In this document: positions 1 through 64,000 of the stretch, in pieces | Numbering within the stretch: the stretch's first letter is position 1 | Layout: each line of letters begins with the position of its first letter | Assembly (NCBI RefSeq): GCF_900168115.1 | Contig: NZ_FUZC01000002.1 | Span: 186,001-250,000 of the forward strand | Direction: 5' to 3' | Length of the DNA stretch: 64,000 nucleotides | From: Salegentibacter salinarum | GTDB taxonomy: Bacteria > Bacteroidota > Bacteroidia > Flavobacteriales > Flavobacteriaceae | Translations under genes and position numbers: made by a program | The notes under the pieces: generated by a model | Told to the model about the DNA's origin: nothing | Seen by the model: only the letters and a program-made list of their open reading frames with translations | The model's database searches: none

Positions 1-346
1 TCCGAAGCAATGGCATTTTAACCGCTGCACGGGCATAAAGCAGATCGTCTAAAGAGCCGCCAAAATATTTGCCATCAGTTAAAACAGACATTCCCGAAAT
101 TCCTGCATCTTCATAACCTCTGGCTACATCCTCCACATTTAAATCCTGATTGATAACCGATTTTGAAGGGGAACGTCTTTTATGTTCGGCAATAATCCCG
201 GTTTTACTGGTTTTCAATTCTTCAGCTAAAGAAATTGTTTCGCGCTCAAAAAGCGCTGCTTGTTCCAATTGAGATATGGGTATGACCAACTTTTTTAGAA
301 CCAGTTCTTTATGTTTATCGGCTATTATTTTGTCTAAAATATTCAT
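1..346 (-). CDS. trpC: Indole-3-glycerol phosphate synthase, N-terminal part (cut by window edge)
   Basis: Reading leftward from an ATG at 344-346, the frame stays open to base 1 and encodes about 115 residues. The visible part has the TrpC hallmarks: the start MNILDKIIADKHKEL, the phosphate/substrate loop AEHKRRSPSK with the catalytic-type Lys after AEHK, and SVLTDGKYFGGS, matching the (beta/alpha)8 barrel segment that binds carboxyphenylaminodeoxyribulose phosphate. The enzyme closes the indole ring in tryptophan synthesis. It follows trpD by 171 bp on the same strand, the gap being filled by a palindromic repeat. The C-terminal half lies outside the window; trpF, trpB and trpA would be expected beyond it, but this is inference. 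Confidence 0.95.
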   Translation of the reverse strand, partial: MNILDKIIADKHKELVLKKLVIPISQLEQAALFERETISLAEELKTSKTGIIAEHKRRSPSKSVINQDLNVEDVARGYEDAGISGMSVLTDGKYFGGSLDDLLYARAAVKMPLLR

Positions 347-387
347 ATTTTTCGGTTGTCAGTTATGAGTTCCCTGTTTTTCCTATC

Positions 388-480
388 GTCATCCTGAACG
401 TGTTTCAGGATCTAAGTCGATTAATAATCAAAACAGCTTCGAAGCTGAAATAATCCCGAAGCTTCGGGACAGCGTGACGA
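388..480. repeat. Palindromic intergenic repeat (GTCATCCTGAAC family), copy 1
   Basis: The unit opens with GTCATCCTGAACGTGTTTC followed by AGGATCT and closes with AGCGTGACGA, so its ends are imperfect inverted copies. Inside are two perfect palindromes, AGCTTCGAAGCT at 435-446 and TCCCGAAGCTTCGGGA at 454-469. Similar units recur at 2131, 13098, 14479, 17696, 32617 and 49486 in this window. It fills the trpD-trpC gap and could fold in the transcript. Confidence 0.75.
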
Positions 481-517
481 AAATAAGACTTCATAAATAA
501 TTTAGATGTATGTTGTT

Positions 518-1510
518 TCATTTACTCAACTCCTGTAACTTTTCTAATGCGTTTAAAGCTTTCCTCGAATTTATCGATTCTTTTGCAGCTTCAAAACCTT
601 CTTTAACACTAATTTGTTTGGCGGTGGCGATGGCCATTCCGGCGTTGGCGCACACCACATTGTTTTGTGCTTTGGTGCCTTTCCCTTTTAAAATATTTAC
701 AAAAATTTCTGCTGAACTTTCTATAGATCCGCCGCCGGCAATTTCTTCCTGTTTCAAGGTTTCTACGCCAAAATCCTCAGGACTCAACATTCCTTCAGAA
801 TTATTGGAAATGGTTTTTGTGTTTCCGGTGAGGGAAATTTCATCATAACCATCCAAAGCGTGCAAAATAGTGAAATTCTTATCGGTGTTCTGATATAAAT
901 AACCATACATTCTGGCCAGTTCCAGATTAAAAACACCCACTAGCTGATTTTTGGGGAACGCAGGATTTACCATTGGCCCGAGCATATTGAAAAAAGTTTT
1001 TACCGCCAAAGATTTCCTGATGGGCGCCACATTTTTCATCGCCGGGTGGAAGAGGGGAGCGTGCAACACACAAATTCCTGCTTCAGCGATACATTTTTCT
1101 AAAAATCCGGCGTCGTTGCTAAATTTAATCCCCAAACTTTCCATCACGTTAGAACTTCCACTTACCGAAGAAACTCCGTAGTTTCCGTGTTTTGCCACAT
1201 TAACTTCCGCGCCTGCCGTTACAAATGAAGAAGTAGTTGAAATATTAAAAGTGTTTTTTCCATCGCCACCGGTTCCGCAGAGATCTATGGGGTTGTAATC
1301 GTTTAAATCTATAGCCACGCAAAGTTCCAAAAGTGCATCACGAAAACCTTCGAGTTCTTCTATAGTGATGCTGCGCATCATATAAACCGTAAGAAATGCG
1401 GCAATCTGGCTTTCGTTATATTCTCCGTTAGAAATGCTGAAAAGGGCTTGCTTCGCCTCATCCTTGGAGATGGTTTCGTGATTAATGAGCCTGTTTAATA
1501 GTTTTTTCAT
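518..1510 (-). CDS. trpD: Anthranilate phosphoribosyltransferase
   Basis: This 330-residue protein is full length for the TrpD family. It transfers the phosphoribosyl group of PRPP to anthranilate, the second step of tryptophan synthesis, in the cytoplasm. Visible signatures are the glycine-rich PRPP loop CGTGGDGKNTFNIST near residues 78-92, and KHGNYGVSSVSGSSNVME near 107-124, which lines the anthranilate and Mg-PRPP site. The N-terminal helical domain (about residues 1-70) is that of nucleoside phosphorylase-like transferases. It starts 4 bp after the trpG stop codon on the minus strand, so the two are almost certainly cotranscribed. Confidence 0.97.
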   Translation of the reverse strand: MKKLLNRLINHETISKDEAKQALFSISNGEYNESQIAAFLTVYMMRSITIEELEGFRDALLELCVAIDLNDYNPIDLCGTGGDGKNTFNISTTSSFVTAGAEVNVAKHGNYGVSSVSGSSNVMESLGIKFSNDAGFLEKCIAEAGICVLHAPLFHPAMKNVAPIRKSLAVKTFFNMLGPMVNPAFPKNQLVGVFNLELARMYGYLYQNTDKNFTILHALDGYDEISLTGNTKTISNNSEGMLSPEDFGVETLKQEEIAGGGSIESSAEIFVNILKGKGTKAQNNVVCANAGMAIATAKQISVKEGFEAAKESINSRKALNALEKLQELSK

Positions 1511-1514
1511 AAGT

Positions 1515-2081
1515 TTAACTGTTTACCCAATTCTGAATCATCTTTTTCCCATCAGGCGTTAACACCGATTCTGGGTGAAATTGAACACCGCGAACATCAA
1601 ATTCGCGATGACGAAGCGACATAATTTGACCGTTTTCATCATAAGAAGTGGCTTCCAGTGAATCTGGTAATCCCTTTAATACCACCCAGGAATGATACCG
1701 GCCAACATTCATCGTCTTTGGTAAATCTTTAAAAAGTGGTTCATCGTCTACACAGAGATCCATGGTGGTGGCAATACCGTGATAAACCGATTCCAGATTA
1801 CCTAATTTTCCACCAAAAACTTCTCCAATGGCTTGTTGGCCCAGGCAAACGCCCAGAATGCTTTTTGTTGAAGCATACTTTTCTATAATTGGTTTTAGTA
1901 ACCCGGCTTCACTGGGAATTCCGGGGCCGGGAGAGAGAAGAATTTTATCGTATTTCTGCACATCTTCCAGTTCCAATTGGTCATTTCTAATGACCGTAAC
2001 CTCGCAATCAAATTCTTCAAGATAATGCACAAGGTTGTACACAAAAGAATCGTAATTATCTATAACTAATATTTTTTTCAT
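1515..2081 (-). CDS. trpG: Anthranilate synthase component II (glutamine amidotransferase)
   Basis: A 188-residue class I glutamine amidotransferase that supplies ammonia to TrpE. The triad is visible: nucleophile Cys79 in GVCLGQQAIG, and His169 and Glu171 in VQFHPES. The oxyanion loop LSPGPGIPSEAG lies at 49-60. HSW near residue 130 and the lack of a fused synthase domain mark it as a stand-alone subunit. In many bacteria the same subunit also serves PabB; no pab gene is nearby, and its place between trpE and trpD makes tryptophan synthesis the clear role. The trpE-trpG gap (165 bp) contains an intergenic repeat. Confidence 0.96.
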   Translation of the reverse strand: MKKILVIDNYDSFVYNLVHYLEEFDCEVTVIRNDQLELEDVQKYDKILLSPGPGIPSEAGLLKPIIEKYASTKSILGVCLGQQAIGEVFGGKLGNLESVYHGIATTMDLCVDDEPLFKDLPKTMNVGRYHSWVVLKGLPDSLEATSYDENGQIMSLRHREFDVRGVQFHPESVLTPDGKKMIQNWVNS

Positions 2082-2130
2082 TCTACCTGGTGTGAAATTA
2101 TGTATTTATTTGTTTAATCACTTAAACTCC

Positions 2131-2231
2131 ACGTCTATCTGAATTCGTTTCAGATTCTAACATTCATTATTATCAGCTTGTTAGATCTCCGAAAAAATCG
2201 GAGCAAACTCTGAAATGAATTCAGGATGACG
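2131..2231. repeat. Palindromic intergenic repeat (GTCATCCTGAAC family), copy 2
   Basis: A diverged copy lying between trpE and trpG. It begins ACGTCTATCTGAATTCG, ends AATTCAGGATGACG, and has an internal hairpin CTCCGA/TCGGAG at 2187-2192 and 2198-2203. Because it sits inside an operon it must be transcribed; a folded structure here could modulate processing or relative expression of trpE and trpG, which is inference. Confidence 0.65.
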
Positions 2232-2246
2232 ATTAGTTTTATTTCT

Positions 2247-3641
2247 TTAAATATCTTCAGCTATATCGAGGGCCTTGGTTAATGCTCCGAGTTTGTTGTA
2301 AACTTCCTGTAATTCGTTTTCTTCTACAGATTCAGAAACCACACCCGCACCAGCCTGGTAATGCAACTGATGGTCTTTACTCACAAAGGAGCGAATAATA
2401 ATTGCGTGGTTAAAGTTTCCGTGGAAATCCATAAAACCAATTGCTCCCCCGTAGGCATCGCGGTTTACATTTTCGTATTTTTCTATGAGTTTCATCGCGC
2501 TGTGTTTTGGTGCGCCGCTTAAAGTTCCTGCCGGAAAAGTATCCGCTACCACCTGCATTGTAGGGGTCTCTGGATCTTTGGTGCCGGTTACTTTGCTTAC
2601 AAGATGAATCACGTGCGAGAAAAATTGAATTTCCCGGTATTTTTCCACTTTTACATTATTCCCGTGCCGACTAAGATCGTTTCTGGCTAAATCTACTAAC
2701 ATTACGTGTTCAGCATTTTCCTTTTCGTCTGCGGCCAGTTTTTTGGCTAATTCGGCATCTTCTTCATCGTTTCCAGTACGTTTAAAAGTTCCGGCGATGG
2801 GATGGATTTCTGCCTGACCGTCCTGAACCACCAATTGCGCTTCTGGAGAACTTCCGAAGATTTTAAAGTTTCCGTAGTCAAAATAGAAAAGATAGGGGGA
2901 AGGATTTACGCTGCGCAATGCCCTATAAACATTGAATTCATCTCCTTTAAACTTTTGCGAAAATCGACGGGAAAGTACAATTTGAAAAACATCACCACGA
3001 TAGCAGTGTTTTTTCCCCAGTCTTACATTCGCCTTAAATTCTTCATCGGTTAGGTTTGAAATTGGTTCCTGCTGACGTTCAAAATTGTAGGTCGCGAAGT
3101 TTTTAACCTTAATAAGTTGTTCGATTTCCGGAATTTTTGAACCGGTATCGTAGCTATGGTCAAAAATATAAGCTTCGTTATTGAAATGATTAATGGCGAT
3201 TATATTTTGATAAACCGCATAATAAATATCCGGTAGCTTAAGGTCACCATTGCGTTTCTTAATCTCCAGGTCTTCAAAATACCGAACCCCATCGTAAGCG
3301 ATATAACCAAAAAGCCCATTATTGATGAATTTAAAATCGGAATCTTCAGTCTTAAATTGTTTTGAAAATTCCTGTATTCTAAGTGGTACGTTTACCTCGG
3401 GCGTGATTTCGGTAGTTTTCTTGCTTCCGTCAGGAAAAACTTCAGTAATTCTTTCATTCTGAATTTTGATGGAAGCGATAGGATTGCAGCAGATATAAGA
3501 GAAACTATTATCGTTGGCGTGGTAATCGCTACTTTCCAAAAGGAGACTGTTGGGATATTTGTCCCGCACCTTAAGATAAACACTCACTGGTGTAATCGTA
3601 TCTGCCAGGAGTTTTTTATGGGTGGTTTTTAGTTTATACAT
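2247..3641 (-). CDS. trpE: Anthranilate synthase component I
   Basis: This 464-residue protein makes anthranilate from chorismate with ammonia from TrpG, the first committed step of the pathway. The C-terminal chorismate-binding domain shows PIAGTFKRTG, DEKENAEHVMLVDLARNDL and the family stretch FPAGTLSGAPK. Near the N-terminus LLLES (residues 33-37) corresponds to the Trp feedback-inhibition motif of TrpE, which separates it from PabB. The ATG at 3641 fits the family's N-terminus (MYKLKTTHKKLLAD). It is the first structural gene downstream of a Trp-codon leader and terminator at 3753-3866, so control is likely both allosteric and by attenuation. Confidence 0.97.
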   Translation of the reverse strand: MYKLKTTHKKLLADTITPVSVYLKVRDKYPNSLLLESSDYHANDNSFSYICCNPIASIKIQNERITEVFPDGSKKTTEITPEVNVPLRIQEFSKQFKTEDSDFKFINNGLFGYIAYDGVRYFEDLEIKKRNGDLKLPDIYYAVYQNIIAINHFNNEAYIFDHSYDTGSKIPEIEQLIKVKNFATYNFERQQEPISNLTDEEFKANVRLGKKHCYRGDVFQIVLSRRFSQKFKGDEFNVYRALRSVNPSPYLFYFDYGNFKIFGSSPEAQLVVQDGQAEIHPIAGTFKRTGNDEEDAELAKKLAADEKENAEHVMLVDLARNDLSRHGNNVKVEKYREIQFFSHVIHLVSKVTGTKDPETPTMQVVADTFPAGTLSGAPKHSAMKLIEKYENVNRDAYGGAIGFMDFHGNFNHAIIIRSFVSKDHQLHYQAGAGVVSESVEENELQEVYNKLGALTKALDIAEDI

Positions 3642-3752
3642 AAATTGGTTTTTATCACTTCCGCTAAGATGGAGTATATTTAAATTGATTTATTTTTTAA
3701 ACTTTCATTTTTTGATTTCCGACTTCTGGGAAATGACAAAAAACTGAATAAA

Positions 3753-3780
3753 AAAAGGCTTGTCGTGAGACAAGCCTTTT
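3753..3780 (-). terminator. Intrinsic terminator in the trp leader (candidate attenuator)
   Basis: On the minus strand a perfect 12-bp stem AAAAGGCTTGTC/GACAAGCCTTTT with loop TCAC runs straight into more T residues, a textbook Rho-independent terminator. It lies 30 nt behind the stop of the Trp-rich leader ORF and 111 nt ahead of trpE. Its loop and first 3'-arm bases (3762-3768) are a perfect 7-nt complement of leader bases 3810-3816, which span the leader stop codon and could form a competing antiterminator. A terminator ahead of the first structural gene makes sense only if it is conditional. Confidence 0.88.
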
Positions 3781-3809
3781 GTATGATTTTATACTATAGC
3801 GATGTTACT

Positions 3810-3866
3810 TCACGACGTTTGACGTAAATTTTTCCACCACCAGGTATTTGCTATTCTGTTTTTCAT
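3810..3866 (-). CDS. trpL: trp leader peptide with three consecutive Trp codons
   Basis: An ORF of 18 codons on the minus strand, too short for normal gene finding, reads MKNRIANTWWWKNLRQTS and stops with TGA at 3810-3812. Tryptophan is rare, so TGG-TGG-TGG in a tiny ORF 30 nt before a strong terminator and 168 nt before trpE is the classical signature of ribosome-mediated attenuation. An in-frame ATG at 3885-3887 would give a 25-residue form beginning MLSIFEV, but that start would overlap the promoter's -7 box. With the ATG at 3866 only about 5 nt separate the -7 box from the start codon, so the leader mRNA may be essentially leaderless. Confidence 0.85.
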   Translation of the reverse strand: MKNRIANTWWWKNLRQTS

Positions 3867-3871
3867 TACTT

Positions 3872-3901
3872 CAAAGATAGAAAGCATATTTTAATAAACA
3901 A
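3872..3901 (-). promoter_or_regulatory. Bacteroidota-type promoter of the trp operon
   Basis: On the minus strand TTG (3899-3901) is followed after exactly 19 nt by TATCTTTG (3872-3879). This fits the flavobacterial consensus TTG-N19-TAnnTTTG. It is placed directly ahead of the Trp leader ORF and after the terminator of the upstream YceI genes, so it is the likely trp promoter. Confidence 0.75.
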
Positions 3902-3920
3902 GTGAAATTCCTAAAAAGAA

Positions 3921-3951
3921 AGCCGGAAAAGCGATTTTAACTTTTCCGGCT
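3921..3951 (-). terminator. Intrinsic terminator behind the YceI genes
   Basis: AGCCGGAAAAG at 3921-3931 and CTTTTCCGGCT at 3941-3951 form an 11-bp perfect stem with a 9-nt loop. On the minus strand it is followed by TTCTTTTTAGG. It lies 21 bp behind the stop of the shorter YceI gene and separates that unit from the trp promoter. Confidence 0.85.
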
Positions 3952-3972
3952 GGAATTGTGCAATTCAACTAA

Positions 3973-4473
3973 TTAAAATTTCAACTCAATATTCAAATCG
4001 AAATTATCGTAAATGGTTTGATCTCCAAGTCCGCTAAAGAAACTACCGGAGTTGTATTTTACGTCATATTTAGAACGATCTATACTTAACTTAGTGGTAG
4101 CGGTATTGTTGCTCCAGTCTAAATCGAAAGTTACCGGATGCGTGTTTTCTTTAATAGTAAGATCACCAACCACACCATAAGTACCGTCGTCTTTTTTAGC
4201 AACGCTGGTAATTACCAATTTTGAAGTCGGGTGATTATCCACACCAAAGAAATCATCAGAATTTAAATGACCTTCCAGTCCGGCTTTATCGTCACCTTTA
4301 AGATCGGTTACGGTAATCGTGGTCATATCCATTACAAATTCACCACCAACTATTTCTTCGTTTTCAAACTGGAATTTACCGTCTTTTAAATCGATAGTTC
4401 CTGAGTGGGATCCTAATACTTTTTTTCCTTTCCAGGCGATGTTACTTGCCTGCGCGTTTACTTGTTTTTCCAT
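3973..4473 (-). CDS. YceI family protein, predicted cytoplasmic paralogue
   Basis: This 166-residue protein is a single YceI-type lipocalin-like beta barrel. It shares most positions with the neighbouring 192-residue protein, including SDDFFGVxNHPTSKLVITS, PVTFDLDW, IDRSKYDV and TIYDNF near the C-terminus. Characterised YceI proteins bind polyisoprenoids or other amphiphiles and are usually secreted, but this copy has no signal peptide: it starts MEKQVNAQASNIAW, and a stop codon seven codons upstream excludes an N-terminal extension. It lies 48 bp after its paralogue, so the pair is a tandem duplication and probably one transcript. The ligand is unknown. Confidence 0.9.
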   Translation of the reverse strand: MEKQVNAQASNIAWKGKKVLGSHSGTIDLKDGKFQFENEEIVGGEFVMDMTTITVTDLKGDDKAGLEGHLNSDDFFGVDNHPTSKLVITSVAKKDDGTYGVVGDLTIKENTHPVTFDLDWSNNTATTKLSIDRSKYDVKYNSGSFFSGLGDQTIYDNFDLNIELKF

Positions 4474-4521
4474 AATTAATTCAATTTTTATTTTTCAATA
4501 GCAATTTCTTTCCCCTCGTAA

Positions 4522-5100
4522 TTAGAATTTCAACTCTACGTCTAATTCAAAATTATCGTAGATAGTTTTATCTCCAAGATTGTCGAAAAAACTCCCTGAA
4601 CCATAACGTACATCGTACTTAGAACGGTCTATAGTTAGTTCAGTAGAAGCTGAATTTTCTTCCCAATCTAAATCGAAAGTCACAGGATTTGTTTTATCCT
4701 TAATAGTAAGATCGGCTACAACACCATATGTTCCATTACTCTTTTTGGCAACACTCGTAATCACCAATTTTGAAGTTGGATGGTTATTTACGCCAAAGAA
4801 ATCATCAGATTTTAAGTGACCTTCTAATTTTCCTTTGTCTTCACCGGTAAGATCGGTAACGGTAATAGAACTCATATTTATTACAAATTCTCCTCCGGTA
4901 AGTTCACCGTTCTGCATAGTGAAATGACCGTTTTGCAAGTCTATGGTTCCGTAGTGAGAGCCGGTAACTTTTTCACCTTCCCAGTTAATGTTGCTTTCTT
5001 TTACATCAATTTTTTTATCCTGGGCATTCACTGTTGAAAATGATAGGAATGATACAAGGAATGCAGATGCAAATACAGTTTTTAATAGATTCTTTTTCAT
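4522..5100 (-). CDS. YceI family protein, secreted
   Basis: A 192-residue YceI-domain protein with an N-terminal signal peptide: a basic MKKN start, a hydrophobic stretch of about 17 residues and a probable cleavage after STVNA near residue 26. The mature domain begins DKKIDVKESNINWEG and follows the family pattern (GTIDLQNG, GGEFVINMSSITVTDL, LEGHLKSDDFFGV, FDLDW, TIYDNFELDVELKF). It is expected in the periplasm as a binder of an isoprenoid or fatty-acid-like molecule; this is family knowledge, not seen. It is the first gene of the YceI pair and has an unusual palindrome-rich upstream region (5128-5216). Confidence 0.92.
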   Translation of the reverse strand: MKKNLLKTVFASAFLVSFLSFSTVNAQDKKIDVKESNINWEGEKVTGSHYGTIDLQNGHFTMQNGELTGGEFVINMSSITVTDLTGEDKGKLEGHLKSDDFFGVNNHPTSKLVITSVAKKSNGTYGVVADLTIKDKTNPVTFDLDWEENSASTELTIDRSKYDVRYGSGSFFDNLGDKTIYDNFELDVELKF

Positions 5101-5127
5101 AGCAATTTTTAATTTAAATTAATTTTA

Positions 5128-5216
5128 CTCGATAATCGAGATTTAAATGCTCCGAGGTTTGCCTCGAAAATTAAACAATGTTTCTCAATGAATGCCTCGT
5201 GCACTTGCTCCGAGGT
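5128..5216. repeat. Cluster of palindromes and direct repeats upstream of the YceI pair
   Basis: The stretch holds the palindrome CTCGATAATCGAG (5128-5140), the inverted repeat CGAGG-TTTG-CCTCG (5153-5166; outer halves written CGAGG/CCTCG), and CCTCG/CGAGG (5195-5199 and 5211-5215). TGCTCCGAGGT occurs twice (5148-5158 and 5206-5216) and TGCCTCG twice (5160-5166 and 5193-5199). It lies between the nitroreductase stop and the YceI start, so it could be a regulatory site, a terminator cluster or a REP-like element; which one cannot be told here. Confidence 0.6.
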
Positions 5217-5229
5217 AGTTTACTTTTGT

Positions 5230-5862
5230 TTATATTAAATGGAATAATTCTTCTTCTTGTTTTCTAACTTTTTTAGCGTGTTGTAACTGGTCTTCGTCAC
5301 TTCTATATCCAGCGGTAGCGATCACTGCAGTAGTTAAATTCGTTCCTGAAATTCCAAGGATTTCATCAAACTTTTGCGCATCAAAACCTTCCATAGGACA
5401 GGTATCAATCTTTAAATTTGCTGCTGCAGAAAGTAAATTCCCAAGTGCGATATAAGCTTGTTTTTGTGCCCAAATAGTTTGTTGATCTTCAGTTTGACCT
5501 AATATATTAGAGGTTAACATATCTTTTAATCCGCCTAAATCCTGAAACTGAACTTTTCTAATTTTACTGATATTCTTCAGATAGGCATCTATATAAGCTT
5601 CGTTTAATTTCTTAAGTCCTACAAACACAAATACGTGGGAAGCATCAGTAAGTTGAGATTGGTTCCAGGCAGCAGCTTTCAATTTCTTTTTGGTTTCCTT
5701 ATCGGAAATTACAAATACCTCGTAAGGCTGAAGCCCGTAGGAAGATGCCGAAAGTTGAATACTTTTTTGAAGTTTCTCTAAATCTTCCTGGCTTAAAGGT
5801 TTTGCAACATCAAATTTTTTGGTGGCGTAACGCCAGTTTAAATTTTCTATATAATTTTCCAT
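5230..5862 (-). CDS. Nitroreductase family NAD(P)H-dependent oxidoreductase
   Basis: A 210-residue FMN-dependent nitroreductase fold protein of NfsB/YdgI-like length. Visible signatures are the N-terminal RYATKKFD (the FMN phosphate region RRSxRxF of the family), SSYGLQPYEVFVISD, and near the C-terminus TCPMEGFDAQKFDEILG followed by a GYRSDEDQ segment. Such enzymes reduce quinones, nitroaromatics or flavins with NAD(P)H; the physiological substrate is unknown. It starts 2 bp after the stop of the upstream marR-type gene, so it is almost certainly that regulator's target, and a redox or electrophile-responsive role is likely by inference. Confidence 0.92.
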   Translation of the reverse strand: MENYIENLNWRYATKKFDVAKPLSQEDLEKLQKSIQLSASSYGLQPYEVFVISDKETKKKLKAAAWNQSQLTDASHVFVFVGLKKLNEAYIDAYLKNISKIRKVQFQDLGGLKDMLTSNILGQTEDQQTIWAQKQAYIALGNLLSAAANLKIDTCPMEGFDAQKFDEILGISGTNLTTAVIATAGYRSDEDQLQHAKKVRKQEEELFHLI

Positions 5863-5864
5863 AA

Positions 5865-6314
5865 TTATTTTCTTATTTTATTTAAGCAATTAGTAACAAT
5901 TTCAATTTCTTCTTCAGTGATATCCTGTATTAGCTCTTTTTCTACTGCGTCCACTTTTGGATCAATTTCCTTCAAAAGATCCAAACCTTTTTCAGTAATA
6001 CTTATTTCAACCTTGCGCCTGTTAGCTTCGCAGATAACCCTTTCCGTAAGTCCTTTGGTGATAAGCTTGTCTACCAAACGGGTGGTATTGCTCATTTTAC
6101 TCACCATCCGTTCCTGAATAGTACTAAGGTTCGCCGGTTTTCCTTTTTGTCCTCTTAGAATTCGAAGAACATTAAATTGCTGAACAGAAATATCAAAAGG
6201 TTTGAGCGCAGCGGCTACATTCTCGTCTATTAGATTTGCGGTCACCAAAATGCTAAGACTTAGCTTCCTGGCCGGAGGCAAATTGTTCGTTTTTAATTGG
6301 TCTTCTATATTCAT
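5865..6314 (-). CDS. MarR family transcriptional regulator
   Basis: The frame is open further upstream, but the ATG at 6314 gives MNIEDQLKTNNLPPARK, the normal MarR N-terminus, and 149 residues, the usual length. The winged helix-turn-helix covers about residues 40-110: FNVLRILRGQ, then STIQERMVSKMSNTTRLVDKLITKGL (recognition region), then the wing with CEANRRKVEISITEKG. Flanking helices would form the dimer interface. It is followed after 2 bp by a nitroreductase and preceded 14 bp upstream by a perfect inverted repeat overlapping a TATATTTG -7 box, an arrangement typical of an autoregulated MarR repressor that responds to a small molecule or oxidant. Confidence 0.93.
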   Translation of the reverse strand: MNIEDQLKTNNLPPARKLSLSILVTANLIDENVAAALKPFDISVQQFNVLRILRGQKGKPANLSTIQERMVSKMSNTTRLVDKLITKGLTERVICEANRRKVEISITEKGLDLLKEIDPKVDAVEKELIQDITEEEIEIVTNCLNKIRK

Positions 6315-6327
6315 TTGTCTAAACAAC

Positions 6328-6343
6328 ATTTGTATGTACAAAT
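6328..6343. promoter_or_regulatory. Probable MarR operator
   Basis: ATTTGTA-TG-TACAAAT is a perfect 7-bp inverted repeat with a 2-bp spacer. It sits 14 bp ahead of the marR-type start codon. On the minus strand it overlaps TATATTTG, which matches the TAnnTTTG -7 element, so a bound dimer would occlude the start of transcription. The size and symmetry fit known MarR family sites. Confidence 0.7.
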
Positions 6344-6470
6344 ATAAGTTAGTTTTATATTTTAGTTGTAAAAGAAATGTTAAAATTTTAAAGAAGGAAT
6401 CATAAGCGAATGGAGGCCTGTTTTTTAAAACTTTCAATATCTTTACTAAAAAATATATTAGGAATTACAG

Positions 6471-6489
6471 ATCACCTCTTTTAGGTGAT
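6471..6489 (+). promoter_or_regulatory. Short perfect hairpin ahead of the rhodanese gene
   Basis: ATCACCT-CTTTT-AGGTGAT is a 7-bp perfect stem with a 5-nt loop, ending 19 nt before the rhodanese ATG. It lies in the divergent gap between the MarR-type gene and the rhodanese gene. It may be an operator or a 5'-UTR structure; no T-run follows, so it is not an intrinsic terminator. Confidence 0.45.
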
Positions 6490-6508
6490 TAATAAAAAAA
6501 TAAAATTT

Positions 6509-6823
6509 ATGAAAGAACTTAGTCAGGAAGAATGGCAATCTCAGCTACAGAAGGATGAAAAAGCAGTGATTTTAGATGTAAGAACAGAGGAAGAAGTAGA
6601 GGACGGGTATATCCCTAAGGCTAAAAACCTGGATATTTATAAAGGGCAGGAATTTGTAAATGAGGTTGAAAAACTAGATAAAGATAAAAATTATTATATC
6701 TATTGCCGTTCCGGAAAGCGAAGTGCGCAAGCCTGTACTATTTTAGACCAGATGGGTTTTGCCAACACGTATAACCTTGAAGGTGGATTTATGGAATGGA
6801 AAGGAGATAGGGCTGAAGATTAA
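6509..6823 (+). CDS. Rhodanese-like domain protein
   Basis: A single-domain rhodanese of 104 residues from the ATG at 6509 (an upstream GTG at 6485 lies inside a hairpin and is not favoured). The active-site loop YCRSGKRSAQA carries the catalytic Cys, with the CxxGxR spacing of persulfide-forming rhodaneses. N-terminal LDVRTEEEVEDGYIPKAKN and C-terminal NLEGGFMEWKGD are also canonical. Such proteins carry or transfer sulfane sulfur in the cytoplasm; the acceptor is not known. It is a single-gene unit transcribed away from the marR-nitroreductase pair and ended by a strong hairpin. Confidence 0.92.
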   Translation: MKELSQEEWQSQLQKDEKAVILDVRTEEEVEDGYIPKAKNLDIYKGQEFVNEVEKLDKDKNYYIYCRSGKRSAQACTILDQMGFANTYNLEGGFMEWKGDRAED

Positions 6824-6830
6824 GTTTTAG

Positions 6831-6861
6831 AAAGCAGCAAAGATAAATTTTGCTGCTTTTT
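6831..6861. terminator. Intrinsic terminator behind the rhodanese gene
   Basis: AAAGCAGCAAA (6831-6841) pairs with TTTGCTGCTTT (6849-6859), followed by TT on the plus strand. It begins 8 bp after the rhodanese stop codon. The stem is symmetrical enough to end transcription of the minus-strand pseudogene from the other side as well. Confidence 0.88.
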
Positions 6862-6871
6862 ATAATTAGAT

Positions 6872-7897
6872 TTATTTATCAGCAACCATCTGGTGCCAAT
6901 ACCGAGAATATTTAGGATTTCCCCATTTGCTATACTGGTTATGCTATTATCCTGAATATCGGGGATACTTCGTCGCCAAAAATGTAGTTTCCAGAAGCGG
7001 TTCCTGTACTAATATAATTTTTGGTGTGATTGTGTTTCCTCACCGCGTGTATCAGGGAAGCGATATTCTTCAGCCTCAGTTCTGCCTATTTCAACGGGAC
7101 CTGCAAAGTAACCCCCAAAAACCCTGGAACTTGGTTACCTATAGTCGGGACAAAAATTCCATAGATCTTACCTCTACCGGTAACTTCACCAATTTCAGTA
7201 TATAATTCATAATTAGAGCTGTTACCACCCTCTGTTCTCCCCACCGAATATAAATCCCCTAGATGTTAGAACCGCTGGATCCCTGAGAAGTAGAATTATA
7301 GAAGCCATATCTTTCCCCGTTACCATCACCGGTTACGTGATTTTTAATTCCGTATTTTATATGATTAGTTTTACTACGATTTCTTATTTCAATTCCGTCT
7401 GTATTTCTGGTTTCCGCGGAATTATTATTATCTATTTCCAGACCTTTTTTAATATCCTGGGAATCATCGGTATTTATGGCGATTTGAAGTTTTCTGATAA
7501 TCTCTTCAGTGCCAATACCGATATTTCCTTTTCTGAATATGTTATCTAAATATTGCCGGGGCTTTCGGTAGAATTCGGATCGTAGAAATTCGCAGCTTTA
7601 GCATCTGCAACTATAAACTTCCAGTTGTTTTCCTGATGATGCCAATAGTAAAATCCCTATGGAAGATTATTAAAATCTTCACTGAGAAAAATTAACATTC
7701 CGTGCTGTGCACTTACAGGATTTTGGGATGAAAATTTTTTCAGAGGGGGAATTAATATTCCGTCTATGTTCCTTGGACTGTCCTTATCTAACTCAACTAT
7801 ATCCAGCTGAGCTCCCGGTTCGGCAGTTCCAATTCCTACCTGGGAGAAAACTGTGGTTGCTAAAATTAAAAAAATAGAAAAGTATAATTTTTTTCAT
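6872..7897 (-). pseudogene. Decayed secreted fibre-like protein (QVGIGT type)
   Basis: No intact frame exists here, yet all three minus-strand frames carry pieces of one protein. It starts MKKIILFYFF (signal peptide), loses frame around a run of seven T, and continues TTVFSQVGIGTAEPGAQLDI, the typical start of secreted Bacteroidota proteins of this class. Further pieces are a GNIGIGTEEIIRKLQIAI segment, GERYGFYNSTSQGSSGSNI, a YFAGPVEIG segment, and the natural end KYSRYWHQMVADK with stop at 6872-6874. In-frame stops lie at 7657-7659 and 7259-7261, with at least three frame changes. Function of intact members is poorly known; surface or fibre-like structures are suspected. This copy is dead. 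Confidence 0.85.
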
Positions 7898-8012
7898 CCT
7901 ACTAAAAATACCGGTTAAGACTAAGGTGTTTTCTAGTTAGGGGTGCTTTGGATTTTTAAATATACTTTTTGAAAAGCTTTTTTAAGGAGTCTTCTGATAA
8001 TAAGGGATTTAC

Positions 8013-10022
8013 CTAGCCCTGCGTTTCTTTTATTTTATTCTGAAGCATTTTTATTTCGTCCCTGTGTTTTGCCGCCGCCATAAAGTCAAGATCTTTTGCA
8101 GCTTTTTCCATTGCCTTTCTTTTCTGCCGAATTCTTTTTTCCAGATCTGCTTTGCTCATATAGGCGACCTCGGCTTCTGCAGCTTTTGTAGTTAAAGGTT
8201 TTTCAGCATCATAAACATCCAGTTTTTCTTTAATAAGTGTGCTGTTCTCCAGTCGTTTAACCAGCGCGGTAGGACGAATGTTGTTTTCTTTGTTATAATT
8301 TATCTGCTTGTTTCTTCGATATTCGGTTTGATCCATGGTTTTTTGCATACTGTCGGTAATCTTATCGGCATACAATATCGCTTTTCCTTCAACATGACGC
8401 GCTGCTCGACCAATGGTTTGGGTTAGCGAACGGTTACTTCTTAAAAATCCTTCTTTATCCGCATCAATTACTGCTACTAGAGAGACCTCCGGAAGATCCA
8501 GACCTTCCCTTAACAGGTTTACCCCAATTAAAACATCAAACAATCCCCGGCGTAAATCCTGCATAATTTCTACACGTTCCAGGGTATCAACATCAGAGTG
8601 AATATAGCGGCACCTTATATTAATACGGGTGAGATATTTAGTAAGTTCTTCGGCCATTCTTTTAGTAAGCGTAGTAACCAGAGTTCTTTGATCTTTCTCA
8701 TTTCTGGTATGAATTTCTTCAATAAGATCGTCAATTTGGTTTAAGCTGGGTCGTACTTCGATTACCGGATCTAGAAGTCCGGTTGGTCTAATTACCTGTT
8801 CTACATAAACACCTTCAGATTTCTGTAATTCGTAATCGGCAGGAGTTGCACTCACATAAATCACCTGATTTTGCAAGGCTTCAAATTCTTCGAATTTTAA
8901 AGGGCGATTATCCATTGCGGCTGGCAATCTGAATCCATATTCTACCAAGGTTTCTTTCCTTGACCTATCTCCTCCATACATCGCGTGTACCTGCGGAATG
9001 GTTACATGGCTTTCGTCTACCACCATTAAAAAATCATCCGGAAAATAATCCAAAAGACAGAAAGGACGTGTACCGGGTTGCCTTCCGTCCAGATACCTGG
9101 AATAGTTCTCGATCCCCGAACAATAGCCCAATTCCCGTATCATTTCCAGATCAAAATTGGTGCGTTCATCCAGACGTTTTGCTTCCAGATGTTTACCTAT
9201 GTCCCTGAAGTAATCTACCTGTTTTACAAGATCGTCCTGGATGTGGTGGATCGCATTTTGCATCACATCAGGCGATGTCACGAACATATTGGCAGGGTAA
9301 ATATTCAGGCGTTCGTATTTTTCTATTATATCGTTGGTACCAGGATCAAAAGCTTCAATTTCTTCAATTTCATCTCCAAAAAAGTGAATTCTGAAAGCAT
9401 TATCGGCATAACTCGGGTAAACATCTACGGTGTCCCCTTTGATTCTGAAATTTCCGTGGGAGAATTCAGCTTCGGTACGGGAATACAAACTTTGAACTAG
9501 TTGATGTAAGAATTTGGTGCGGGAAATTTGCATATCCCTTTCAATAGAAACTACATTTTTACGAAACTCAACCGGGTTACCAATGCCATATAGGCAGGAA
9601 ACCGAAGCTACCACAATAACATCACGTCTTCCGCTTAAAAGGGAAGAAGTGGTACTGAGTCGTAACTTCTCAATTTCTTCATTGATAGAAAGATCTTTTT
9701 CAATATAAGTTCCCGAACTGGGGATAAATGCTTCCGGTTGATAATAATCGTAATAACTCACAAAATATTCCACGGCATTATTCGGAAAGAATTGTTTGAA
9801 TTCTGAATAAAGCTGAGCGGCGAGTGTTTTGTTATGTGCCAGGACCAGGGTGGGTTTTTGCACCTCCTGAATTACATTAGCTACGGAAAAAGTTTTACCC
9901 GAACCCGTTACCCCAAGCAGGGTCTGGTATTGATCGTTATTGTTTATTCCGGTTACCAGTTGTTCTATCGCTTTTGGCTGGTCACCGGTAGGCTTGTAAT
10001 CTGATTCTATCTGAAATTTCAT
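8013..10022 (-). CDS. uvrB: Excinuclease ABC subunit B
   Basis: A full-length 669-residue UvrB, the helicase-like damage-verifying subunit of nucleotide excision repair. Motifs in order: Walker A GVTGSGKTFSVANVI near residues 38-52; the beta-hairpin region YYDYYQPEAFIPSSGTY near 91-107 that clamps the DNA; the helicase motif MVVDESHVT; YVSATPADYE; the C-terminal helicase motif QTIGRAARH; and a UVR motif in the last 40 residues (RQKRKAMEKAAKDLDFMAAA) for contact with UvrA and UvrC. It stands alone, with no damage-response operator that I can recognise upstream. Confidence 0.98.
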   Translation of the reverse strand: MKFQIESDYKPTGDQPKAIEQLVTGINNNDQYQTLLGVTGSGKTFSVANVIQEVQKPTLVLAHNKTLAAQLYSEFKQFFPNNAVEYFVSYYDYYQPEAFIPSSGTYIEKDLSINEEIEKLRLSTTSSLLSGRRDVIVVASVSCLYGIGNPVEFRKNVVSIERDMQISRTKFLHQLVQSLYSRTEAEFSHGNFRIKGDTVDVYPSYADNAFRIHFFGDEIEEIEAFDPGTNDIIEKYERLNIYPANMFVTSPDVMQNAIHHIQDDLVKQVDYFRDIGKHLEAKRLDERTNFDLEMIRELGYCSGIENYSRYLDGRQPGTRPFCLLDYFPDDFLMVVDESHVTIPQVHAMYGGDRSRKETLVEYGFRLPAAMDNRPLKFEEFEALQNQVIYVSATPADYELQKSEGVYVEQVIRPTGLLDPVIEVRPSLNQIDDLIEEIHTRNEKDQRTLVTTLTKRMAEELTKYLTRINIRCRYIHSDVDTLERVEIMQDLRRGLFDVLIGVNLLREGLDLPEVSLVAVIDADKEGFLRSNRSLTQTIGRAARHVEGKAILYADKITDSMQKTMDQTEYRRNKQINYNKENNIRPTALVKRLENSTLIKEKLDVYDAEKPLTTKAAEAEVAYMSKADLEKRIRQKRKAMEKAAKDLDFMAAAKHRDEIKMLQNKIKETQG

Positions 10023-10157
10023 TCGTGTTCCTCGCTTATTATCACGAAACTAATCAATAATCCTGCCTATTCAAACTGATAAACTTTTCCTTAACGTTTT
10101 TATTGCGAAAGCTTTAGGAACCAAAACTGATATTGCTAAAATGTCATATTTTTTGAA

Positions 10158-10994
10158 CTACAAATCACGCTTTTTAAGTAAACGGTATGAAAGAAAAACA
10201 AAGATGGTAGTCCAGAAGATAACAATTAATAGCTGGTCCCAATGGATTCCATAATCTTTATCAAATTCAGATCCTAATTGGGTGGCGGCGGTTTGCACGG
10301 CAGATAACCTTGAGAACGGTTCTTTAATGAGATTGCTCATAGATTCCAGCGGAAAAAATCGTGCGATATTATCGGCAATTTCGGAATCCCTAAAAATCTG
10401 CCATTTTAAAACTCCATACACAATGCTTTCTAAAATCCACCAGATAAATAGAAAACCAAGTGCAAAGGCCGATCGTTTTATGAGAATTCCCAGGAACATA
10501 CAAAAGGCAAAAAAGCCGGTAAGTTTCACGAAATAGGCGATCATATATTCCATATCTGAAAAGATGATGGAAGCTTCTGTAAAATCTGAGAATGAAAGTC
10601 CTAAAATCAACGAAACGATGAATAGAAATAAGGTCGAAATTAAAGAAAACACCGTGACAGTTAAGAATTTTGAAGCGATGAACTCCTTTTTGCTCAGGCC
10701 GTCTATCAGGTTTTGTTTTAGGGTACGGTTACTATATTCATTAGACATCATCGAGACGATTACGATGGCCAGGAATAGTTTTAACAAAGCCGCGATATAG
10801 GAATTAAAATGCCAGATATATGGGAAATTAAAAATCCCCTGATCGGCAACGCGAAAGTTTATCGACCCTAAATTGAATTCAATAGAAGCAATTAAAGCGA
10901 TGAAAGTTATTAAAATGAAATAGGTGAAAACCAGTATTTTTGCCGAACGGCTATAGCGTAATTTATGATATTCTATCTCTAAAAGTCGTAACAT
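10158..10994 (-). CDS. ABC-2 type transporter permease
   Basis: A 278-residue integral membrane protein with about six predicted membrane segments: the first near residues 20-41, a cytoplasmic SNEYSNRTLKQNLIDGLSK segment near 85-104 that is typical of ABC-2 permeases, then segments near 112-132, 150-172, 178-195 and the last before the basic end RLLKKRDL. It overlaps the upstream ATPase gene by one base. Together they would form an exporter with two ATPases and two permeases. The substrate cannot be read from the sequence; Bacteroidota often carry such pairs without known cargo. Confidence 0.88.
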   Translation of the reverse strand: MLRLLEIEYHKLRYSRSAKILVFTYFILITFIALIASIEFNLGSINFRVADQGIFNFPYIWHFNSYIAALLKLFLAIVIVSMMSNEYSNRTLKQNLIDGLSKKEFIASKFLTVTVFSLISTLFLFIVSLILGLSFSDFTEASIIFSDMEYMIAYFVKLTGFFAFCMFLGILIKRSAFALGFLFIWWILESIVYGVLKWQIFRDSEIADNIARFFPLESMSNLIKEPFSRLSAVQTAATQLGSEFDKDYGIHWDQLLIVIFWTTIFVFLSYRLLKKRDL

Positions 10995-11899
10995 TATACA
11001 GCAGTAGTTTGATTGGTTAATTGAAGGAATTGCTCTTCCAGGCTTTCTTTGCGTTTTACCAGGTAGGAAAGCGAAAGTCCTTTTTCAAACAAATATTCGT
11101 TAATAGTTTCAGCATCCATTGGCTCTTTAAGAATAGCCGTGACAATATTTTCTTTTTCCGAAACATTTTCTATACCGGGATGGGCAATAAGTAATTCCTG
11201 GAGCAATTGCATATTTTTTGCCTGCAGTTCAAAGAAGCCGTGGCTGGCATTTATAGCATCTACAGGCCCGCTGTAAAGTTTCTTCCCATTTCTTATAATA
11301 ACGACATGAGAGCAAACTTTTTCAACTTCATCTAGTAAATGTGAAGCGAGTAAAATGGTAGTTCCACCGGCAGCGATTTTCCTGATGATCTCCCGAATTT
11401 GATGAATTCCCTGCGGATCCAGTCCGTTTGTTGGTTCATCCAAAATCAAAATCTTCGGATCGTTAAGTAGGGCAGAGGCAATGGCCAGGCGTTGTTTCAT
11501 CCCTAAGGAAAAAGTCCGGAATTTACTGTCTTTTCTATCCAGCAATCCAACAATTTCCAGTTTTTCGTTAATTTTATCCTTGGGAACATCTTTGATTTTA
11601 CATACCAAAGCCAAATTTTGTGCGGCCGTCATATATGGGTAAAAATTAGGATGTTCTATAATGGCCCCTACTTTTTTCAGGGCGTCGTGCGTATCGGTAT
11701 TTCCGCTAAACCAGGCGAACTCGCCAGAGGTTTTATTAACTACATTCAGCACCATCCCGAGCGTAGTAGATTTACCACTTCCGTTAGGGCCTAAAATACC
11801 GTATACGTTGCCTTTTTCTATGGTAAAAGACAGGTTGTCTACCGCGGTTAGCGAGCCATATTTTTTAGTGAGGTCTTTAAGACTTAGAATTGTTTCCAA
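10994..11899 (-). CDS. ABC transporter ATP-binding protein (ABC-2 exporter)
   Basis: A 301-residue ATPase with Walker A GPNGSGKST near residue 38, a Q-loop region, the signature FSLGMKQRL (LSGGQ variant usual in this subfamily), Walker B ILILDEPTNGLDP and the switch His in LLASHLLDEVEK. About 80 residues follow the nucleotide-binding domain, as in CcmA/BcrA-like ATPases. It partners the downstream permease, whose start overlaps its stop. A drug, lipid or glycan exporter is possible; nothing in the sequence decides this. Confidence 0.93.
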   Translation of the reverse strand: METILSLKDLTKKYGSLTAVDNLSFTIEKGNVYGILGPNGSGKSTTLGMVLNVVNKTSGEFAWFSGNTDTHDALKKVGAIIEHPNFYPYMTAAQNLALVCKIKDVPKDKINEKLEIVGLLDRKDSKFRTFSLGMKQRLAIASALLNDPKILILDEPTNGLDPQGIHQIREIIRKIAAGGTTILLASHLLDEVEKVCSHVVIIRNGKKLYSGPVDAINASHGFFELQAKNMQLLQELLIAHPGIENVSEKENIVTAILKEPMDAETINEYLFEKGLSLSYLVKRKESLEEQFLQLTNQTTAV

Positions 11900-11993
11900 A
11901 ATTGAAGAAAAGTTTAAAGTATGACGACGAAGTTATGAAATTGTTACAGATTCCGCTCTAGAAAGCTTATTTTTGATAAAAAGCAAACACAAT

Positions 11994-13064
11994 ATGGAAG
12001 AAAAGCTGATGTCTAAGAAGAAACCTTCATTTGCCGTAAATGAAAGGTTAAACCGATATCTGGCCAAGCATAATCGAAATACTAAAATTCCGGTTTTTTA
12101 TGATGATTTATTGCGCTTTTCCGGATCGGTGGTGGTTTACGATCAGCACGAAGAAGACACGTTTTGGGTACGGTGTTATTATCCCGATTTTGAACGGGAA
12201 GAAATTGATAACAGCCTAAAACAGGTGTATACCATAATGCATTCTGACGGAAGCGACGACTCGCTAGAATTTTTAAATGTAGATGCTATTGATTATTGCA
12301 CTTTTGGGAATTCGAAACCTTTCCGCATAAAAGTGCGAAATATTCTGAATGATAGTTTTACCTATTTCTATGTGAAAAAAGCCGATGCTTCCCGAATCTA
12401 CGGCCTCGAATTTGAACATTTGCTTTCTCCACATCGAATAAATTTCCTGGTTTATAAAGACACTTTAATTGAAGAGCATATTGCGGGGATTCCTGGCGAC
12501 GTTTTTATTGAAGATCATTTGCCAAGCTGTGATAACCGGGCACAAACTCAAATCGCCAAGCAATTTGTGAAATTCAATGAGCGCTGTACGGTAAGATTGT
12601 TGGGAGATATGCGTTCTTATAATTACGTGGTAATCCCTACCCACGACTTTGATCACGTTGAATATCAAATAAGAGCAATAGATTTTGACCAGCAGTGTTT
12701 TGAAGGGAATTTAAAAGTTTATCGTCCGCAGTTTTTTAAAGAGAATTTAAAAATGGTGGAGTTGGTGCAGGACAAACTTCAGGAATCTTCAATAGAACAA
12801 TATAGAAAAGAAGAACGTTCCCTTCTTGCCAAAAGGATTATTAATACACGGCCGCGTTATAAAGAATTGTTGCGTTGCATGATAAACGATCACGTTTCTA
12901 CCCAGGCCAATGTAAAAACCCTAAGAAGCGATCTTTATAAATATACCAAGGATATAAAATTTAAGCGTGCCAGTACAATGGGCCAGATTTTAAGAACTGC
13001 GCTAGATTTTGTACGCCGAAATTATGAAGATGTGAATATGAAACGTTTGCTGGAGAGTTCTTAA
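11994..13064 (+). CDS. Conserved-type protein of unknown function with a faint kinase-like signature
   Basis: I do not recognise this 356-residue protein as a named family. The ATG at 11994 is the first in frame (a second at 12009 gives MSKKKPSF). It is soluble and charged, without signal peptide or membrane segment. Residues 205-232 read as Gly-Asp-x4-Asn (LLGDMRSYN, D205 and N210), a beta-hairpin length spacer, then AIDFDQ (D230, D232). That order and spacing resemble the catalytic and metal-binding loops of HipA/APH-like phosphotransferases. Upstream, FLVYKDTLIEEHIAGIPGD could hold a nucleotide-binding Lys. The resemblance is by eye only, and the C-terminal 90 residues are helical and basic. 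It is monocistronic, divergent from the ABC genes. Confidence 0.75.
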   Translation: MEEKLMSKKKPSFAVNERLNRYLAKHNRNTKIPVFYDDLLRFSGSVVVYDQHEEDTFWVRCYYPDFEREEIDNSLKQVYTIMHSDGSDDSLEFLNVDAIDYCTFGNSKPFRIKVRNILNDSFTYFYVKKADASRIYGLEFEHLLSPHRINFLVYKDTLIEEHIAGIPGDVFIEDHLPSCDNRAQTQIAKQFVKFNERCTVRLLGDMRSYNYVVIPTHDFDHVEYQIRAIDFDQQCFEGNLKVYRPQFFKENLKMVELVQDKLQESSIEQYRKEERSLLAKRIINTRPRYKELLRCMINDHVSTQANVKTLRSDLYKYTKDIKFKRASTMGQILRTALDFVRRNYEDVNMKRLLESS

Positions 13065-13097
13065 AAGAATAAAAAGTTTGTCTGAATAGTATAATTT

Positions 13098-13155
13098 CGT
13101 CAAGCTGAACATATGATTATCCAGATCTTTGATCCTTAAATAAATTCAGGATGAC
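13098..13155. repeat. Palindromic intergenic repeat (GTCATCCTGAAC family), copy 3
   Basis: A short, diverged copy: CGTCAAGCTGAAC at the left and AAATTCAGGATGACT at the right, in the gap between two convergent genes, 33 bp behind the kinase-like gene's stop codon. Confidence 0.6.
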
Positions 13156-13217
13156 TAGATTAAGAATTTTTTCAGAAAGCCTTTAGTTGTAAAAATTTTT
13201 AATGTCAGGAATAAAAA

Positions 13218-13251
13218 AGACCTCACAGGTTTTCAAAAACCTATGAGGTCT
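13218..13251. terminator. Bidirectional terminator-like hairpin (AACCTCACAGGTTTT family)
   Basis: AGACCTCACAGGTTTT and AAACCTATGAGGTCT form a long stem with one mismatch, flanked by A/T runs on both sides. It lies between convergent genes ending at 13064 and 13316, where a two-way terminator is expected. A near-identical hairpin occurs at 28473-28505 and a related one at 36038-36063. Confidence 0.75.
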
Positions 13252-13315
13252 GGTATTTCTCTAAACCCACAAATAATATTAGTGTATTCGTGGCTACTAT
13301 TTTTATATATTCTAT

Positions 13316-14374
13316 CTAACTCTTTTCCTCTTTATTAAAATAAACCAGGTAATAATACATTTGTTTTTCTTCGTCCCAGCCTTTTTCCACAAACTTATCG
13401 GCCGATTCTGCGTTTACAAAATCCATTTTAATTTGAATATGGGTATCCAGGTTAATAACACTTTTGATCTTTTTCCGCGCATCGGTAACCGCTTTATTAG
13501 CGATAGGAAAATTAGTTAGATCTTCAATTTTGTATTTTGGAGCTTTTTCGGTTTTGTAATGCTGAAATTCTGGTAATAATTCAGGATTGTCTATTACCGA
13601 ATTCAGGAAATTACTTTCCTCAAAATCGTCATTTTTAGCGAAGTAATCCATACTTCGATTCATAAACATTACCTCTTCTTTTTTGTCTTCTGCAGGTAAA
13701 ACAACGTCTTTAGCAAAGTTCTTACAGAAGTTCAGGTAACTTTTGGTGTTGTAATTCTCATCACGCATTACATCCACACCCAAAAAGTTCTCAAGCCAGT
13801 ATTTGGTATCGTATTTATTAGAGTCTACCGAAAGGATTTTATAACCTTCCTCACGATTTTTATTGAAAATCAGTGCGCCTTTATCCAGTTTATTGAGATT
13901 AATTCCCTGCTGAACGATCATTTCTAAAATACTGCCATTTTCTTCAAACTGAAGAAAATCGTGCTTTAACTCAGATTTAAAAATCCCAATTCCGGAAACC
14001 TTTTCATTATCCATTTGAAGATTTTCGAAATATACAACATAAACTTCCCCGCTTTTGATGTGAGGATGCGAAGATTGTTCAAATAATAAAGTGGTGATCT
14101 TTTTGGAAGCCTCGTGAATGTTGGCTGGATCGTCAAAAACTGCATTCGCTAAATTGTATAATTCGTTGAATTCAAGATCGGTTTCGTGAGAAAAATTGAA
14201 GTAATTCTCTTCCTTTTCCCTAAAAGGTTTCAGAAAATATTCCTTTATCAAAGGAGTGATCTCATCGTTTAACTGATAAGGAGCCGCCGAGAGGAAAATA
14301 TTCTCATTTCGACTTTTGTTCCCAACCCTGTGAATAGAAAGGGACTCAATTTGCGCATTAAAAAGGTTGATCAT
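13316..14374 (-). CDS. Nucleoid-associated protein, NdpA/YejK family
   Basis: A 352-residue protein with the layout of the NdpA family: an N-terminal MINLFNAQIESLSIHRVG, a central segment HPHIKSGEVYVVYFENLQM followed by GIGIFKSELKHDFLQF, and FNKNREEGYKILSVD, all typical of the family in Bacteroidota. Enterobacterial YejK associates with the nucleoid and interacts with topoisomerases; whether this holds here is unknown. There is no signal peptide or membrane segment. It is probably monocistronic, with a repeat-filled gap on its upstream side. Confidence 0.85.
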   Translation of the reverse strand: MINLFNAQIESLSIHRVGNKSRNENIFLSAAPYQLNDEITPLIKEYFLKPFREKEENYFNFSHETDLEFNELYNLANAVFDDPANIHEASKKITTLLFEQSSHPHIKSGEVYVVYFENLQMDNEKVSGIGIFKSELKHDFLQFEENGSILEMIVQQGINLNKLDKGALIFNKNREEGYKILSVDSNKYDTKYWLENFLGVDVMRDENYNTKSYLNFCKNFAKDVVLPAEDKKEEVMFMNRSMDYFAKNDDFEESNFLNSVIDNPELLPEFQHYKTEKAPKYKIEDLTNFPIANKAVTDARKKIKSVINLDTHIQIKMDFVNAESADKFVEKGWDEEKQMYYYLVYFNKEEKS

Positions 14375-14478
14375 GTATGTTATATTTTGTTATTTCCGTC
14401 CCGATAAATATCGGGATAAACTGCGACGGAAACCTTATTTTAATTTATGAAGCAAAGAATTCTAAATTCCATCAAGTT

Positions 14479-14556
14479 AGAAGCTGAGACACGTTCAGCT
14501 TAACGTGAGCTTTCAGAAGCACTGTTAGTTTAGACTCCGAAAAAAGTTCAGGATGA
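14479..14556. repeat. Palindromic intergenic repeat (GTCATCCTGAAC family), copy 4
   Basis: Contains AAGCTGAGACACGTTCAGCTT, a 21-base hairpin region with arms AAGCTGA/TCAGCTT, and ends TTCAGGATGAT. It occupies the gap between the NdpA-like gene and the stop codon of the PRiA4_ORF3-like gene. Confidence 0.6.
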
Positions 14557-14567
14557 TTCCTTTCCAA

Positions 14568-15077
14568 TCAATTCCAATTTTCGTCAAAAGAAAGATCGTC
14601 GTAATCGTTGGTATTGAAACCCTGATCAAACATATCGCCACCACCTGCATCTTCATCATCTTCTCCAACAAAATCTTTGTCCGGTGCTTCATCTGGAAGT
14701 TGACCGTGCACAAACATTAGGTTTGGATAATCCCTTCCGGCTTCAACTTCGCCTACTTGAGCAAGTTCAATTAAGAAAGTCCACATTTTCAGGAAGTCGT
14801 AAATATAGATTACTTTTCTATTTTCTTCATCTAAAATAGACTCAAGGCTGGTTTCGTTCATTAAACGAACTTCACCACCCATATCAAACTGAGAAAATTC
14901 TTCACCTTGCTGCCAGTCATCATCGCTTAAATAGAAAGAGGCCATCTCAGTTCCATCAAATCCAAAAGACTGTAAAATGGTATTGTGTAGGTCTTCCAGG
15001 GTGTCTTCCTGCAGTATTTCTATGTCCCTAAACACGTCTTCCTCAGCATCAAGAATTACTCTAAATCGGTAAACCAT
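14568..15077 (-). CDS. IS1096-passenger TnpR-like / plasmid pRiA4b ORF-3-like protein
   Basis: A 169-residue acidic protein. The N-terminal half (VYRFRVILDAEEDVFRDIEI, then DTLEDLHNTILQSFGFDG, SFYLSDDDWQQGEEF) matches the PRiA4_ORF3-like fold, whose role is unknown; the name comes from an IS1096 passenger gene, but no transposon is nearby. The C-terminal 45 residues are a run of Asp, Glu, Gly and Asn (EDDEDAGGGDMFDQ), probably disordered. It lies 24 bp upstream of the cox15 stop codon on the same strand, so it is downstream-coupled to neither clearly. I infer a core-genome gene, not a mobile one. Confidence 0.82.
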   Translation of the reverse strand: MVYRFRVILDAEEDVFRDIEILQEDTLEDLHNTILQSFGFDGTEMASFYLSDDDWQQGEEFSQFDMGGEVRLMNETSLESILDEENRKVIYIYDFLKMWTFLIELAQVGEVEAGRDYPNLMFVHGQLPDEAPDKDFVGEDDEDAGGGDMFDQGFNTNDYDDLSFDENWN

Positions 15078-15101
15078 AATATCAAATTTTAAGGAGCAAA
15101 G

Positions 15102-16127
15102 TTACAAAGTTTTCAACTTTCTGCCCGCTGCAAAGCATTCCAATAATAAATAAAACTGAAACCCAAACAATACTGAGGCAATTACCAAATGAAACGGTTG
15201 GGAAAGAAACGGAAAATCAAAATTATACATCGCAATTCCGGTAGCAATTTCCAGTAATAGGAACAACATAACCCAATTTATTTTTCCGAATTGAAGCTGA
15301 AGTTTTCGGTTTTTCCACCAGAGTACAGCGTTAACCAGGAAAACTAGAATAGAAAAACTGCGGTGTACATAGAAGTTAAGATTGGGATTGGCCAGCCATA
15401 ATTCCTTTGCATCGTATCCAAGCATTTTCACCTGCTCGTCAACAAGTTGTCTAACCTGGGTTCCTAAAACCACCTGGATAAGTGTTAATCCCACCGCGAG
15501 AATCATTAAGTTTCTAAAAGTTCTATTTGGAACTTTATTTTTGACTTTTTCCTCGGCGATAAATAATAAATAGAGCAAAAGCGCTACAATTACCAGCGCC
15601 ATAACCATATGAATGGTGATTCTTACAGGCGATAAAACCGAATAAACCACGGTTGCACCAAGCCACGCCTGGAATCCCATAAGAAAAACGCTAAGCCAGG
15701 AAAGAATAGTGATACGTTTTCTTTTTTTCCATTTTTTGAACGAGAGAAACGCCATAATTAGTACTGCAAAACCGGCTAAAGCTCCGGCCAGCCTGTTTAT
15801 ATATTCAACCCAGGTATGCGTTGGATTAAAAATAGCGTAATCGTGTTTTATATAAGTGTCCCAGTTTTCTTCAGAATAGTTTTCTTTGGAAGTAAAATCG
15901 GTTGCGGCCACCTTTAAAGTTTCATCCACGATAATTACCTGACCTTTTTCATACTCGCGATTGGCTTGAAATTCCAATTCTGAAACTTCTGTGGGAGGAA
16001 TATAATAGCCGAAACATTTTGGCCAGTCTGGGCAACCCATCCCGGAGCCCGTCATTCTTACCACTGCACCGGCAACAATTACGAGGTACACCAGGATCAG
16101 AGATATTTTAACCGATTTTCTATACAT
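15102..16127 (-). CDS. ctaA: Heme A synthase, COX15/CtaA family
   Basis: A 341-residue membrane protein with about eight membrane segments. Near the N-terminus RMTGSGMGCPDWPKCFGYY holds the Cys pair and the conserved glycine-rich turn. Candidate heme-ligand His residues lie in THTWVEYINRLAGAL, ITIHMVMALV, YVHRSFSILVF and PFHLVIASVLF, one per helix in the two four-helix halves. It converts heme O to heme A for aa3-type cytochrome oxidases. The oxidase genes and ctaB are not in the window. The insertion of about 65 residues after the first helix (residues 45-110) is of the length usual for the long Bacteroidota form. Confidence 0.94.
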   Translation of the reverse strand: MYRKSVKISLILVYLVIVAGAVVRMTGSGMGCPDWPKCFGYYIPPTEVSELEFQANREYEKGQVIIVDETLKVAATDFTSKENYSEENWDTYIKHDYAIFNPTHTWVEYINRLAGALAGFAVLIMAFLSFKKWKKRKRITILSWLSVFLMGFQAWLGATVVYSVLSPVRITIHMVMALVIVALLLYLLFIAEEKVKNKVPNRTFRNLMILAVGLTLIQVVLGTQVRQLVDEQVKMLGYDAKELWLANPNLNFYVHRSFSILVFLVNAVLWWKNRKLQLQFGKINWVMLFLLLEIATGIAMYNFDFPFLSQPFHLVIASVLFGFQFYLLLECFAAGRKLKTL

Positions 16128-16148
16128 TTTTATTCAAGCTTTATTTTC

Positions 16149-16211
16149 TACTGCACACTGCCAACTGCTTACTAAACTCACTGCCTACTGCGAATGATCA
16201 CTGCCCACTGA
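16149..16211. repeat. ACTGCC-type short tandem repeats overlapping the end of cca
   Basis: Seven imperfect units of the form ACTGC(C/A)(A/T/C) occur in about 60 bp (CTGCACACTGCCAACTGC, then ACTCACTGCCTACTGC and ATCACTGCCCACTG). The right part lies inside the last codons of cca and supplies its C-terminal VGSDHSQ. This looks like a spreading intergenic repeat that has moved the stop codon of the gene. Confidence 0.6.
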
Positions 16212-17618
16212 TAACCCCAGTTCTCTACCTTTTTTCAGCATTAATTCCCTTGCGGCTTCGTGCTCGTTAGGGATCTCACCTTCCAGAATTGCTTCTTTAA
16301 TAGTCTCTTTAATAATTCCTATTTCTCTTGAAGGTTTGATATTAAAAGTTTCCATAATCTCCTCACCGCTTACCGGAGGTTGAAATTGGCGAACGTGATC
16401 GCGTTCTTCTACCTCTTTCATTTTCGTGCGTACCACTTTAAAATTATTGTGATACTGTTTATAGCGCTTCGGATTCTTAGTAGTAATATCGGCCTCACAA
16501 AGCGTCATTAAATCTTCAATATCTTCCCCCGCGTCAAAAATAAGCCGGCGTACTGCAGAGTCGGTTACATCATTATCTACAATCGCAATAGGGCGGGAGC
16601 TCATCAAAACTAATTTCTGAACATATTTCATTTTTTCATTTAAGGGCAGACGAAGTCGTTTAAATAATTTAAAAACCATTTTTGCGCCCACAAACTCGTG
16701 CCCGTGAAAGGTCCAACCGATTTTCTTATGAAATTTTTTAGTCGGCGCTTTTCCAATATCGTGTAATAAAGCAGCCCAGCGAAGCCAGAGATCATCTGTA
16801 TTTTCTGAAATATTATCTACCACTTCCAGCGTATGCCAGAAATTATCTTTGTGTTTTTGACCCTCAATTTCGTCTATGCCTTCCAAAGCGGTTAATTCGG
16901 GTATAATAATATGCAGCAAACCGGTTTTATGCAGCAGGGAAAATCCTTTTGAAGGTTTTTCCGCCAGCATAATTTTATGAAGTTCGTCTGTGATCCTTTC
17001 GTTTGAAATTATTTTAATGCGTTTCTTATTTCTGGTAATCGCCTTCAAGGATTCCTTTTCAATCTTAAAATTAAGTTGCGTAGCAAAGCGAATCGCTCGA
17101 AGCATTCTTAAAGGATCATCAGAATAAGTAATGTCAGGATCCAGAGGCGTTCTGATAATTTTCGAATTTAAATCTTCAATTCCGTCAAAAGGATCCAGTA
17201 GATTTCCGAAGTTATCTTCATTTAAACCCAGAGCAAGGGCATTTATTGTAAAATCCCGCCTATTTTGGTCGTCTACCAGGCTTCCATCTTCAACGACTGG
17301 TTTTCTGCTATCTTTTTGATAACTTTCCTTTCGGGCGCCTACAAATTCGATTTCCATATCGTAAGCACGCAGCATTGCAGTGCCGTAATTTTTAAAAACC
17401 TGCACTTTGGGTTTGTGAGGAAGGATTGTTGCAACTTTTCGAGCTAATTCTATACCACTGCCTACGGCAACTATGTCAATATCTTTGGGCTCACCACGCT
17501 GTAAAATATGATCGCGAACAAATCCTCCAATCACGTAACTTTCGAGCTTAAGGTCTTCTGAGGCCTGGGTAATGACCCTGAAAATATTGTGGGTTAAGGC
17601 TCCTTTATAATTCTTCAC
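16185..17618 (-). CDS. cca: CCA tRNA nucleotidyltransferase with HD domain
   Basis: A 477-residue class II nucleotidyltransferase. Motif A is YVIGGFVRDHIL then KDIDIVAVG (metal-binding DxD); motif B is RRDFTINALAL; the template region reads DPLRMLRAIRFATQL and the ERITDELHKI helix follows. Around residues 255-300 an HD phosphohydrolase domain shows KHKDNFWHTLEVVDN and RWAALLHDIGKAPTK. It adds or repairs the 3'-CCA end of tRNAs; the HD domain may give 2',3'-cyclic phosphodiesterase or phosphatase activity as in E. coli Cca. The last residues derive from an ACTGCC repeat. Confidence 0.95.
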   Translation of the reverse strand: MKNYKGALTHNIFRVITQASEDLKLESYVIGGFVRDHILQRGEPKDIDIVAVGSGIELARKVATILPHKPKVQVFKNYGTAMLRAYDMEIEFVGARKESYQKDSRKPVVEDGSLVDDQNRRDFTINALALGLNEDNFGNLLDPFDGIEDLNSKIIRTPLDPDITYSDDPLRMLRAIRFATQLNFKIEKESLKAITRNKKRIKIISNERITDELHKIMLAEKPSKGFSLLHKTGLLHIIIPELTALEGIDEIEGQKHKDNFWHTLEVVDNISENTDDLWLRWAALLHDIGKAPTKKFHKKIGWTFHGHEFVGAKMVFKLFKRLRLPLNEKMKYVQKLVLMSSRPIAIVDNDVTDSAVRRLIFDAGEDIEDLMTLCEADITTKNPKRYKQYHNNFKVVRTKMKEVEERDHVRQFQPPVSGEEIMETFNIKPSREIGIIKETIKEAILEGEIPNEHEAARELMLKKGRELGLSVGSDHSQ

Positions 17619-17695
17619 TATTGTAATTTCTTTTGAAACTTTTTAATCGTTAAAGCTCTTTCATTTTGAGCTCTTTTACGTGGATTCTTAGGAAA

Positions 17696-17775
17696 CGTCA
17701 TCCTAAATTTAAGTCAGGATCTAGGTTGTAAATAGTTAAAAGGTCTTAGAAGCTGAAACAAGTTCAGCTTGACGT
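17696..17775. repeat. Palindromic intergenic repeat (GTCATCCTGAAC family), copy 5
   Basis: Runs from CGTCATCCTAAATTTAAG to AAGTTCAGCTTGACG, with AAGCTGAAACAAGTTCAGCTT forming an imperfect hairpin near the right end. It fills the gap between the threonylcarbamoyl-AMP synthase stop and the cca start. Confidence 0.7.
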
Positions 17776-17795
17776 AAAAAGTTTTCTAATGGCTC

Positions 17796-18365
17796 TTATT
17801 TCCTAATCACTTTAACCTTCCCATCGTTACTTAGTTTAATAATGGCAGAGGGTTTAGCCGATTTTTTATTTTTTTGCAAATTTACTACATAGTCCACACC
17901 TTCTAAAATTTCGGGGCTTATTTCAGCAAAGGATTCGGGGGTTTTTTCACCACTGATGTTGGCCGAAGTAGAAACGATTGGTTTTCTGAATCTTTTTGCC
18001 AAATCGTTACTAAATTTATCTTTTGAAACCCTAATTGCCAAAGAATTATCATCGGCTATTAGGTTTTCAGCTACTCGAATAGGATCATCATAAATAATCG
18101 TAGTAGGTTTTCGGGCAAATTTTAGAATATCGTAAGCAACTTCAGGCACGTCTTCCACAAACTGGTTCAGCATTTTGTAGTCTGAAACCAGGCAAATTAA
18201 CGCCTGACTTTCGTGACGTTTTTTAAGTTTATAAACTTTCTCTACCGCTTCAGCGTTTGTAGCGTCACAGCCAATTCCCCAAACCGTGTCGGTAGGGTAA
18301 AGTATAAGTCCGCCGCGCTTTAAAGTGGCTAAGGCGTTTTGCATTTCAGTTTTAAGATCTTCCAT
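17796..18365 (-). CDS. L-threonylcarbamoyladenylate synthase (Sua5/YciO/YrdC family)
   Basis: A 189-residue single YrdC-type domain. RGGLILYPTDTVWGIGCDA is the diagnostic N-terminal strand-loop with KRxxx-type contacts, and PIVSTSANISGEKTP is the second signature. It makes threonylcarbamoyl-AMP from Thr, bicarbonate and ATP for the t6A37 modification of tRNAs reading ANN codons. It lacks the extra C-terminal Sua5 domain, so it is closer to TsaC length. Its first 14 bases overlap the end of the GT4 gene, a translationally coupled arrangement. Confidence 0.9.
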   Translation of the reverse strand: MEDLKTEMQNALATLKRGGLILYPTDTVWGIGCDATNAEAVEKVYKLKKRHESQALICLVSDYKMLNQFVEDVPEVAYDILKFARKPTTIIYDDPIRVAENLIADDNSLAIRVSKDKFSNDLAKRFRKPIVSTSANISGEKTPESFAEISPEILEGVDYVVNLQKNKKSAKPSAIIKLSNDGKVKVIRK

Positions 18366-19467
18366 AAAGGACGTTTTTGTATTCTTGTAGTGTTTGTTGC
18401 GCCATTTGTTTTGTTGTAAAATTTTCTACCAGTTTTTTATGGGCATTTTCGGTAAAACGAGGGATTAACTCCTGGTTTTTTTCTAAAAACAGGATATGCT
18501 CAGCTAATTTTTCAGCATTAAAAGCATCGGCTAAAAGTCCGTTTTCTAAATGGTTCACAATTTCGGGAATTCCGCCCACATTTGTAGCAATTACAGGAAC
18601 TTTGTGGTAAAAAGCTTCATAAATTACATTGGGTAGACCTTCTACCCGGGAGGTTAAAAGGAAATAATCGAAAATTTTAAAGAATCTCGATGCATTGTCT
18701 TTAAAACCGTAGCATTTAACGTGGCCTTCCAGTTTTAGTCCTTTCAGACGTTTTAATAAATGCGGTGTTTCTCTAAAGTAAAATCCAATTTGTACAAAAT
18801 ACAGATCCTTGCGATTTTTAGTATATACCAGGTGGTGAGCGACTTTTAAAAAAGTTTCCAGGTCTTTTGGCCAAATATGATTAGCGATGTTTCCAACTAC
18901 AGTTTTTCCTTCAGGAATGTCTAATTCGGTTAAAAGTTTTTCCCTAGTAGTTTTAAATTGTTCTCTTTCTGCTCTAAATCCGTGGTAGATTTTAATAAGT
19001 TTTGAAGGCTCCTTTATATGCGCTGCAATTATGCTTTTACTTTTTTCCGAAACGCACAGGATCTTTTTAATTTTTGGATAATTGTATTTATAAAGTGTAC
19101 GTTTTCTATCCCGAATAGGGAAAGAGGTTTTTTTGCTGAAGATAAAAGGTGGAAGCGCTGTAAACTTATCTGCTATCACGGCAAAAGCCAATGCTGTAGG
19201 GTCGTGAATATGAATAATCTTAATTTTTCTTTCTTTCACGAGGGTCATTAATTTAATGACATAGCGGAAATCAAAATTGGTCAATATTGGCGTAGCAGCA
19301 TACGGCAGGTTATTCTTTTGGAGGCTTTTTTCAAATAAATCGCCCTTTTTACAGAGAATAAAATTGTTTACCTCAGGATTTGATTCTGCCAGTTCCAAAC
19401 ATAAGTTCTCAATATGTTTTTCCCCACCACCCCAGTTTCTAACAGCCGATAGATGGAGAATATTCAT
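18352..19467 (-). CDS. Glycosyltransferase family 4 (GT-B fold)
   Basis: A 371-residue glycosyltransferase. The N-terminus MNILHLSAVRNWGGGEKHIENL carries the Gly-rich acceptor-site loop of GT4 enzymes, and SRVEGLPNVIYEAFYHKVPVIATNVGGIPEIV near residues 280-311 is the E-x7-E nucleotide-sugar motif (EGLPNVIYE). No membrane segment is seen. It is the first of several surface-sugar genes to the right and overlaps the tsaC-like gene by 14 bases. Donor and acceptor are unknown; LPS core or exopolysaccharide is likely from the neighbourhood. Confidence 0.92.
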   Translation of the reverse strand: MNILHLSAVRNWGGGEKHIENLCLELAESNPEVNNFILCKKGDLFEKSLQKNNLPYAATPILTNFDFRYVIKLMTLVKERKIKIIHIHDPTALAFAVIADKFTALPPFIFSKKTSFPIRDRKRTLYKYNYPKIKKILCVSEKSKSIIAAHIKEPSKLIKIYHGFRAEREQFKTTREKLLTELDIPEGKTVVGNIANHIWPKDLETFLKVAHHLVYTKNRKDLYFVQIGFYFRETPHLLKRLKGLKLEGHVKCYGFKDNASRFFKIFDYFLLTSRVEGLPNVIYEAFYHKVPVIATNVGGIPEIVNHLENGLLADAFNAEKLAEHILFLEKNQELIPRFTENAHKKLVENFTTKQMAQQTLQEYKNVLYGRS

Positions 19468-19600
19468 ATTTGATTATTTGGAATGAAATTAATGACAAAA
19501 TTATGGTAAAAATTACAAATATTTTGAAGCTGATGTGTCGATTTGAAATCAATCAGTAAAACTAGCTTTTTATTCGATTTTTAAAAGCAAATAAAGGAAA

Positions 19601-20347
19601 CTATTTCTCCCCGGAATTTTGATCTTTTGCGCCCCAATGCACGGGTGCTTCTAATGATTTTATATAATACTCTTCTTCTGAAGATGGTTTAGCCGAATTT
19701 ACATACCAGGGAAGATGATGGCATTGATATGGCCAACCGGAACGCAGCATTTCCATAGATCCGTCGCGTTTTCCCCTTTTTGAAAATGGCCGGTAGAGGG
19801 CAAAAGTGGTATCTATAGGAGCGATAAATACATTTTTTTCTTTTGGAGTTTTGTAAAATTTTGATTCCCAGTCTATAACTTCCTGTTTACGATGGTAGAC
19901 ATCGGGCAAATCATCAATTTTTAATGAAAATCCTACTTTATGAACTTCAGGATATTTTTTTAACAGTTTATAGAAAGTTTCCATGAAATCATCAGGGCAA
20001 TCTTCCACAAGGCTTAAATCAGAATCAGTATAACAATAATATTCCTGAAAGAACCGATACCATAAACCACTACGCCATAGTGCTTTAAAACCAATATTCT
20101 TTTTTAATCTGTAAACTTTATAAGGGCAGGTCTGGTAGTAATCGAGAAGCGGAGGATAAGTAGATTTATTATCTATTATATGAATATTGTGATAACCGCG
20201 TTTTTCAAGATCGGATATCAGCTTTTTTAAGGTAGTGACCCGGTTATAATTATTTATTATAATCGGAATTTGTTTAAAATTTTTAGGTTCCTTGCCGAAG
20301 ATATTTTCAAAAAAACCTCGTATTTTTTCCTTAAAAACCTGCGCCAT
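19601..20347 (-). CDS. GT-A type glycosyltransferase (family 2-like)
   Basis: A 248-residue protein with the GT-A nucleotide-binding start IPIIINNYNRVTTLKKLISDL and the metal-binding DxD in YCYTDSDLSLVEDCPDD near residue 125. The N-terminal 30 residues are basic. The C-terminal part has LRSGWPYQCHHLPWYVNS and ends with an acidic/polar tail. It starts 3 bp after the DUF5672-like gene, forming a pair. It probably adds a sugar in the surface-glycan pathway of this block; the specific linkage is unknown. Confidence 0.85.
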   Translation of the reverse strand: MAQVFKEKIRGFFENIFGKEPKNFKQIPIIINNYNRVTTLKKLISDLEKRGYHNIHIIDNKSTYPPLLDYYQTCPYKVYRLKKNIGFKALWRSGLWYRFFQEYYCYTDSDLSLVEDCPDDFMETFYKLLKKYPEVHKVGFSLKIDDLPDVYHRKQEVIDWESKFYKTPKEKNVFIAPIDTTFALYRPFSKRGKRDGSMEMLRSGWPYQCHHLPWYVNSAKPSSEEEYYIKSLEAPVHWGAKDQNSGEK

Positions 20348-20350
20348 AAC

Positions 20351-21112
20351 CTATTTTTTTTGAAATTCTTCCTTAATTATGGGCATCCAGAAATCAATAA
20401 CCTTCCGTTTATTAAATCCGTGGCATCCAAATGGTAATTCGCCTGCATTTAATTTTAGACCAATTTTTGGTTTCCTATCCAGGGCAAATTCAGCAGCAAT
20501 TGTATAATCGGGAATGTTGAAATCGGGATAATGTTCAGGGACTTTTAAAGACCAAAACACGTCTTCAATAGCATAAATTTCATCTTTTTTTTCAAGTTGC
20601 TTTTCAATTACAGGCGCAAGTTCTTTAGAAATATGGTGAAAACTTTGAGTTTTACGCAGGGAAAGCCCTCCATTTCCCACCTTGTAAAAAATAGGTGCCC
20701 TTTTTTTCTTCTTTTTAGACTGAAAAGGCTTCAGAATCTTTGAAGTAAGGTTATTTGTGGCCAGCCAGGGTGCGCCAATATAATCGTAGTCTTTTTTACA
20801 CCAATCTTCTAATTCATTTTTAAAAATAAACGCATCCAGTTGATGAATTAAAATATATTCAAAAGCTAAAAAACGTTCATAAAAATGAGAATCCAGCATT
20901 AGGCTGTTATAACCGGAAATATCCTTAAAATAATGAGTTTCAAATTCCTCAAAAGTAATCCGAAAGTTTTTGAATGATTCTTTATTAAAACCTTCGGGAC
21001 AGGCAATAATAATTGGAAAGTCGCTAAGAGTTTTTAGGCATTGCTTAAAAGAAATCTCTTCCGTTTCAGACATTTTTTGTTTGTAAACAGGAATAACAAC
21101 AGCGACTTTCAT
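20351..21112 (-). CDS. DUF5672-like putative glycosyltransferase
   Basis: A 253-residue protein beginning MKVAVVIPVYKQKMSETEEIS, a GT-A-like first strand. The family-typical segment is LMLDSHFYERFLAFEYILIHQLDAFIF followed by WCKKDYDYIGAPWL, and later VGNGGLSLRKTQ and EDVFWSL. DUF5672 proteins sit in glycan clusters and are thought to be glycosyltransferases, but activity is not established. It is the first gene of the two-gene minus-strand pair and is divergent from the Kdo-kinase-like gene. Confidence 0.85.
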   Translation of the reverse strand: MKVAVVIPVYKQKMSETEEISFKQCLKTLSDFPIIIACPEGFNKESFKNFRITFEEFETHYFKDISGYNSLMLDSHFYERFLAFEYILIHQLDAFIFKNELEDWCKKDYDYIGAPWLATNNLTSKILKPFQSKKKKKRAPIFYKVGNGGLSLRKTQSFHHISKELAPVIEKQLEKKDEIYAIEDVFWSLKVPEHYPDFNIPDYTIAAEFALDRKPKIGLKLNAGELPFGCHGFNKRKVIDFWMPIIKEEFQKK

Positions 21113-21317
21113 TTCGTTTTTTAATCTTTAGGTGCGAATATAATATTAAATTCGTAGTTTAATTGTTCTAAAACCCATCCCGGTTAATCTTATATATTCT
21201 TTGAATTTCAAATCAATAAAAACAGTCTATTTCTGTAATATTCCTTTGCACTTCATACATTTGGATATATTATATCCTAAATTTGCGACTATAGCGATTA
21301 TAGCTTAATTAGTTTCT

Positions 21318-22061
21318 ATGAAAATTATAACTTCCGAAAATTACCGGCATCTCCAGGCTGAAATTGGAAATTTAATTCAAAATTTTAATGAAACCGGTAT
21401 CATGCTGGTTGATGGGAAGCGTAATAAACTGAAATTATTTAAGTTGAAAGGATTAAAGATTAATGTAAAATCTTTTAAAATCCCTAACGCTGTTAATAAA
21501 ATAGCTTACCGTTTTTTTAGGAAATCTAAAGCCGAACGCTCCTTTAAATATGCTGAATATTTATTGAGTAAAAATGTGGGTACGCCACAGCCAATCGCTT
21601 ATGTAGAAGAAACCATTGCTTTTTCATTTTTGCGAAGTTTTTATTTGAGTGAGCAGCTAAGTTATGATTTAACTTTTAGAGATATAGATTTAAGCAAACC
21701 CGGGCACGAGGCGATTTTAAGAGCTTTTACGCGATTTATTTTTGAACTTCACGACAAAGAAATAGAGTTTTTAGATAATTCTCCCGGCAATACATTAATC
21801 AGGCTAAATGACGGAAATCCTCAATTTTTCCTGGTAGATTTAAATAGGATGAATTTCAAAACTCTTAATTTTTCAGAACGAATGAAAAATTTCTCAAGGC
21901 TAACGCAGGATAAGGAGGTAGTTAGGATTATGGCTAACGAATATGCGAAGCATATTGATAAAAAGGAAGAGGAAGTTTTTGAGAAAATGTGGTTCTATAT
22001 TAAAAAATTCCAGGAAGGTTTTGTTCGAAAAAAAGCATTTAAGAAAAAATTCAAACTTTAA
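21318..22061 (+). CDS. Kdo kinase / WaaP (InaA)-family lipopolysaccharide kinase
   Basis: A 247-residue protein kinase-like fold protein. The catalytic loop reads FELHDKEIEFLDNSPGNTLI (D and N of HxxxxxxDxSxGN) and the metal-binding Asp is in FFLVDLNRMNF. The N-lobe has VKSFKIPNAVNKIAYRFFRKSKAERSFKYA with likely nucleotide-binding Lys and the KxxxS segment. This arrangement fits Kdo kinases that phosphorylate the single Kdo residue of the LPS inner core. TAAATTTG at 21278-21285 could be a -7 box. The block to either side makes an LPS-core role the best inference. Confidence 0.88.
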   Translation: MKIITSENYRHLQAEIGNLIQNFNETGIMLVDGKRNKLKLFKLKGLKINVKSFKIPNAVNKIAYRFFRKSKAERSFKYAEYLLSKNVGTPQPIAYVEETIAFSFLRSFYLSEQLSYDLTFRDIDLSKPGHEAILRAFTRFIFELHDKEIEFLDNSPGNTLIRLNDGNPQFFLVDLNRMNFKTLNFSERMKNFSRLTQDKEVVRIMANEYAKHIDKKEEEVFEKMWFYIKKFQEGFVRKKAFKKKFKL

Positions 22062-22084
22062 AGAGTCAATTATAATTTACAATT

Positions 22085-22936
22085 ATGTTTCAACATTATA
22101 TTCTTACACGCTTTAATTTACGGGCCGAAGACTGGACTACTACTAAAAATAATGAAAAAGTACTCACTGAAGAATGGTTAGAGGAACGCTTTGATCTATT
22201 TGAGAATTTCTGTTTTACTTCGGTGAAAAATCAAACTAATCAAAACTTTAAATGGTTAGTTTTTTTTGATATTAATACTCCTGACGTTTATAAACAAAAA
22301 GTAGAAGAGTACAGAAAAACTTACGATAATTTTCTTCCATTTTTTATTGATGGAATGAATAATTTTTTACCGGAGATTATAAATAATATTAATAAACTCG
22401 ATTCCCGGGAATATATAATTACTTCGCGTCTGGATAACGACGATTGTATTCATGAAAATTATACAGAGGTAGTGCAAAATTATTTTAGTAAGCAAGATCA
22501 CCAGGCCCTGGATATAATTGACGGTTATACCCTGGAAACAGGACAGAACACTCGCTTGGGTGTATTAACAAAATTGAATAACCCTTTTATTAGTCTTATA
22601 GAAAAAAAGGAAGATTTTAAAACTGTTTGGTTTCGAAATCGTCACGGCTCTTGGAAATATGAAAAAAATATGATCAGGATTGAGAATCAAAGACTCTGGT
22701 TAAGCATTATTCATTCTAAAAATAAAGTAAACAGATTTTCGGGCTACGGAAATGTAGATCCTAAAAAGCTTTATGAATTTCATATTTCAAAAGAACGAAC
22801 TGCAGAGATTATAGATCGTTTAATGAGCTTTAATTCGTGGAGATTTTTGAGCTTTAAAAACAGGGTGAAATTTACGTTTAAGCGGTATTATAAAGATTTA
22901 AAGACTTCCCTGGGACTTTATAAAAAAAGGAAATAA
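22085..22936 (+). CDS. Putative rhamnosyltransferase-like glycosyltransferase
   Basis: A 283-residue protein that starts MFQHYILTRFNLRAEDW, has WLEERFDLFENFCFTSVKNQTNQNFKWLVFFD, and the metal-site stretch YIITSRLDNDDCIHENY with DxDD. These match the putative rhamnosyltransferase family often seen in LPS and exopolysaccharide clusters. It follows the Kdo-kinase-like gene by 23 bp on the plus strand, so they are likely cotranscribed. The C-terminal 60 residues are strongly basic and may bind the membrane surface. Confidence 0.85.
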   Translation: MFQHYILTRFNLRAEDWTTTKNNEKVLTEEWLEERFDLFENFCFTSVKNQTNQNFKWLVFFDINTPDVYKQKVEEYRKTYDNFLPFFIDGMNNFLPEIINNINKLDSREYIITSRLDNDDCIHENYTEVVQNYFSKQDHQALDIIDGYTLETGQNTRLGVLTKLNNPFISLIEKKEDFKTVWFRNRHGSWKYEKNMIRIENQRLWLSIIHSKNKVNRFSGYGNVDPKKLYEFHISKERTAEIIDRLMSFNSWRFLSFKNRVKFTFKRYYKDLKTSLGLYKKRK

Positions 22937-22958
22937 GTTGAAATGAATCAACTCTCAA

Positions 22959-23990
22959 TTAAAATTTAAAATATCCCAGTTTTTTACGCATCTTATATTT
23001 CCTGATTAAGTTGAGTGGTTTCTTTTTAAGATGTGAATTATCTCTATTTAAAAATTCAATGCAAGCATCAAGTACCCTCTCGCTTGAATTACCATCTTTA
23101 TAAGGATGGGAATAATCGGCAAATGTTTTAATTTCTTTCATTAAATAAGCAGGTTTGGAAATTGCTTTTTCTAATGCAGGTTCAATTTCTGAAACCTGAG
23201 AAATATCTATTAAATATGGCCCGGGCATATTATTTTTAAAAGTAACTACGGGTTTTTCCTGGATAAGGAATTCAATAAGGGCAGAAGTTGTATCAGCAAA
23301 CATTATATCAGCCTTCTTAAATAGCGGTACGAGGTCTGTAGTATCATAAAACCTGAAATTCTCATTCTCCAGCGCTTTAAACTTGCTGTACACTTCATTA
23401 CTTAATTTGGGATGTAAAACAGCCATAAAATACCACTGATTTGTTTTAGAAAGTCTTTCAATTTCGGCTACTACCGCTACGTTTAAAGCGAGGCTGTATT
23501 GCTTAGTAAAGGTTGAAGCAATTAAAACCACCGGTTTCTCATTTGTGGTTGGCTCCAACGGAAATAAAGGGTCTAATTTAGACCAGCCGGTTTCAATAAC
23601 TTCAAAGTTTCTATGCTTTTGTTGTTTTTTCTGAAATGGAATTGTACTGGATGGTCCCTGGGTACAGTAAAGATCAAAAAAGCCACGAATTTTAAACTGA
23701 TCCGTGCCTTTTCTTTTGTTAGCAGGAAAACCGTGAAAAATCTGCACTTTTATTCCGGGTATAAAATCGGCTACACTATCGGTTATAGTAAGAACTATGT
23801 GCGGGTTGTAGGAAACCGCATCGTTTACTTCAGGTATTAATTCTCCATTTTCGGTAAAATATTCTTTGGTTTCTTCTACATCGCAAAACCACTTTACTTC
23901 ATAACCGCGCTTCAAAATTTCCTCCTGAAGGGGAGCGCCTATTGGAAAAGCGTAAGGATAACTTATATAAATTAAGAATCGATACTTCAT
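22959..23990 (-). CDS. CDP-glycerol glycerophosphotransferase-like protein
   Basis: A 343-residue GT-B-like protein. VQIFHGFPANKRKG near residue 81 is the HG-F/T-x-K segment of the family, and ADIMFADTTSALIEFLIQEKPVVTFKNN near 230-257 matches the (T/D)D-xSS-xxxE nucleotide-binding motif, here with TTSA. The C-terminal FADYSHPYKDGNSSERVLDACIEFL is the typical YKDGxSxxRV segment. In Gram-positives the family builds teichoic acid; in a Gram-negative of this group it more likely adds a phospho-polyol or sugar to a surface glycan. It overlaps the GT9 gene by one base. Confidence 0.88.
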   Translation of the reverse strand: MKYRFLIYISYPYAFPIGAPLQEEILKRGYEVKWFCDVEETKEYFTENGELIPEVNDAVSYNPHIVLTITDSVADFIPGIKVQIFHGFPANKRKGTDQFKIRGFFDLYCTQGPSSTIPFQKKQQKHRNFEVIETGWSKLDPLFPLEPTTNEKPVVLIASTFTKQYSLALNVAVVAEIERLSKTNQWYFMAVLHPKLSNEVYSKFKALENENFRFYDTTDLVPLFKKADIMFADTTSALIEFLIQEKPVVTFKNNMPGPYLIDISQVSEIEPALEKAISKPAYLMKEIKTFADYSHPYKDGNSSERVLDACIEFLNRDNSHLKKKPLNLIRKYKMRKKLGYFKF

Positions 23991-25051
23991 TATTTCAGTC
24001 TTTTCAGAAATTTATTTAGCCCGGGTATGATATACTGGGGTTTAAATTTTTCGTAGAGAAACGAAGTTTTTTTTCTAATTTCCTTTTTTGAGCACTGTTT
24101 AAAATCTTCTGGCATAAAATCTTCCAGGTGTACAGAAACCTGCGATATTCCATCATCATATACACTCCAGTTTTGCTTTTTTACCGATGGTGAAAAAATT
24201 GCGAAAGTAGGGATGTTTAATGCTTTGGCCATATTCACGGCACCACCTTCGTTCCCAATTAATGCGGTGCAATATGAAGTTAATGCCATAAATTCCCGCA
24301 AGCTTTCCCCTAATATATTTAAATGAATAGCTTTTTGGGTAACCGGGGCACAAAGTCGGTAAATATTTAAAGCTTTTTCTTCTTGTGAGGGTATATAATT
24401 AAAAATTAGATTACCATTGGTGAACTCCACAATATGATCTAGTAAAACGGCTAAATATTCGGGCGGATAGGTCTTTTCTATTGAACTTCCTAAAACCGAA
24501 ATCATAAAAAGTGGCTTACCTTCTAAAAGCCCTGCATTAGTTAACTGCTTTTTGGCCTTTAATTTTTCATTTTCAGTAAGATAAATTTGGGGTTTAAATT
24601 CCGAAGAAAAATTTCCCTTTAGTGGTGACAATAATTGAAGTCGTTTTTCTATAGCAATTCCGGCCGAACTTTTTTCCTGGATATTTTGGTTGAAAACATG
24701 GCTATAAAAGAAATGGGTATATGGTTTTTTATAACCAATCCTCATATCGGCTGTAGATAAAAAGCTTAGAATTCCGGTGCTAATTTTGGAATAAACATCT
24801 ATAACAACGGTATAGTTTTCTTTTCTTAATTTCTGCAGGAACGAAATGAAATTTACCGGAGATTTATTGCTTGTGTGATCATACTCGATCACTTTGTCTA
24901 TTACCGGATTATTCTCAATCACCGGGCGGGTATGCGGATAAATTAAGTAATGCAGCTCAGCATCGGGATAGTTTTTTCGAAGCGCTTCAAACAAGATTGA
25001 GGACGTTAGCACATCCCCAATCATTTTTTGCTGAATTATGAGTATTTTCAT
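23990..25051 (-). CDS. Glycosyltransferase family 9 (heptosyltransferase-like)
   Basis: A 353-residue GT9 protein. The N-terminus MKILIIQQKMIGDVLTSSILFEALRKNYP is the standard acceptor-loop signature (GDVLxTxPxxxxLR). SVLGSSIEKTYPPEYLAVLLD and TALIGNEGGAVNMAKALNIPTFAIFSPS correspond to the ADP-heptose-binding regions with GNExGxxxxA. ADP-heptose to LPS core is the family role; the exact acceptor is not known. It is translationally coupled to the CDP-glycerol transferase-like gene. A CTCCCGAAAGGGAG hairpin lies upstream around 25067-25080. Confidence 0.92.
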   Translation of the reverse strand: MKILIIQQKMIGDVLTSSILFEALRKNYPDAELHYLIYPHTRPVIENNPVIDKVIEYDHTSNKSPVNFISFLQKLRKENYTVVIDVYSKISTGILSFLSTADMRIGYKKPYTHFFYSHVFNQNIQEKSSAGIAIEKRLQLLSPLKGNFSSEFKPQIYLTENEKLKAKKQLTNAGLLEGKPLFMISVLGSSIEKTYPPEYLAVLLDHIVEFTNGNLIFNYIPSQEEKALNIYRLCAPVTQKAIHLNILGESLREFMALTSYCTALIGNEGGAVNMAKALNIPTFAIFSPSVKKQNWSVYDDGISQVSVHLEDFMPEDFKQCSKKEIRKKTSFLYEKFKPQYIIPGLNKFLKRLK

Positions 25052-25160
25052 AGGCCCCTTCCAGTCTCCCGAAAGGGAGCTGTTAATTGAATTTACTTTA
25101 TTTGGAACTTCCTGCCTTTTCCATTAGACAAACCTAATTTCCTCTCAAGGCGCGAGGTTT

Positions 25161-25976
25161 TTAAACCGCTACATTATATTCTCGTAAAGCATCGTTAAGG
25201 GAAGTCTTTTTATTTGTAGACTCTTTTCGCTTGCCAATAATTAACGCGCAAGGAACATTATATTCTCCCGCAGGAAATTTCTTTGCAAAACTTCCAGGAA
25301 TCACTACCGATCTTGCCGGAACAATTCCTTTCATTTCTTTAGGTTCATCTCCGGTTACATCTATGATTTTAGTTGAAGCAGTTAGAACCACATTGGCGCC
25401 TAAAACCGCTTCTTTTTCAACCTTAACGCCTTCAACAACAATACTTCTAGATCCTAAAAATGCATTATCTTCAATAATTACCGGTGATGCCTGAAGAGGT
25501 TCTAAAACTCCACCAATTCCAACGCCACCACTAAGGTGAACATTCTTGCCAATTTGAGCACAACTACCTACAGTGGCCCAGGTGTCTACCATAGTGCCTT
25601 CGTCTACATAAGCACCAATATTCACATAACTCGGCATCATAATCACTCCGCTGGAGATATAAGCACCGTGTCTCGCAACTGCATTTGGCACCACACGAAT
25701 TCCTTTTTCCTTATAACCTCTCTTTAATGGGATTTTATCGTGGTATTCAAAAATACCCGCCTCTAAAGTTTCCATTTTCTGAATGGGAAAATAAAGAACC
25801 ACGCCTTTTTTCACCCATTCGTTTACCTGCCATCCGTTTTCCGTAGGTTCGGCGGTTCGCAACTTGCCGGCGTCTAAAAGCGAGACAACTTCGCGAATGG
25901 CTTTTATTGTTTCTGTATCTTTTAAAAGCTCCCGATTTTCCCAGGCAGCTTCAATGGTATTCTTTAATTGTTCCAT
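25161..25976 (-). CDS. dapD: 2,3,4,5-tetrahydropyridine-2,6-dicarboxylate N-succinyltransferase
   Basis: A 271-residue left-handed beta-helix acyltransferase, full length for DapD. It succinylates tetrahydrodipicolinate in the lysine and diaminopimelate pathway. Visible signatures are RVVPNAVARHGAYISSGV, MMPSYVNIGAYVDEGTMVD, TWATVGSCAQIGKNVHLSGG, GVGIGGVLEPLQASPVIIED and the C-terminal GPKKEST-like segment IIGKRKESTNKKT. Hexapeptide repeats run from about residue 100 to 215. It is a single gene with no other dap gene nearby. Confidence 0.97.
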   Translation of the reverse strand: MEQLKNTIEAAWENRELLKDTETIKAIREVVSLLDAGKLRTAEPTENGWQVNEWVKKGVVLYFPIQKMETLEAGIFEYHDKIPLKRGYKEKGIRVVPNAVARHGAYISSGVIMMPSYVNIGAYVDEGTMVDTWATVGSCAQIGKNVHLSGGVGIGGVLEPLQASPVIIEDNAFLGSRSIVVEGVKVEKEAVLGANVVLTASTKIIDVTGDEPKEMKGIVPARSVVIPGSFAKKFPAGEYNVPCALIIGKRKESTNKKTSLNDALREYNVAV

Positions 25977-26010
25977 ACGTAAATATCGTTTATTGTAATT
26001 TTTGGATGGT

Positions 26011-26697
26011 TTATTTCTTTATTCTGTATTCTCTTATAAAATCTAAAATACTATATACAAAGTAACCTATGCCTATCATTTCAAAAAGTTCTTCAAAAGT
26101 AGACAATATAAAAGTATCCGGTACCCTTAATAAATTCTCGTTTTGTAGCTGGTTATACTCTACATACCAGCCTGTAAACATTTCAATTCCCATAGCGCCA
26201 GATACAAAAATAGCTCCTGCCATTATAAAATTTAATCTTGTTTTCTTCGGAAGTTTTAATAAGGATTTTAAAAGTGCTAAACCAATAAGAATCAATGCGA
26301 TGCCGTAGGGTACCACCCAGGCAAAGAAGAATATTCCTGATGTTTCTACATTTTCGCCAAAGGCTCTTCCAACTTTTTCATGGATAACAAGCAACTCATC
26401 CAGACCGATAAATAAAATAAGAATACTTAAAAATACCCAGAAACTTTTGATTTTTTTAATACTAAGCTTACTATAAGCTACAATTGCCAGTAAAATTGAC
26501 GCAGTAAAATGTAAACTGCTGGAAAAAATAGTAGGCGCATTACGCTCTAGGTTAAAATTGGTTTTTCTAAAAAAATAATCTCTTTGATCTAAATTATTAT
26601 AATAGAAATCTAAATAACTTAAAATATTAAGCACCAGGAGGATTAAGATACATACCATAATCCCCGTAAAAATTTTCTCAGGATAATTCTTTTTCAA
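26011..26697 (-). CDS. Membrane protein of unknown function with intramembrane Asp, Glu and His
   Basis: I do not recognise a named family. The 228-residue protein has about six membrane segments: residues 9-31, 60-80, 86-104, 124-143, 155-172 and 205-220. Several charged residues sit at or in these segments: FIGLDELLVIHEKVG (D-E-x4-H-E), GAMGIEMFTGWYVE, and STFEELFEMIGIGYF (E-E-x2-E). Such clustered acidic and His residues in a polytopic protein suggest a metal site or a membrane-embedded hydrolase, but that is inference. The first segment is followed by a periplasmic loop of 30 residues. It lies between dapD and the divergent ruvX gene. Confidence 0.8.
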   Translation of the reverse strand: MKKNYPEKIFTGIMVCILILLVLNILSYLDFYYNNLDQRDYFFRKTNFNLERNAPTIFSSSLHFTASILLAIVAYSKLSIKKIKSFWVFLSILILFIGLDELLVIHEKVGRAFGENVETSGIFFFAWVVPYGIALILIGLALLKSLLKLPKKTRLNFIMAGAIFVSGAMGIEMFTGWYVEYNQLQNENLLRVPDTFILSTFEELFEMIGIGYFVYSILDFIREYRIKK

Positions 26698-26821
26698 TTT
26701 TTCTCATTTTTAGATGTGCAAAGCTAAAACAATTAGAAGAATCTCACACCCAAGCTTTAAATAATAGATAAGCCGGGACAAATTTTTATATTGTCTTTTT
26801 AAACGTATTTTTGCAAGCGAA

Positions 26822-27229
26822 ATGGGAAGAGTATTAGCACTTGATTTTGGGACAAAGCGTACCGGTATTGCCGTGAGCGATGAGCTTAAAATGATTGCCT
26901 CGGGACTTACAACGGTAAAGACACCTGAACTTTTAGGTTTCCTGGAGAATTATTTTAAAGAGGAAAACGTAGAACTGGTGTTAGTGGGAGAGCCTAAACA
27001 AAAAGACGATTCAGCTTCGGAAAGTGAAGTTTATATCCAGGAATTTTTAAAAGTTTTCACCAATAAATTTCCCGAAATGCCGCTTAAAAGGGTAGATGAA
27101 AGGTTCACTTCCAAAATGGCTTTTCAGTCTATGATAGACAGCGGACTTAAAAAGAAAAAACGCAGGGATAAAGCGCTTATAGACGAAATTAGCGCGACGA
27201 TAATTCTGCAAACTTATTTATATGAATAA
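26822..27229 (+). CDS. ruvX: Putative pre-16S rRNA nuclease / Holliday junction resolvase-like YqgF
   Basis: A 135-residue RNase H-fold protein. LALDFGTKRTGIAVSD carries the first catalytic Asp; LVLVGEPKQKDDSASESE the central strand; and KRVDERFTSKMAFQ plus IDEISATIILQTYL the remaining acidic residues. In E. coli YqgF matures the 5' end of 16S rRNA. The A of the ATG lies 9 nt after TATTTTTG (26806-26813), a possible -7 box, again suggesting a very short 5' UTR. It is followed by def after 86 bp. Confidence 0.94.
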   Translation: MGRVLALDFGTKRTGIAVSDELKMIASGLTTVKTPELLGFLENYFKEENVELVLVGEPKQKDDSASESEVYIQEFLKVFTNKFPEMPLKRVDERFTSKMAFQSMIDSGLKKKKRRDKALIDEISATIILQTYLYE

Positions 27230-27315
27230 TCTTTAAATGAATTGTGAATAATTTTCAGGAGTGTAAGATTTATGAAAGCTGACTTTATTATTCATTATAA
27301 AATATAAATTTAAAA

Positions 27316-27906
27316 ATGATTTTACCAATTGTAGCTTACGGAGATCCGGTTTTACGAAAAAAATGTAAAGAAATTCCGGAAGATTATCCTAAACTGGATG
27401 AGTTGATAGAAAATATGTGGGAAACCATGTATAATGCATTTGGAGTTGGTTTGGCTGCGCCGCAAGTTGGGAGGCCTATACGTTTATTCCTTGTAGATTC
27501 GAGTCCGTTTGCAGAAGATGAAGAGCTGGAACTTCAGGAAAGGGAAGAGCTTAAAAAACTAAAAAAAGTTTTTATTAACCCTAAGATCGTTGAAGAAGAA
27601 GGTGAAGAATGGGCTTTTAACGAAGGCTGTTTAAGTATTCCTGAAATTAGGGAAGATGTATTTAGAAAGCCAAAGATTACCATAGAGTATCAGGATCAAG
27701 ATTTTAAATCGCATCGCGATACTTTTACCGGTTTAGCGGCGAGAGTAATTCAGCATGAATACGACCATATTGAAGGGATTTTGTTCACCGATAAACTTTC
27801 CAGCTTAAAAAAGCGTTTGCTAAAAGGAAAACTTGCCGGCATTTCAAAAGGGAAAATAAAGATCGAGTACAAAATGCGTTTTCCGGAAATGAAAAAAGGA
27901 AGGTAA
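27316..27906 (+). CDS. def: Peptide deformylase
   Basis: A 196-residue type I peptide deformylase that removes the formyl group from nascent proteins. The three motifs are present: GVGLAAPQVG near residues 44-53, EGCLSIPEIR with the metal-binding Cys near 113, and QHEYDHIEGILF with the HExxH pair near 156-160. The insertion EDEELELQEREELKKLKK between motifs 1 and 2 is a charged loop common in Bacteroidota. It is followed after 58 bp by the DUF5606 gene, probably in one operon with ruvX. Confidence 0.97.
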   Translation: MILPIVAYGDPVLRKKCKEIPEDYPKLDELIENMWETMYNAFGVGLAAPQVGRPIRLFLVDSSPFAEDEELELQEREELKKLKKVFINPKIVEEEGEEWAFNEGCLSIPEIREDVFRKPKITIEYQDQDFKSHRDTFTGLAARVIQHEYDHIEGILFTDKLSSLKKRLLKGKLAGISKGKIKIEYKMRFPEMKKGR

Positions 27907-27964
27907 TCACTTTGATAATTAGTTCTGGCAGCTGATATTTGCCAGCCAAAATTTAACACACACT

Positions 27965-28402
27965 ATGGGATTAGATAAAATATTAGCGATTTCGGGAAAA
28001 CCCGGTTTATACGAATTAACCGCACAAAGTCGTGGCGGCTTTATTGTAAAATCAATTCCTGAGGGAAAGAAAATGGCGGTGAATATTCGCCATAACGTTA
28101 GTTTATTAAGCGAGATCGCTATCTACACGTATACCGAAGAAGTTCCGCTTGCGGAGATTTTTCAAAAGATGAAGGAAAAAGAAAATGGGGGAGAAGCCAT
28201 TAGCCACAAATCTAATAAAGCTGAATTAGAAAATTATTTCGCTGAAATTCTACCAGATTATGATGTAGACAGAGTTTATGCCAGTGATATGAAGAAAATC
28301 TTCCAGTGGTACAACCTATTAATCAAAAACGGGATTACCGATTTTGCTACAACTGAAGAAGAAAAACCAGCCGATAAAGATAATTCAGGCGAGGAAGAAT
28401 AG
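27965..28402 (+). CDS. DUF5606 domain protein
   Basis: A 145-residue cytoplasmic protein starting MGLDKILAISGKPGLYELTAQSRGGFIVKS, the signature of the DUF5606 family, which occurs next to def in many Bacteroidota. The first 50 residues look like an SH3-like or beta barrel fold, followed by a helical region and a disordered acidic tail (EEEKPADKDNSGEEE). No biochemical function is known to me. Linkage to ruvX and def suggests a role around translation or ribosome maturation; that is inference only. Confidence 0.85.
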   Translation: MGLDKILAISGKPGLYELTAQSRGGFIVKSIPEGKKMAVNIRHNVSLLSEIAIYTYTEEVPLAEIFQKMKEKENGGEAISHKSNKAELENYFAEILPDYDVDRVYASDMKKIFQWYNLLIKNGITDFATTEEEKPADKDNSGEEE

Positions 28403-28416
28403 GGGTTTCAAGTTGC

Positions 28417-28445
28417 GATTCGTCATTGCGAGGCACGAAGCAATC
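28417..28445. repeat. GTCATTGCGAGGCACGAAG-type intergenic repeat
   Basis: The stretch with TTCGTCATTGCGAGG then CACGAAGCAATC has TTCGT/ACGAA arms. It is a single copy in this window, placed 15 bp behind the DUF5606 stop codon. The consensus is familiar from many Bacteroidota genomes. Confidence 0.55.
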
Positions 28446-28472
28446 TTTAATTAAGTATTACTTCAAAAATAC

Positions 28473-28505
28473 AAACCTCAAAGGTTTTCAAAACCTGTGA
28501 GGTTT
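28473..28505. terminator. Bidirectional terminator-like hairpin (AACCTCACAGGTTTT family)
   Basis: AAACCTCAAAGGTTTT and AAAACCTGTGAGGTTT form a near-perfect 15-bp stem between the convergent DUF5606 gene and ABC permease gene. Flanking T-rich and A-rich sequence suits termination both ways. Same family as 13218-13251. Confidence 0.8.
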
Positions 28506-28587
28506 GTTGTTATTACGAAAACTTACGTCACCCGTTAGAACTCTTAATTCACGCCTTCATTATCCCATCCCACTAAAGTTACATACT

Positions 28588-31137
28588 TTAAGTCATTTCT
28601 TTCCTTAAAACTTCCAAAGGGGGTTTTCTAATTACGCTTAAACTATTGCTTAATCCAATAATTAATACCAGTAATACAATTCCCGGGAAGAGCACCAAAA
28701 ACGGAATTAAAGATGGCGTAAAAGACGATTCAAAAACTAACCAGGCCAATAATTGGCTACTTATTAAAGATAATAAAACACCCGATAATCCGCCAAGAAC
28801 ACCTAAATAGATGTATTCTAAAGCGGTAATGTTTAGAATTTGTTTGCCTTTTGCTCCAAGGGTTCGCAGTAGTACGCTTTCCCGAATTCTTTGATATTTG
28901 CTGGTTCTTATTGCGCCTAACAGCACTATAATTCCGGTAAGAATACTAAAGAATGCCATAAAATTAATGATCCAGGAAATTCTTCCTAACAGCATTTCAA
29001 TAACATTTAAAACCTGCCGAAGGTCTATGATAGAAACATTGGGGAACTTTCTTACCAATTCCTGCTGTAATTCAGCTGATTTTTCTTCTCCTGGTACCTT
29101 TGTAGTTAAAACGTGAAATTGTGGGGCTTTTTCCAAAACTCCGTTAGGAAATACCAGCGAGAAATTCATTTGCATACGCGACCAATCTACGGTTCTTACG
29201 CTGCCAACTACGGCATCAAGCAAAACACCCTGAACATTGAAAACCAGCTCATCTCCAACTTCAACTTTAGCATCTTCCGCAAAATTATCGCTTATAGAAA
29301 CGGGAACGGGGGAAATATCACCTCCTTCAGCAGTCCAGGAGCCACTTTCAATATATTCCGAAGCGCTAAGGGAATCACGATAAGTCACCCGAAATTCGTG
29401 ATTTAAAACCCAACCGTTAATTTGTGAAGTAGTATCATTTCTTATTTCGTTAACCGATTTTCCTTCTATACTTTGCACTCTCATAGTTACAATAGGAAGA
29501 TCGTCTAAAACCGGTAAATCATTCGTTTTTATAGTTTGAGCTACGGCTTCCCTTTGTTCGCTTTGTACGTCTAAAAGAATCATATTCGGGCTATCGGCCT
29601 GGGACTCTATGGAAGCCTGCGCAAGCAATAAATCTTTGCTGAAATAAAGTGTACTGATTAAAAAAGTTCCAACGCCAATGGCAAGAACAAGCGTTAAGGT
29701 TTGGTTTTGGGGCCTGAAAAGATTCAGCAAACTTTGCCTGGCCACAAATCCCCAGCTATGGGGAAAATACTTTCGAATAGCCTGCATAAATAAGTAGGCG
29801 ATTCCGGCGAGGATAGAAAAGGTTACTAAGATCCCACACACAAAAGCAAGCGAGTATTCCCAATCTTCCAGTAGCCAAAGCGAAAACAAAAAGATGAATA
29901 AAAAGATTCCTATGGAAACCAAAATAATTGCCTTTCGAGATTTTTTGGATTCTTCATTTACAACCCGTAAGGCCTGCAAGGGAGAAATATAAAGGGTGCC
30001 GATTAATGGATACAAAGCGAATAAAACCGACATTAAAACTCCCAGTAAGATTCCCATTACAATTACCTGTAAAGAGAAAGTGATTTGCACATCTACCGGC
30101 AGCAAACCTTCCAGCAGTAAAGGGAATAGTTGCTGAAGCACCAAGCCAACGGCCGTCCCAATGATGCCGCCAATGAGGCCCATAAAAGCAACCTGGATGA
30201 GGTAAATTAAAAAAGTTTGTTTTTTACTGGCACCTAAACATTTTAAAACCGCAACTGCACGTAATTTTTCTTTTATGTATATATGGATTGCACTTGCTAT
30301 ACCAACACAGCCCAGTAACAATGCAATAAAGGCAACCAGGTTGAGGAATTTCCCGAAGTTCTCATAACGCCTGCCGAGTCGGTCACTGGTAGAGGTGTGG
30401 GTGTCTAGATCGGCATCTTCTGCATCAAGAATGGGATCCAGAGCTTCATCCAGCTTTTCCATATCGGTTTTAGGATCGGCCGTGAAATAAAATTCATAGT
30501 CTATCCGGCTCCCGGTTTGAACGAGGCCAGATTCTTCAATAAACCTATACGGAATTAACACCGGCGGGGCTACCGAACTAAAAATAGCCGTACTTCCGGG
30601 GACACTGTTAAGTGCTCCGGCAATAGGCAAAATTACTTTTCCTATTTTTATGCTGTCTCCCGGTTTTATTCCCAGCTGTAGCATTACCGTAGCATCAAGC
30701 AAAGCCGCACCATCTTCCTGATATGTATTTGCTGCTGATACCGGTTGAGTTTCCAACTCGCCATAAAACGGAAATCCGCCTTCAATTCCTCTCACCTGCA
30801 TCAATTTGGTAGCTTCATTCTGCGGAAATGCAGCCATAGAAGCAAATTTGATTTCCCTGGCTTCAGCTCCCCCCAATGAATCCATAATTTGCATTACGCG
30901 TTCATTGGGAGCATCGTCACTGTCTATTTTAAAATCGGCGCCCATTAGCGCTTTGGATTGCAAAGAAATATTGTCCTTAAGGTTTTCTCCAAAAGATTGA
31001 ATGGAAACTACCGCGGCAATTCCCAGCACAATAGAGGCCATAAAAAGCGTTAACTTTTTACCACTTGCTTTCCCATCACGCCACGCCATTTTAAAAAGCC
31101 AGTTAAAGCCCGGTTTCGAGGTTTTATTGTTGCTCAT
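28588..31137 (-). CDS. ABC transporter permease with two FtsX domains (YbbP-like)
   Basis: An 849-residue permease. After the first membrane segment (about 25-48) comes a periplasmic region of about 200 residues, then membrane segments near 265-290, 305-340 and 355-390, a second half with segments near 405-460, one near 480, another periplasmic region, and the last three segments near 720-845. Each half carries the FtsX-type alternation (LRAVAVLKCLGASKKQ and RESVLLRTLGAKGKQ coupling helices). It overlaps the ATPase gene by one base. The architecture fits YbbP, MacB and Lol-type machines that extract lipids or lipoproteins from the inner membrane; linkage to the esterase gene 31897-32589 mirrors the ybbA-ybbP-tesA neighbourhood of Proteobacteria. 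Confidence 0.92.
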   Translation of the reverse strand: MSNNKTSKPGFNWLFKMAWRDGKASGKKLTLFMASIVLGIAAVVSIQSFGENLKDNISLQSKALMGADFKIDSDDAPNERVMQIMDSLGGAEAREIKFASMAAFPQNEATKLMQVRGIEGGFPFYGELETQPVSAANTYQEDGAALLDATVMLQLGIKPGDSIKIGKVILPIAGALNSVPGSTAIFSSVAPPVLIPYRFIEESGLVQTGSRIDYEFYFTADPKTDMEKLDEALDPILDAEDADLDTHTSTSDRLGRRYENFGKFLNLVAFIALLLGCVGIASAIHIYIKEKLRAVAVLKCLGASKKQTFLIYLIQVAFMGLIGGIIGTAVGLVLQQLFPLLLEGLLPVDVQITFSLQVIVMGILLGVLMSVLFALYPLIGTLYISPLQALRVVNEESKKSRKAIILVSIGIFLFIFLFSLWLLEDWEYSLAFVCGILVTFSILAGIAYLFMQAIRKYFPHSWGFVARQSLLNLFRPQNQTLTLVLAIGVGTFLISTLYFSKDLLLAQASIESQADSPNMILLDVQSEQREAVAQTIKTNDLPVLDDLPIVTMRVQSIEGKSVNEIRNDTTSQINGWVLNHEFRVTYRDSLSASEYIESGSWTAEGGDISPVPVSISDNFAEDAKVEVGDELVFNVQGVLLDAVVGSVRTVDWSRMQMNFSLVFPNGVLEKAPQFHVLTTKVPGEEKSAELQQELVRKFPNVSIIDLRQVLNVIEMLLGRISWIINFMAFFSILTGIIVLLGAIRTSKYQRIRESVLLRTLGAKGKQILNITALEYIYLGVLGGLSGVLLSLISSQLLAWLVFESSFTPSLIPFLVLFPGIVLLVLIIGLSNSLSVIRKPPLEVLRKEMT

Positions 31138-31823
31138 TATACGTGCTTTTGCTGGTTTTCAACAATTCGTCCACCTTTTAACCTAAGAATATGCTGGGTT
31201 TTTTCGGCTAATTCAATATCGTGGGTGACGATTATTAAAGTTGTACCGGCCTCTTTATTAAGATCGAAAAGCAGGGCTTCTACTTTTTCCCCCGTTTCAG
31301 CATCAAGATTTCCGGTAGGTTCATCGGCAAATAAAATGGATGGTCTGGTGGAAAAAGCACGGGCCAAAGCCACTCGCTGCTGTTCTCCGCCGGATAATTG
31401 TGAAGGATAATGATGTATTCGGTCTCCTAATCCTACTTTTTCCAGTAGTTCTTTTCCAATTTTAGAAGCATCCTTATTTCCTTGCAGTTCTAAAGGAACG
31501 GCCACGTTTTCTAAAGCCGTAAGCGTTGGCAGCAATTGAAAATCCTGGAAAACAAAACCAATATGTTTATTCCGTAGAAGTGCCCTTTCATCCTCGCTCA
31601 GGTTGCTTAGTTCGCTTCCGCATAAATTGATAGACCCAGTATCTGGTCGGTCTAACCCGGCGCAAAGTCCTAACAGGGTGGTCTTTCCACTTCCTGAAGG
31701 TCCGACGATGGCAAAGGTTTTTCCTTCTTCAACATTAAAATTGATATCCTGTAATACTTTAAGTTTTTTGGATCCGCTGGAATAGCTTTTCTCCAGGTTA
31801 GTAACGTTTAATATCTTTGCCAT
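31137..31823 (-). CDS. ABC transporter ATP-binding protein (LolD/YbbA-like)
   Basis: A 228-residue ATPase with Walker A GPSGSGKTTLLGLCAGLD, signature LSGGEQQRVALARAF, Walker B ILFADEPTGNLD and the switch His in IIVTHDIELAE. The NL-x-E-type coupling region is typical of MacB/LolD. It works with the FtsX-type permease encoded downstream, whose start codon overlaps its stop. The divergent SGNH esterase starts 74 bp away, sharing the promoter region. Confidence 0.94.
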   Translation of the reverse strand: MAKILNVTNLEKSYSSGSKKLKVLQDINFNVEEGKTFAIVGPSGSGKTTLLGLCAGLDRPDTGSINLCGSELSNLSEDERALLRNKHIGFVFQDFQLLPTLTALENVAVPLELQGNKDASKIGKELLEKVGLGDRIHHYPSQLSGGEQQRVALARAFSTRPSILFADEPTGNLDAETGEKVEALLFDLNKEAGTTLIIVTHDIELAEKTQHILRLKGGRIVENQQKHV

Positions 31824-31896
31824 CTTAGAACTTAATTATTGTCTTTTTTGATTAAAGGCAAAATAAGGAAATGATTTGATTATAAACAGCCTTGCT

Positions 31897-32589
31897 ATGA
31901 GAAACTTGATGCGTTATTGCATGATTCTGTCAATATTTATGATATTCTCCTGCGGAGAAAATGCGGAAAAGAAATCGGAAGAAACTACTGCTGAAGAAAC
32001 CGAAACTAAAAAGGAAACTGAGGTAAGTGAAAAGAACGTGATTCTTTTCTTCGGAAACAGTTTAACGGCAGGAATGGGGCTGGAACCTTCTGAAGCTTTT
32101 CCGGCACTTGTTCAAAACAGGTTGGATTCCTTAGGCTATAATTACGAAGTGGTGAACGCAGGATTGAGCGGAGAAACCACTGCAAGCGGTAAGAATAGAA
32201 TTAACTGGGTATTAGATCAGGATGTAGATATTTTTGTTCTGGAACTTGGAGCAAACGATGGTTTACGCGGCATTCCCTTAGAAGAAACCCGCAAAAACCT
32301 CCAGGATATTATTGATACCGTAAAAGAAGAAAATCCCGGCACAAGAATAGTGCTAGCCGGAATGCAGATCCCACCAAATATGGGAGAAAAATATACCAGC
32401 GAATTCAGGAATATTTTCCCTGATCTTGCTGAAAAAAATGATGTAGAACTTATTCCATTTCTTCTTGAAGATGTTGCCGGAGACCCTGAATTAAATCAGC
32501 AAGACGGTATACACCCCACCGCCGAAGGTTACAAAATTGTAACTGAAAATGTTTGGGATGTACTTGAGGGTGTATTGGAAAAAGAATAA
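31897..32589 (+). CDS. SGNH/GDSL esterase (TesA-like), lipoprotein
   Basis: The ATG at 31897 gives 230 residues (an upstream TTG at 31876 adds eight unlikely residues). The N-terminus has a signal peptide and a lipobox-like IFMIFSC, followed by a Glu/Lys/Thr-rich linker of about 35 residues. Blocks: I ILFFGNSLTAGMG (GNSL in place of GDSL, Ser nucleophile kept), II NAGLSGETTASG, III ELGANDGLRG, V DGIHPTAEGY with the Asp-His pair. TesA-type enzymes hydrolyse esters and thioesters. It is divergent from the YbbA/YbbP-like ABC genes, which suggests a linked role in lipid or lipoprotein handling. Confidence 0.9.
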   Translation: MRNLMRYCMILSIFMIFSCGENAEKKSEETTAEETETKKETEVSEKNVILFFGNSLTAGMGLEPSEAFPALVQNRLDSLGYNYEVVNAGLSGETTASGKNRINWVLDQDVDIFVLELGANDGLRGIPLEETRKNLQDIIDTVKEENPGTRIVLAGMQIPPNMGEKYTSEFRNIFPDLAEKNDVELIPFLLEDVAGDPELNQQDGIHPTAEGYKIVTENVWDVLEGVLEKE

Positions 32590-32953
32590 TCTTAATATAA
32601 TTAAATTTTCAGCTTTCGTCATACTAAATTTATCTCAGGATCTAAGTTGATCACAATCTTGAATTTAATAGCAATAAATTTCTAAAGTTATTAGCTATGT
32701 AGCGAAACTCCTTGTTTTTCATATTCAATCCATAATTTTCTACTTCCTCTTCACAATACTTCAACTCTTCTTCTATTTTGGCAGTAAAGTTTTGAAAAAA
32801 AATGCTATTTTAGGTTTTTATTAAGAATAATAGCGAGAGAATTAGCTTTATGCCGATTTTTAATAATCTAAACTTTATTTAATTCCTGGATTTAATGCTT
32901 CTTTTCTTAATAATTCAAGCAATTCATTCAATCACAAAAACAGAATATTTTTT
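32590..32953. other. Intergenic stretch of 364 bp with one degenerate repeat
   Basis: Contains CGTCATACTAAATTTATCTC and AGGATCTAAG (32617-32654), a half copy of the GTCATCCTGAAC family. The rest is AT-rich, with no ORF, RNA or clear promoter that I can support. It separates the esterase gene from tldD. Confidence 0.6.
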
Positions 32954-34594
32954 ATGAAAAGAAGAAAGTTCGTTCAATTAACCGGTATGGGCGCAGGTGC
33001 TTTGATGGTTCCTTCCTATTTAATGGGAAGTAATATTTCTGCCGAGGCGCTTTTGCATCCCGGTATGGATATCCTTACCAAAAGAAAGCTCGCCGATGTA
33101 GCACTAAACACCGCAAAATCCCTGGGTTCTACGTATGCCGATGCCAGGATAGGCCGCTATCTTAATCAATATGTTTTTACCCGCGAAGATAAAGTTCAAA
33201 ACGTGGTAAATACCGAATCTTTCGGGATCGGAATTCGGGTAATCGCTAATGGAACCTGGGGTTTTGCCTCTACCAACAGCGTTACCGAAGACGGAATTAA
33301 GAAAGCCACGCAACAGGCAGTAGCTATTGCAAAGGCGAATTCTAAAATTCAGAGAGAACCTGTAAAACTTGCACCAGTACAATCTCACGGGGAAGTTTCC
33401 TGGAAAACCCCGATTGAAAAAGATTTTAAAGAAGTTCCGGTTTCGGAAAAAGTAGATTTATTACTTAGTGCAAATGCTGCGGCGATGGATAACGGCGCCA
33501 ATTTTGTGAACTCAGCCCTTTTTATGGTAAACGAGCAGAAATATTTTGCTTCTACAGAAGGTTCTTATATAGATCAGGATGTACATAGGATATGGCCAAC
33601 CTTTGGGGTTACTGCTATAGATCGTGAAGCCGGTAAATTCAAATCCCGCGATGCAATGAGCGCTCCAATGGGAATGGGTTACGAATATATGGATGGGTTG
33701 GAATCTGAAAAGCTTGAGGGTCCTTCAGGATTAAGATTATATCGAAACAGTTATGATATTGTAGAAGATGCAACTTTGGCCGCAAAACAGGCCAAAGAAA
33801 TGCTTTCAGCTAAATCTGTGGAACCAGGGAAATACGATTTAGTGTTAGAACCAAACCACCTGGGGCTAACAATTCATGAATCTGTAGGCCATCCACTTGA
33901 ACTGGATCGTGTGCTTGGTTATGAAGCCAACTATGCAGGTACCAGTTTTGCTACTTTAGATAAATGGAAATCTGGGGATTTCCAATACGGAAGCGATATT
34001 GTAAACCTTGTAGCCGATAAAACCCAGGTTGGATCTCTTGGAGCTGTTGGCTATGATGATGAAGGTGTGAAAACCAAGAAATGGGATCTTGTTAGAAACG
34101 GGATTTTAACCAACTACCAGGCGATTCGCGACCAGGTGCATATGATAGATCAAAACGAATCTCACGGGTGTTGCTATGCTGAAAGTTGGAACGATGTTCA
34201 ATTTCAGCGTATGCCAAATGTTTCATTGGAACCCGGAAAAGATAAATACTCCATAAATGATATGATTAAGGACGTGGAAAAAGGTATTTACATTGCCGGG
34301 CGCGGTTCCTATTCCATAGATCAGCAGCGCTATAATTTTCAGTTTGGCGGTACTGTATTTTACGAAATCAAAAACGGGGAAATCGTTGGAATGTTAGACG
34401 ATGTCGCCTACCAGTCCAATACCCAAGAATTCTGGAATTCCTGCACCAAAATTTGCGATAAGAGTGATTACCGTATGTTCGGTTCCTTCTTTGACGGAAA
34501 AGGCCAGCCTTCTCAGGTAAGCGCTGTTTCCCACGGAAGTTCTACCTCCAGGTTTGATGGCGTAAATGTGATCAATACCGGTAGAAGTGTTTAA
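32954..34594 (+). CDS. tldD: TldD-type metalloprotease with Tat-like signal
   Basis: A 546-residue TldD/PmbA family protein. The N-terminus MKRRKFVQLTGMGAGALMVP has twin Arg and a short hydrophobic stretch, so export through the Tat path is likely. The zinc site is in LTIHESVGHPLELDR (HExxxH) near residue 307, as in TldD and not in TldE. The C-terminal SHGCCYAESWNDVQFQRMPN and GRGSYSIDQQRYNFQFGG lie where the third zinc ligand and substrate groove are. TldD-TldE heterodimers degrade unfolded or peptide antibiotic substrates. It is followed after 30 bp by its partner tldE. Confidence 0.93.
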   Translation: MKRRKFVQLTGMGAGALMVPSYLMGSNISAEALLHPGMDILTKRKLADVALNTAKSLGSTYADARIGRYLNQYVFTREDKVQNVVNTESFGIGIRVIANGTWGFASTNSVTEDGIKKATQQAVAIAKANSKIQREPVKLAPVQSHGEVSWKTPIEKDFKEVPVSEKVDLLLSANAAAMDNGANFVNSALFMVNEQKYFASTEGSYIDQDVHRIWPTFGVTAIDREAGKFKSRDAMSAPMGMGYEYMDGLESEKLEGPSGLRLYRNSYDIVEDATLAAKQAKEMLSAKSVEPGKYDLVLEPNHLGLTIHESVGHPLELDRVLGYEANYAGTSFATLDKWKSGDFQYGSDIVNLVADKTQVGSLGAVGYDDEGVKTKKWDLVRNGILTNYQAIRDQVHMIDQNESHGCCYAESWNDVQFQRMPNVSLEPGKDKYSINDMIKDVEKGIYIAGRGSYSIDQQRYNFQFGGTVFYEIKNGEIVGMLDDVAYQSNTQEFWNSCTKICDKSDYRMFGSFFDGKGQPSQVSAVSHGSSTSRFDGVNVINTGRSV

Positions 34595-34624
34595 TATAGG
34601 TTTACTTAAAAAAGAAATATAGAA

Positions 34625-35938
34625 ATGGCAATATATACAAAAGAAGAAGCCAGGCAAATTATGGAAAAAGCATTAAGCTTTTCTACCGCAGATGCCTGTG
34701 TAATTAATATGGGAGGTAGCGAAAGCGGAAATATTCGCTACGCCCGAAATACGGTTTCCACTTCCGGGCACCGCTCTAATCAAACTCTGGCTGTCGAGGC
34801 TAGCTTCGGAAAAAAATCGGGTACGGCTACCGTTGATGAATTTGATGATGAATCGCTGGAAAGCGTGGTCAAAAGAGCCGAAGAACTTGCAAAACTTGCT
34901 CCTGAAAATCCGGAGTTTATGGCGCCGCTTGGTCCGCAAACTTACGATGAATCCATAAGTTTTGTAGATGCTACAGCCAATATCAAGCCTGAATACAGGG
35001 CAGAGGTTGCTGCAAAAAGTATTAACCCTGCTTCTGAAAAGGACGTGACCGCTGCAGGTTTTTTAAATGATTCTTCCGGATTTAGTGCAATGTTAAATTC
35101 CAGCGGTCTATTTGCTTACAATAAATCTACCGATGTGGATTTTACGGTAACCATGAGAACCAACGATGGAACCGGTTCAGGTTGGGTAACCCGTGATTAT
35201 AATGATGTAACTAAATTTGATCCTGCAGAAGCTGCAAAAGTGGCTATAGATAAAGCGGTAATGTCTCGTGAAGCAAGGGCTATAGAACCCGGGAAATACA
35301 CAGTGATTTTAGAACCGGCTGCTTCCGTAGATTTACTTCGGAATATGTCTGGCGCTTTTAACGCCCGTACTGCCGATGAAGGTCGAAGCTTTATGTCTAA
35401 AGACGATGGCACCAAAATGGGAGAAAAGATCGTAGATGAACGCGTTAATATTTGGAGCGATCCGTTACATCCCGATGTGCCAACATCAACCTGGAATGGC
35501 GAAGGAATGCCGCTTAAAAAAATGAAATGGATTGAAAACGGAGTGGTTAAAAACCTAGCTTATAGTCGATACTGGGCCGAGCAGCAGGGTGTAGACCCGG
35601 TACCATTCCCATCTAATTTTATTATGGAAGGTGGCGATGCCTCGCGGGAAGAACTTATTAAAAACACCAAAAGAGGAATCCTGGTCACCAGGTTATGGTA
35701 CATTAGAAGTGTAGACCCGCAAACCTTATTATACACCGGACTGACCCGGGACGGGACTTTTTATATAGAAAACGGAGAAATAAGATACCCGGTGAAAAAC
35801 TTCAGGTTTAATGAAAGCCCGATAATTATGCTGAATAACCTGGAAACCCTGGGTGAACAGGTAAGGATCAACGGAAATTTAATTCCGTATATGAAAGTAA
35901 GGGACTTTACTTTTACCAGTCTTTCAGACGCAGTTTAA
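34625..35938 (+). CDS. tldE: TldE/PmbA-type partner protease subunit
   Basis: A 437-residue TldE-like protein. It has no signal sequence (MAIYTKEEARQIMEKALS), no HExxxH motif, and the family segments RYARNTVSTSGHRSNQTLAVEASFGKKSG, EPGKYTVILEPAASVDLL, FMSKDDGTKMGEKIVDERVN and IIMEGGD-like FIMEGGDASREELI. TldE stabilises and regulates TldD in a heterodimer. The contrast between an apparently exported TldD and a TldE without signal is notable. Tight coupling to tldD supports complex formation. Confidence 0.92.
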   Translation: MAIYTKEEARQIMEKALSFSTADACVINMGGSESGNIRYARNTVSTSGHRSNQTLAVEASFGKKSGTATVDEFDDESLESVVKRAEELAKLAPENPEFMAPLGPQTYDESISFVDATANIKPEYRAEVAAKSINPASEKDVTAAGFLNDSSGFSAMLNSSGLFAYNKSTDVDFTVTMRTNDGTGSGWVTRDYNDVTKFDPAEAAKVAIDKAVMSREARAIEPGKYTVILEPAASVDLLRNMSGAFNARTADEGRSFMSKDDGTKMGEKIVDERVNIWSDPLHPDVPTSTWNGEGMPLKKMKWIENGVVKNLAYSRYWAEQQGVDPVPFPSNFIMEGGDASREELIKNTKRGILVTRLWYIRSVDPQTLLYTGLTRDGTFYIENGEIRYPVKNFRFNESPIIMLNNLETLGEQVRINGNLIPYMKVRDFTFTSLSDAV

Positions 35939-35954
35939 AATGTAGGGGACTTTA

Positions 35955-35993
35955 AAAACTGGTTGTAATGAAATTTTCATTGCAACCAGTTTT
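35955..35993 (+). terminator. Intrinsic terminator behind tldE
   Basis: AAAACTGGTTGTAATGAAA and TTTCATTGCAACCAGTTTT form a long stem with one mismatch, followed by ATTTTTTTG on the plus strand. It lies 17 bp after the tldE stop and closes the tldDE unit. Confidence 0.9.
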
Positions 35994-36037
35994 ATTTTTT
36001 TGCTTTTATCAAATTTGAATATTTGATTTTTTGCAGA

Positions 36038-36102
36038 CCTACAAGGTTTCAAAAACCTTGCAGGAAGTTTAAAAAAGTGTCAGGTCGAGCGCAGTCGAGA
36101 CC
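36038..36102. repeat. Two adjacent hairpin repeats between tldE and the DUF4159 gene
   Basis: CCTACAAGGTTT/AAACCTTGCAGG at 36038-36063 belongs to the same hairpin style as 13218 and 28473. GTCAGGTCGAGCGCAGTCGAGACC at 36079-36102 has the GAGCGCAGTCGAGA core also found at 50684. No gene is seen between 35939 and 36230. Confidence 0.6.
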
Positions 36103-36230
36103 TTAGTTTTAAAGGAATAACATGAATCAAGATTTAGTTTTTTTACATTTCACCATTTTCAGAGTCTAAATAATAAAATAGCATTTTCAAATATTAGTGA
36201 ATTCGTGGCAACAAACATTATACAATAAAA

Positions 36231-36848
36231 ATGAACAGCTTTTTCTTTACCAGGCTTCAATACGAATCAGGAGATTGGGATGTGGATCAAAGGATGCCCT
36301 CCAATTTGCTGAATTCCCTAGTGGAGTACACCACGCTGGAAGTAGATACTAAAGAAAATATTGTTCCCCTTAGTAGTGATGAAATTTTTAAATGCCCCTT
36401 TTGTTATATTTCAGGCCATAAATTAGTGCAGTTTACCACCAAGGAAAGGGAGAATTTTGAAAAGTACATAAGAAATGGCGGCTTCGTTTTTGCCGATGAT
36501 TGCAATCATGATATCGATGGACTTTTCGCCAAATCTTTTGAGCGCCAGATGGAAGAAATATTTGGACCTGGCGAATTGGCAAAGATCCCGAACGACCACG
36601 AAATTTATAATATCTTTTTTGAATTTGAAGACGGTCCGCCAACTACGTCGCAGGAACTGAACGGCTGGGGTGACGACCTGGTTCATGAATATTTAAAGGC
36701 TATTGTTGTAAATGGCAGAATTGGTGTGCTTTACAGTAATAAAGATTACGGGTGTGAATGGGATTATGATTTTAGGAACAAAAGATTTTACAAAATAGAT
36801 AATACCCGGTTTGGGGTGAATATCGTGATGTATGCACTTACATCTTAG
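36231..36848 (+). CDS. DUF4159 domain protein
   Basis: A 205-residue protein matching DUF4159: FFFTRLQYESGDWDVD at the start, PFCYISGHKLVQFTTKERENFEKYIRNGGFVFADDCNHD in the middle (fold like a class I amidotransferase without the catalytic Cys), and GCEWDYDFRNKRFYKIDNTRFGVNIVMYALT at the end. Most relatives have a signal peptide; this one has none, so it is probably cytoplasmic. The family is of unknown function and travels with MoxR and DUF58 genes, as here, 91 bp upstream of moxR. Confidence 0.85.
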   Translation: MNSFFFTRLQYESGDWDVDQRMPSNLLNSLVEYTTLEVDTKENIVPLSSDEIFKCPFCYISGHKLVQFTTKERENFEKYIRNGGFVFADDCNHDIDGLFAKSFERQMEEIFGPGELAKIPNDHEIYNIFFEFEDGPPTTSQELNGWGDDLVHEYLKAIVVNGRIGVLYSNKDYGCEWDYDFRNKRFYKIDNTRFGVNIVMYALTS

Positions 36849-36939
36849 CCAGAAAGATGCTGGAAAAAATAACAAGCAGGCTTTAGATTGTAAGCCTTGG
36901 AAATATCCTCTATGAGGTTAAAATTATATAGATGAAATT

Positions 36940-37956
36940 ATGGATCAGCAATTAGCCGATTTAAACCAGGAAGTAAAAACGCTTACCGGAAAACTTAAAG
37001 ACCTTAAAACCGAGATCGCCAAGGTGATTATCGGGCAGGAAGAAACCGTAGACCAATTGCTTATTACTTTCCTGGCTGGTGGTCACGCACTTCTGGAAGG
37101 TGTTCCCGGTTTAGCGAAAACTCTAATGATACGTAGCCTCTCCCAGGCGATAGATCTCAAATTCAAAAGGATTCAATTTACTCCAGATTTGATGCCGTCA
37201 GACATTATTGGTACCGAAATCCTCGAGGAAGACCATACCACGGGCAAAAAATTCTTCGAATTTAATAAGGGACCAATTTTCGCGAATATTATTCTGGCCG
37301 ATGAGATTAACCGTACGCCCCCAAAAACCCAAGCCGCGCTTTTAGAGGCCATGCAGGAATTTGAGGTAACCTATTCAGGAACCACTTACCAGCTGGAGCG
37401 TCCGTTTTTTATCCTGGCGACCCAAAACCCTATAGAACAATCGGGGACTTTTCCCTTACCGGAAGCGCAGCAAGATCGTTTCCTTTTTTATATAAAAATC
37501 GGTTATCCTACTGAAATCGAAGAAAACCAGATTTTAAAACATACCACAGGTTCTAAAAAAGCAACAATCAAACCCGTGCTTACCGGATCGGAAATTTTAA
37601 GACTTCAGGAACTGGTACGTGAAGTACCCATTAGTGATGAGCTAATTTCTTATGTGAATAAACTTATTCGAGCCACCCGGCCGGAAACCAGCAACAATGA
37701 ATTTGTAAAAGAATGGGTAAGCTGGGGTGCAGGGCCAAGAGCAGGGCAGGCTTTAATTTTAACCGCGAAAGCCAGGGCTTTACAACAGGGCAGACTGGCA
37801 GTAACTCCTGAAGATCTGGAACATTGCGCCTATCCGGTTTTACGCCACCGGGTGATTGTGAATTTTAAGGCGGAGGCAGAAGGAATAACTTCAGATGAGG
37901 TGACTACTGGATTAATGAAATCTATATTTCCGGCAGAAAAAGCGAGAAATAAGTGA
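36940..37956 (+). CDS. MoxR family AAA+ ATPase
   Basis: A 338-residue MoxR ATPase with Walker A-like LLEGVPGLAKTLMIRSL near residues 52-68, Walker B IILADEINRTPPKTQAALLEAMQE, sensor ATQNPIEQSGTFPLPEAQQDRF and a C-terminal lid with WGAGPRAGQALILTAKA. An N-terminal coiled-coil-like stretch (residues 1-25, leucine-rich) precedes it. MoxR ATPases act as chaperones that remodel partners carrying von Willebrand A domains. It overlaps the DUF58 gene by 4 bases (GTGA), and with the three following genes forms a tight operon. Confidence 0.96.
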   Translation: MDQQLADLNQEVKTLTGKLKDLKTEIAKVIIGQEETVDQLLITFLAGGHALLEGVPGLAKTLMIRSLSQAIDLKFKRIQFTPDLMPSDIIGTEILEEDHTTGKKFFEFNKGPIFANIILADEINRTPPKTQAALLEAMQEFEVTYSGTTYQLERPFFILATQNPIEQSGTFPLPEAQQDRFLFYIKIGYPTEIEENQILKHTTGSKKATIKPVLTGSEILRLQELVREVPISDELISYVNKLIRATRPETSNNEFVKEWVSWGAGPRAGQALILTAKARALQQGRLAVTPEDLEHCAYPVLRHRVIVNFKAEAEGITSDEVTTGLMKSIFPAEKARNK

Positions 37957-38849
37957 AGCAGGATTATCGGCAGTTATTAAAACCGGAGGTGATTAACAGC
38001 GTGAGCGGACTTTCTCTTATCGCCAGGGTTATTGTGGACGGTTATCTTTCGGGACTAAACCACAGTCGCCGGCTGGGACCGGGAATGGAATTCAGCCAGT
38101 ACCGCGGTTATGAACCCGGGGACGATATGCGGCTGCTGGACTGGAAAATGCTTGCCCGTTCCGGGAGGTATTACATCAAACAATCTGAGGTAGAAACCAA
38201 TATTTCGGTAAAATTCATTTTAGATGCGAGTAATTCTATGCAGCACCGCGAAGATGGAATTTCCAAAATAGAATATACGCGGGTTTTGGTAGCTTCTTTG
38301 GCGTGGCTAGCCCAAAATCAAGGCGACGCCGTTGGCCTGTTTGCGTTGAACGATCGGGAATTGCACGCACTTTTTCCCCGGGTTCAGAAAAAGCATTTTA
38401 ATCGGTTGCTTCAGGAATTGATCAATATCAAAACCGAAGGAAAATGGCCTAAAGACCCAAAAGCAGCCGAAAAATTACACGATAGGGGCCATAAAGAACT
38501 TATTTTCTTTATTTCAGATCTTCACGAGGAAACTTCCGAATTAACCAATGTGATCACCAAATTGAAAACTCCAAGGAATGAAGTCGTTGTTTTGCATCTG
38601 CTTGGAAAAAACGAAGTGGAGTTTAACCACAAAGGTTCGCTTACTTTTGAAGACCTGGAAACCGGTGCAAGAATGGAGGTAGACGCTAAGGAAGCGCGTT
38701 CGAAATACCTGGAAGCCCTTGAAAAATCGATTAAAACCACCAAAGAAATTATGCTCGCCAACGCGATTAGCTATCAGCTTTTAAGGCTCGACGAACCAAT
38801 TGGTGAAGCGCTGCAATTATTATTGAAGAAACGTAATAATTTAATGTAA
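37953..38849 (+). CDS. DUF58 protein with von Willebrand A-like domain
   Basis: A 298-residue DUF58 protein with a GTG start overlapping the moxR stop. The DUF58 core is GLNHSRRLGPGMEFSQYRGYEPGDDMRLLDWKMLARSGRYYIKQ near residues 35-78, followed by a vWA-like metal site FILDASNSMQHRE (DxSxS variant with Asn). There is no membrane segment, unlike many DUF58 proteins. It probably binds the MoxR ATPase as its co-factor or substrate adaptor. Confidence 0.93.
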   Translation: MKQDYRQLLKPEVINSVSGLSLIARVIVDGYLSGLNHSRRLGPGMEFSQYRGYEPGDDMRLLDWKMLARSGRYYIKQSEVETNISVKFILDASNSMQHREDGISKIEYTRVLVASLAWLAQNQGDAVGLFALNDRELHALFPRVQKKHFNRLLQELINIKTEGKWPKDPKAAEKLHDRGHKELIFFISDLHEETSELTNVITKLKTPRNEVVVLHLLGKNEVEFNHKGSLTFEDLETGARMEVDAKEARSKYLEALEKSIKTTKEIMLANAISYQLLRLDEPIGEALQLLLKKRNNLM

Positions 38850-38850
38850 T

Positions 38851-40104
38851 ATGTTTTTCGTTAATCCTTCATTTTTATGGGCTTTAATAGGACTTGCAGT
38901 TCCGGTAGCGATACATTTATGGAGCAAAAAAGAGGGGAAAACCATAAAAGTTGGCAGCATAAAATTTTTGCAGGAATCTGATTCACAAAAAAGCAGGAGC
39001 ATTAAATTAAACGAACTCTGGTTGCTATTATTGAGGATGCTCATCATTACAATTGTGGGGCTTATTTTAGCCGAACCCCACTTAAATTATAAAGCCGAAA
39101 ATTCGCCCATCACTTATTTGGTAGAATCTTCTTTGCTCTCTTCTTTGGAAGTAAAATCCCTTACCGATAGTTTAAATAATACGGCTGAGTTACGATTTTT
39201 ACAATCTGGATTTCCGGAATATCAACCTGAAATAGAGAATAATTTTTCGGAAACTCCAAGTTACTGGCAGCTTGCTGTAGAGATGCAAACTTTAAAAACC
39301 GATAGTATTGTGGTTTTTACCAATGCTTTTTTGAGTGGGATTAAAGGAAAACGACCGGAAATCAGCAAAAATATTAACTGGATTAACCTAAATCCCGGGG
39401 AGACAGAAAAGAATCGGGTGGGAGCGATAAAAAAAGGGGATAGTTTGGAGCTTATATCAGCGATAAGCGATGCAGAAAGTTTTAGATTTCAGAAAGAAAA
39501 ACAACATACATCTTCTGGAAATCAAGAAAGTGAATTAAAAAATGTTCCTGTTTTAGAAGTGGATCCACTTCAGATAACTATTTATTCCGATGAAGAATTT
39601 CAGGCTGAAAGAAGGTATTTAGAAGCTTCGTTTTTGGCTGTTGGAAAATACCTGGAACAACCAATTGAAATTAGAAGTTTTGAAGAGGATAATTTTAAGC
39701 CTGATTCAGATGAATTTTTAGTTTGGTTGAGCGAAAAACCGGTGCCAAAAACTGAAGGGAAAATTTTAAATTTCCGAAGGGGTACTTTAGCTAATTCATT
39801 AATTGAAACCGGAAATTCCAAAAATGAATACTATTTAACCAATGAATTAAATTCAGAAAATGTTGTTGAAGAGCATTTGGGCGAACAGCTTATACAAATG
39901 CTGGATCTTTATTCTGAAATTGAAAATGTAGCGAATAAATATGACCGCCGGATTATGAATGTGGGCATTTTAAAACCAAATTTTGAAACTGGTTTAGCAC
40001 CGATTAAGAATAAGGAAGGACGGGATATTGTGAAATATTTATGGATACTATTAATAATTTTCATCTTATCAGAAAGAATCCTGGCACGAGTTAGAAAACA
40101 ATGA
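38851..40104 (+). CDS. BatA-domain membrane protein
   Basis: A 417-residue protein whose first 75 residues are the BatA N-terminal pattern: MFFVNPSFLWALIGLAVPVAIHLWSKKEG, KVGSIKFLQ, and WLLLLRMLIITIVGLILAEPHL, giving two membrane segments. A soluble domain of about 310 residues, predicted on the outer side, ends in a third membrane segment YLWILLIIFILSERILARVRKQ. Unlike true BatA it lacks a vWA metal motif. It starts 1 bp after the DUF58 gene and overlaps the next gene by 4 bases. Confidence 0.85.
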   Translation: MFFVNPSFLWALIGLAVPVAIHLWSKKEGKTIKVGSIKFLQESDSQKSRSIKLNELWLLLLRMLIITIVGLILAEPHLNYKAENSPITYLVESSLLSSLEVKSLTDSLNNTAELRFLQSGFPEYQPEIENNFSETPSYWQLAVEMQTLKTDSIVVFTNAFLSGIKGKRPEISKNINWINLNPGETEKNRVGAIKKGDSLELISAISDAESFRFQKEKQHTSSGNQESELKNVPVLEVDPLQITIYSDEEFQAERRYLEASFLAVGKYLEQPIEIRSFEEDNFKPDSDEFLVWLSEKPVPKTEGKILNFRRGTLANSLIETGNSKNEYYLTNELNSENVVEEHLGEQLIQMLDLYSEIENVANKYDRRIMNVGILKPNFETGLAPIKNKEGRDIVKYLWILLIIFILSERILARVRKQ

Positions 40105-42320
40105 GTAAGACCGGAAAAAATATATTAAAAAGATATCAAAAACGCTGGCAGTTTTTGTTATGGCTCGAAGTTTTCCTCTATGCTATTGGTGCTGCATTTT
40201 TTACCTGGTTCCTTTCTTTTAGTTTGCTCCTTAGTATTTTTGCTGCTTTGCTTGTTTTTCTGATTGTTATGGTTTTAGAAAGACCCTGGGAAATCGACAT
40301 AAAAAGAGTAAGCAGGTTTATAGACCGGAAATCGGATAAACTGGAATACAGTAGCGGATTATTACTTCAACCAAGCGGAGATCTTTCCGGATTGGCGAAG
40401 CTTCAGCAGCAAAAAGTCGCAAAAGAAGTCGAAGCCGAAAGCAAGAGAATTCAACCGAAAAATAACCTGAAAACCGCTGCAATTACTTCCGTAGGAATGA
40501 TCGGGATTGGTTTTTGCGCATTTTATTTCGGATTAACCGAGACTTACCTTTTAAAAGATAAAAATATTCCCACCGATGAAATTATAAATTTCAAACCCAC
40601 AGATTCTTCCGGGATTAAAATCGAAACACCAGTTTTAAATGATCAGCAACTAACTATTAGTTATCCTGCTTATACCGGTGTTCCTGCTACCACTACTTCT
40701 AAAATGGATATTAAAGCCGTGGAGGGCTCGCGGGTGAGCTGGAAACTTGGTTTTGAAGGCGGGGTAAATAGCGTTAGCATTGAAAGTATGGGCAAGCGCC
40801 GGACTTTAAAAAAAGATAATGGTGAATATAGCGGAAGTACAGTCTTGGAGAATTCAGGATTTTATAATTTTAGGTTTACCGATACGGCCGGGAGTGCATA
40901 TGTTTCAGATCTTTTTGCGATTGAAGTTATCAAGGATAAAGCACCGATGATTCTTCTGGAAGATTTACAGCAGTTTACTACCTTTAATTATGATGATCGA
41001 AAGCTGATCAATTTTAGTGCTTCCATTACCGACGATTTTGGGGTGGCAGACGCATATATTATCGCCACGGTAAGCAAGGGAACGGGGGAATCGGTAAAGT
41101 TCAGGGAGGAACAATTGAGTTTTGATAATTCGGTAGCCCGCGGAGAGAGGAAGCTGAATTTGACCAAAAATATAGACTTGGATCAAATGGAAATGGAACC
41201 CGGCGATGAGCTCTATTTTTATGTGGAAGCCCGGGATCTTAAACAACCGCAAGCCAATATTGCTCGTAGCGAAACCCATTTTGCTGTGATAAAGGACACT
41301 GTGGATTACGGTCCGGGTGTGGAGGGCGGACTCGGCGTAGACCTAATGCCCGATTATTTCCGTAGTCAGCGGCAATTGATTATCGATACAGAAAAACTGA
41401 TTAGTGAGCGCAGGAAGCTTTCCAAAGAAGAATTTAATGATACCAGCAACGATCTTGGTTTTGATCAAAAAGCACTTCGATTAAAATACGGACAATTTAT
41501 GGGAGATGAAGCTGAAGGCGGTATGGAAAGCGGGGGCGAAACTTTAGAAGAAAATAATGAAGATCCTTTAGCCGATTATACCCACGATCACGATGGTGAT
41601 AATGGGCATAATCTGGTAGAAGAAGAACACGATCACGACAACGGGGAAGAAAATGAAGAAGGGGAAGACCCGCTTGCCGAATACCTTCACGATCACGGTG
41701 ATCCTGAATCTTCAACTTTGTTTACCGATAATTTAAAAAGCAAGTTACGGCAGGCACTGAATATTATGTGGGATGCCGAGCTGTATTTACGACTTTACGA
41801 ACCAGAAAAATCATTGCCATTTCAATATGAAGCTTTGGATCTTATTCAAGAAATAAAAAATAGCGCAAGAATTTATGTGCATCGCATAGGTTTTGATCCG
41901 CCGCCAATTAAAGAAGATGCCCGCTTGTCAGGAGAGCTTGAAGAAGTTGGTAATTTCAGTAAAAAAGAAGAACTAGAAAATCCAGATGAGTATCTTTTTA
42001 TGAGGAACAGTATTTTAAGATTAGAGGAGCTGAAAGATTCAAATTCAGAAATTTCGGAAACCGATCGTGAACTTTTTGAGAAAGCGGGAAATGAGCTGGC
42101 GGAAAAAGCAATAGCTGAACCCGGCAAGTATCTGAATACTTTGCAGCAACTAAAGCAACTTGCCGAAGTGCAGCAGACGGAGCAGGACCTTATATCTGAA
42201 GTGCAAAAAGGTCTAATGCAGGCCCTTCCAAAAGTCAGCCCGGAGCCCGGGAAAAGAAACGGTTTTAGCGACAAATTGAACGATCTACTATTGAAAGAAC
42301 TGGAATTGAATGGACAATAA
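40101..42320 (+). CDS. DUF4175 family membrane protein with His/Asp-rich insert
   Basis: A 739-residue protein. Two membrane segments lie near residues 18-60 and one near 135-155. The large remainder is outside, with beta-rich Ig-like stretches near 185-270 and 280-390 and helical C-terminal region rich in Glu. Between about residues 470 and 535 it has a low-complexity insert with several HDHD- and EEHDHD-type runs, resembling a metal-binding His/Asp cluster. DUF4175 proteins are found beside MoxR and BatA genes in Bacteroidota; function unknown. It overlaps the next gene by 11 bases. Confidence 0.83.
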   Translation: MSKTGKNILKRYQKRWQFLLWLEVFLYAIGAAFFTWFLSFSLLLSIFAALLVFLIVMVLERPWEIDIKRVSRFIDRKSDKLEYSSGLLLQPSGDLSGLAKLQQQKVAKEVEAESKRIQPKNNLKTAAITSVGMIGIGFCAFYFGLTETYLLKDKNIPTDEIINFKPTDSSGIKIETPVLNDQQLTISYPAYTGVPATTTSKMDIKAVEGSRVSWKLGFEGGVNSVSIESMGKRRTLKKDNGEYSGSTVLENSGFYNFRFTDTAGSAYVSDLFAIEVIKDKAPMILLEDLQQFTTFNYDDRKLINFSASITDDFGVADAYIIATVSKGTGESVKFREEQLSFDNSVARGERKLNLTKNIDLDQMEMEPGDELYFYVEARDLKQPQANIARSETHFAVIKDTVDYGPGVEGGLGVDLMPDYFRSQRQLIIDTEKLISERRKLSKEEFNDTSNDLGFDQKALRLKYGQFMGDEAEGGMESGGETLEENNEDPLADYTHDHDGDNGHNLVEEEHDHDNGEENEEGEDPLAEYLHDHGDPESSTLFTDNLKSKLRQALNIMWDAELYLRLYEPEKSLPFQYEALDLIQEIKNSARIYVHRIGFDPPPIKEDARLSGELEEVGNFSKKEELENPDEYLFMRNSILRLEELKDSNSEISETDRELFEKAGNELAEKAIAEPGKYLNTLQQLKQLAEVQQTEQDLISEVQKGLMQALPKVSPEPGKRNGFSDKLNDLLLKELELNGQ

Positions 42321-44052
42321 CATAACATTTTTAAATTCCACCTGGTTCTGGCCGGTGCTTATGTGCTGGCTTCTTCTGATGTTGGTTTTTGTATGGAAAG
42401 AAGTCTCTCAGTCTGGGAAAAAACGATTAATACTGAAAGTTTTCCTGATATTTCTAGCAGTTTCCTCGTTGGCACTAATAGCCATAAAACCGGCAATTCT
42501 AAAGGAAATAAAAGAAGAAAGTTATTTAATTCTTACTGAAAATTTTAAGCAAAAACAGTTAGATAGTTTAAAAAATAAATATCGAAAAATCGAGGTAATT
42601 GATTATCGTAAGAACAAAGTTTTACCGACGCTGGGAAACTCAAAAGAGATCTTTGTTTTGGGAAGCGGAATTAGGGATTATGATCGATGGCAGTTTGAAG
42701 ATTTACCTGTCACTTATTTGCCCGGGGAAACCCCTTCCGGAATTGTAAAACTAAATTTTAAGCAGCAAAAGCAGGTTGGAGATAAGCTGGAATTAAGAGG
42801 TGAATTTTTAGCACCAAAACCCGGAACCCAACTGGTTTTAAAAGATGCCGGTGGGATTTCTGTGGATTCTATTGTATTTACTTTGGAAGAAAATACAAAC
42901 TTTAAACTGTCAACCGATCTAAAAGCAGCGGGAGATTATGTTTTTAATATTGTAGAAAAAGATTCTTTGGGGGAAATTCTTAATCGAAATCCTTTTACGG
43001 TAAAAGTGGATAAAAAAGAAAATTTAAGAATTTTAATCCTGAATTCTTATCCCACTTTTGAAATTAAGTACCTAAAAAACTTTTTAGCAGAATCAGGCCA
43101 CGAACTCGTAGTAAAAAACCGGATTACCACCGGCAGGTTTAAATTCGAATTTTTTAATACCAAAAGAGGGAATTTAGGAAGATTACAGCAATCAAATCTG
43201 GAAGATTTTGAACTGCTTATTTTAGACTCTGGAGCTCTTAGAAACCTTTCATCGGCAGAAAGAAATGCGCTGCAAAATTTGGTCAGGGAAGCAGGATTGG
43301 GAGTTTTGATATTGGGAGAAGCCAATATTTTAAACTCTTTGGGCGATTTTTCGGTTTTTGCATTACAACGGGTGTCAGCTACAGAAGCGGTATTGGATGA
43401 CTTTCCTGAAATTGCGATAGGAAAACAGCCTTATCAATTAAAACCGAAATTTGGTTTAGAAGAAATTCATAGGTCGAATTCTTCGATTTTAAGTGCTTAC
43501 AAACGTTTTGGGCAGGGCAGGATTGGTACTACATTATTAGAAAGCACCTGGCAGCTGCAATTGGAAGGAAAGCAGGAATCTTATCAACAAATCTGGTCTG
43601 AACTTGTAGAACAAATAAGTAAAAGGGAATCTGTAATCGCTTCCTGGCATCAGGAAACTGGATTCGCGTTTAAAGATGAACCCTTTCAGTTTCAGTTGAG
43701 AACTTCAGTAGAAAACCCGAGGGTAAGGGATAAAAATAATTATCTAATTCCGTTAAAACAGGATTTAAATAATTCAGAATTATGGACCGGTAAAACCTAT
43801 CCGCGAGAAACGGGCTGGGAGCAATTAAAAATGGAGCAGGATTCTGCTTCAGTGTTTAATTATTATGTGTACAAGGACAATGACTGGCAGGCTATAAAAT
43901 CTTACCAAACCCTGCAGGAAAACAACAGGTTTTTTCCGCAGAAAATATCAAAAGATTCTGTAGAGAAAACGCCAGTTGCTATTAATCCCTTATGGTTTTT
44001 CGGCTTATTTCTAATTGGGATGGGAGGCTTGTGGTTAGAGCCTAAATTGTAA
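42310..44052 (+). CDS. Large membrane protein with glutamine amidotransferase-like fold, MoxR operon
   Basis: A 580-residue protein with two N-terminal membrane segments (about residues 10-30 and 38-58) and one at the C-terminus (FGLFLIGMGGLWLEPKL). The middle shows NLRILILNSYPTFEIKYLKNFLAESGHEL and LLILDSGALRNLSSAERNALQNLVREAGLGVLILGE, which looks like an amidotransferase-like (DUF4159/BatA-type) alpha/beta domain without catalytic Cys. An Ig-like beta domain probably precedes it. It closes the operon DUF4159-MoxR-DUF58-BatA-DUF4175-this gene. Function unknown; a cell-envelope complex assembled by the MoxR ATPase is likely. Confidence 0.82.
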   Translation: MDNNITFLNSTWFWPVLMCWLLLMLVFVWKEVSQSGKKRLILKVFLIFLAVSSLALIAIKPAILKEIKEESYLILTENFKQKQLDSLKNKYRKIEVIDYRKNKVLPTLGNSKEIFVLGSGIRDYDRWQFEDLPVTYLPGETPSGIVKLNFKQQKQVGDKLELRGEFLAPKPGTQLVLKDAGGISVDSIVFTLEENTNFKLSTDLKAAGDYVFNIVEKDSLGEILNRNPFTVKVDKKENLRILILNSYPTFEIKYLKNFLAESGHELVVKNRITTGRFKFEFFNTKRGNLGRLQQSNLEDFELLILDSGALRNLSSAERNALQNLVREAGLGVLILGEANILNSLGDFSVFALQRVSATEAVLDDFPEIAIGKQPYQLKPKFGLEEIHRSNSSILSAYKRFGQGRIGTTLLESTWQLQLEGKQESYQQIWSELVEQISKRESVIASWHQETGFAFKDEPFQFQLRTSVENPRVRDKNNYLIPLKQDLNNSELWTGKTYPRETGWEQLKMEQDSASVFNYYVYKDNDWQAIKSYQTLQENNRFFPQKISKDSVEKTPVAINPLWFFGLFLIGMGGLWLEPKL

Positions 44053-44078
44053 AGACACCAAATTTCTGCAGAAAAAAA

Positions 44079-44510
44079 TTATTTGTTTTTTCGGGAAGTC
44101 CTGTAATTTTTAATCTTCTTTATTTTCTCACTTTTAGAAACCACTGCCAGACTTAAAGAGACCAACACAGAAATAGCTGCTGTGGTACCCAAAGCACCGC
44201 CATAGCCTTTAAAGAACGGACTCGCATTTAGGTAGATAATAGAAAAGATAAATCCTGAAAAACCAACCAGTAAATAGCTGGGAAGTATTTTTGAAGAAAC
44301 CATTCCTATAAAAGTGGCGCCAATAAAAACGATGGGAATGTTTTTAGTTAAGTAAGGCGTTAAAATATCAGGAAACAAATAGAAAAATAAGCCCACCAAA
44401 AGCGAGAGGCCTGCTGAAGCTCGAACTGCGCCCTGTTTGTACTTGTTATTCACCACATAAGTGAGCAGGGCAGAAATAATTCCGGTGAGAAAAAGAATGA
44501 TTATTTCCAT
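44079..44510 (-). CDS. Small polytopic membrane protein, paralogue of its upstream neighbour
   Basis: A 143-residue protein with about four or five membrane segments and a basic C-terminal tail (SEKIKKIKNYRTSRKNK). It shares with the overlapping 183-residue protein the order FIGATFIGMVSSKILP ... FKGYGGALGTTAAISV (neighbour: CGAFVGMTSASVAP ... FNGFGGKLGTIAFGSI). It starts on the last base of that gene. I do not recognise a named family; the glycines in the second motif suggest a packed re-entrant or pore-lining segment, which is inference. Confidence 0.75.
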   Translation of the reverse strand: MEIIILFLTGIISALLTYVVNNKYKQGAVRASAGLSLLVGLFFYLFPDILTPYLTKNIPIVFIGATFIGMVSSKILPSYLLVGFSGFIFSIIYLNASPFFKGYGGALGTTAAISVLVSLSLAVVSKSEKIKKIKNYRTSRKNK

Positions 44511-45061
44511 TAAAACAGGGTATATAAAATGGCTGAAGTGATGGCGATACTACCAAAAGCGATGGTTCCCAGTTTACCTCCAAACCCATTAAAAATGTTT
44601 TTAGAAAGTATAAGAATACTACCCGCGATAATCCCGGCAAGTAAAATGAATTTTAAGTTGGGCGCTACACTGGCCGAAGTCATTCCCACAAAAGCACCGC
44701 AGTAAATGGCCGGTGGTGCTTCTTTTAGAAGGTTTGACTTCCTGTTTATTGAAGGCACAAAAGAAGCCAGGGTTCCTATAAACCCGGCGGCGATCACCGG
44801 TCCAAATTTAAGTCCGGTATTTATAAAAAATGTACTTAGGGCACCGGTTACCGCAAAAAAAATAAGGTAGAGATCTTTTATAAAATAGCTTTCTTCTTCC
44901 CGTGGCGCTTTAAAATAAGCCAGACTTATTAATACTGAAATTATCCCCAAAAATAGAAGTACGAGTGGAGCATTCATCTTATCAAAAAATATAGCAAACA
45001 AAAATGCAAACTGCATTAGGATTAGAATAAAGAAAGACAATCTTCTGAATATTTTGGTCAT
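44510..45061 (-). CDS. Polytopic membrane protein, first of a homologous pair
   Basis: A 183-residue protein with about six membrane segments, starting MTKIFRRLSFFILILMQFAFLF. Residues from about 65 on align with the downstream 143-residue protein through CGAFVGMTSASVAP and NGFGGKLGT. A basic loop INRKSNLLKEAP separates segments. The two genes overlap by one base, so they are made together and may form a heterodimer, as dual-topology transport pairs do. The substrate, if any, is unknown. Confidence 0.75.
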   Translation of the reverse strand: MTKIFRRLSFFILILMQFAFLFAIFFDKMNAPLVLLFLGIISVLISLAYFKAPREEESYFIKDLYLIFFAVTGALSTFFINTGLKFGPVIAAGFIGTLASFVPSINRKSNLLKEAPPAIYCGAFVGMTSASVAPNLKFILLAGIIAGSILILSKNIFNGFGGKLGTIAFGSIAITSAILYTLF

Positions 45062-45276
45062 ACCTCAGTCTTGGCGCATATTTTTTAAGTCGGCAAAATT
45101 ACTAAAACTATCAAGTTTAACCTGTGAGATTTTAATAATAAAAGAGCTTTGATTTTGATTTTTTCAGAATAATCAAGCTGGAAAATTCTTTTCAAAATTT
45201 AACGAAGTGGAATTATTTTGAGTGTAGATATTTCATAAATTTGGAAAAAATCCTATAAAAAGGAAATAATCCAAAT

Positions 45277-46494
45277 ATGAAGAATAAGTCTATTTTACAT
45301 CTGGATCTCGATGCATTTTTTGTTTCGGTAGAGCGTAAGCAAAATTCCGAATTAGAAAATAAACCGCTTATCGTAGGCGGAATGGGCGATCGTGGAGTAG
45401 TAGCAGCCTGTAGTTATGAGACGAGAAAATTTGGAGTACACTCGGGAATGGCAATGAAAGTTGCCCGGCAGCTTTGTCCGCAGGCCACCGTAATTAAGGG
45501 TAATGCGAGTACTTACACCAAACATTCCCACGAGGTTACCGAAATTATTAAGAGCCAGGTGCCCAGTTTTGAAAAAGCCAGTGTAGACGAGTTTTATGCC
45601 GATTTGAGTGGAATGGATAAGTTTTTCGGGATCAATCAATTTGCGAGGGAGTTGAGGCAAACTATTATTAAGGAAAGCGGCTTACCAATTTCTTTTGGAC
45701 TTTCGCAAAACAAGGTGGTTTCCAAGATCGCAACGGGAGAAGCCAAACCCAATGCTGAAATTGTAATTCCGCATGGAAATGAAAAAGTTTTTCTTGCGCC
45801 CTTAAGTGTAAATAAAATCCCGATGGTAGGCAATAAGACGTTTCAAAAACTATTGAATTTAGGCGTTAGGGAAATAAAAACCATACAGGAAATGCCGGTG
45901 GAAATGCTGGAAAGCGTTTTGGGAAAAAGCGGAAGAACTATCTGGAAACGCGCCAATGGCCTGGATGATTCGCCAATTATCCCGTACCACGAAAGAAAAT
46001 CTATCTCTACCGAGCGTACTTTTGGCCGCGATACCATAGATATGGTGCGCCTGCACGCCACGCTGGTGGCAATGGCAGAGAGTCTCGCATACCAGCTTCG
46101 CCGTGGTAGTAAACTCACCAGTGTGGTAAGTGTGAAGATCAGGTATTCCGATTACCAGACGCATTCCAAGCAGGTAAAAATCTCCTATACCAGCGCCGAT
46201 CATATCCTTATTCCCAAAGTTGAAATGCTCTTTAAACAACTTTACTCTCGGCGTTTGCTGATTAGGTTGATCGGTGTGAAATTTAGCGGACTCGTAGGGG
46301 GAAATTACCAGATTAACCTCTTTGACGATTCTGAAGAAATGCTGAATTTATATAATTCCATTGATAAGATTAAGGAACGTTATGGGGAACACAGCGTGAT
46401 GCGCGCGGTAACGCTAGGCACCAAAACCATTGGCCGTATGGCGAATCCGTTTAACGGCGAACCGCCCATAGTTCTCGCCCATAGAAAACAATAA
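45277..46494 (+). CDS. dinB: Y-family DNA polymerase IV
   Basis: A 405-residue translesion polymerase. Catalytic residues are in LHLDLDAFFVSVE (residues 5-17) and EKASVDEFYADLSGM (about 99-113). The steric gate and fingers follow PLIVGGMGDRGVVAACSYETRKFGVHSGM; the thumb has helix-hairpin-helix KIPMVGNKTFQKLLNLGV; and the C-terminus carries a likely sliding-clamp motif YQINLFDD near residue 348. It overlaps by one base the DnaE-type polymerase gene, so the two are translated together. This DinB-DnaE2-like pairing resembles the mutagenic imuB-dnaE2 arrangement, without imuA or lexA alongside. Confidence 0.95.
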   Translation: MKNKSILHLDLDAFFVSVERKQNSELENKPLIVGGMGDRGVVAACSYETRKFGVHSGMAMKVARQLCPQATVIKGNASTYTKHSHEVTEIIKSQVPSFEKASVDEFYADLSGMDKFFGINQFARELRQTIIKESGLPISFGLSQNKVVSKIATGEAKPNAEIVIPHGNEKVFLAPLSVNKIPMVGNKTFQKLLNLGVREIKTIQEMPVEMLESVLGKSGRTIWKRANGLDDSPIIPYHERKSISTERTFGRDTIDMVRLHATLVAMAESLAYQLRRGSKLTSVVSVKIRYSDYQTHSKQVKISYTSADHILIPKVEMLFKQLYSRRLLIRLIGVKFSGLVGGNYQINLFDDSEEMLNLYNSIDKIKERYGEHSVMRAVTLGTKTIGRMANPFNGEPPIVLAHRKQ

Positions 46495-49466
46495 TGATTT
46501 ATTTAAATTGTCATACCTGGTATTCTTTGCGCTACGGGACCTTTTCGGTAGAAAAGCTCTGCGAACTTGCTCGCAAATTTAACGTTGAATCTTTAGCGCT
46601 TACCGATATTAATAATACTTCGGGTTGTCTGAATTTTATAAAAATTGCGTCAGCTTACGGTATAAACCCAATAACGGGAATAGATTTTAGAAATGGAGCA
46701 AAACAACAATATATAGGAATTGCAAAGAATAATGAAGGATTCAGGCAGTTGAACGAACATTTATCACAGCAGCTTCATTCGAAAAAAGAGTTTAAATCTG
46801 AAGCCCCTGGATTGCCTGATTGTTTTATTATTTATCCTTTTGAAAAAGTGGTAGCGAATAAAAAATTCAGTTTTAAAGAAAATGAATTTATTGGAATTTC
46901 GGTTGAAAGTCTGCGGAAACTTAAATTTTCTAAATACCTGGAATTTAAAGATAAACTGGTGTTGTTACAAAGCGTGAGTTTCAGAAATAAGCGCGATTAT
47001 AACGCGCATCGTTTGTTGCGAGCCATAGACAACAATACGTTGCTTAGCAAGCTTCCTGAAAGCGAGCAGGGATCTTTTGCCCACCAAATGATACCTTCAG
47101 AAATTATCGCTGCGGAATTTGAGGATTATCTGCATATTCTGGAAAATACCCGGGAACTGGTAAAAGACTGCCGGGTAGATTTTGAATTTGGAAAAGAACA
47201 GAACCGAAACTTATTGGTTTCAGGCGAAAGTCCTGAAGCTGATGTTGCTCGACTAAGAAAACTATGTGATGAAAATCTTTTAAAACGTTATCCGAAAGCT
47301 GAAGCAAAGGTTTTAGAACGGATGGAAAAAGAACTAAGAGCTATTATAAAACTCGGTTTTGTCTCCTATTTTTTGATCAATTATGATATTGTAAGCTATG
47401 CCCGTTCACGAAATTTCCCATTTATAGGGCGCGGGAGTGGGGCCAATTCTATTATCGCTTATATCATTGGAATTACCAATGTAGATCCTGTGGAGCTGGA
47501 TTTATATTTTGAGCGTTTTATTAATGAAAGCCGAAGTTCGCCGCCCGATTTTGATATAGACTTCTCATGGAAAGACCGCAACGAGGTAACCCGGTTTATA
47601 TTTGAGAAGTACAAGTTCACCGCGCTGATGGGAACTTATGTCACCTTTAAACGACGTGCGGTAGCCCGGGAACTGGGGAAGGTTTTTGGTTTGCCTAAAG
47701 AGAATATCGATAAACTCTCGGCTGGATTTTTCAATATAAATGAACTGGATAAATTAGAGAAACTGGTGCTGAGATATAGTGCTTTAATTGAGGGGTTTCC
47801 TAATTATTTGAGCGTGCATTCCGGCGGGATTTTAATTCTGAATAATAGCGTTTATAATTATGCCGCTACTTTTTTACCGCCCAAGGGTTTTGAAACTATC
47901 CAGATAGATATGAATATTGCCGAAGATGTGGGAATCCATAAATTTGATATCCTCGCTCAACGCGGACTTTCAAAAATCACTGATACTATTGAAATTATAA
48001 AGGAAAATCAGCCAGAAGCTGAAATTGAAGATATAGATAATATTGATGTTTTTAAGGAAGACCCGGAAATTAATGAGTTGCTAAAAACAGGCGATTGTAT
48101 GGGAGTTTTTTATGTAGAATCTCCTGCAATGCGTGGCCTTCTCACCAAACTGCAAACCGATAATTATTTGAATCTGGTGGCGGCGAGCTCTATCATCAGG
48201 CCTGGTATTTCCAGCGGGGGAATGAAAGAAGAATATATAAAACGACATCGCGATCCTTCGCGAAGAAAACAAGGGCATCCTGTGATGCTTAGAATTATGG
48301 AAGATACCTACGGAGTTATGGTGTACCAGGAAGATGTGATGAAAGTGGCCCATAAATTCGCCGGACTTAGTTTTGAAGATGCCGATGTGTTGCGCCGGGG
48401 AATGAGTGGCAAGAAAACCTCTAAGGGCCAGATGGAACGCATTGAAGCAAAATTCAGGGATAATTGCAGGCAAAGAAATTATAGCGAAAAGATTATTGAT
48501 GAGGTTTGGGAGCAAATTTCTTCTTTTGCGGGGTATGCTTTCCCCAAGGGGCATTCTGCTTCTTATGCGGTAGAGAGTTATCAAAGTTTGTATTTGAAGA
48601 AATATTTCCCGTTGGAATTTATGGTGGCAGCGCTTAATAACGGCGGCGGATTTTACGATGTGGAAACCTATATCCAGGAGATTAGAAAATGTGGCGGAAA
48701 GGTGCATCCACCCTGCATCAACAATAGTGACCATCCCAATAAAATTTATGGAAAAGATATTTATCTGGGCCTGGGATATATCAAAGAACTGGAGACTAAA
48801 ACCGTGCAGCAAATCCTTGAAAACCGTCAGTTTTTTGGCGTTTTTAAGTCTTTTGATGATTTTATAGACCGGGTAAATATTTCTATAGAGCAACTGAGTA
48901 TTTTGCTGAAAATTGATGCGTTTAGGTTTACTAAAATAGACAAGCATCATTTGCTGTGGAAAGCCCATTTTAAGCTGAACGCTACAAAACCGGCGGTTAA
49001 ACAGGAAAAATTGTTTGCTACACCCCATCGGGATTTTGAACTTCCACGGTTTCAATATTCAGCATTGATAGAGGCTTTTGACCAATTGGAGTTGCTGGGT
49101 TTTCCGCTTTGTTCGCATTTTAAATTGCTTAAAAATCCTATTGAAGAGTCGGTGATGGCAAAAAAATTAAAAGATTATGTAGGAAAGGAAGTTTTGATTT
49201 ATGGAGCGCTTATTACAGCCAAGAAAACCGGGACTTCCAACGGAAAGTATATGTATTTCGGGACTTTCTTTGATGGGGAAGGAGATGTGTTCGATACGGT
49301 CCAGTTCCCTGCTACCGCAGAAAAATATCCACTTCGAAGCAAAGGAATCTATAAATGCTACGGGACCGTGAATAACGAGCTGGATTATATCTCTATCAGT
49401 ATAAAATGGCTGCAACGCCAGGATACTTTAACTGATCCCAGGTTGATAGGGTATCAGTTTTCTTAA
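46494..49466 (+). CDS. DnaE-type DNA polymerase III alpha subunit, second-copy (DnaE2-like)
   Basis: A 990-residue C-family polymerase, shorter than replicative DnaE of about 1,150 or more. The palm has FIGRGSGANSIIAYI and the catalytic PDFDIDFSW near residues 350-358; GMSGKKTS and FPKGHSASYAVESYQSLYLK belong to the fingers. The N-terminal PHP domain is present but its metal motifs differ from those of replicative DnaE: YLNCHTWYS in place of HLHxHTxYS, and LALTDINN in place of ALTDHxN. An OB fold ends the protein (VLIYGALITAKKTGTSNGK). The altered PHP and the coupling to dinB point to a damage-tolerance polymerase. The main dnaE is expected elsewhere. Confidence 0.9.
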   Translation: MIYLNCHTWYSLRYGTFSVEKLCELARKFNVESLALTDINNTSGCLNFIKIASAYGINPITGIDFRNGAKQQYIGIAKNNEGFRQLNEHLSQQLHSKKEFKSEAPGLPDCFIIYPFEKVVANKKFSFKENEFIGISVESLRKLKFSKYLEFKDKLVLLQSVSFRNKRDYNAHRLLRAIDNNTLLSKLPESEQGSFAHQMIPSEIIAAEFEDYLHILENTRELVKDCRVDFEFGKEQNRNLLVSGESPEADVARLRKLCDENLLKRYPKAEAKVLERMEKELRAIIKLGFVSYFLINYDIVSYARSRNFPFIGRGSGANSIIAYIIGITNVDPVELDLYFERFINESRSSPPDFDIDFSWKDRNEVTRFIFEKYKFTALMGTYVTFKRRAVARELGKVFGLPKENIDKLSAGFFNINELDKLEKLVLRYSALIEGFPNYLSVHSGGILILNNSVYNYAATFLPPKGFETIQIDMNIAEDVGIHKFDILAQRGLSKITDTIEIIKENQPEAEIEDIDNIDVFKEDPEINELLKTGDCMGVFYVESPAMRGLLTKLQTDNYLNLVAASSIIRPGISSGGMKEEYIKRHRDPSRRKQGHPVMLRIMEDTYGVMVYQEDVMKVAHKFAGLSFEDADVLRRGMSGKKTSKGQMERIEAKFRDNCRQRNYSEKIIDEVWEQISSFAGYAFPKGHSASYAVESYQSLYLKKYFPLEFMVAALNNGGGFYDVETYIQEIRKCGGKVHPPCINNSDHPNKIYGKDIYLGLGYIKELETKTVQQILENRQFFGVFKSFDDFIDRVNISIEQLSILLKIDAFRFTKIDKHHLLWKAHFKLNATKPAVKQEKLFATPHRDFELPRFQYSALIEAFDQLELLGFPLCSHFKLLKNPIEESVMAKKLKDYVGKEVLIYGALITAKKTGTSNGKYMYFGTFFDGEGDVFDTVQFPATAEKYPLRSKGIYKCYGTVNNELDYISISIKWLQRQDTLTDPRLIGYQFS

Positions 49467-49485
49467 GGCTTTAAAAAGTCTTGTT

Positions 49486-49650
49486 TTAGTCAAGCTATCC
49501 CGAAAGTTGTCGGGATTATTTCAGTCTCTAACTAGTTAACAATAAAAACTTCTTCTAAACGTCATCCTGAACTTGTTCCAGGATCTAACATGAGAACAGA
49601 AGGTTTGAACTTCCCCTCAATTTAGACCCCGAAATAAATTCGGGTGACGG
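49486..49650. repeat. Palindromic intergenic repeat (GTCATCCTGAAC family), copy 7
   Basis: A composite: AGTCAAGCTATCCCGAAAG with GTCGGGATT at 49486-49517, then the well-preserved GTCATCCTGAACTTGTTCC and AGGATCTAAC from 49561, ending ACCCCGAAATAAATTCGGG and TGACGG at 49650. It fills the gap between the DnaE2-like gene and the convergent purC. Confidence 0.75.
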
Positions 49651-49673
49651 TATCGAAAAAAATAGTTGAACTT

Positions 49674-50618
49674 CTATTTCAAGTACTCCAGCACATTTTT
49701 TTCAATGCGTGGTTCAATATTACTGATGTCGCTTTTAATAAAAGTTTCGCCGGTGATTTTTTCGTATAATTCCATATATCTATCAGAAACTGATTGGATA
49801 TATTCATCGCTCATTTCGGGAAGAATTTGCCCTTCTTTTCCCTGGAAGTTATTTTCAATAAGCCATTGCCTTACAAATTCTTTTGATAATTGTTTTTGTG
49901 GCTCACCTTTGTCCTGTCTTTCCCGGTAGCCATCGGCATAAAAATAGCGGGAGGAATCCGGGGTGTGGATTTCATCAATTAGAAGAATTTCTCCATCAGC
50001 GTTTTTCCCAAATTCGTATTTTGTGTCCACTAAAATTAATCCTCTTTTTGCGGCGATTTCGGTACCACGTTTAAAAAGATTCCGGGTATATTTTTCAAGA
50101 ATTTCGTAGTCTTCTTTAGAAACAATAGCACGTTTTAAGATTTCTTCTTTTGAAATATCTTCATCGTGGTCGCCCTGTTCGGCCTTGGTGGCGGGTGTGA
50201 TAATCGGCTCAGGGAATTTATCATTTTCCTTCATTCCGTTAGGCATTTCTACCCCGCAAAGCATACGTTTTCCGGCCTTATATTCGCGCGCGGCGTGACC
50301 GGCAAGATATCCGCGAATAACCATTTCAATTTTAAAAGGTTCGCAAGCCTGGCCAACCGCAACATTAGGATCTGGAGTTGCTTCCAACCAATTGGGAACT
50401 AGATCTCGCGTGGCTTCCATCATTTTTGTTGCGATTTGGTTAAGGATTTGTCCCTTGTAAGGAATTCCTTTTGGCATCACCACATCAAAAGCCGAAAGCC
50501 TATCGGTTGCCACAATTACGAGCTTGTTGTTTTTTAAAGTATAAACATCCCGCACTTTACCTTTGTAAACATCGGTTTGGCCAGGAAAATTGAAATCGGT
50601 TTTTATGATGGTATTCAT
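49674..50618 (-). CDS. purC: Phosphoribosylaminoimidazole-succinocarboxamide synthase
   Basis: A 314-residue SAICAR synthetase, the long form found in Bacteroidota and yeast. It joins aspartate to CAIR in purine synthesis. Motifs: [12 protein letters not shown] (nucleotide loop), [15 protein letters not shown], the family signature [49 protein letters not shown] and a C-terminal helical region. It is a single gene between two repeats, with no other pur gene beside it. Confidence 0.97.
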
Positions 50619-50683
50619 TAGAATTTATTCTGAATTTGGAGATTGAATAATATGATTTAAATGTATCTCAATAAAATGTCACG

Positions 50684-50731
50684 TTGAGCGCAGTCGAGAC
50701 GTTTTTGATTAATTCTTCGACTCCGCTCAGG
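50684..50731. repeat. Inverted repeat with GAGCGCAGTCGAGA core
   Basis: TTGAGCGCAGTCGAGAC at 50684-50700 and TTCGACTCCGCTCAGG at 50715-50730 pair with few mismatches, giving a hairpin of about 16 bp. A single arm of the same element lies at 36079-36102. It sits between phoH and purC on the side of both 5' and 3' ends. Confidence 0.65.
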
Positions 50732-50776
50732 GAGATAAAAACTATTTCAGTTTTTTAAAAGGATAAGCATAAATTA

Positions 50777-51730
50777 TTACTCTGTATGTTCAATTTCTTT
50801 ATAAGCTGAAATAATTTTCTTCACCAATCGGTGTCTTATCACATCTTTATCGTCCAGGTAAATTATTCCTACTCCTTTTACTTCTTTTAATATCAGTAAA
50901 GCTTCTTTTAGACCTGAAATCACCCTGCGCGGTAAATCTATTTGCCCGGGATCTCCGGTGATCATAAACTTGGCGCTTTTACCCATTCGGGTTAAGAACA
51001 TTTTCATTTGTGCGTGGGTGGTGTTCTGGGCTTCATCTAAAATTACAAAAGCGTTATCTAAAGTACGGCCACGCATAAAAGCAAGCGGTGCAATTTGTAT
51101 CACTCCTTTTTCTATAAATGAATCCAGTCTTTCCTGCGGAATCATATCGCGAAGCGCATCATAAAGCGGCTGCATATAAGGATCCAGTTTTTCCTTTAAA
51201 TCGCCGGGAAGAAAACCAAGGTTTTCACCTGCCTCAACCGCGGGACGGGTAAGGATAATTCTGCGGACCTGTTTTTCTTTTAAAGCTTTAACGGCAAGCG
51301 CAACACCGGTATAGGTTTTTCCGGTTCCTGCGGGACCAATGGCAAAAACCATATCGTTTTTCCGCATTAATTCAACCAGTTTTCTTTGGTTTGCAGTCTG
51401 GGCTTTTACTAATCGGCCTCCTACACCGTGAACCAAAACTTCACCGCTTTCATCTGAAGTTTGATAATCTGAACTTTTCTCACTGGTTAGCACCCTTTCA
51501 ATCACATTTTCGTCCAGTTTATTATACTTTCCAAAGTGCTCCATAAGCATCGTGATGCGTTCATCAAATTCTTCCAGCATTTCCTCGTCACCAAAAACCT
51601 TAATTTTGTTTCCGCGGGCTACAATCTTCAGCTTAGGAAAGTACTTTTTAAGAAGTTCAATATTCTCGTTTTGTTGCCCAAAAAATTCGCGGGGATTAAT
51701 CTCAGAAAGTTCAATTACAATTTCGTTCAA
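50777..51730 (-). CDS. PhoH family ATPase
   Basis: A 317-residue PhoH protein with Walker A GPAGTGKTYTGVALA near residue 134, Walker B FVILDEAQNTTHAQMKMFLTRMG and an N-terminal KH-like region (residues 25-75, KLKIVARGNKIKVFGDE). The start is TTG at 51728-51730, giving NEIVIELSEINPREFFG, the family N-terminus; no in-frame ATG exists upstream. PhoH-like ATPases are linked to RNA metabolism and ribosome quality control, but the precise activity is not settled. It is divergent from the SAM hydrolase-like gene. Confidence 0.93.
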   Translation of the reverse strand: MNEIVIELSEINPREFFGQQNENIELLKKYFPKLKIVARGNKIKVFGDEEMLEEFDERITMLMEHFGKYNKLDENVIERVLTSEKSSDYQTSDESGEVLVHGVGGRLVKAQTANQRKLVELMRKNDMVFAIGPAGTGKTYTGVALAVKALKEKQVRRIILTRPAVEAGENLGFLPGDLKEKLDPYMQPLYDALRDMIPQERLDSFIEKGVIQIAPLAFMRGRTLDNAFVILDEAQNTTHAQMKMFLTRMGKSAKFMITGDPGQIDLPRRVISGLKEALLILKEVKGVGIIYLDDKDVIRHRLVKKIISAYKEIEHTE

Positions 51731-51949
51731 AGGCTTATGGTTTTAGTTGAAAAACAATATCAAAATATTTTTATTTATAGTTATTCTTTATTTGTTGCTA
51801 CTAAGTTTTAATGCTAATTTTGGCAGTTGGAAGATAAGTTCGCATACCTGACTTTCTTTTTCAAAAGAAACAATAAACTTAACTTCGCTTGCTATACAAA
51901 CTTACATAAAATAAGCGCTTACAAGTTAAAAAAATATTAACAATCACCT

Positions 51950-52789
51950 ATGGCTATCATTACTTTAACCACCGATTTTGGCGAGAAAGATTACTTTGTG
52001 GGAGCGGTTAAGGGAGCTATTTACAGCGAATTAAAAGATGGTAGAATTGTTGATATTTCACATTCGGTTTCCCCGTTTCATATTAGTGAGGCCGCTTACA
52101 TTATAAAAAACGCTTATAATAGTTTTCCGAATGGCAGTATTCACATAATTGGGATCGATTCAGAATTTACTCCAGAGAATAAGCACCTGGCCGTTTTACT
52201 AGACGATCATTATTTTATTTGTGCCAACAATGGGATTTTATCTTTGCTAGCTTCAGAAATTAAACCTGAGAAAATCGTGGAAATCAATATCCACGATACT
52301 ATTGAAACCAATTTTCCTGTTTTAGATGTTTTTGTGAAAGTGGCTTGCCATTTAGCTCGAGGCGGAACTTTGGAAGTTATTGGAAAAAATATTAGTGAAA
52401 TAAAGTACCTGAAACAGTTTGAACCCGCTATTAATTCGGAAAAAAACCAGATTGTTGGCCACGTGCTTTACATTGACAATTACGGAAATGTGGTAACTAA
52501 TATTAGTAGGAAGCTTTTTGATCAGGTTGGTAAAGGAAGAAATTATTTAATTAGTGCCAGAATGGTTACTTTCCCCAAAATTTATGAAGCTTATTCTGAC
52601 TGGATTAATTTTGAAGTTGAAAAGGAGAACAGGGGAGAAGAAGATGGCAAAAAACTTGCATTGTTCAATTCTGCCGGGTATATAGAACTGGCAATTTATA
52701 AAAGCAACCCCTCCACGGTTGGCAGCGCGTCTACGCTGTTTGGCCTGGAACATCGCGATACGGTAACTATTAAATTTGAAGAAAAATGA
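51950..52789 (+). CDS. SAM hydroxide adenosyltransferase (DUF62) family protein
   Basis: A 279-residue protein with the DUF62 N-terminal signature ITLTTDFGEKDYFVGAVKGAI and the following DISHSVSPFHISEAAYIIKNAY and VGHVLYIDNYGNVVTNI. Characterised members hydrolyse S-adenosylmethionine to adenosine and methionine, or halogenate it; the fluorinase-specific insertion is not apparent, so hydrolysis is more likely. The C-terminal half is a beta domain with SNPSTVGSASTLFGL. Its stop overlaps by 4 bases the next gene, which leads into gldF and gldG. Confidence 0.9.
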   Translation: MAIITLTTDFGEKDYFVGAVKGAIYSELKDGRIVDISHSVSPFHISEAAYIIKNAYNSFPNGSIHIIGIDSEFTPENKHLAVLLDDHYFICANNGILSLLASEIKPEKIVEINIHDTIETNFPVLDVFVKVACHLARGGTLEVIGKNISEIKYLKQFEPAINSEKNQIVGHVLYIDNYGNVVTNISRKLFDQVGKGRNYLISARMVTFPKIYEAYSDWINFEVEKENRGEEDGKKLALFNSAGYIELAIYKSNPSTVGSASTLFGLEHRDTVTIKFEEK

Positions 52790-53079
52790 TACACAGAATT
52801 GTGAAAATGGAATTTGATCCTGAAAAAGTGGAAGAATTCCTTTCTAATTTTGAAAAGAACAAAAAGAAAATCAGGACATTTGGTGGCTGCTATAAACTTC
52901 AATTATTGCAGGACCAGGACAATACAAACATCTTTTTTACGTATAGTTACTGGGTAGATGACCCCTCTTTAGAACGTTACCGTAATTCAGAATTATTTAA
53001 GGATGTGTGGGCAAAAACCAAAGTACTTTTTAACGCCAAACCTGAAGCCTGGAGTACCAATATTATAAGTAGCCAATAA
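52786..53079 (+). CDS. Antibiotic biosynthesis monooxygenase-like (ABM) protein
   Basis: A 97-residue single ABM-type ferredoxin-like domain: MIHRIVKMEFDPEKVEEFLSNFEKN, CYKLQLLQDQDNTNIFFTYSYWVDDPSLERYRNS, then TKVLFNAKPEAWSTN. Such small dimers act as quinol monooxygenases or bind heme or other ligands; its function here is unknown. It overlaps the SAM hydrolase-like gene by 4 bases and precedes gldF by 24 bp, so it is part of that operon. Confidence 0.88.
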   Translation: MIHRIVKMEFDPEKVEEFLSNFEKNKKKIRTFGGCYKLQLLQDQDNTNIFFTYSYWVDDPSLERYRNSELFKDVWAKTKVLFNAKPEAWSTNIISSQ

Positions 53080-53103
53080 TTTAATTTAGAATCACATTTG
53101 CCA

Positions 53104-53841
53104 ATGCTGGCCATTTTAAACAAAGAAATAAATTCCTTTTTTTCGTCTCCAATTGGTTACCTGGTCATCGGAATCTTTTTGGTGGTTTGTGGCTTGTTTT
53201 TATTTGTTTTTACCGGAGATTACAACATCCTGGATAATGGTTTTGCCGATGTTAAACCATTCTTTAATCTCGTACCCTGGATCTTTATTTTTCTTATTCC
53301 GGCGATTACCATGAAAAGTTTTTCTGAAGAAAAACGGCAAGGAACCATGGAGCTTTTGTTAACCCGTCCCATTGGTTTTACACAACTTATTCTTGGAAAA
53401 TATTTTGGCGCTTTAATCTTGGTGATTTTAGCGATTTTACCCAGTATTTTATATGTCATTACTATTCACCAACTGGGAAAGCCTGTTGGAAATTTTGATT
53501 TAGGTGCCACCCTGGGTTCTTATTTAGGATTAATTTTTCTGGCGGGCTGTTATACAGCCATAGGGATTTTCGCATCTTCTTTTTCCCAAAATCAGATCAT
53601 TGCTTTTATTATTGCGGTCTTTTTATGCTTTCTAAGTTTTTTCGCTTTTGAAGGATTGGGAAACCTGGATCTTTTTGGGAGCACTAATTATGGTGTGGAA
53701 TATCTTGGGATTAGTTTTCATTATCAGAGTATTAGCAGGGGTGTGATAGACACCCGGGATATTATTTATTTTTTAAGTTTTATCGTGCTGTTTCTGAAAC
53801 TAACGCAGATAAGGTTAATTTCAATTCAGAAAAAATCTTAG
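53104..53841 (+). CDS. gldF: Gliding motility ABC transporter permease
   Basis: The ATG at 53104 gives 245 residues (a TTG two codons earlier is unlikely). MLAILNKEINSFFSSPIGYLVIGIFLVVCGLFLF is the GldF N-terminus. Six membrane segments occur near residues 18-38, 55-75, 100-125, 140-162, 168-190 and 215-235. The cytoplasmic SFSEEKRQGTMELLLTRPIG segment after the second one is the ABC-2 coupling region. GldF, GldG and the ATPase GldA form an ABC system needed for gliding in Flavobacterium johnsoniae; gldA is not in this window. It precedes gldG by 3 bp. Confidence 0.95.
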   Translation: MLAILNKEINSFFSSPIGYLVIGIFLVVCGLFLFVFTGDYNILDNGFADVKPFFNLVPWIFIFLIPAITMKSFSEEKRQGTMELLLTRPIGFTQLILGKYFGALILVILAILPSILYVITIHQLGKPVGNFDLGATLGSYLGLIFLAGCYTAIGIFASSFSQNQIIAFIIAVFLCFLSFFAFEGLGNLDLFGSTNYGVEYLGISFHYQSISRGVIDTRDIIYFLSFIVLFLKLTQIRLISIQKKS

Positions 53842-53844
53842 GCG

Positions 53845-55515
53845 GTGAAATATCAAAACACATATAAAGCTGTTTTTCTGTTGCTCATTGCTATTCTGGC
53901 TATAAACTTTTTAGCTGCAAATTTTTTTGAACGTATAGACCTAACCCGTGATGGGCGTTATACTCTATCTCCCGCTGCGAGGGAAATTGTTTCAGATGCC
54001 GATTCGCCCATTGTTATTGAAGTTTTTTTAGAAGGAAATTTCCCTTCAGAATTTAGACGACTTCGGAATGAAACCCGGCAAATGCTGGAAGAATTTTCAG
54101 CATATAACAGTAATATTAAATTTATTTTTACTGATCCTTTAGAAGAAAGTAATGATGCTGAAGCTACCGCACAGAAATTTTATGAGGATGGAATGCCGCC
54201 TGCGCGGGTAAGCGTTCAGGAAAGCGGAAAAAGCTCTGAAGTTTTGATTTTTCCCTGGGCTGTGGCCAGGCTTGGTTATAAAAAAGTGCAAATTCCTTTA
54301 TTAAAAAATAAACTCGGCGCAACCGATGAGGAACGGGTTTCCGGCTCAGTGCAGCAACTGGAATATGCTATTGCCAATGCGCTGAATAAATTGGTTTATC
54401 CACGTGATAAGAAAATTGCAGTGATGCGAGGGAATGGGGAATTGCCCGATGCACAAATAGCCGATTTTATTAAAACGCTGCAGGAATATTATTTTATGGC
54501 GCCATTTACTTTAGATTCGGCCGCGGTGAATCCTCAAAAAACGCTTCAGCAATTAAAAGAATATGATTTAATTATCGAGGCTAAACCCACCCAGGCTTTT
54601 ACCGAAAACGAAAAATATGTTTTAGACCAATATACGATGAGTGGCGGTAAATCGCTTTGGCTTACTGAAGCCGTAGCGATGGAAACCGATAGTTTGATGA
54701 ACCCATCAGGGAAGACTTTTGCTTTGCCACGCGACCTCAATTTAGGCGATTTCTTCTTTTCCTATGGCATTCGTATTAACCCGGTTTTGATCAACGATAT
54801 TTATTCGGCACCGATTATTTTAGCCTCAGGACAGGGAAAAAACACGCGCTTTAATCCGTACCCCTGGTTTTATAGTCCCTTGACGACTTCACCTAATGAC
54901 CACCCGATAATCAATAATATCGAAGCGGTGAAATTTGAATATGCCAATCAAATTGATACACTTCAAAATAATATTGATAAAACCATTTTATTAAGCAGTT
55001 CGCCGCAAACCAGGCTGGAAGGTACCCCGCGCGAAATTAGTCTGGAGATGGTGAGTAGGGAACCCGATTTGGCTTCGTACAATGATGGTGAACAACCGCT
55101 GGCCGTTTTACTTGAAGGCGAATTTACTTCGGCATATAATAACAGGATTAAACCCTTTGAAATTGAAAATCCACGGGATGAAAGTCCCGAAACAGGAATG
55201 CTGGTAATTTCAGATGGGGATGTGATTAAAAATGATGTACAGCGCGGCGAACCCCTGGAACTTGGTTTTGAACGTTATACCGGGAATACTTACGGGAATA
55301 AAGAATTTTTACTGAATGCTGTAAATTATATGCTGGACGACAGCGGACTTATAGATATACGCAGCAAGGAAATAAATATAGCCTTTCTGAACGATCAAAA
55401 AGCGGCTGAGGAACGGGAAAAATGGCAGGTGATTAACCTGGTCCTGCCTTTAATTTTTCTTGGGATTTTTGCCTTCGGATTTAATTATTTTAGAAAAAGA
55501 AAATACCTAAAATAG
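53845..55515 (+). CDS. gldG: Gliding motility ABC transporter component with ABC_transp_aux domain
   Basis: A 556-residue protein with a GTG start, VKYQNTYKAVFLLLIAILAINFLAANFFERIDLTRDGRYTLSP, giving an N-terminal membrane segment followed by the ABC_transp_aux (DUF4350-like) periplasmic domain. A membrane anchor closes the protein (VINLVLPLIFLGIFAFGFNYFRKRKYLK). The large periplasmic part (about 45-520) is a sugar-binding-like alpha/beta fold. GldG works with GldF; loss of either stops gliding in F. johnsoniae. The gene abuts gldF. Confidence 0.95.
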   Translation: MKYQNTYKAVFLLLIAILAINFLAANFFERIDLTRDGRYTLSPAAREIVSDADSPIVIEVFLEGNFPSEFRRLRNETRQMLEEFSAYNSNIKFIFTDPLEESNDAEATAQKFYEDGMPPARVSVQESGKSSEVLIFPWAVARLGYKKVQIPLLKNKLGATDEERVSGSVQQLEYAIANALNKLVYPRDKKIAVMRGNGELPDAQIADFIKTLQEYYFMAPFTLDSAAVNPQKTLQQLKEYDLIIEAKPTQAFTENEKYVLDQYTMSGGKSLWLTEAVAMETDSLMNPSGKTFALPRDLNLGDFFFSYGIRINPVLINDIYSAPIILASGQGKNTRFNPYPWFYSPLTTSPNDHPIINNIEAVKFEYANQIDTLQNNIDKTILLSSSPQTRLEGTPREISLEMVSREPDLASYNDGEQPLAVLLEGEFTSAYNNRIKPFEIENPRDESPETGMLVISDGDVIKNDVQRGEPLELGFERYTGNTYGNKEFLLNAVNYMLDDSGLIDIRSKEINIAFLNDQKAAEEREKWQVINLVLPLIFLGIFAFGFNYFRKRKYLK

Positions 55516-55678
55516 CTTTCCTATACTTCAATTTTTAGTAAATAAATTCAACATATTAACAATCTTAATTTTTTTATTCGTTTTAATGTATTTAAGATCA
55601 ATGTTTTATATTCAATTTTAATGTTTTGGATGTTAATAAAAACTCCGCGCTACAGGCTCAATTTTTAATAGATTAAAA

Positions 55679-55686
55679 TATATTTG
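55679..55686 (+). promoter_or_regulatory. Candidate -7 box of dnaN
   Basis: TATATTTG matches TAnnTTTG and lies 28 bp before the dnaN ATG, in a 199-bp gap that holds no gene. A convincing TTG box is not seen at the expected distance, so this is tentative. Confidence 0.35.
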
Positions 55687-55714
55687 TATTGATTTCTAAT
55701 TAATCACAAAGCCG

Positions 55715-56833
55715 ATGAAATTTATTGTATCCAGCAGTTATTTGCTGAAACAGCTTCAAATATTGGGTGGGGTTATTAACAACACCAACACCCTTCCAAT
55801 TCTAGACAATTTTTTATTCGATCTTAAGCAAGACGAGCTTACGGTTTCTGCCTCAGACCTTGAAACTACAATGTCTGCGAAACTGAAGGTAGAATCAGAT
55901 TCCGAAGGAAAAATAGCAGTGCCTGCAAAGTTGCTTTTAGACACGCTAAAGACTTTTCCGGAGCAGCCCTTAACTTTTGTGGCGGAAGATAACAACACTA
56001 TAGAATTAAGCTCTAACCACGGTAAATATGCACTTGCGTATGCTGATGGTGAAGAATTTCCGAATCCGGTTGAATTGGAAGACCCCAGTAGTACGGTTTT
56101 GGAAGGAGATATTTTGGCCACTGCAATTAGCAAAACTATTTTCGCTTCAGGAAATGACGATCTTCGTCCCGTGATGAGCGGAGTTTTCTTTCAGTTTACT
56201 ACTGAAGGATTGACTTTTGTGGCTACAGATGCACATAAATTAGTGAAATATCAACGGGAAGATGTTTCGGCCTCACAGGCTTCAGATTTTATTATGCCTA
56301 AAAAACCGCTAAACCTTTTAAAAGGAATTTTAGCCGGTAGCGAAAGTGAAGTGCTTATTGAATATAACGATTCTAACGCAAAATTCACTTTTGATGACAC
56401 GCAGTTAGTCTGCCGTTTAATCGATGGAAAATATCCAAATTACGAAGCGGTAATTCCTAAGGAAAATCCGAATAAATTAACTATTGAGCGTAACCAGTTT
56501 TTAAGTTCTGTACGTAGGGTTTCTATTTTCTCAAATAAAACCACGCACCAGGTACGTTTAAAAATTGCAGGTGCTGAATTAAATATTTCTGCGGAAGATG
56601 TAGATTACAGTAATAAGGCCGAAGAGCGTTTAACCTGTTCTTACCAGGGTGACGATATGCAAATTGGATTTAACTCGCGTTTCCTTACTGAAATGCTCAA
56701 CAATTTGACTTCAGATGAAGTGCAATTAGAAATGAGTTTACCTAATCGTGCGGGAATCTTAACTCCGGTAGACGGACTTGATCCGGGAGAAAAAATCACC
56801 ATGCTGGTTATGCCGGTGATGCTTAATAATTAA
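55715..56833 (+). CDS. dnaN: DNA polymerase III beta subunit (sliding clamp)
   Basis: A 372-residue clamp with the three-fold repeated domain layout. MKFIVSSSYLLKQLQILGGVINNTNTLPILDNFLF starts domain 1; RPVMSGVFFQFTTEGLTFVATDAHKLVKY is in domain 2; and the C-terminus ends in TPVDGLDPGEKITMLVMPVMLNN, the M-P-x-M/R-L peptide-binding pocket. It tethers polymerases, including the DinB-DnaE2-like pair, to DNA. It stands alone here; dnaA and recF are not beside it, as is usual in this group. Confidence 0.98.
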   Translation: MKFIVSSSYLLKQLQILGGVINNTNTLPILDNFLFDLKQDELTVSASDLETTMSAKLKVESDSEGKIAVPAKLLLDTLKTFPEQPLTFVAEDNNTIELSSNHGKYALAYADGEEFPNPVELEDPSSTVLEGDILATAISKTIFASGNDDLRPVMSGVFFQFTTEGLTFVATDAHKLVKYQREDVSASQASDFIMPKKPLNLLKGILAGSESEVLIEYNDSNAKFTFDDTQLVCRLIDGKYPNYEAVIPKENPNKLTIERNQFLSSVRRVSIFSNKTTHQVRLKIAGAELNISAEDVDYSNKAEERLTCSYQGDDMQIGFNSRFLTEMLNNLTSDEVQLEMSLPNRAGILTPVDGLDPGEKITMLVMPVMLNN

Positions 56834-56861
56834 TATTGAGTATAGAGAATTGAGGATATAG

Positions 56862-56890
56862 AAAAAGGCAGCCGACTGGCTGCTTTTTTT
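56862..56890 (+). terminator. Intrinsic terminator behind dnaN
   Basis: AAAAAGGCAGCC-GACT-GGCTGCTTTTTTT has a six-pair GC-rich stem extended by A/T pairs and a T-run. It lies 29 bp after the dnaN stop, between convergent genes. Confidence 0.9.
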
Positions 56891-56920
56891 GGTTAGGCTA
56901 AAATTTAAATAACAATTTTT

Positions 56921-57259
56921 TTATTTTATAATTTCAATAGTTAGCGGGTAATTCGGGATTTCCCCGTTACTTACCTTAATCGCATTTACTATAGGAAGAA
57001 CCAACATAATAATTGCAATTCCGATTAAACCGATAAATCCGAGACCGAATAAAAAGATAAGCGGAACACAAATGAGACCATAAATAAACATACTTATTTG
57101 AAAATTGATGATCATTTTTCCGTGGAAATCCATTCCTGCAACTTTATCTTTTTGGGTTAGCCAAAGGATTAACGGCACTATAAATCCGCCGATTCCCGTC
57201 ACTAAATCCAGTAACTGACTTAAGTGGGTGATAACGAGCATTTGGTTGTCTTCTCTCAT
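56921..57259 (-). CDS. DUF4870 family small membrane protein
   Basis: A 112-residue protein with three or four membrane segments: LVTGIGGFIVPLILWLTQK, then MIINFQISMFIYGLICVPLIFLFGLGFIGLIGIAIIMLVLPIVNA. GMDFHGKMIINFQ and NGEIPNYPLTIEIIK are typical of the DUF4870 (Tic20-like) family. Function unknown. It is divergent from mnmE with a gap of 124 bp. Confidence 0.88.
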   Translation of the reverse strand: MREDNQMLVITHLSQLLDLVTGIGGFIVPLILWLTQKDKVAGMDFHGKMIINFQISMFIYGLICVPLIFLFGLGFIGLIGIAIIMLVLPIVNAIKVSNGEIPNYPLTIEIIK

Positions 57260-57383
57260 TTTTCTTTGATTGATGTGATGTCTCTTTTATTAATAGACGA
57301 TTCTTTTCGCTGTTTGTTACAATTTCCTACTGTTCTTAAATTTAAAACTTCTTACAAGCTACTGAATTTTTTACCTTTGCTTT

Positions 57384-58787
57384 ATGAAATTAAACGACAC
57401 TATTATAGCGCTTGCCACACCATCGGGAGCCGGTGCTATATCAATTATCAGGGTTTCGGGTCCTGAAGCTCTTGCTATCGTATCCCCGCTTTTTAGAGCA
57501 AAAAGTAAAAAGAAACTGGAAGAGCAACCAACTCATACCCTTCATTTAGGAAATTTAATGGATGGCGATCGTACCTTAGATGAAGTTTTAATTTCAGTAT
57601 TTAGAGCGCCAAAATCTTACACCGGCGAAGAAACAATTGAAATTTCCTGCCATGGGAGTCCGTATATCCAGCAGGAGATTATCCAGTTAATGATAAGAAA
57701 AGGTTGTCGCTCTGCGGAAGCGGGGGAATTTACGATGCGGGCTTTTTTAAACGGAAAAATGGATCTTAGCCAAGCAGAAGCCGTAGCCGATTTGATCTCT
57801 TCTGAAAACCAGGCTTCGCACCAAATGGCCATGCAGCAAATGCGCGGCGGATTTTCTAATGAAATTCATCGTTTACGCCAGGAATTACTTGATTTTGCTT
57901 CGTTAATTGAGTTAGAACTGGACTTTTCTGAAGAAGATGTAGAATTTGCCAATCGGGATCAGTTTAAAGAATTAGTGGCCCGAATTCAGCAGGTTTTAAA
58001 ACGACTTATCGATTCTTTCGCTACCGGAAATGTACTTAAAAATGGAATTCCCGTCGCGATTGTGGGCGAACCAAATGTTGGAAAATCTACCTTGCTGAAT
58101 TCACTTTTAAATGAAGAACGAGCCATCGTTTCTGAAGTTGCGGGTACAACCCGGGATTCAATTGAAGATGAAATGAGTATTGGCGGAGTAGGGTTTCGGT
58201 TTATTGATACAGCGGGAATTAGAGAGACGGAAGATGTGGTGGAAAGTATTGGTATAAAAAGAACTTTTGAAAAGATAAGTCAGGCGCAGGTAGTTGTTTA
58301 TCTTTTAAATGCAGAAAAATTTAAAGCTGAAAGTTCAAAATTCAAGGTTGAGATTAAAAAGATCCATAACCAATTTCCTCAAAAACCCCTGGTTGTGATC
58401 GCCAATAAAGTAGATCAACTAACGGAAAAAGAGAAAGAAAGTTTATCCAAAAACTTAAACGAACTGGAAGGTGCGAGTTTACAGTTAATTTCGGCAAAAA
58501 CAGGAGAAGGAGTTGAAGAACTTAAAAGTAAACTTCTTGAATTCGTGAATACTGGTGCATTAAGGAACAACAACACTATAGTAACTAATAGCCGGCATTA
58601 TAATGCACTTTTAAAAGCCCTTGAAGAGATAAATAAAGTAGAAGAAGGTTTAAATAACGATCTTTCAGGAGATCTTTTAGCTATAGACATTAGAGAAGCT
58701 CTGGAATACTTTGGCGAAATCACCGGCCAGGTCACCAACGACGAATTATTGGGGAATATTTTTTCTAATTTCTGTATTGGCAAATAA
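57384..58787 (+). CDS. mnmE: tRNA modification GTPase MnmE
   Basis: A 467-residue GTPase that, with MnmG, modifies the wobble uridine of certain tRNAs (5-carboxymethylaminomethyl). MNDTIIALATPSGAGAISIIRVSG is the N-terminal domain; GEPNVGKSTLLNSLL is the P-loop in the G domain; AGTTRDSIEDE switch I, DTAGIRETEDVVE switch II, NKVD the base-specificity motif; and the protein ends FSNFCIGK with the catalytic Cys. TACCTTTG at 57372-57379 lies only 4 nt before the ATG, so transcripts may be nearly leaderless. The DNA of the C-terminal codons resembles a known island integration site. Confidence 0.97.
   Translation: MKLNDTIIALATPSGAGAISIIRVSGPEALAIVSPLFRAKSKKKLEEQPTHTLHLGNLMDGDRTLDEVLISVFRAPKSYTGEETIEISCHGSPYIQQEIIQLMIRKGCRSAEAGEFTMRAFLNGKMDLSQAEAVADLISSENQASHQMAMQQMRGGFSNEIHRLRQELLDFASLIELELDFSEEDVEFANRDQFKELVARIQQVLKRLIDSFATGNVLKNGIPVAIVGEPNVGKSTLLNSLLNEERAIVSEVAGTTRDSIEDEMSIGGVGFRFIDTAGIRETEDVVESIGIKRTFEKISQAQVVVYLLNAEKFKAESSKFKVEIKKIHNQFPQKPLVVIANKVDQLTEKEKESLSKNLNELEGASLQLISAKTGEGVEELKSKLLEFVNTGALRNNNTIVTNSRHYNALLKALEEINKVEEGLNNDLSGDLLAIDIREALEYFGEITGQVTNDELLGNIFSNFCIGK
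58770..58787 (+). other. mnmE: mnmE 3' end resembling the SGI1-type attachment site
   Basis: TTCTGTATTGGCAAATAA ends the mnmE gene. From established knowledge, the 3' end of mnmE (trmE) is the integration site of SGI1-type islands in Gammaproteobacteria, whose core is nearly this sequence because it encodes the conserved Phe-Cys-Ile-Gly-Lys. Everything to the right in this window is accessory or broken. No second copy that would mark the far end is visible here. Confidence 0.3.
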
Positions 58788-58799
58788 ATAAGTAATTTT

Positions 58800-58823
58800 A
58801 TTTGATATCAAATGACATCAAAT
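58800..58823. repeat. Perfect palindrome with an extra half site, after mnmE
   Basis: ATTTGATATCAAAT (58800-58813) is a 14-bp perfect palindrome. The half site ATCAAAT recurs at 58817-58823, ten bases after its first occurrence, that is one helical turn away. It could be a protein-binding site for a regulator or recombinase. The remainder of 58788-59073 is AT-rich with no gene that I can support. Confidence 0.4.
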
Positions 58824-59073
58824 AGAACCAATTAGCATTAAATAATAATGAAATAGAGGCTTTAGAACCGCTATTAATTTTTGATACTTTTCCTTTTTTC
58901 TATCTTTAGTATACTAATTTTCACACCTTTATTACACTTCGATGTTAAAATTTGTATTTGATTATGTAGCTCTGGAAAAATGCTTACTCAGGATAATATT
59001 CAAGATGTAGATACGAAAAATTTTCACCTGGTTTTTCAGAACGTTTTCAAAAATGTACTCTAGGATACCATTT

Positions 59074-59772
59074 TCATTGTTCAACATTTAAAATAAAAGG
59101 GAAGGAGTACGATATTGGTACTCTCATATTAGAATTTCGACCAGGCACCATTTTCGGAAGCTGACCGATTACATGTTTTAATTCCTGAAAAATTGTGGGA
59201 TGGGGTGCATTAATAGAGAGAACTTGGACAACCCCTTCAGGATTAACTCTGAATTTGAGATAAGTTTTATATATTCCTGGAAAGGTGATTTTGTTTCTGA
59301 TTTCAGGGTCGAATTCAACTTGCACAAATTCTTGAATCTTTTCAATTGTACATTTCTTTCTTTCCTCTTCTGAAATTAAATCCTCGCAACCAGGGAAAAT
59401 AGGAACTTCATCGACCGCATGAAATGGGAATTCTGGTGTTTAAACATCATTCTCTCTTGAATTTGAAGGTTGGCTTTTTTTCGAACTCTCAATGATAACT
59501 TTGCCGGATTCTGGAGAGAAATTGTAAGTAACTGTAGTCATTCCGTCTGTGATAGAAATATTTCTAATCTCTCTAGCTTTCAGTTTGTTTAACGCATCTT
59601 GTATTCGTTCCTTTTCTAATAATGTCGGTTTATCCAGATATCTAACTTTCAGAAAAATGGAAGTCACTTCGGATGCTTCTGTTTTGGGTTTCTGATCTTG
59701 AAAAGTATTCTGCGCACATAATATGCTACCAGATAAAACGATTATAAAAAGGAACGGGAAAAAATACTTCAT
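59074..59772 (-). pseudogene. TonB C-terminal domain protein split by an in-frame stop
   Basis: The first part starts MKYFFPFLFIIVLSGSILCAQ (signal peptide; ATG at 59772) and reads on as a region with LKAREIRNISITDGMTTVTYNF up to NSRENDV, then meets TAA at 59440-59442. In the same frame the next codons read TPEFPFHAVDEVPIFPGCED, the usual lead into a flavobacterial TonB C-terminal domain, continuing to FPGIYKTYLKFRVNPEGVVQVLSINAPHP and the stop at 59074. One base change would restore a protein of about 232 residues. Since both halves remain otherwise open, the mutation is recent, or the stop is read through, or it is a sequencing error. Confidence 0.85.
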
Positions 59773-60011
59773 CTTTAAATATTTTATATTCACAAGAGCT
59801 TTTGAAACCGGTGCTAACATCGAGTTTAAATTAATATAATAATTTAATTACATTAGGCTTTTTAACATTATATTGCTATTCAATCGGATTTAGTTTGTTA
59901 AAAATTTAAAGTTTTTGACAGTTTGAAACTTTGAGCATAGGTTAAAGCTTATAAGTATAATGGCTACGAGCGCTAATGTTTTATGGATTGTTCTATTTTT
60001 TCTTTGTTTAA

Positions 60012-60368
60012 TTCTCTAAAGGGATTATAACCTTTTTAGCCAATCGTTATTTTTTGCTTTCTCCTCAAGGAAAAAGCGTACTTAAAAGCTGTATAATCCG
60101 CCAGAACGGCAACTACCTATATGATGGACTTCAGGGGGGTCAGCGTGCTCCAGTATATCCACCAAACGCTCGTGAATTTTATGAAAATCTTTCTAAAGCA
60201 TTCCTTGGTAATACGATGACAATTAAAAACCTATTTATTACTTCAGAAATGGTGGTTAGGCCAGATGGTAAATAATATAATTACAATTCATTGAAAAATG
60301 CTCCTATTCGTAGACTGGTTTCAAAAAACAACCAAGCTTTGGATAGCATTTTTAAAAAACTAGATTAA
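60012..60368 (+). pseudogene. Remnant of an unrecognised gene
   Basis: An open stretch from 60012 lacks a start codon and reads ANRYFLLSPQGKSVLKSC, then GNYLYDGLQGGQRAPVYPPN and KNLFITSEMVVRPDGK, and stops at 60273-60275. In the same frame it continues YNYNSLKNAPIRRLVSKN to FKKLD and a second stop at 60366-60368. Keeping frame across a stop suggests a decayed gene that lost both its 5' end and its integrity. I do not recognise the family. Confidence 0.5.
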
Positions 60369-60698
60369 TTATAATTATTCAGAATATCTTTTAAACTTGG
60401 GTTTGCCGAAGTAAAATTTATATCTAATCAAATTGGATAGGCTCCTAAAAACAATGATAATAGCACCTTATCAATTTCGGTTGTTCGTTTTCGTAATTTT
60501 TTAAACTAGTGGAAATGGTAAACAGAAATTGCGCGGTTTATTTACCCCGTTGGAAAGGTAAAATAATACTTATGTCAAAATTTCTTACTTTAATGACATT
60601 TGTTTAACGCAACCAATTAAGAAGTAGTGCATCTTATAAATATCACCAAGGTACATTTAGCCCTCTATTATGTAGTAAGTTGAATTGAAACAAAAGTT
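60369..60698. other. AT-rich stretch without a recognisable gene
   Basis: No ORF of useful length, RNA gene or repeat could be supported on either strand. It may be decayed sequence, like its neighbours on both sides. Confidence 0.5.
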
Positions 60699-60707
60699 AT
60701 GGAACAA

Positions 60708-61016
60708 ATGAAAAAAATATTCTTTTTTTGGCTTGTTATTTCAATGAGCACAAGCTGCGATATAGGTACAGAGATTTGTGAAAAAGGAAAGGCCGCAAAG
60801 CTGTATTATACGCCTGACTGCGCAACAATCAATGGACACATAATACTCGAAGGAGGTAATAAAACTTATGTTTTTCAACACGAAATCGATGAACAATTCC
60901 AGGGTACTGGAATTGATGTCTGTGTACAGTATGAAATTGAACCAGAACCTATACCACTAACGGCCGAGTGTACTCAAGCAGATGTCATTACTATAATCCA
61001 CTTAAAAGAGAGGTAA
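60708..61016 (+). CDS. Small lipoprotein of unknown function
   Basis: A protein of 102 residues from the ATG at 60708 (an ATG at 60699 adds three residues). MKKIFFFWLVISMSTSC is a lipoprotein signal peptide with Cys17 as the likely lipidated residue. The mature part has four further Cys (EICEKG, PDCATING, IDVCVQYE, AECTQAD), a conserved-looking YYTPDCATINGHIILEGG stretch and a C-terminal VITIIHLKER. I know no function for it. It lies in the accessory zone after mnmE and is the only intact non-IS gene between 58788 and 63514. Confidence 0.7.
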   Translation: MKKIFFFWLVISMSTSCDIGTEICEKGKAAKLYYTPDCATINGHIILEGGNKTYVFQHEIDEQFQGTGIDVCVQYEIEPEPIPLTAECTQADVITIIHLKER

Positions 61017-61149
61017 TGACTATTAACAATCCGAAGGCAAGTACCTAACGGACAAAAAGAATATTGATGAATATATATTTTTGGGGTATAAGTAACGAAG
61101 AAAGTTTAATTAACTGAGACGATCAAACTAAACCTGATTATAGAACTTA

Positions 61150-61528
61150 TTAAAGAATTGATGTTTTGGTAGATGCTGTATTTTCTTTAAAAATTAAACT
61201 AATTAAAGTTCCTTTATTTTCCATACTATTAACTTGAATTTTCCCGCCGTGTAAGGTCATTATTTGTTTAGAAAGACTTAAGCCTATACCACTTCCTTCT
61301 TTTTTAGTGGTGAAAAATGGAATGAATATCTGATCTTTAATTTCTTCAGGGATTCCTGGACCATTATCTGTAACAGAAATTATTACTTGTCCATCAAATT
61401 TCTTTACAGCATAAACCTTTACTTTCGGATTTGGAGTATTTTCACAGGCTTCCATTGCGTTTAATACCAGGTTTATTAATACCTGTTCTAATAAATAGGC
61501 ATCGGCTTCTACCTTTAAATTAGAATCT
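61150..61528 (-). pseudogene. Sensor histidine kinase, C-terminal ATPase fragment truncated by an IS
   Basis: This encodes only the ATP-binding domain of a histidine kinase: N box QVLINLVLNAMEAC, G1 box VTDNGPGIPEE, F box IFIPFFTTKKEGSG and G2 GIGLSLSKQIM. The apparent start MGVLQ is made from the IS end; genuine kinase sequence begins at DSNLKVEADAYLLEQ (from 61528 leftward). The dimerisation domain with the phosphorylated His and any sensor domain are missing, so the product cannot be a functional kinase. On the other side of the IS the kinase does not resume. Confidence 0.88.
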
Positions 61529-61588
61529 TGAAGAACCCCCATTTGTTAGGACAGCTTAGCCGCTAAATTAAGTTCTATTTTTCATTTT

Positions 61589-62419
61589 TTAAGCAGCATT
61601 TCTTTCTTGTTGTAAATATCGGTTGATAGGTATTTCATTTTCTATACCCTGGTGCCTTCGTCTATGGTTGTAAAAATCAAAGTAGTCTCGGAGTTGCCGG
61701 TATAAACCTACCCCGGATTCCGGAGGATTGAGATAGATGTTTTCATATTTCACACTTCTCCATAAGCGTTCTATAAAAACATTATCGATAGCTCTTCCTT
61801 TCCCATCCATACTTAATTTAATATCCCGAGAGCGTATGCTACCCGTAAAGATCTCTGAGGTAAATTGGCTGCCCTGGTCAGTATTAAAGATCTCCGGCTT
61901 CCCATGAAGACGGATGGCTTCTTCCACAGTTTCTTTGCACCAATGGGCATCCATGGAATTGGATACCGACCAGTTTAATACATAGCGGCTATGGAGATCG
62001 ATAACGGCAATCAAGTACATAAAACCTTTTCGCATTGGAATGTAAGTGATGTCAGTTGCCCAAACCTGATTGGGACGTTCTACTTTGAGATTTCTTAAGA
62101 GATAAGGATAAACCTTATGCTTTTTGTGTCGCCGTGAAGTATGCTTACCAGGCATAATAGCCTGGAGGCCCATCACTTTAGAATAGAGGCGTTCAATACG
62201 TTTTTTATTAACCTTGTATCCTTTGTCCATGCTAAGCCAGGTATGCATCCGTTTGGCTCCTTTAAAGGGATGATCGGTATAATGTTCATCCATCAATCGC
62301 ATAAGTTCTAGATTAAGTTTGCTTTCTCCACGGGGTTTATAATAAAGACCACTACGATGGATTTGCAATAGCTTACATTGCCGCTGGAGGCTAAGTTTGG
62401 AATGACCCTTGCTAATCAT
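61589..62419 (-). CDS. IS3-family transposase OrfB (DDE integrase)
   Basis: A 276-residue DDE transposase. HTH-like ISRSGLYY counterpart is LLQIHRSGLYYKPRGES; the catalytic triad is in VWATDITYIPM (D), IFNTDQGSQFTSEIF (D) and DNVFIERLWRSVKYE (E), with the 35-residue spacing after the second Asp of IS3 elements. FYNHRRRHQGIENEIPI closes the core. The reading frame extends upstream of the ATG: reading from the slippery site at 62455-62461 gives RLALKPLEERRTMISKGH, the usual OrfAB fusion junction. Confidence 0.96.
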   Translation of the reverse strand: MISKGHSKLSLQRQCKLLQIHRSGLYYKPRGESKLNLELMRLMDEHYTDHPFKGAKRMHTWLSMDKGYKVNKKRIERLYSKVMGLQAIMPGKHTSRRHKKHKVYPYLLRNLKVERPNQVWATDITYIPMRKGFMYLIAVIDLHSRYVLNWSVSNSMDAHWCKETVEEAIRLHGKPEIFNTDQGSQFTSEIFTGSIRSRDIKLSMDGKGRAIDNVFIERLWRSVKYENIYLNPPESGVGLYRQLRDYFDFYNHRRRHQGIENEIPINRYLQQERNAA

Positions 62420-62442
62420 TGTTCGACGCTCTTCTAAAGGTT

Positions 62443-62718
62443 TTAGCGCAAGGCGTTTTTTAAAAAATCATTCTCCACTTTAAGCTCTCCAATGACTTTA
62501 AGAAGCTGGTCTTTCTTTTCCTCTGCTTCCGATTTTTTTGATTTTTCACCTTTGGAAAAAACAGTATCGGCCTCATTAAGGAAATCGCGTTTCCAGGTAC
62601 CTATTTGCTGAGGGGTGATTTCAAATTTTTGTGCAAGCTCCTTGACAGTTTGCCGCTCCTTCAAGGCTTCAAGGACTACTTTCGTTTTAAACTTGGATGT
62701 GAATTTTCTTCGTGTCAT
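62443..62718 (-). CDS. IS3-family transposase OrfA
   Basis: A 91-residue OrfA. MTRRKFTSKFKTKVVLEALK then TVKELAQKFEITPQQIGTWKRDFL is the helix-turn-helix that binds the IS ends. A C-terminal leucine-zipper-like helix (KDQLLKVIGELKVENDFLKNAL) serves dimerisation. It stops 23 bp before the OrfB ATG but shares the slippery sequence for the OrfAB fusion. Confidence 0.96.
   Translation of the reverse strand: MTRRKFTSKFKTKVVLEALKERQTVKELAQKFEITPQQIGTWKRDFLNEADTVFSKGEKSKKSEAEEKKDQLLKVIGELKVENDFLKNALR
62455..62461 (-). promoter_or_regulatory. Programmed -1 frameshift site between orfA and orfB
   Basis: On the minus strand A-AAA-AAC, in the orfA reading phase, is a standard slippery heptamer of the X-XXY-YYZ form. 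A -1 shift here joins OrfA to the OrfB frame (62455 is in the phase of 62419) without a stop codon between them, producing the active OrfAB transposase. Confidence 0.8.
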
Positions 62719-62782
62719 AATACAGTAAAATTAAGGTTATTTTTGAACTTAACTTACTGTCCTAATTTTTTGGGGATGATCA

Positions 62783-63193
62783 ATAAATAGCAAACCATCA
62801 ATAGTTGGCGATTTACAAGTAGAACATGAGAAGTTCTCGTTAATAGCAACCCATCCAATTCCACCACTTAGCCAAACAACATTCGATAACAGAAATATGC
62901 AATTAACTAATATAATTAGTAAAAGATCTCAGTATTCTTCTAATCTTATAATAGCTGGAGATTTTAATACTTCTTCCTTTTCAAACCATTTCAAAATCCT
63001 TTTAAGTAATAATTTAAAAGATAGTAGAGTCGGTTTTGGATTATTACCCACCTGGCCGGCAAATTATGGTATTTTGCAAACAACTCTTGATCATTTTTTA
63101 GTTTCAGATGATTTACAAGTTATAGATAGATCAACCGGTCCAAATATAGGTTCTGACCTTTTACCGATTAATATGATAATTGGAATAGAATAA
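62783..63193 (+). pseudogene. Endonuclease/exonuclease/phosphatase family fragment truncated by an IS
   Basis: From the first base after the IS the frame reads NSKPSIVGDLQVEHEKFSL, then ATHPIPPLSQTTFDNRNMQL, LIIAGDFNTSSFS, VGFGLLPTWPANYG, LDHFLVSDDLQ and NIGSDLLPINMI to the stop. These match the second half of EEP-domain proteins (GDFN, LDHxL, GSDHxP). The usual GSDH is GSDL here, so a catalytic His is missing even in the part that remains. The N-terminal half, with the metal-binding Glu, is gone. A late ATG at 62897 is internal, not a real start. Confidence 0.88.
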
Positions 63194-63514
63194 TCCGGGC
63201 AAAAAGAAAAATTGAAATAAATTAAATAAGGCAAATTATTGGTTTTTGTTATTATATAATTATCAATTTCATGAATGACTAATTATTTAATAATATTTTT
63301 TTGACGTTTTCTGACATGTTAGAAATGGCTTGTACCTAGTTTACACCTCAACTCAGATTTTCTACTTTTAACCAGTTCGTAAATCGGTAGGAGGTCACAT
63401 CGCAATTGTTACAATTACATCATAATATAAAGGTTTTACGGTTTGTAGAGTATATTGTAAAAAGTATAAAAAGATACTTCCAAACTGAAAAAATCAGTAT
63501 ATTCAGAAATAGTC
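63194..63514. other. AT-rich intergenic stretch
   Basis: Bases 63194-63514 contain no ORF, RNA gene or clear repeat that I can support. It separates two minus/plus strand gene ends; no obvious terminator is present. Confidence 0.5.
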
Positions 63515-64000
63515 CTAATTTGATTTATCAACATCGATTTTACCATCTTTCATCACAAAAACGATATTTTCAATAGAACTTAGAAAATCCTTATTTATAT
63601 CACCTTTTAAAGCAATAATATCAGCATAAGATTTTGATTTTAAAACACCTATTTCATCCTGCTTATTAAGACTTTTAGCAGCTAAATAAGTTGCTGACTG
63701 CAGAATGTTAAGTGGTTTCATACCAGATTCATAATAGGCTTTATACATATCCTGGGAGGAAACTCCACGAGGAACCTGGATATCAGAATAATTATCAGAA
63801 CCTGCCACAATCATTACATCTTTCTCTATCGCTTTCATTAATCTGTCTTGCATATCATTCATATATCTATCTAACCAAGGGATTTCTTCGGGATCTTTTC
63901 CTTGTAGTTGGTAATAAGCTTCCATATAATCCCGACTATTTTCGGTTGGTACCAGGAAAACATTTTTATCAGCCATAAGATTAAGTGTAGAATCGGCTAG
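63515..64000 (-). CDS. Amidohydrolase family protein, C-terminal part (cut by window edge)
   Basis: The frame is open to the right edge, so the ATG at 63976 is internal: LADSTLNLMADKNVFLVPT precedes it. The part seen has the amidohydrolase metal site MIVAGSDNYSD, and LNILQSATYLAAKSLNKQDEIGVLKSKSYADIIALKGD, the typical C-terminal strand where the beta sandwich returns. It is the last strand region of a TIM-barrel metal-dependent hydrolase such as an imidazolonepropionase-like or dipeptidase-like enzyme. Substrate unknown; the N-terminal HxH would lie outside the window. Confidence 0.85.
   Translation of the reverse strand, partial: LADSTLNLMADKNVFLVPTENSRDYMEAYYQLQGKDPEEIPWLDRYMNDMQDRLMKAIEKDVMIVAGSDNYSDIQVPRGVSSQDMYKAYYESGMKPLNILQSATYLAAKSLNKQDEIGVLKSKSYADIIALKGDINKDFLSSIENIVFVMKDGKIDVDKSN

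Follow-up and report, generated by a model that had tools for sequence, protein, structure and literature searches.

A trp leader-peptide attenuator of Salegentibacter salinarum with an antiterminator predicted to pair with the terminator loop and 3' arm

The trp operon of Salegentibacter salinarum is probably controlled by a ribosome-mediated transcription attenuator in which, as indicated by sequence and folding models, a short strand at the end of a Trp-rich leader reading frame (region 2) would free or block the terminator according to the position of the ribosome. The element is a genuine and conserved member of a known attenuator family, and its antiterminator geometry is probably new. 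For the Flavobacteriaceae, we lean towards a just-in-time antiterminator that would catch the loop and the descending strand of the terminator as they emerge, not the ascending strand beforehand; on this reading the captured side would have switched within the Bacteroidota, the loop itself would be a conserved part of the switch, and the catching strand would be kept at a fixed distance from the Trp codons, set by the footprint of the ribosome. The trp attenuator of Escherichia coli likewise has Trp codons in its leader peptide and a choice between antiterminator and terminator that is made by the position of the ribosome, but its antiterminator takes the 5' arm of the terminator, whereas the one described here would take the loop and the 3' arm.

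The leader region and its Rfam family

The stretch of DNA analysed (the window) is 64 kb long, and the trp leader region was read on its minus strand between a YceI-like gene and trpE. The features, in window coordinates, are as follows:

3901-3899, minus strand: TTG, possible -33 element, read directly; 19 nt separate it from the -7 box
3879-3872, minus strand: TATCTTTG, -7 box of a Bacteroidota sigma-A promoter, from the sequence and from the box in 126 of 131 Flavobacteriaceae leaders
3866-3810, minus strand: leader reading frame of 18 codons, MKNRIANTWWWKNLRQTS and stop, read directly and conserved in relatives
3842-3834, minus strand: TGG TGG TGG, three adjacent Trp codons, the sensor, from the sequence and relatives
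3823..3828, minus strand: region 1 (UUUACG), able to fold back onto region 2, from folding and codon restriction
3810..3816, minus strand: region 2 (GUCGUGA), the antiterminator strand, which shares bases with the stop codon, from pairing tests
3791..3847, minus strand: predicted leader hairpin of the Trp codons with the strand behind the stop, from the Rfam consensus and folding, weak against shuffles
3780-3753, minus strand: intrinsic terminator of 12 pairs (5 G-C) with a 4-nt loop, then a T run, from a terminator call and folding
3762..3768, minus strand: antiterminator target UCACGAC, the loop (3768-3765) and the first three bases of the 3' arm, from pairing tests and folding
2247..3641, minus strand: trpE, with which the controlled operon begins; the best model, TIGR00564, reaches 431.1 bits and so misses its cut-off of 517.7
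1515..2081, minus strand: trpG (TIGR00566, above cut-off)
518..1510, minus strand: trpD (TIGR01245, above cut-off)
2..346, minus strand: start of the next operon gene, an open frame, presumably trpC

The promoter layout described in an earlier note on this sequence (TTG, 19 nt, TATCTTTG) was confirmed, as were its 18-codon frame with three adjacent TGG codons and its 12-bp terminator with a T run before trpE. The -33 motif of F. johnsoniae is described as weak (PMC6847099). Among the best 80 of 580 candidates, the TrpE proteins closest to that of the window are from Salegentibacter (97% identical). The gap between trpE and trpG (2082-2246, 165 nt) is long for an operon and contains short inverted repeats visible by eye. 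Upstream of the leader, two adjacent YceI-like genes (3973-4473 and 4522-5100, with matches below the model cut-off) lie on the same strand and are set apart from it by a terminator at 3951-3921.

The leader matches Rfam RF01692 (Bacteroid-trp) with 69.1 bits against a gathering score of 49 (E = 1.1e-8 in a 401-nt stretch), the sole Rfam match at the gathering threshold in the window; score, leader reading frame, terminator and the downstream genes trpE, trpG and trpD all agree with membership. The element is therefore a trp leader-peptide attenuator of a known family, which upholds the view of the earlier note that a trp attenuator operates in this flavobacterium, and its presence is not new, this kind of switch being already catalogued. 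The Bacteroid-trp motif is listed in Table 1 of Weinberg 2010 (PMC2864571), leader-peptide control has been noted before the trp operon of F. psychrophilum (PMC6414381), and the leader-peptide candidates of that species are reported as strong clues for attenuation before amino-acid operons (PMC9723704), although no account of how the antiterminator pairs was found in the parts of the latter paper that were consulted. The RF01692 model resembles the window in having a Trp-rich leader reading frame 5' of trp genes, and in its structure line the region of the Trp codons is paired with the strand behind the stop; it ends in the 5' arm of the terminator (GGCUUGUC). It differs in that no antiterminator is annotated in its printed alignment, which breaks off ahead of the loop and 3' arm, the site of the pairing described here. 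No description of a leader that catches the loop and 3' arm of a terminator was found in the portions of the literature that were searched, and an earlier account may exist.

At E 1e-3, RF01692 matches were obtained from 109 of 149 Flavobacteriaceae genomes; in a sample of 296 genomes of the phylum, searched at E 0.01, 35 had one. Twenty of the 40 Flavobacteriaceae genomes lacking a match were checked; trpE was found at E 1e-100 in 14 of these (compared with 20 of 20 genomes in a set with a match), and 11 of the 14 still have a leader with adjacent Trp codons and a terminator, which led us to reject the notion that no match means no leader. One of the three trpE-bearing genomes in which no leader was found (L293) starts at a contig end. 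In five of the missed leaders (L291, L294, L296, L298, L299) the terminator loop has CGC in place of CAC, and four of the five have a changed leader that still pairs; the RF01692 model could be widened to take in such leaders.

The earlier note had made its reading depend on conservation of the TGG run and the terminator in relatives. In a set of named relatives chosen by trpE (the best 80 of 580 candidates), 77 have both a leader with adjacent Trp codons (WWW or WW) and a terminator, an outcome in favour of the note; left out were L075 (leader, but no terminator by the rule applied), L076 (165 nt upstream only) and L079, in which an NTWWWISQQ frame exists with its start too far upstream for the rule applied. 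In L002, L003, L005, L057, L061, L066 and L068, 439-534 nt separate the leader stop from trpE, and in L057, L061, L066 and L068 there is an extra short frame between terminator and trpE. The TrpE of L039, a metagenome entry labelled Algicola sp., is placed within Allomuricauda on the tree, so that either this name or its assignment to Pseudoalteromonadaceae seems mistaken.

Pairing of the leader with the terminator hairpin

As the earlier note had stated, GTCGTGA (3816-3810) is perfectly complementary over 7 nt to TCACGAC (3768-3762) on the minus strand of the window, and the antiterminator so formed and the terminator are mutually exclusive by sequence and folding. Such a complement is only modestly unlikely in a single sequence (an equally good one arises in 29 of 2000 shuffles, p = 0.0145), and it is convincing because it is conserved in relatives. 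The folding energy of the leader is -33.1 kcal/mol (z = -5.1 against 200 dinucleotide shuffles), and the window hairpin that includes the Trp codons has a z of -2.5 against shuffles.

Pairing partners were compared as the best unbroken helix that the sequence flanking the stop codon (at most 18 nt each way) can form with the terminator hairpin. In the window, the best helix with the 5' arm has 4 bp and -4.5 kcal/mol, against -13.2 kcal/mol for the loop and 3' arm; by these energies a 5'-arm antiterminator was ruled out for the window, where the sequestered 5' arm of the E. coli type is not found. The family set comprised 150 Flavobacteriaceae loci, 145 of them with leader and terminator, and 131 distinct leaders after removal of identical pairs; about 16 further trpE matches were left out of the leader sets. 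The loop and 3' arm surpassed the 5' arm alone in 130 of the 131 leaders, with mean helix energies of -12.1 and -6.4, respectively, the loop being counted with the 3' side only. Hence the earlier note appears to have been right that the pairing is with the loop and 3' arm, not the 5' arm. The best helix was with the loop and 3' arm in 107 leaders, spanned the loop on both sides in 18, involved the 5' arm and loop in 4 and the 3' arm alone in 2, and so included loop and 3' arm in 125 of 131; 91 of 131 leaders surpassed dinucleotide shuffles at p <= 0.05.

Other families of the class were scanned at 104 loci, 62 of which have leader and terminator; 61 leaders from 22 families were used (L186 is the same site as L115, and L187 and L262 each have a second, unused candidate). 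At p <= 0.05 against shuffles, 22 of the 61 leaders remained, and their best helix was with the 5' arm and loop in 11, the 5' arm alone in 8 and the loop and 3' arm in 3. When the loop was allowed to both sides, the 5' arm with the loop was stronger in 38 of 61 and the loop with the 3' arm in 23. By these counts, pairing with the 5' arm, with or without the loop, is the more frequent arrangement elsewhere in the class, and the Flavobacteriaceae have the other one. A classical E. coli-type attenuator, in which the antiterminator sequesters the 5' arm and the complement to loop and 3' arm is incidental, thus has on its side its prevalence in other families (19 of the 22 leaders that surpass shuffles), but the helix energies of the window and of the Flavobacteriaceae oppose it, and we hold it to be very unlikely here.

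Three loci of one other family (L138, L139, L140) have a second Trp-codon leader and terminator before a trpD-like gene (by eye against the window trpD), apart from trpE; in all three, the strongest helix involves the 5' arm (in L139 together with one base of the loop), and two of them surpass shuffles. His-rich leaders with a terminator were seen at 17 of 17 hisG loci, including that of the same genome as the window (L214; genome G000, contig C13, reading frame near 1300), where the His leader MKKFQLHHHHFYNCAQAR precedes hisG with a box gap of 8 and a terminator. By eye, a helix between GCTCA and TGAGC (end of the 5' arm and loop) seems feasible in L214, and one genome may use both antiterminator geometries, one for trp and one for his.

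The pairing of leader with loop and 3' arm is conserved at the nucleotide level. Among the 77 leaders retained from the best 80 of 580 candidates, TCGTGA is present between leader ATG and terminator in 75, and the loop ends in TCAC right before the 3' arm in 76; 59 of the 75 use the TGA of TCGTGA as their stop codon, and the other 16 keep TCGTGA though their stop sits from 10 nt before to 5 nt behind it. Measured from the first TGG in 125 leaders, the helix start lies at 25-28 nt (5-95%, median 26) and the stop codon at 21-36 nt; helix start and loop are 42-56 nt apart (5-95%). A second count, with an anchor independent of the hairpin, placed the leader 7-mer 26 nt from the first TGG in 108 of 141 leaders and 25-27 nt in 135 of 141; it sought the 7-mer only 23-30 nt behind the first TGG, so that its distances are bounded, whereas the count of 125 leaders is unbounded. 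TCGTGA and TCACGA also form an inverted repeat near the promoter and might be read as half-sites of a DNA-binding regulator instead of RNA strands, an explanation to which we give hardly any credence: the spacing between them varies as given for helix start and loop, one copy is at the terminator loop in all 125 leaders, and the two differ together in some lineages.

The leader peptide is itself well conserved in relatives, and with a precedent in the S. meliloti peptide peTrpL, a leader peptide described as acting in trans (PMC7298713), it could be proposed that the peptide NTWWWxNLRQTS has a function of its own, in trans or by arrest, and that RNA pairing is secondary. Against this, the C-terminus is frame-shifted or shortened in several genera (NVVK, NFVS, ISQL and FRN ends) while the nucleotide element is kept, and the choice of codons for Leu and Arg is narrower than the peptide sequence demands: in the 90 leaders that have the LR pair (it is absent from 41 of the 131), the codons before region 2 are TTA in 87 and CGN in 90, compared with 23.5% TTA and 33% AGR in trpE genes. 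We regard action by the peptide as highly improbable. Since the nucleotide element survives frame changes and the codons are fixed, peptide-level selection was rejected as the main cause of the conserved LRQTS end.

RNA pairing of leader and terminator was examined further by exchange of partners. In the version relied on, which uses a contiguous helix with GC correction, own leader and hairpin fitted each other better than those exchanged between 23 families, with a mean z of -4.6 (range -6.1 to -3.2) and on average 0.04 of 500 permutations reaching the own pairing; the G+C-corrected t of -8.1 is a guide only, as the cells are not independent. An earlier duplex version gave a z of -3.5, but allowed large internal loops and mixed composition. 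Over all 141 family rows, 1 of 2000 permutations reached the own pairing, which is significant; permutation within the 23 rows with unusual hairpins gave no support (646 of 5000 reached own, not significant).

The helix core is nearly invariant in the Flavobacteriaceae, and for this reason covariation comes from few rows; at helix position 5, 130 of 141 rows have U-A, 4 have C-G, a compensatory change, and 2 have U-G. Compensation is also seen in L145, whose leader TTTGTCGCAAT and hairpin ATTGCGACAAG pair with -17.1 kcal/mol, against about -10 with either partner replaced by that of L002 (Salegentibacter). Among genomes missed by RF01692, leader GCGA goes with loop TCGC in L296, L298 and L299, and L294 has a nine-base pairing with another changed loop. 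Of 16 divergent leaders, 5 were at p <= 0.05 and 7 at p > 0.1 against shuffles; own partners paired best in five (L145, L147, L251, L183, L115), and in the other 11 one side paired better with the L002 partner, a pattern that suggests drift rather than compensation. Pairing was weakly present in L010, L136 and L137, and was not shown by L146, L290 and L297 among the divergent and RF01692-missed leaders examined.

The start of the leader transcript

In the window, AAGTA fills the 5-nt gap from the -7 box to the leader ATG at 3866. The spacing from box to start site is reported as 4-5 nt (PMC6847099), and the mRNA is therefore predicted to begin at the AUG or one base before it; for the window this probably holds, with transcription predicted to start at 3867 or 3866 on the minus strand. 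Leaderless mRNAs are described as a minority in F. psychrophilum (5.5%; PMC9723704), and in another phylum an attenuated trp leader RNA, trpL of Sinorhizobium meliloti, is reported to start with the AUG of its leader reading frame (PMC7298713), a likeness that covers the leaderless start alone.

The box was found as TAnnTTTG before the leader ATG in all but 5 of the 131 Flavobacteriaceae leaders, in which none was found, and in 192 of 2600 shuffled upstream sequences, in which the ATG was fixed, whereas the real start is the first in-frame ATG behind the box. A 5-nt gap was seen in 45 of 131 leaders, compared with 6 of 2600 shuffles; 12 leaders have a gap of 8 and 43 have gaps of 16-22 nt. On the TrpE tree, the class with gaps of 4-6 (46 rows) needs 3 changes, compared with a shuffled mean of 22.5, and belongs mainly to two groups, one around Salegentibacter and Christiangramia and one around Muricauda and Maribacter. 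The earlier note had seen in the near-leaderless ATG a coupling of initiation to the sensor. The short gap is present and recurs in relatives, and its frequency over shuffles and its clustering on the tree would suit an AUG that is an essential part of the sensor, but the same switch is found with gaps of 8-22 nt and in leaders without a box, so that a requirement for the coupling is not supported and such a role of the AUG is unlikely. Because 43 of 131 leaders with the same switch have gaps of 16-22 nt, the near-leaderless start is a feature that certain lineages have inherited, separate from the switch; nothing in the 131 Flavobacteriaceae leaders indicates that a leaderless start is needed for switching.

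Folding of the leader and a proposed switch

The window leader was folded as it would emerge from RNA polymerase, with the ribosome footprint held single-stranded. With a ribosome stalled at the first Trp codon, the antiterminator reached a probability of 0.93 once 3 nt of the 3' arm were exposed, and 0.91 at 6 nt; without a ribosome it reached at most 0.19, and the terminator 0.97 by 6 nt exposed. With the ribosome at the stop codon, region 2 is blocked by construction of the model. Once about 8 nt of the 3' arm are exposed, the terminator wins at equilibrium in every state, and the model therefore rests on timing.

With 4 nt exposed, 124 of the 131 leaders have an antiterminator probability of at least 0.5 with the ribosome stalled and below 0.2 with it at the stop, and 64 of the 131 pass this switch test and also have an antiterminator probability below 0.2 without a ribosome. 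Without a ribosome, antiterminator and terminator both average 0.35 over the family when 4 nt are exposed, and by 6 nt the terminator average has risen to 0.88. In these models, the untranslated state would be less clear-cut in about half of the relatives. In the window, folding predicts that region 2 folds back onto UUACG. Over the family, region-2 pairing was 0.79 in own sequences against 0.73 in shuffled ones, and the outer leader hairpin of the Trp codons with the strand behind the stop 0.67 against 0.57, with 10 of 131 leaders above all 20 of their shuffles.

In the proposed mechanism, a ribosome supplied with plentiful Trp would reach the stop codon and cover region 2, and the terminator would form. 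When Trp is scarce, the ribosome would stall at the Trp codons, about 26 nt upstream, and region 2 would stay free. It would first bind the loop emerging from RNA polymerase and then invade the 3' arm; the hairpin would not be closed in time and transcription would read through. The capture would be kinetic, the loop first and the 3' arm next, within the short termination window, a timing that we infer. With no ribosome on the window leader, region 2 would be folded back on UUACG and termination would be favoured.

Such a switch would give a concrete proposed mechanism to an Rfam family whose model carries no antiterminator. It would also provide a comparative system, with the same sensor and gene but the antiterminator on different strands in related families. 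As capture would be confined to the few nucleotides between emergence of the loop and closure of the hairpin, the timing of folding versus termination would be directly testable in what is to our knowledge a phylum without Shine-Dalgarno sequences.
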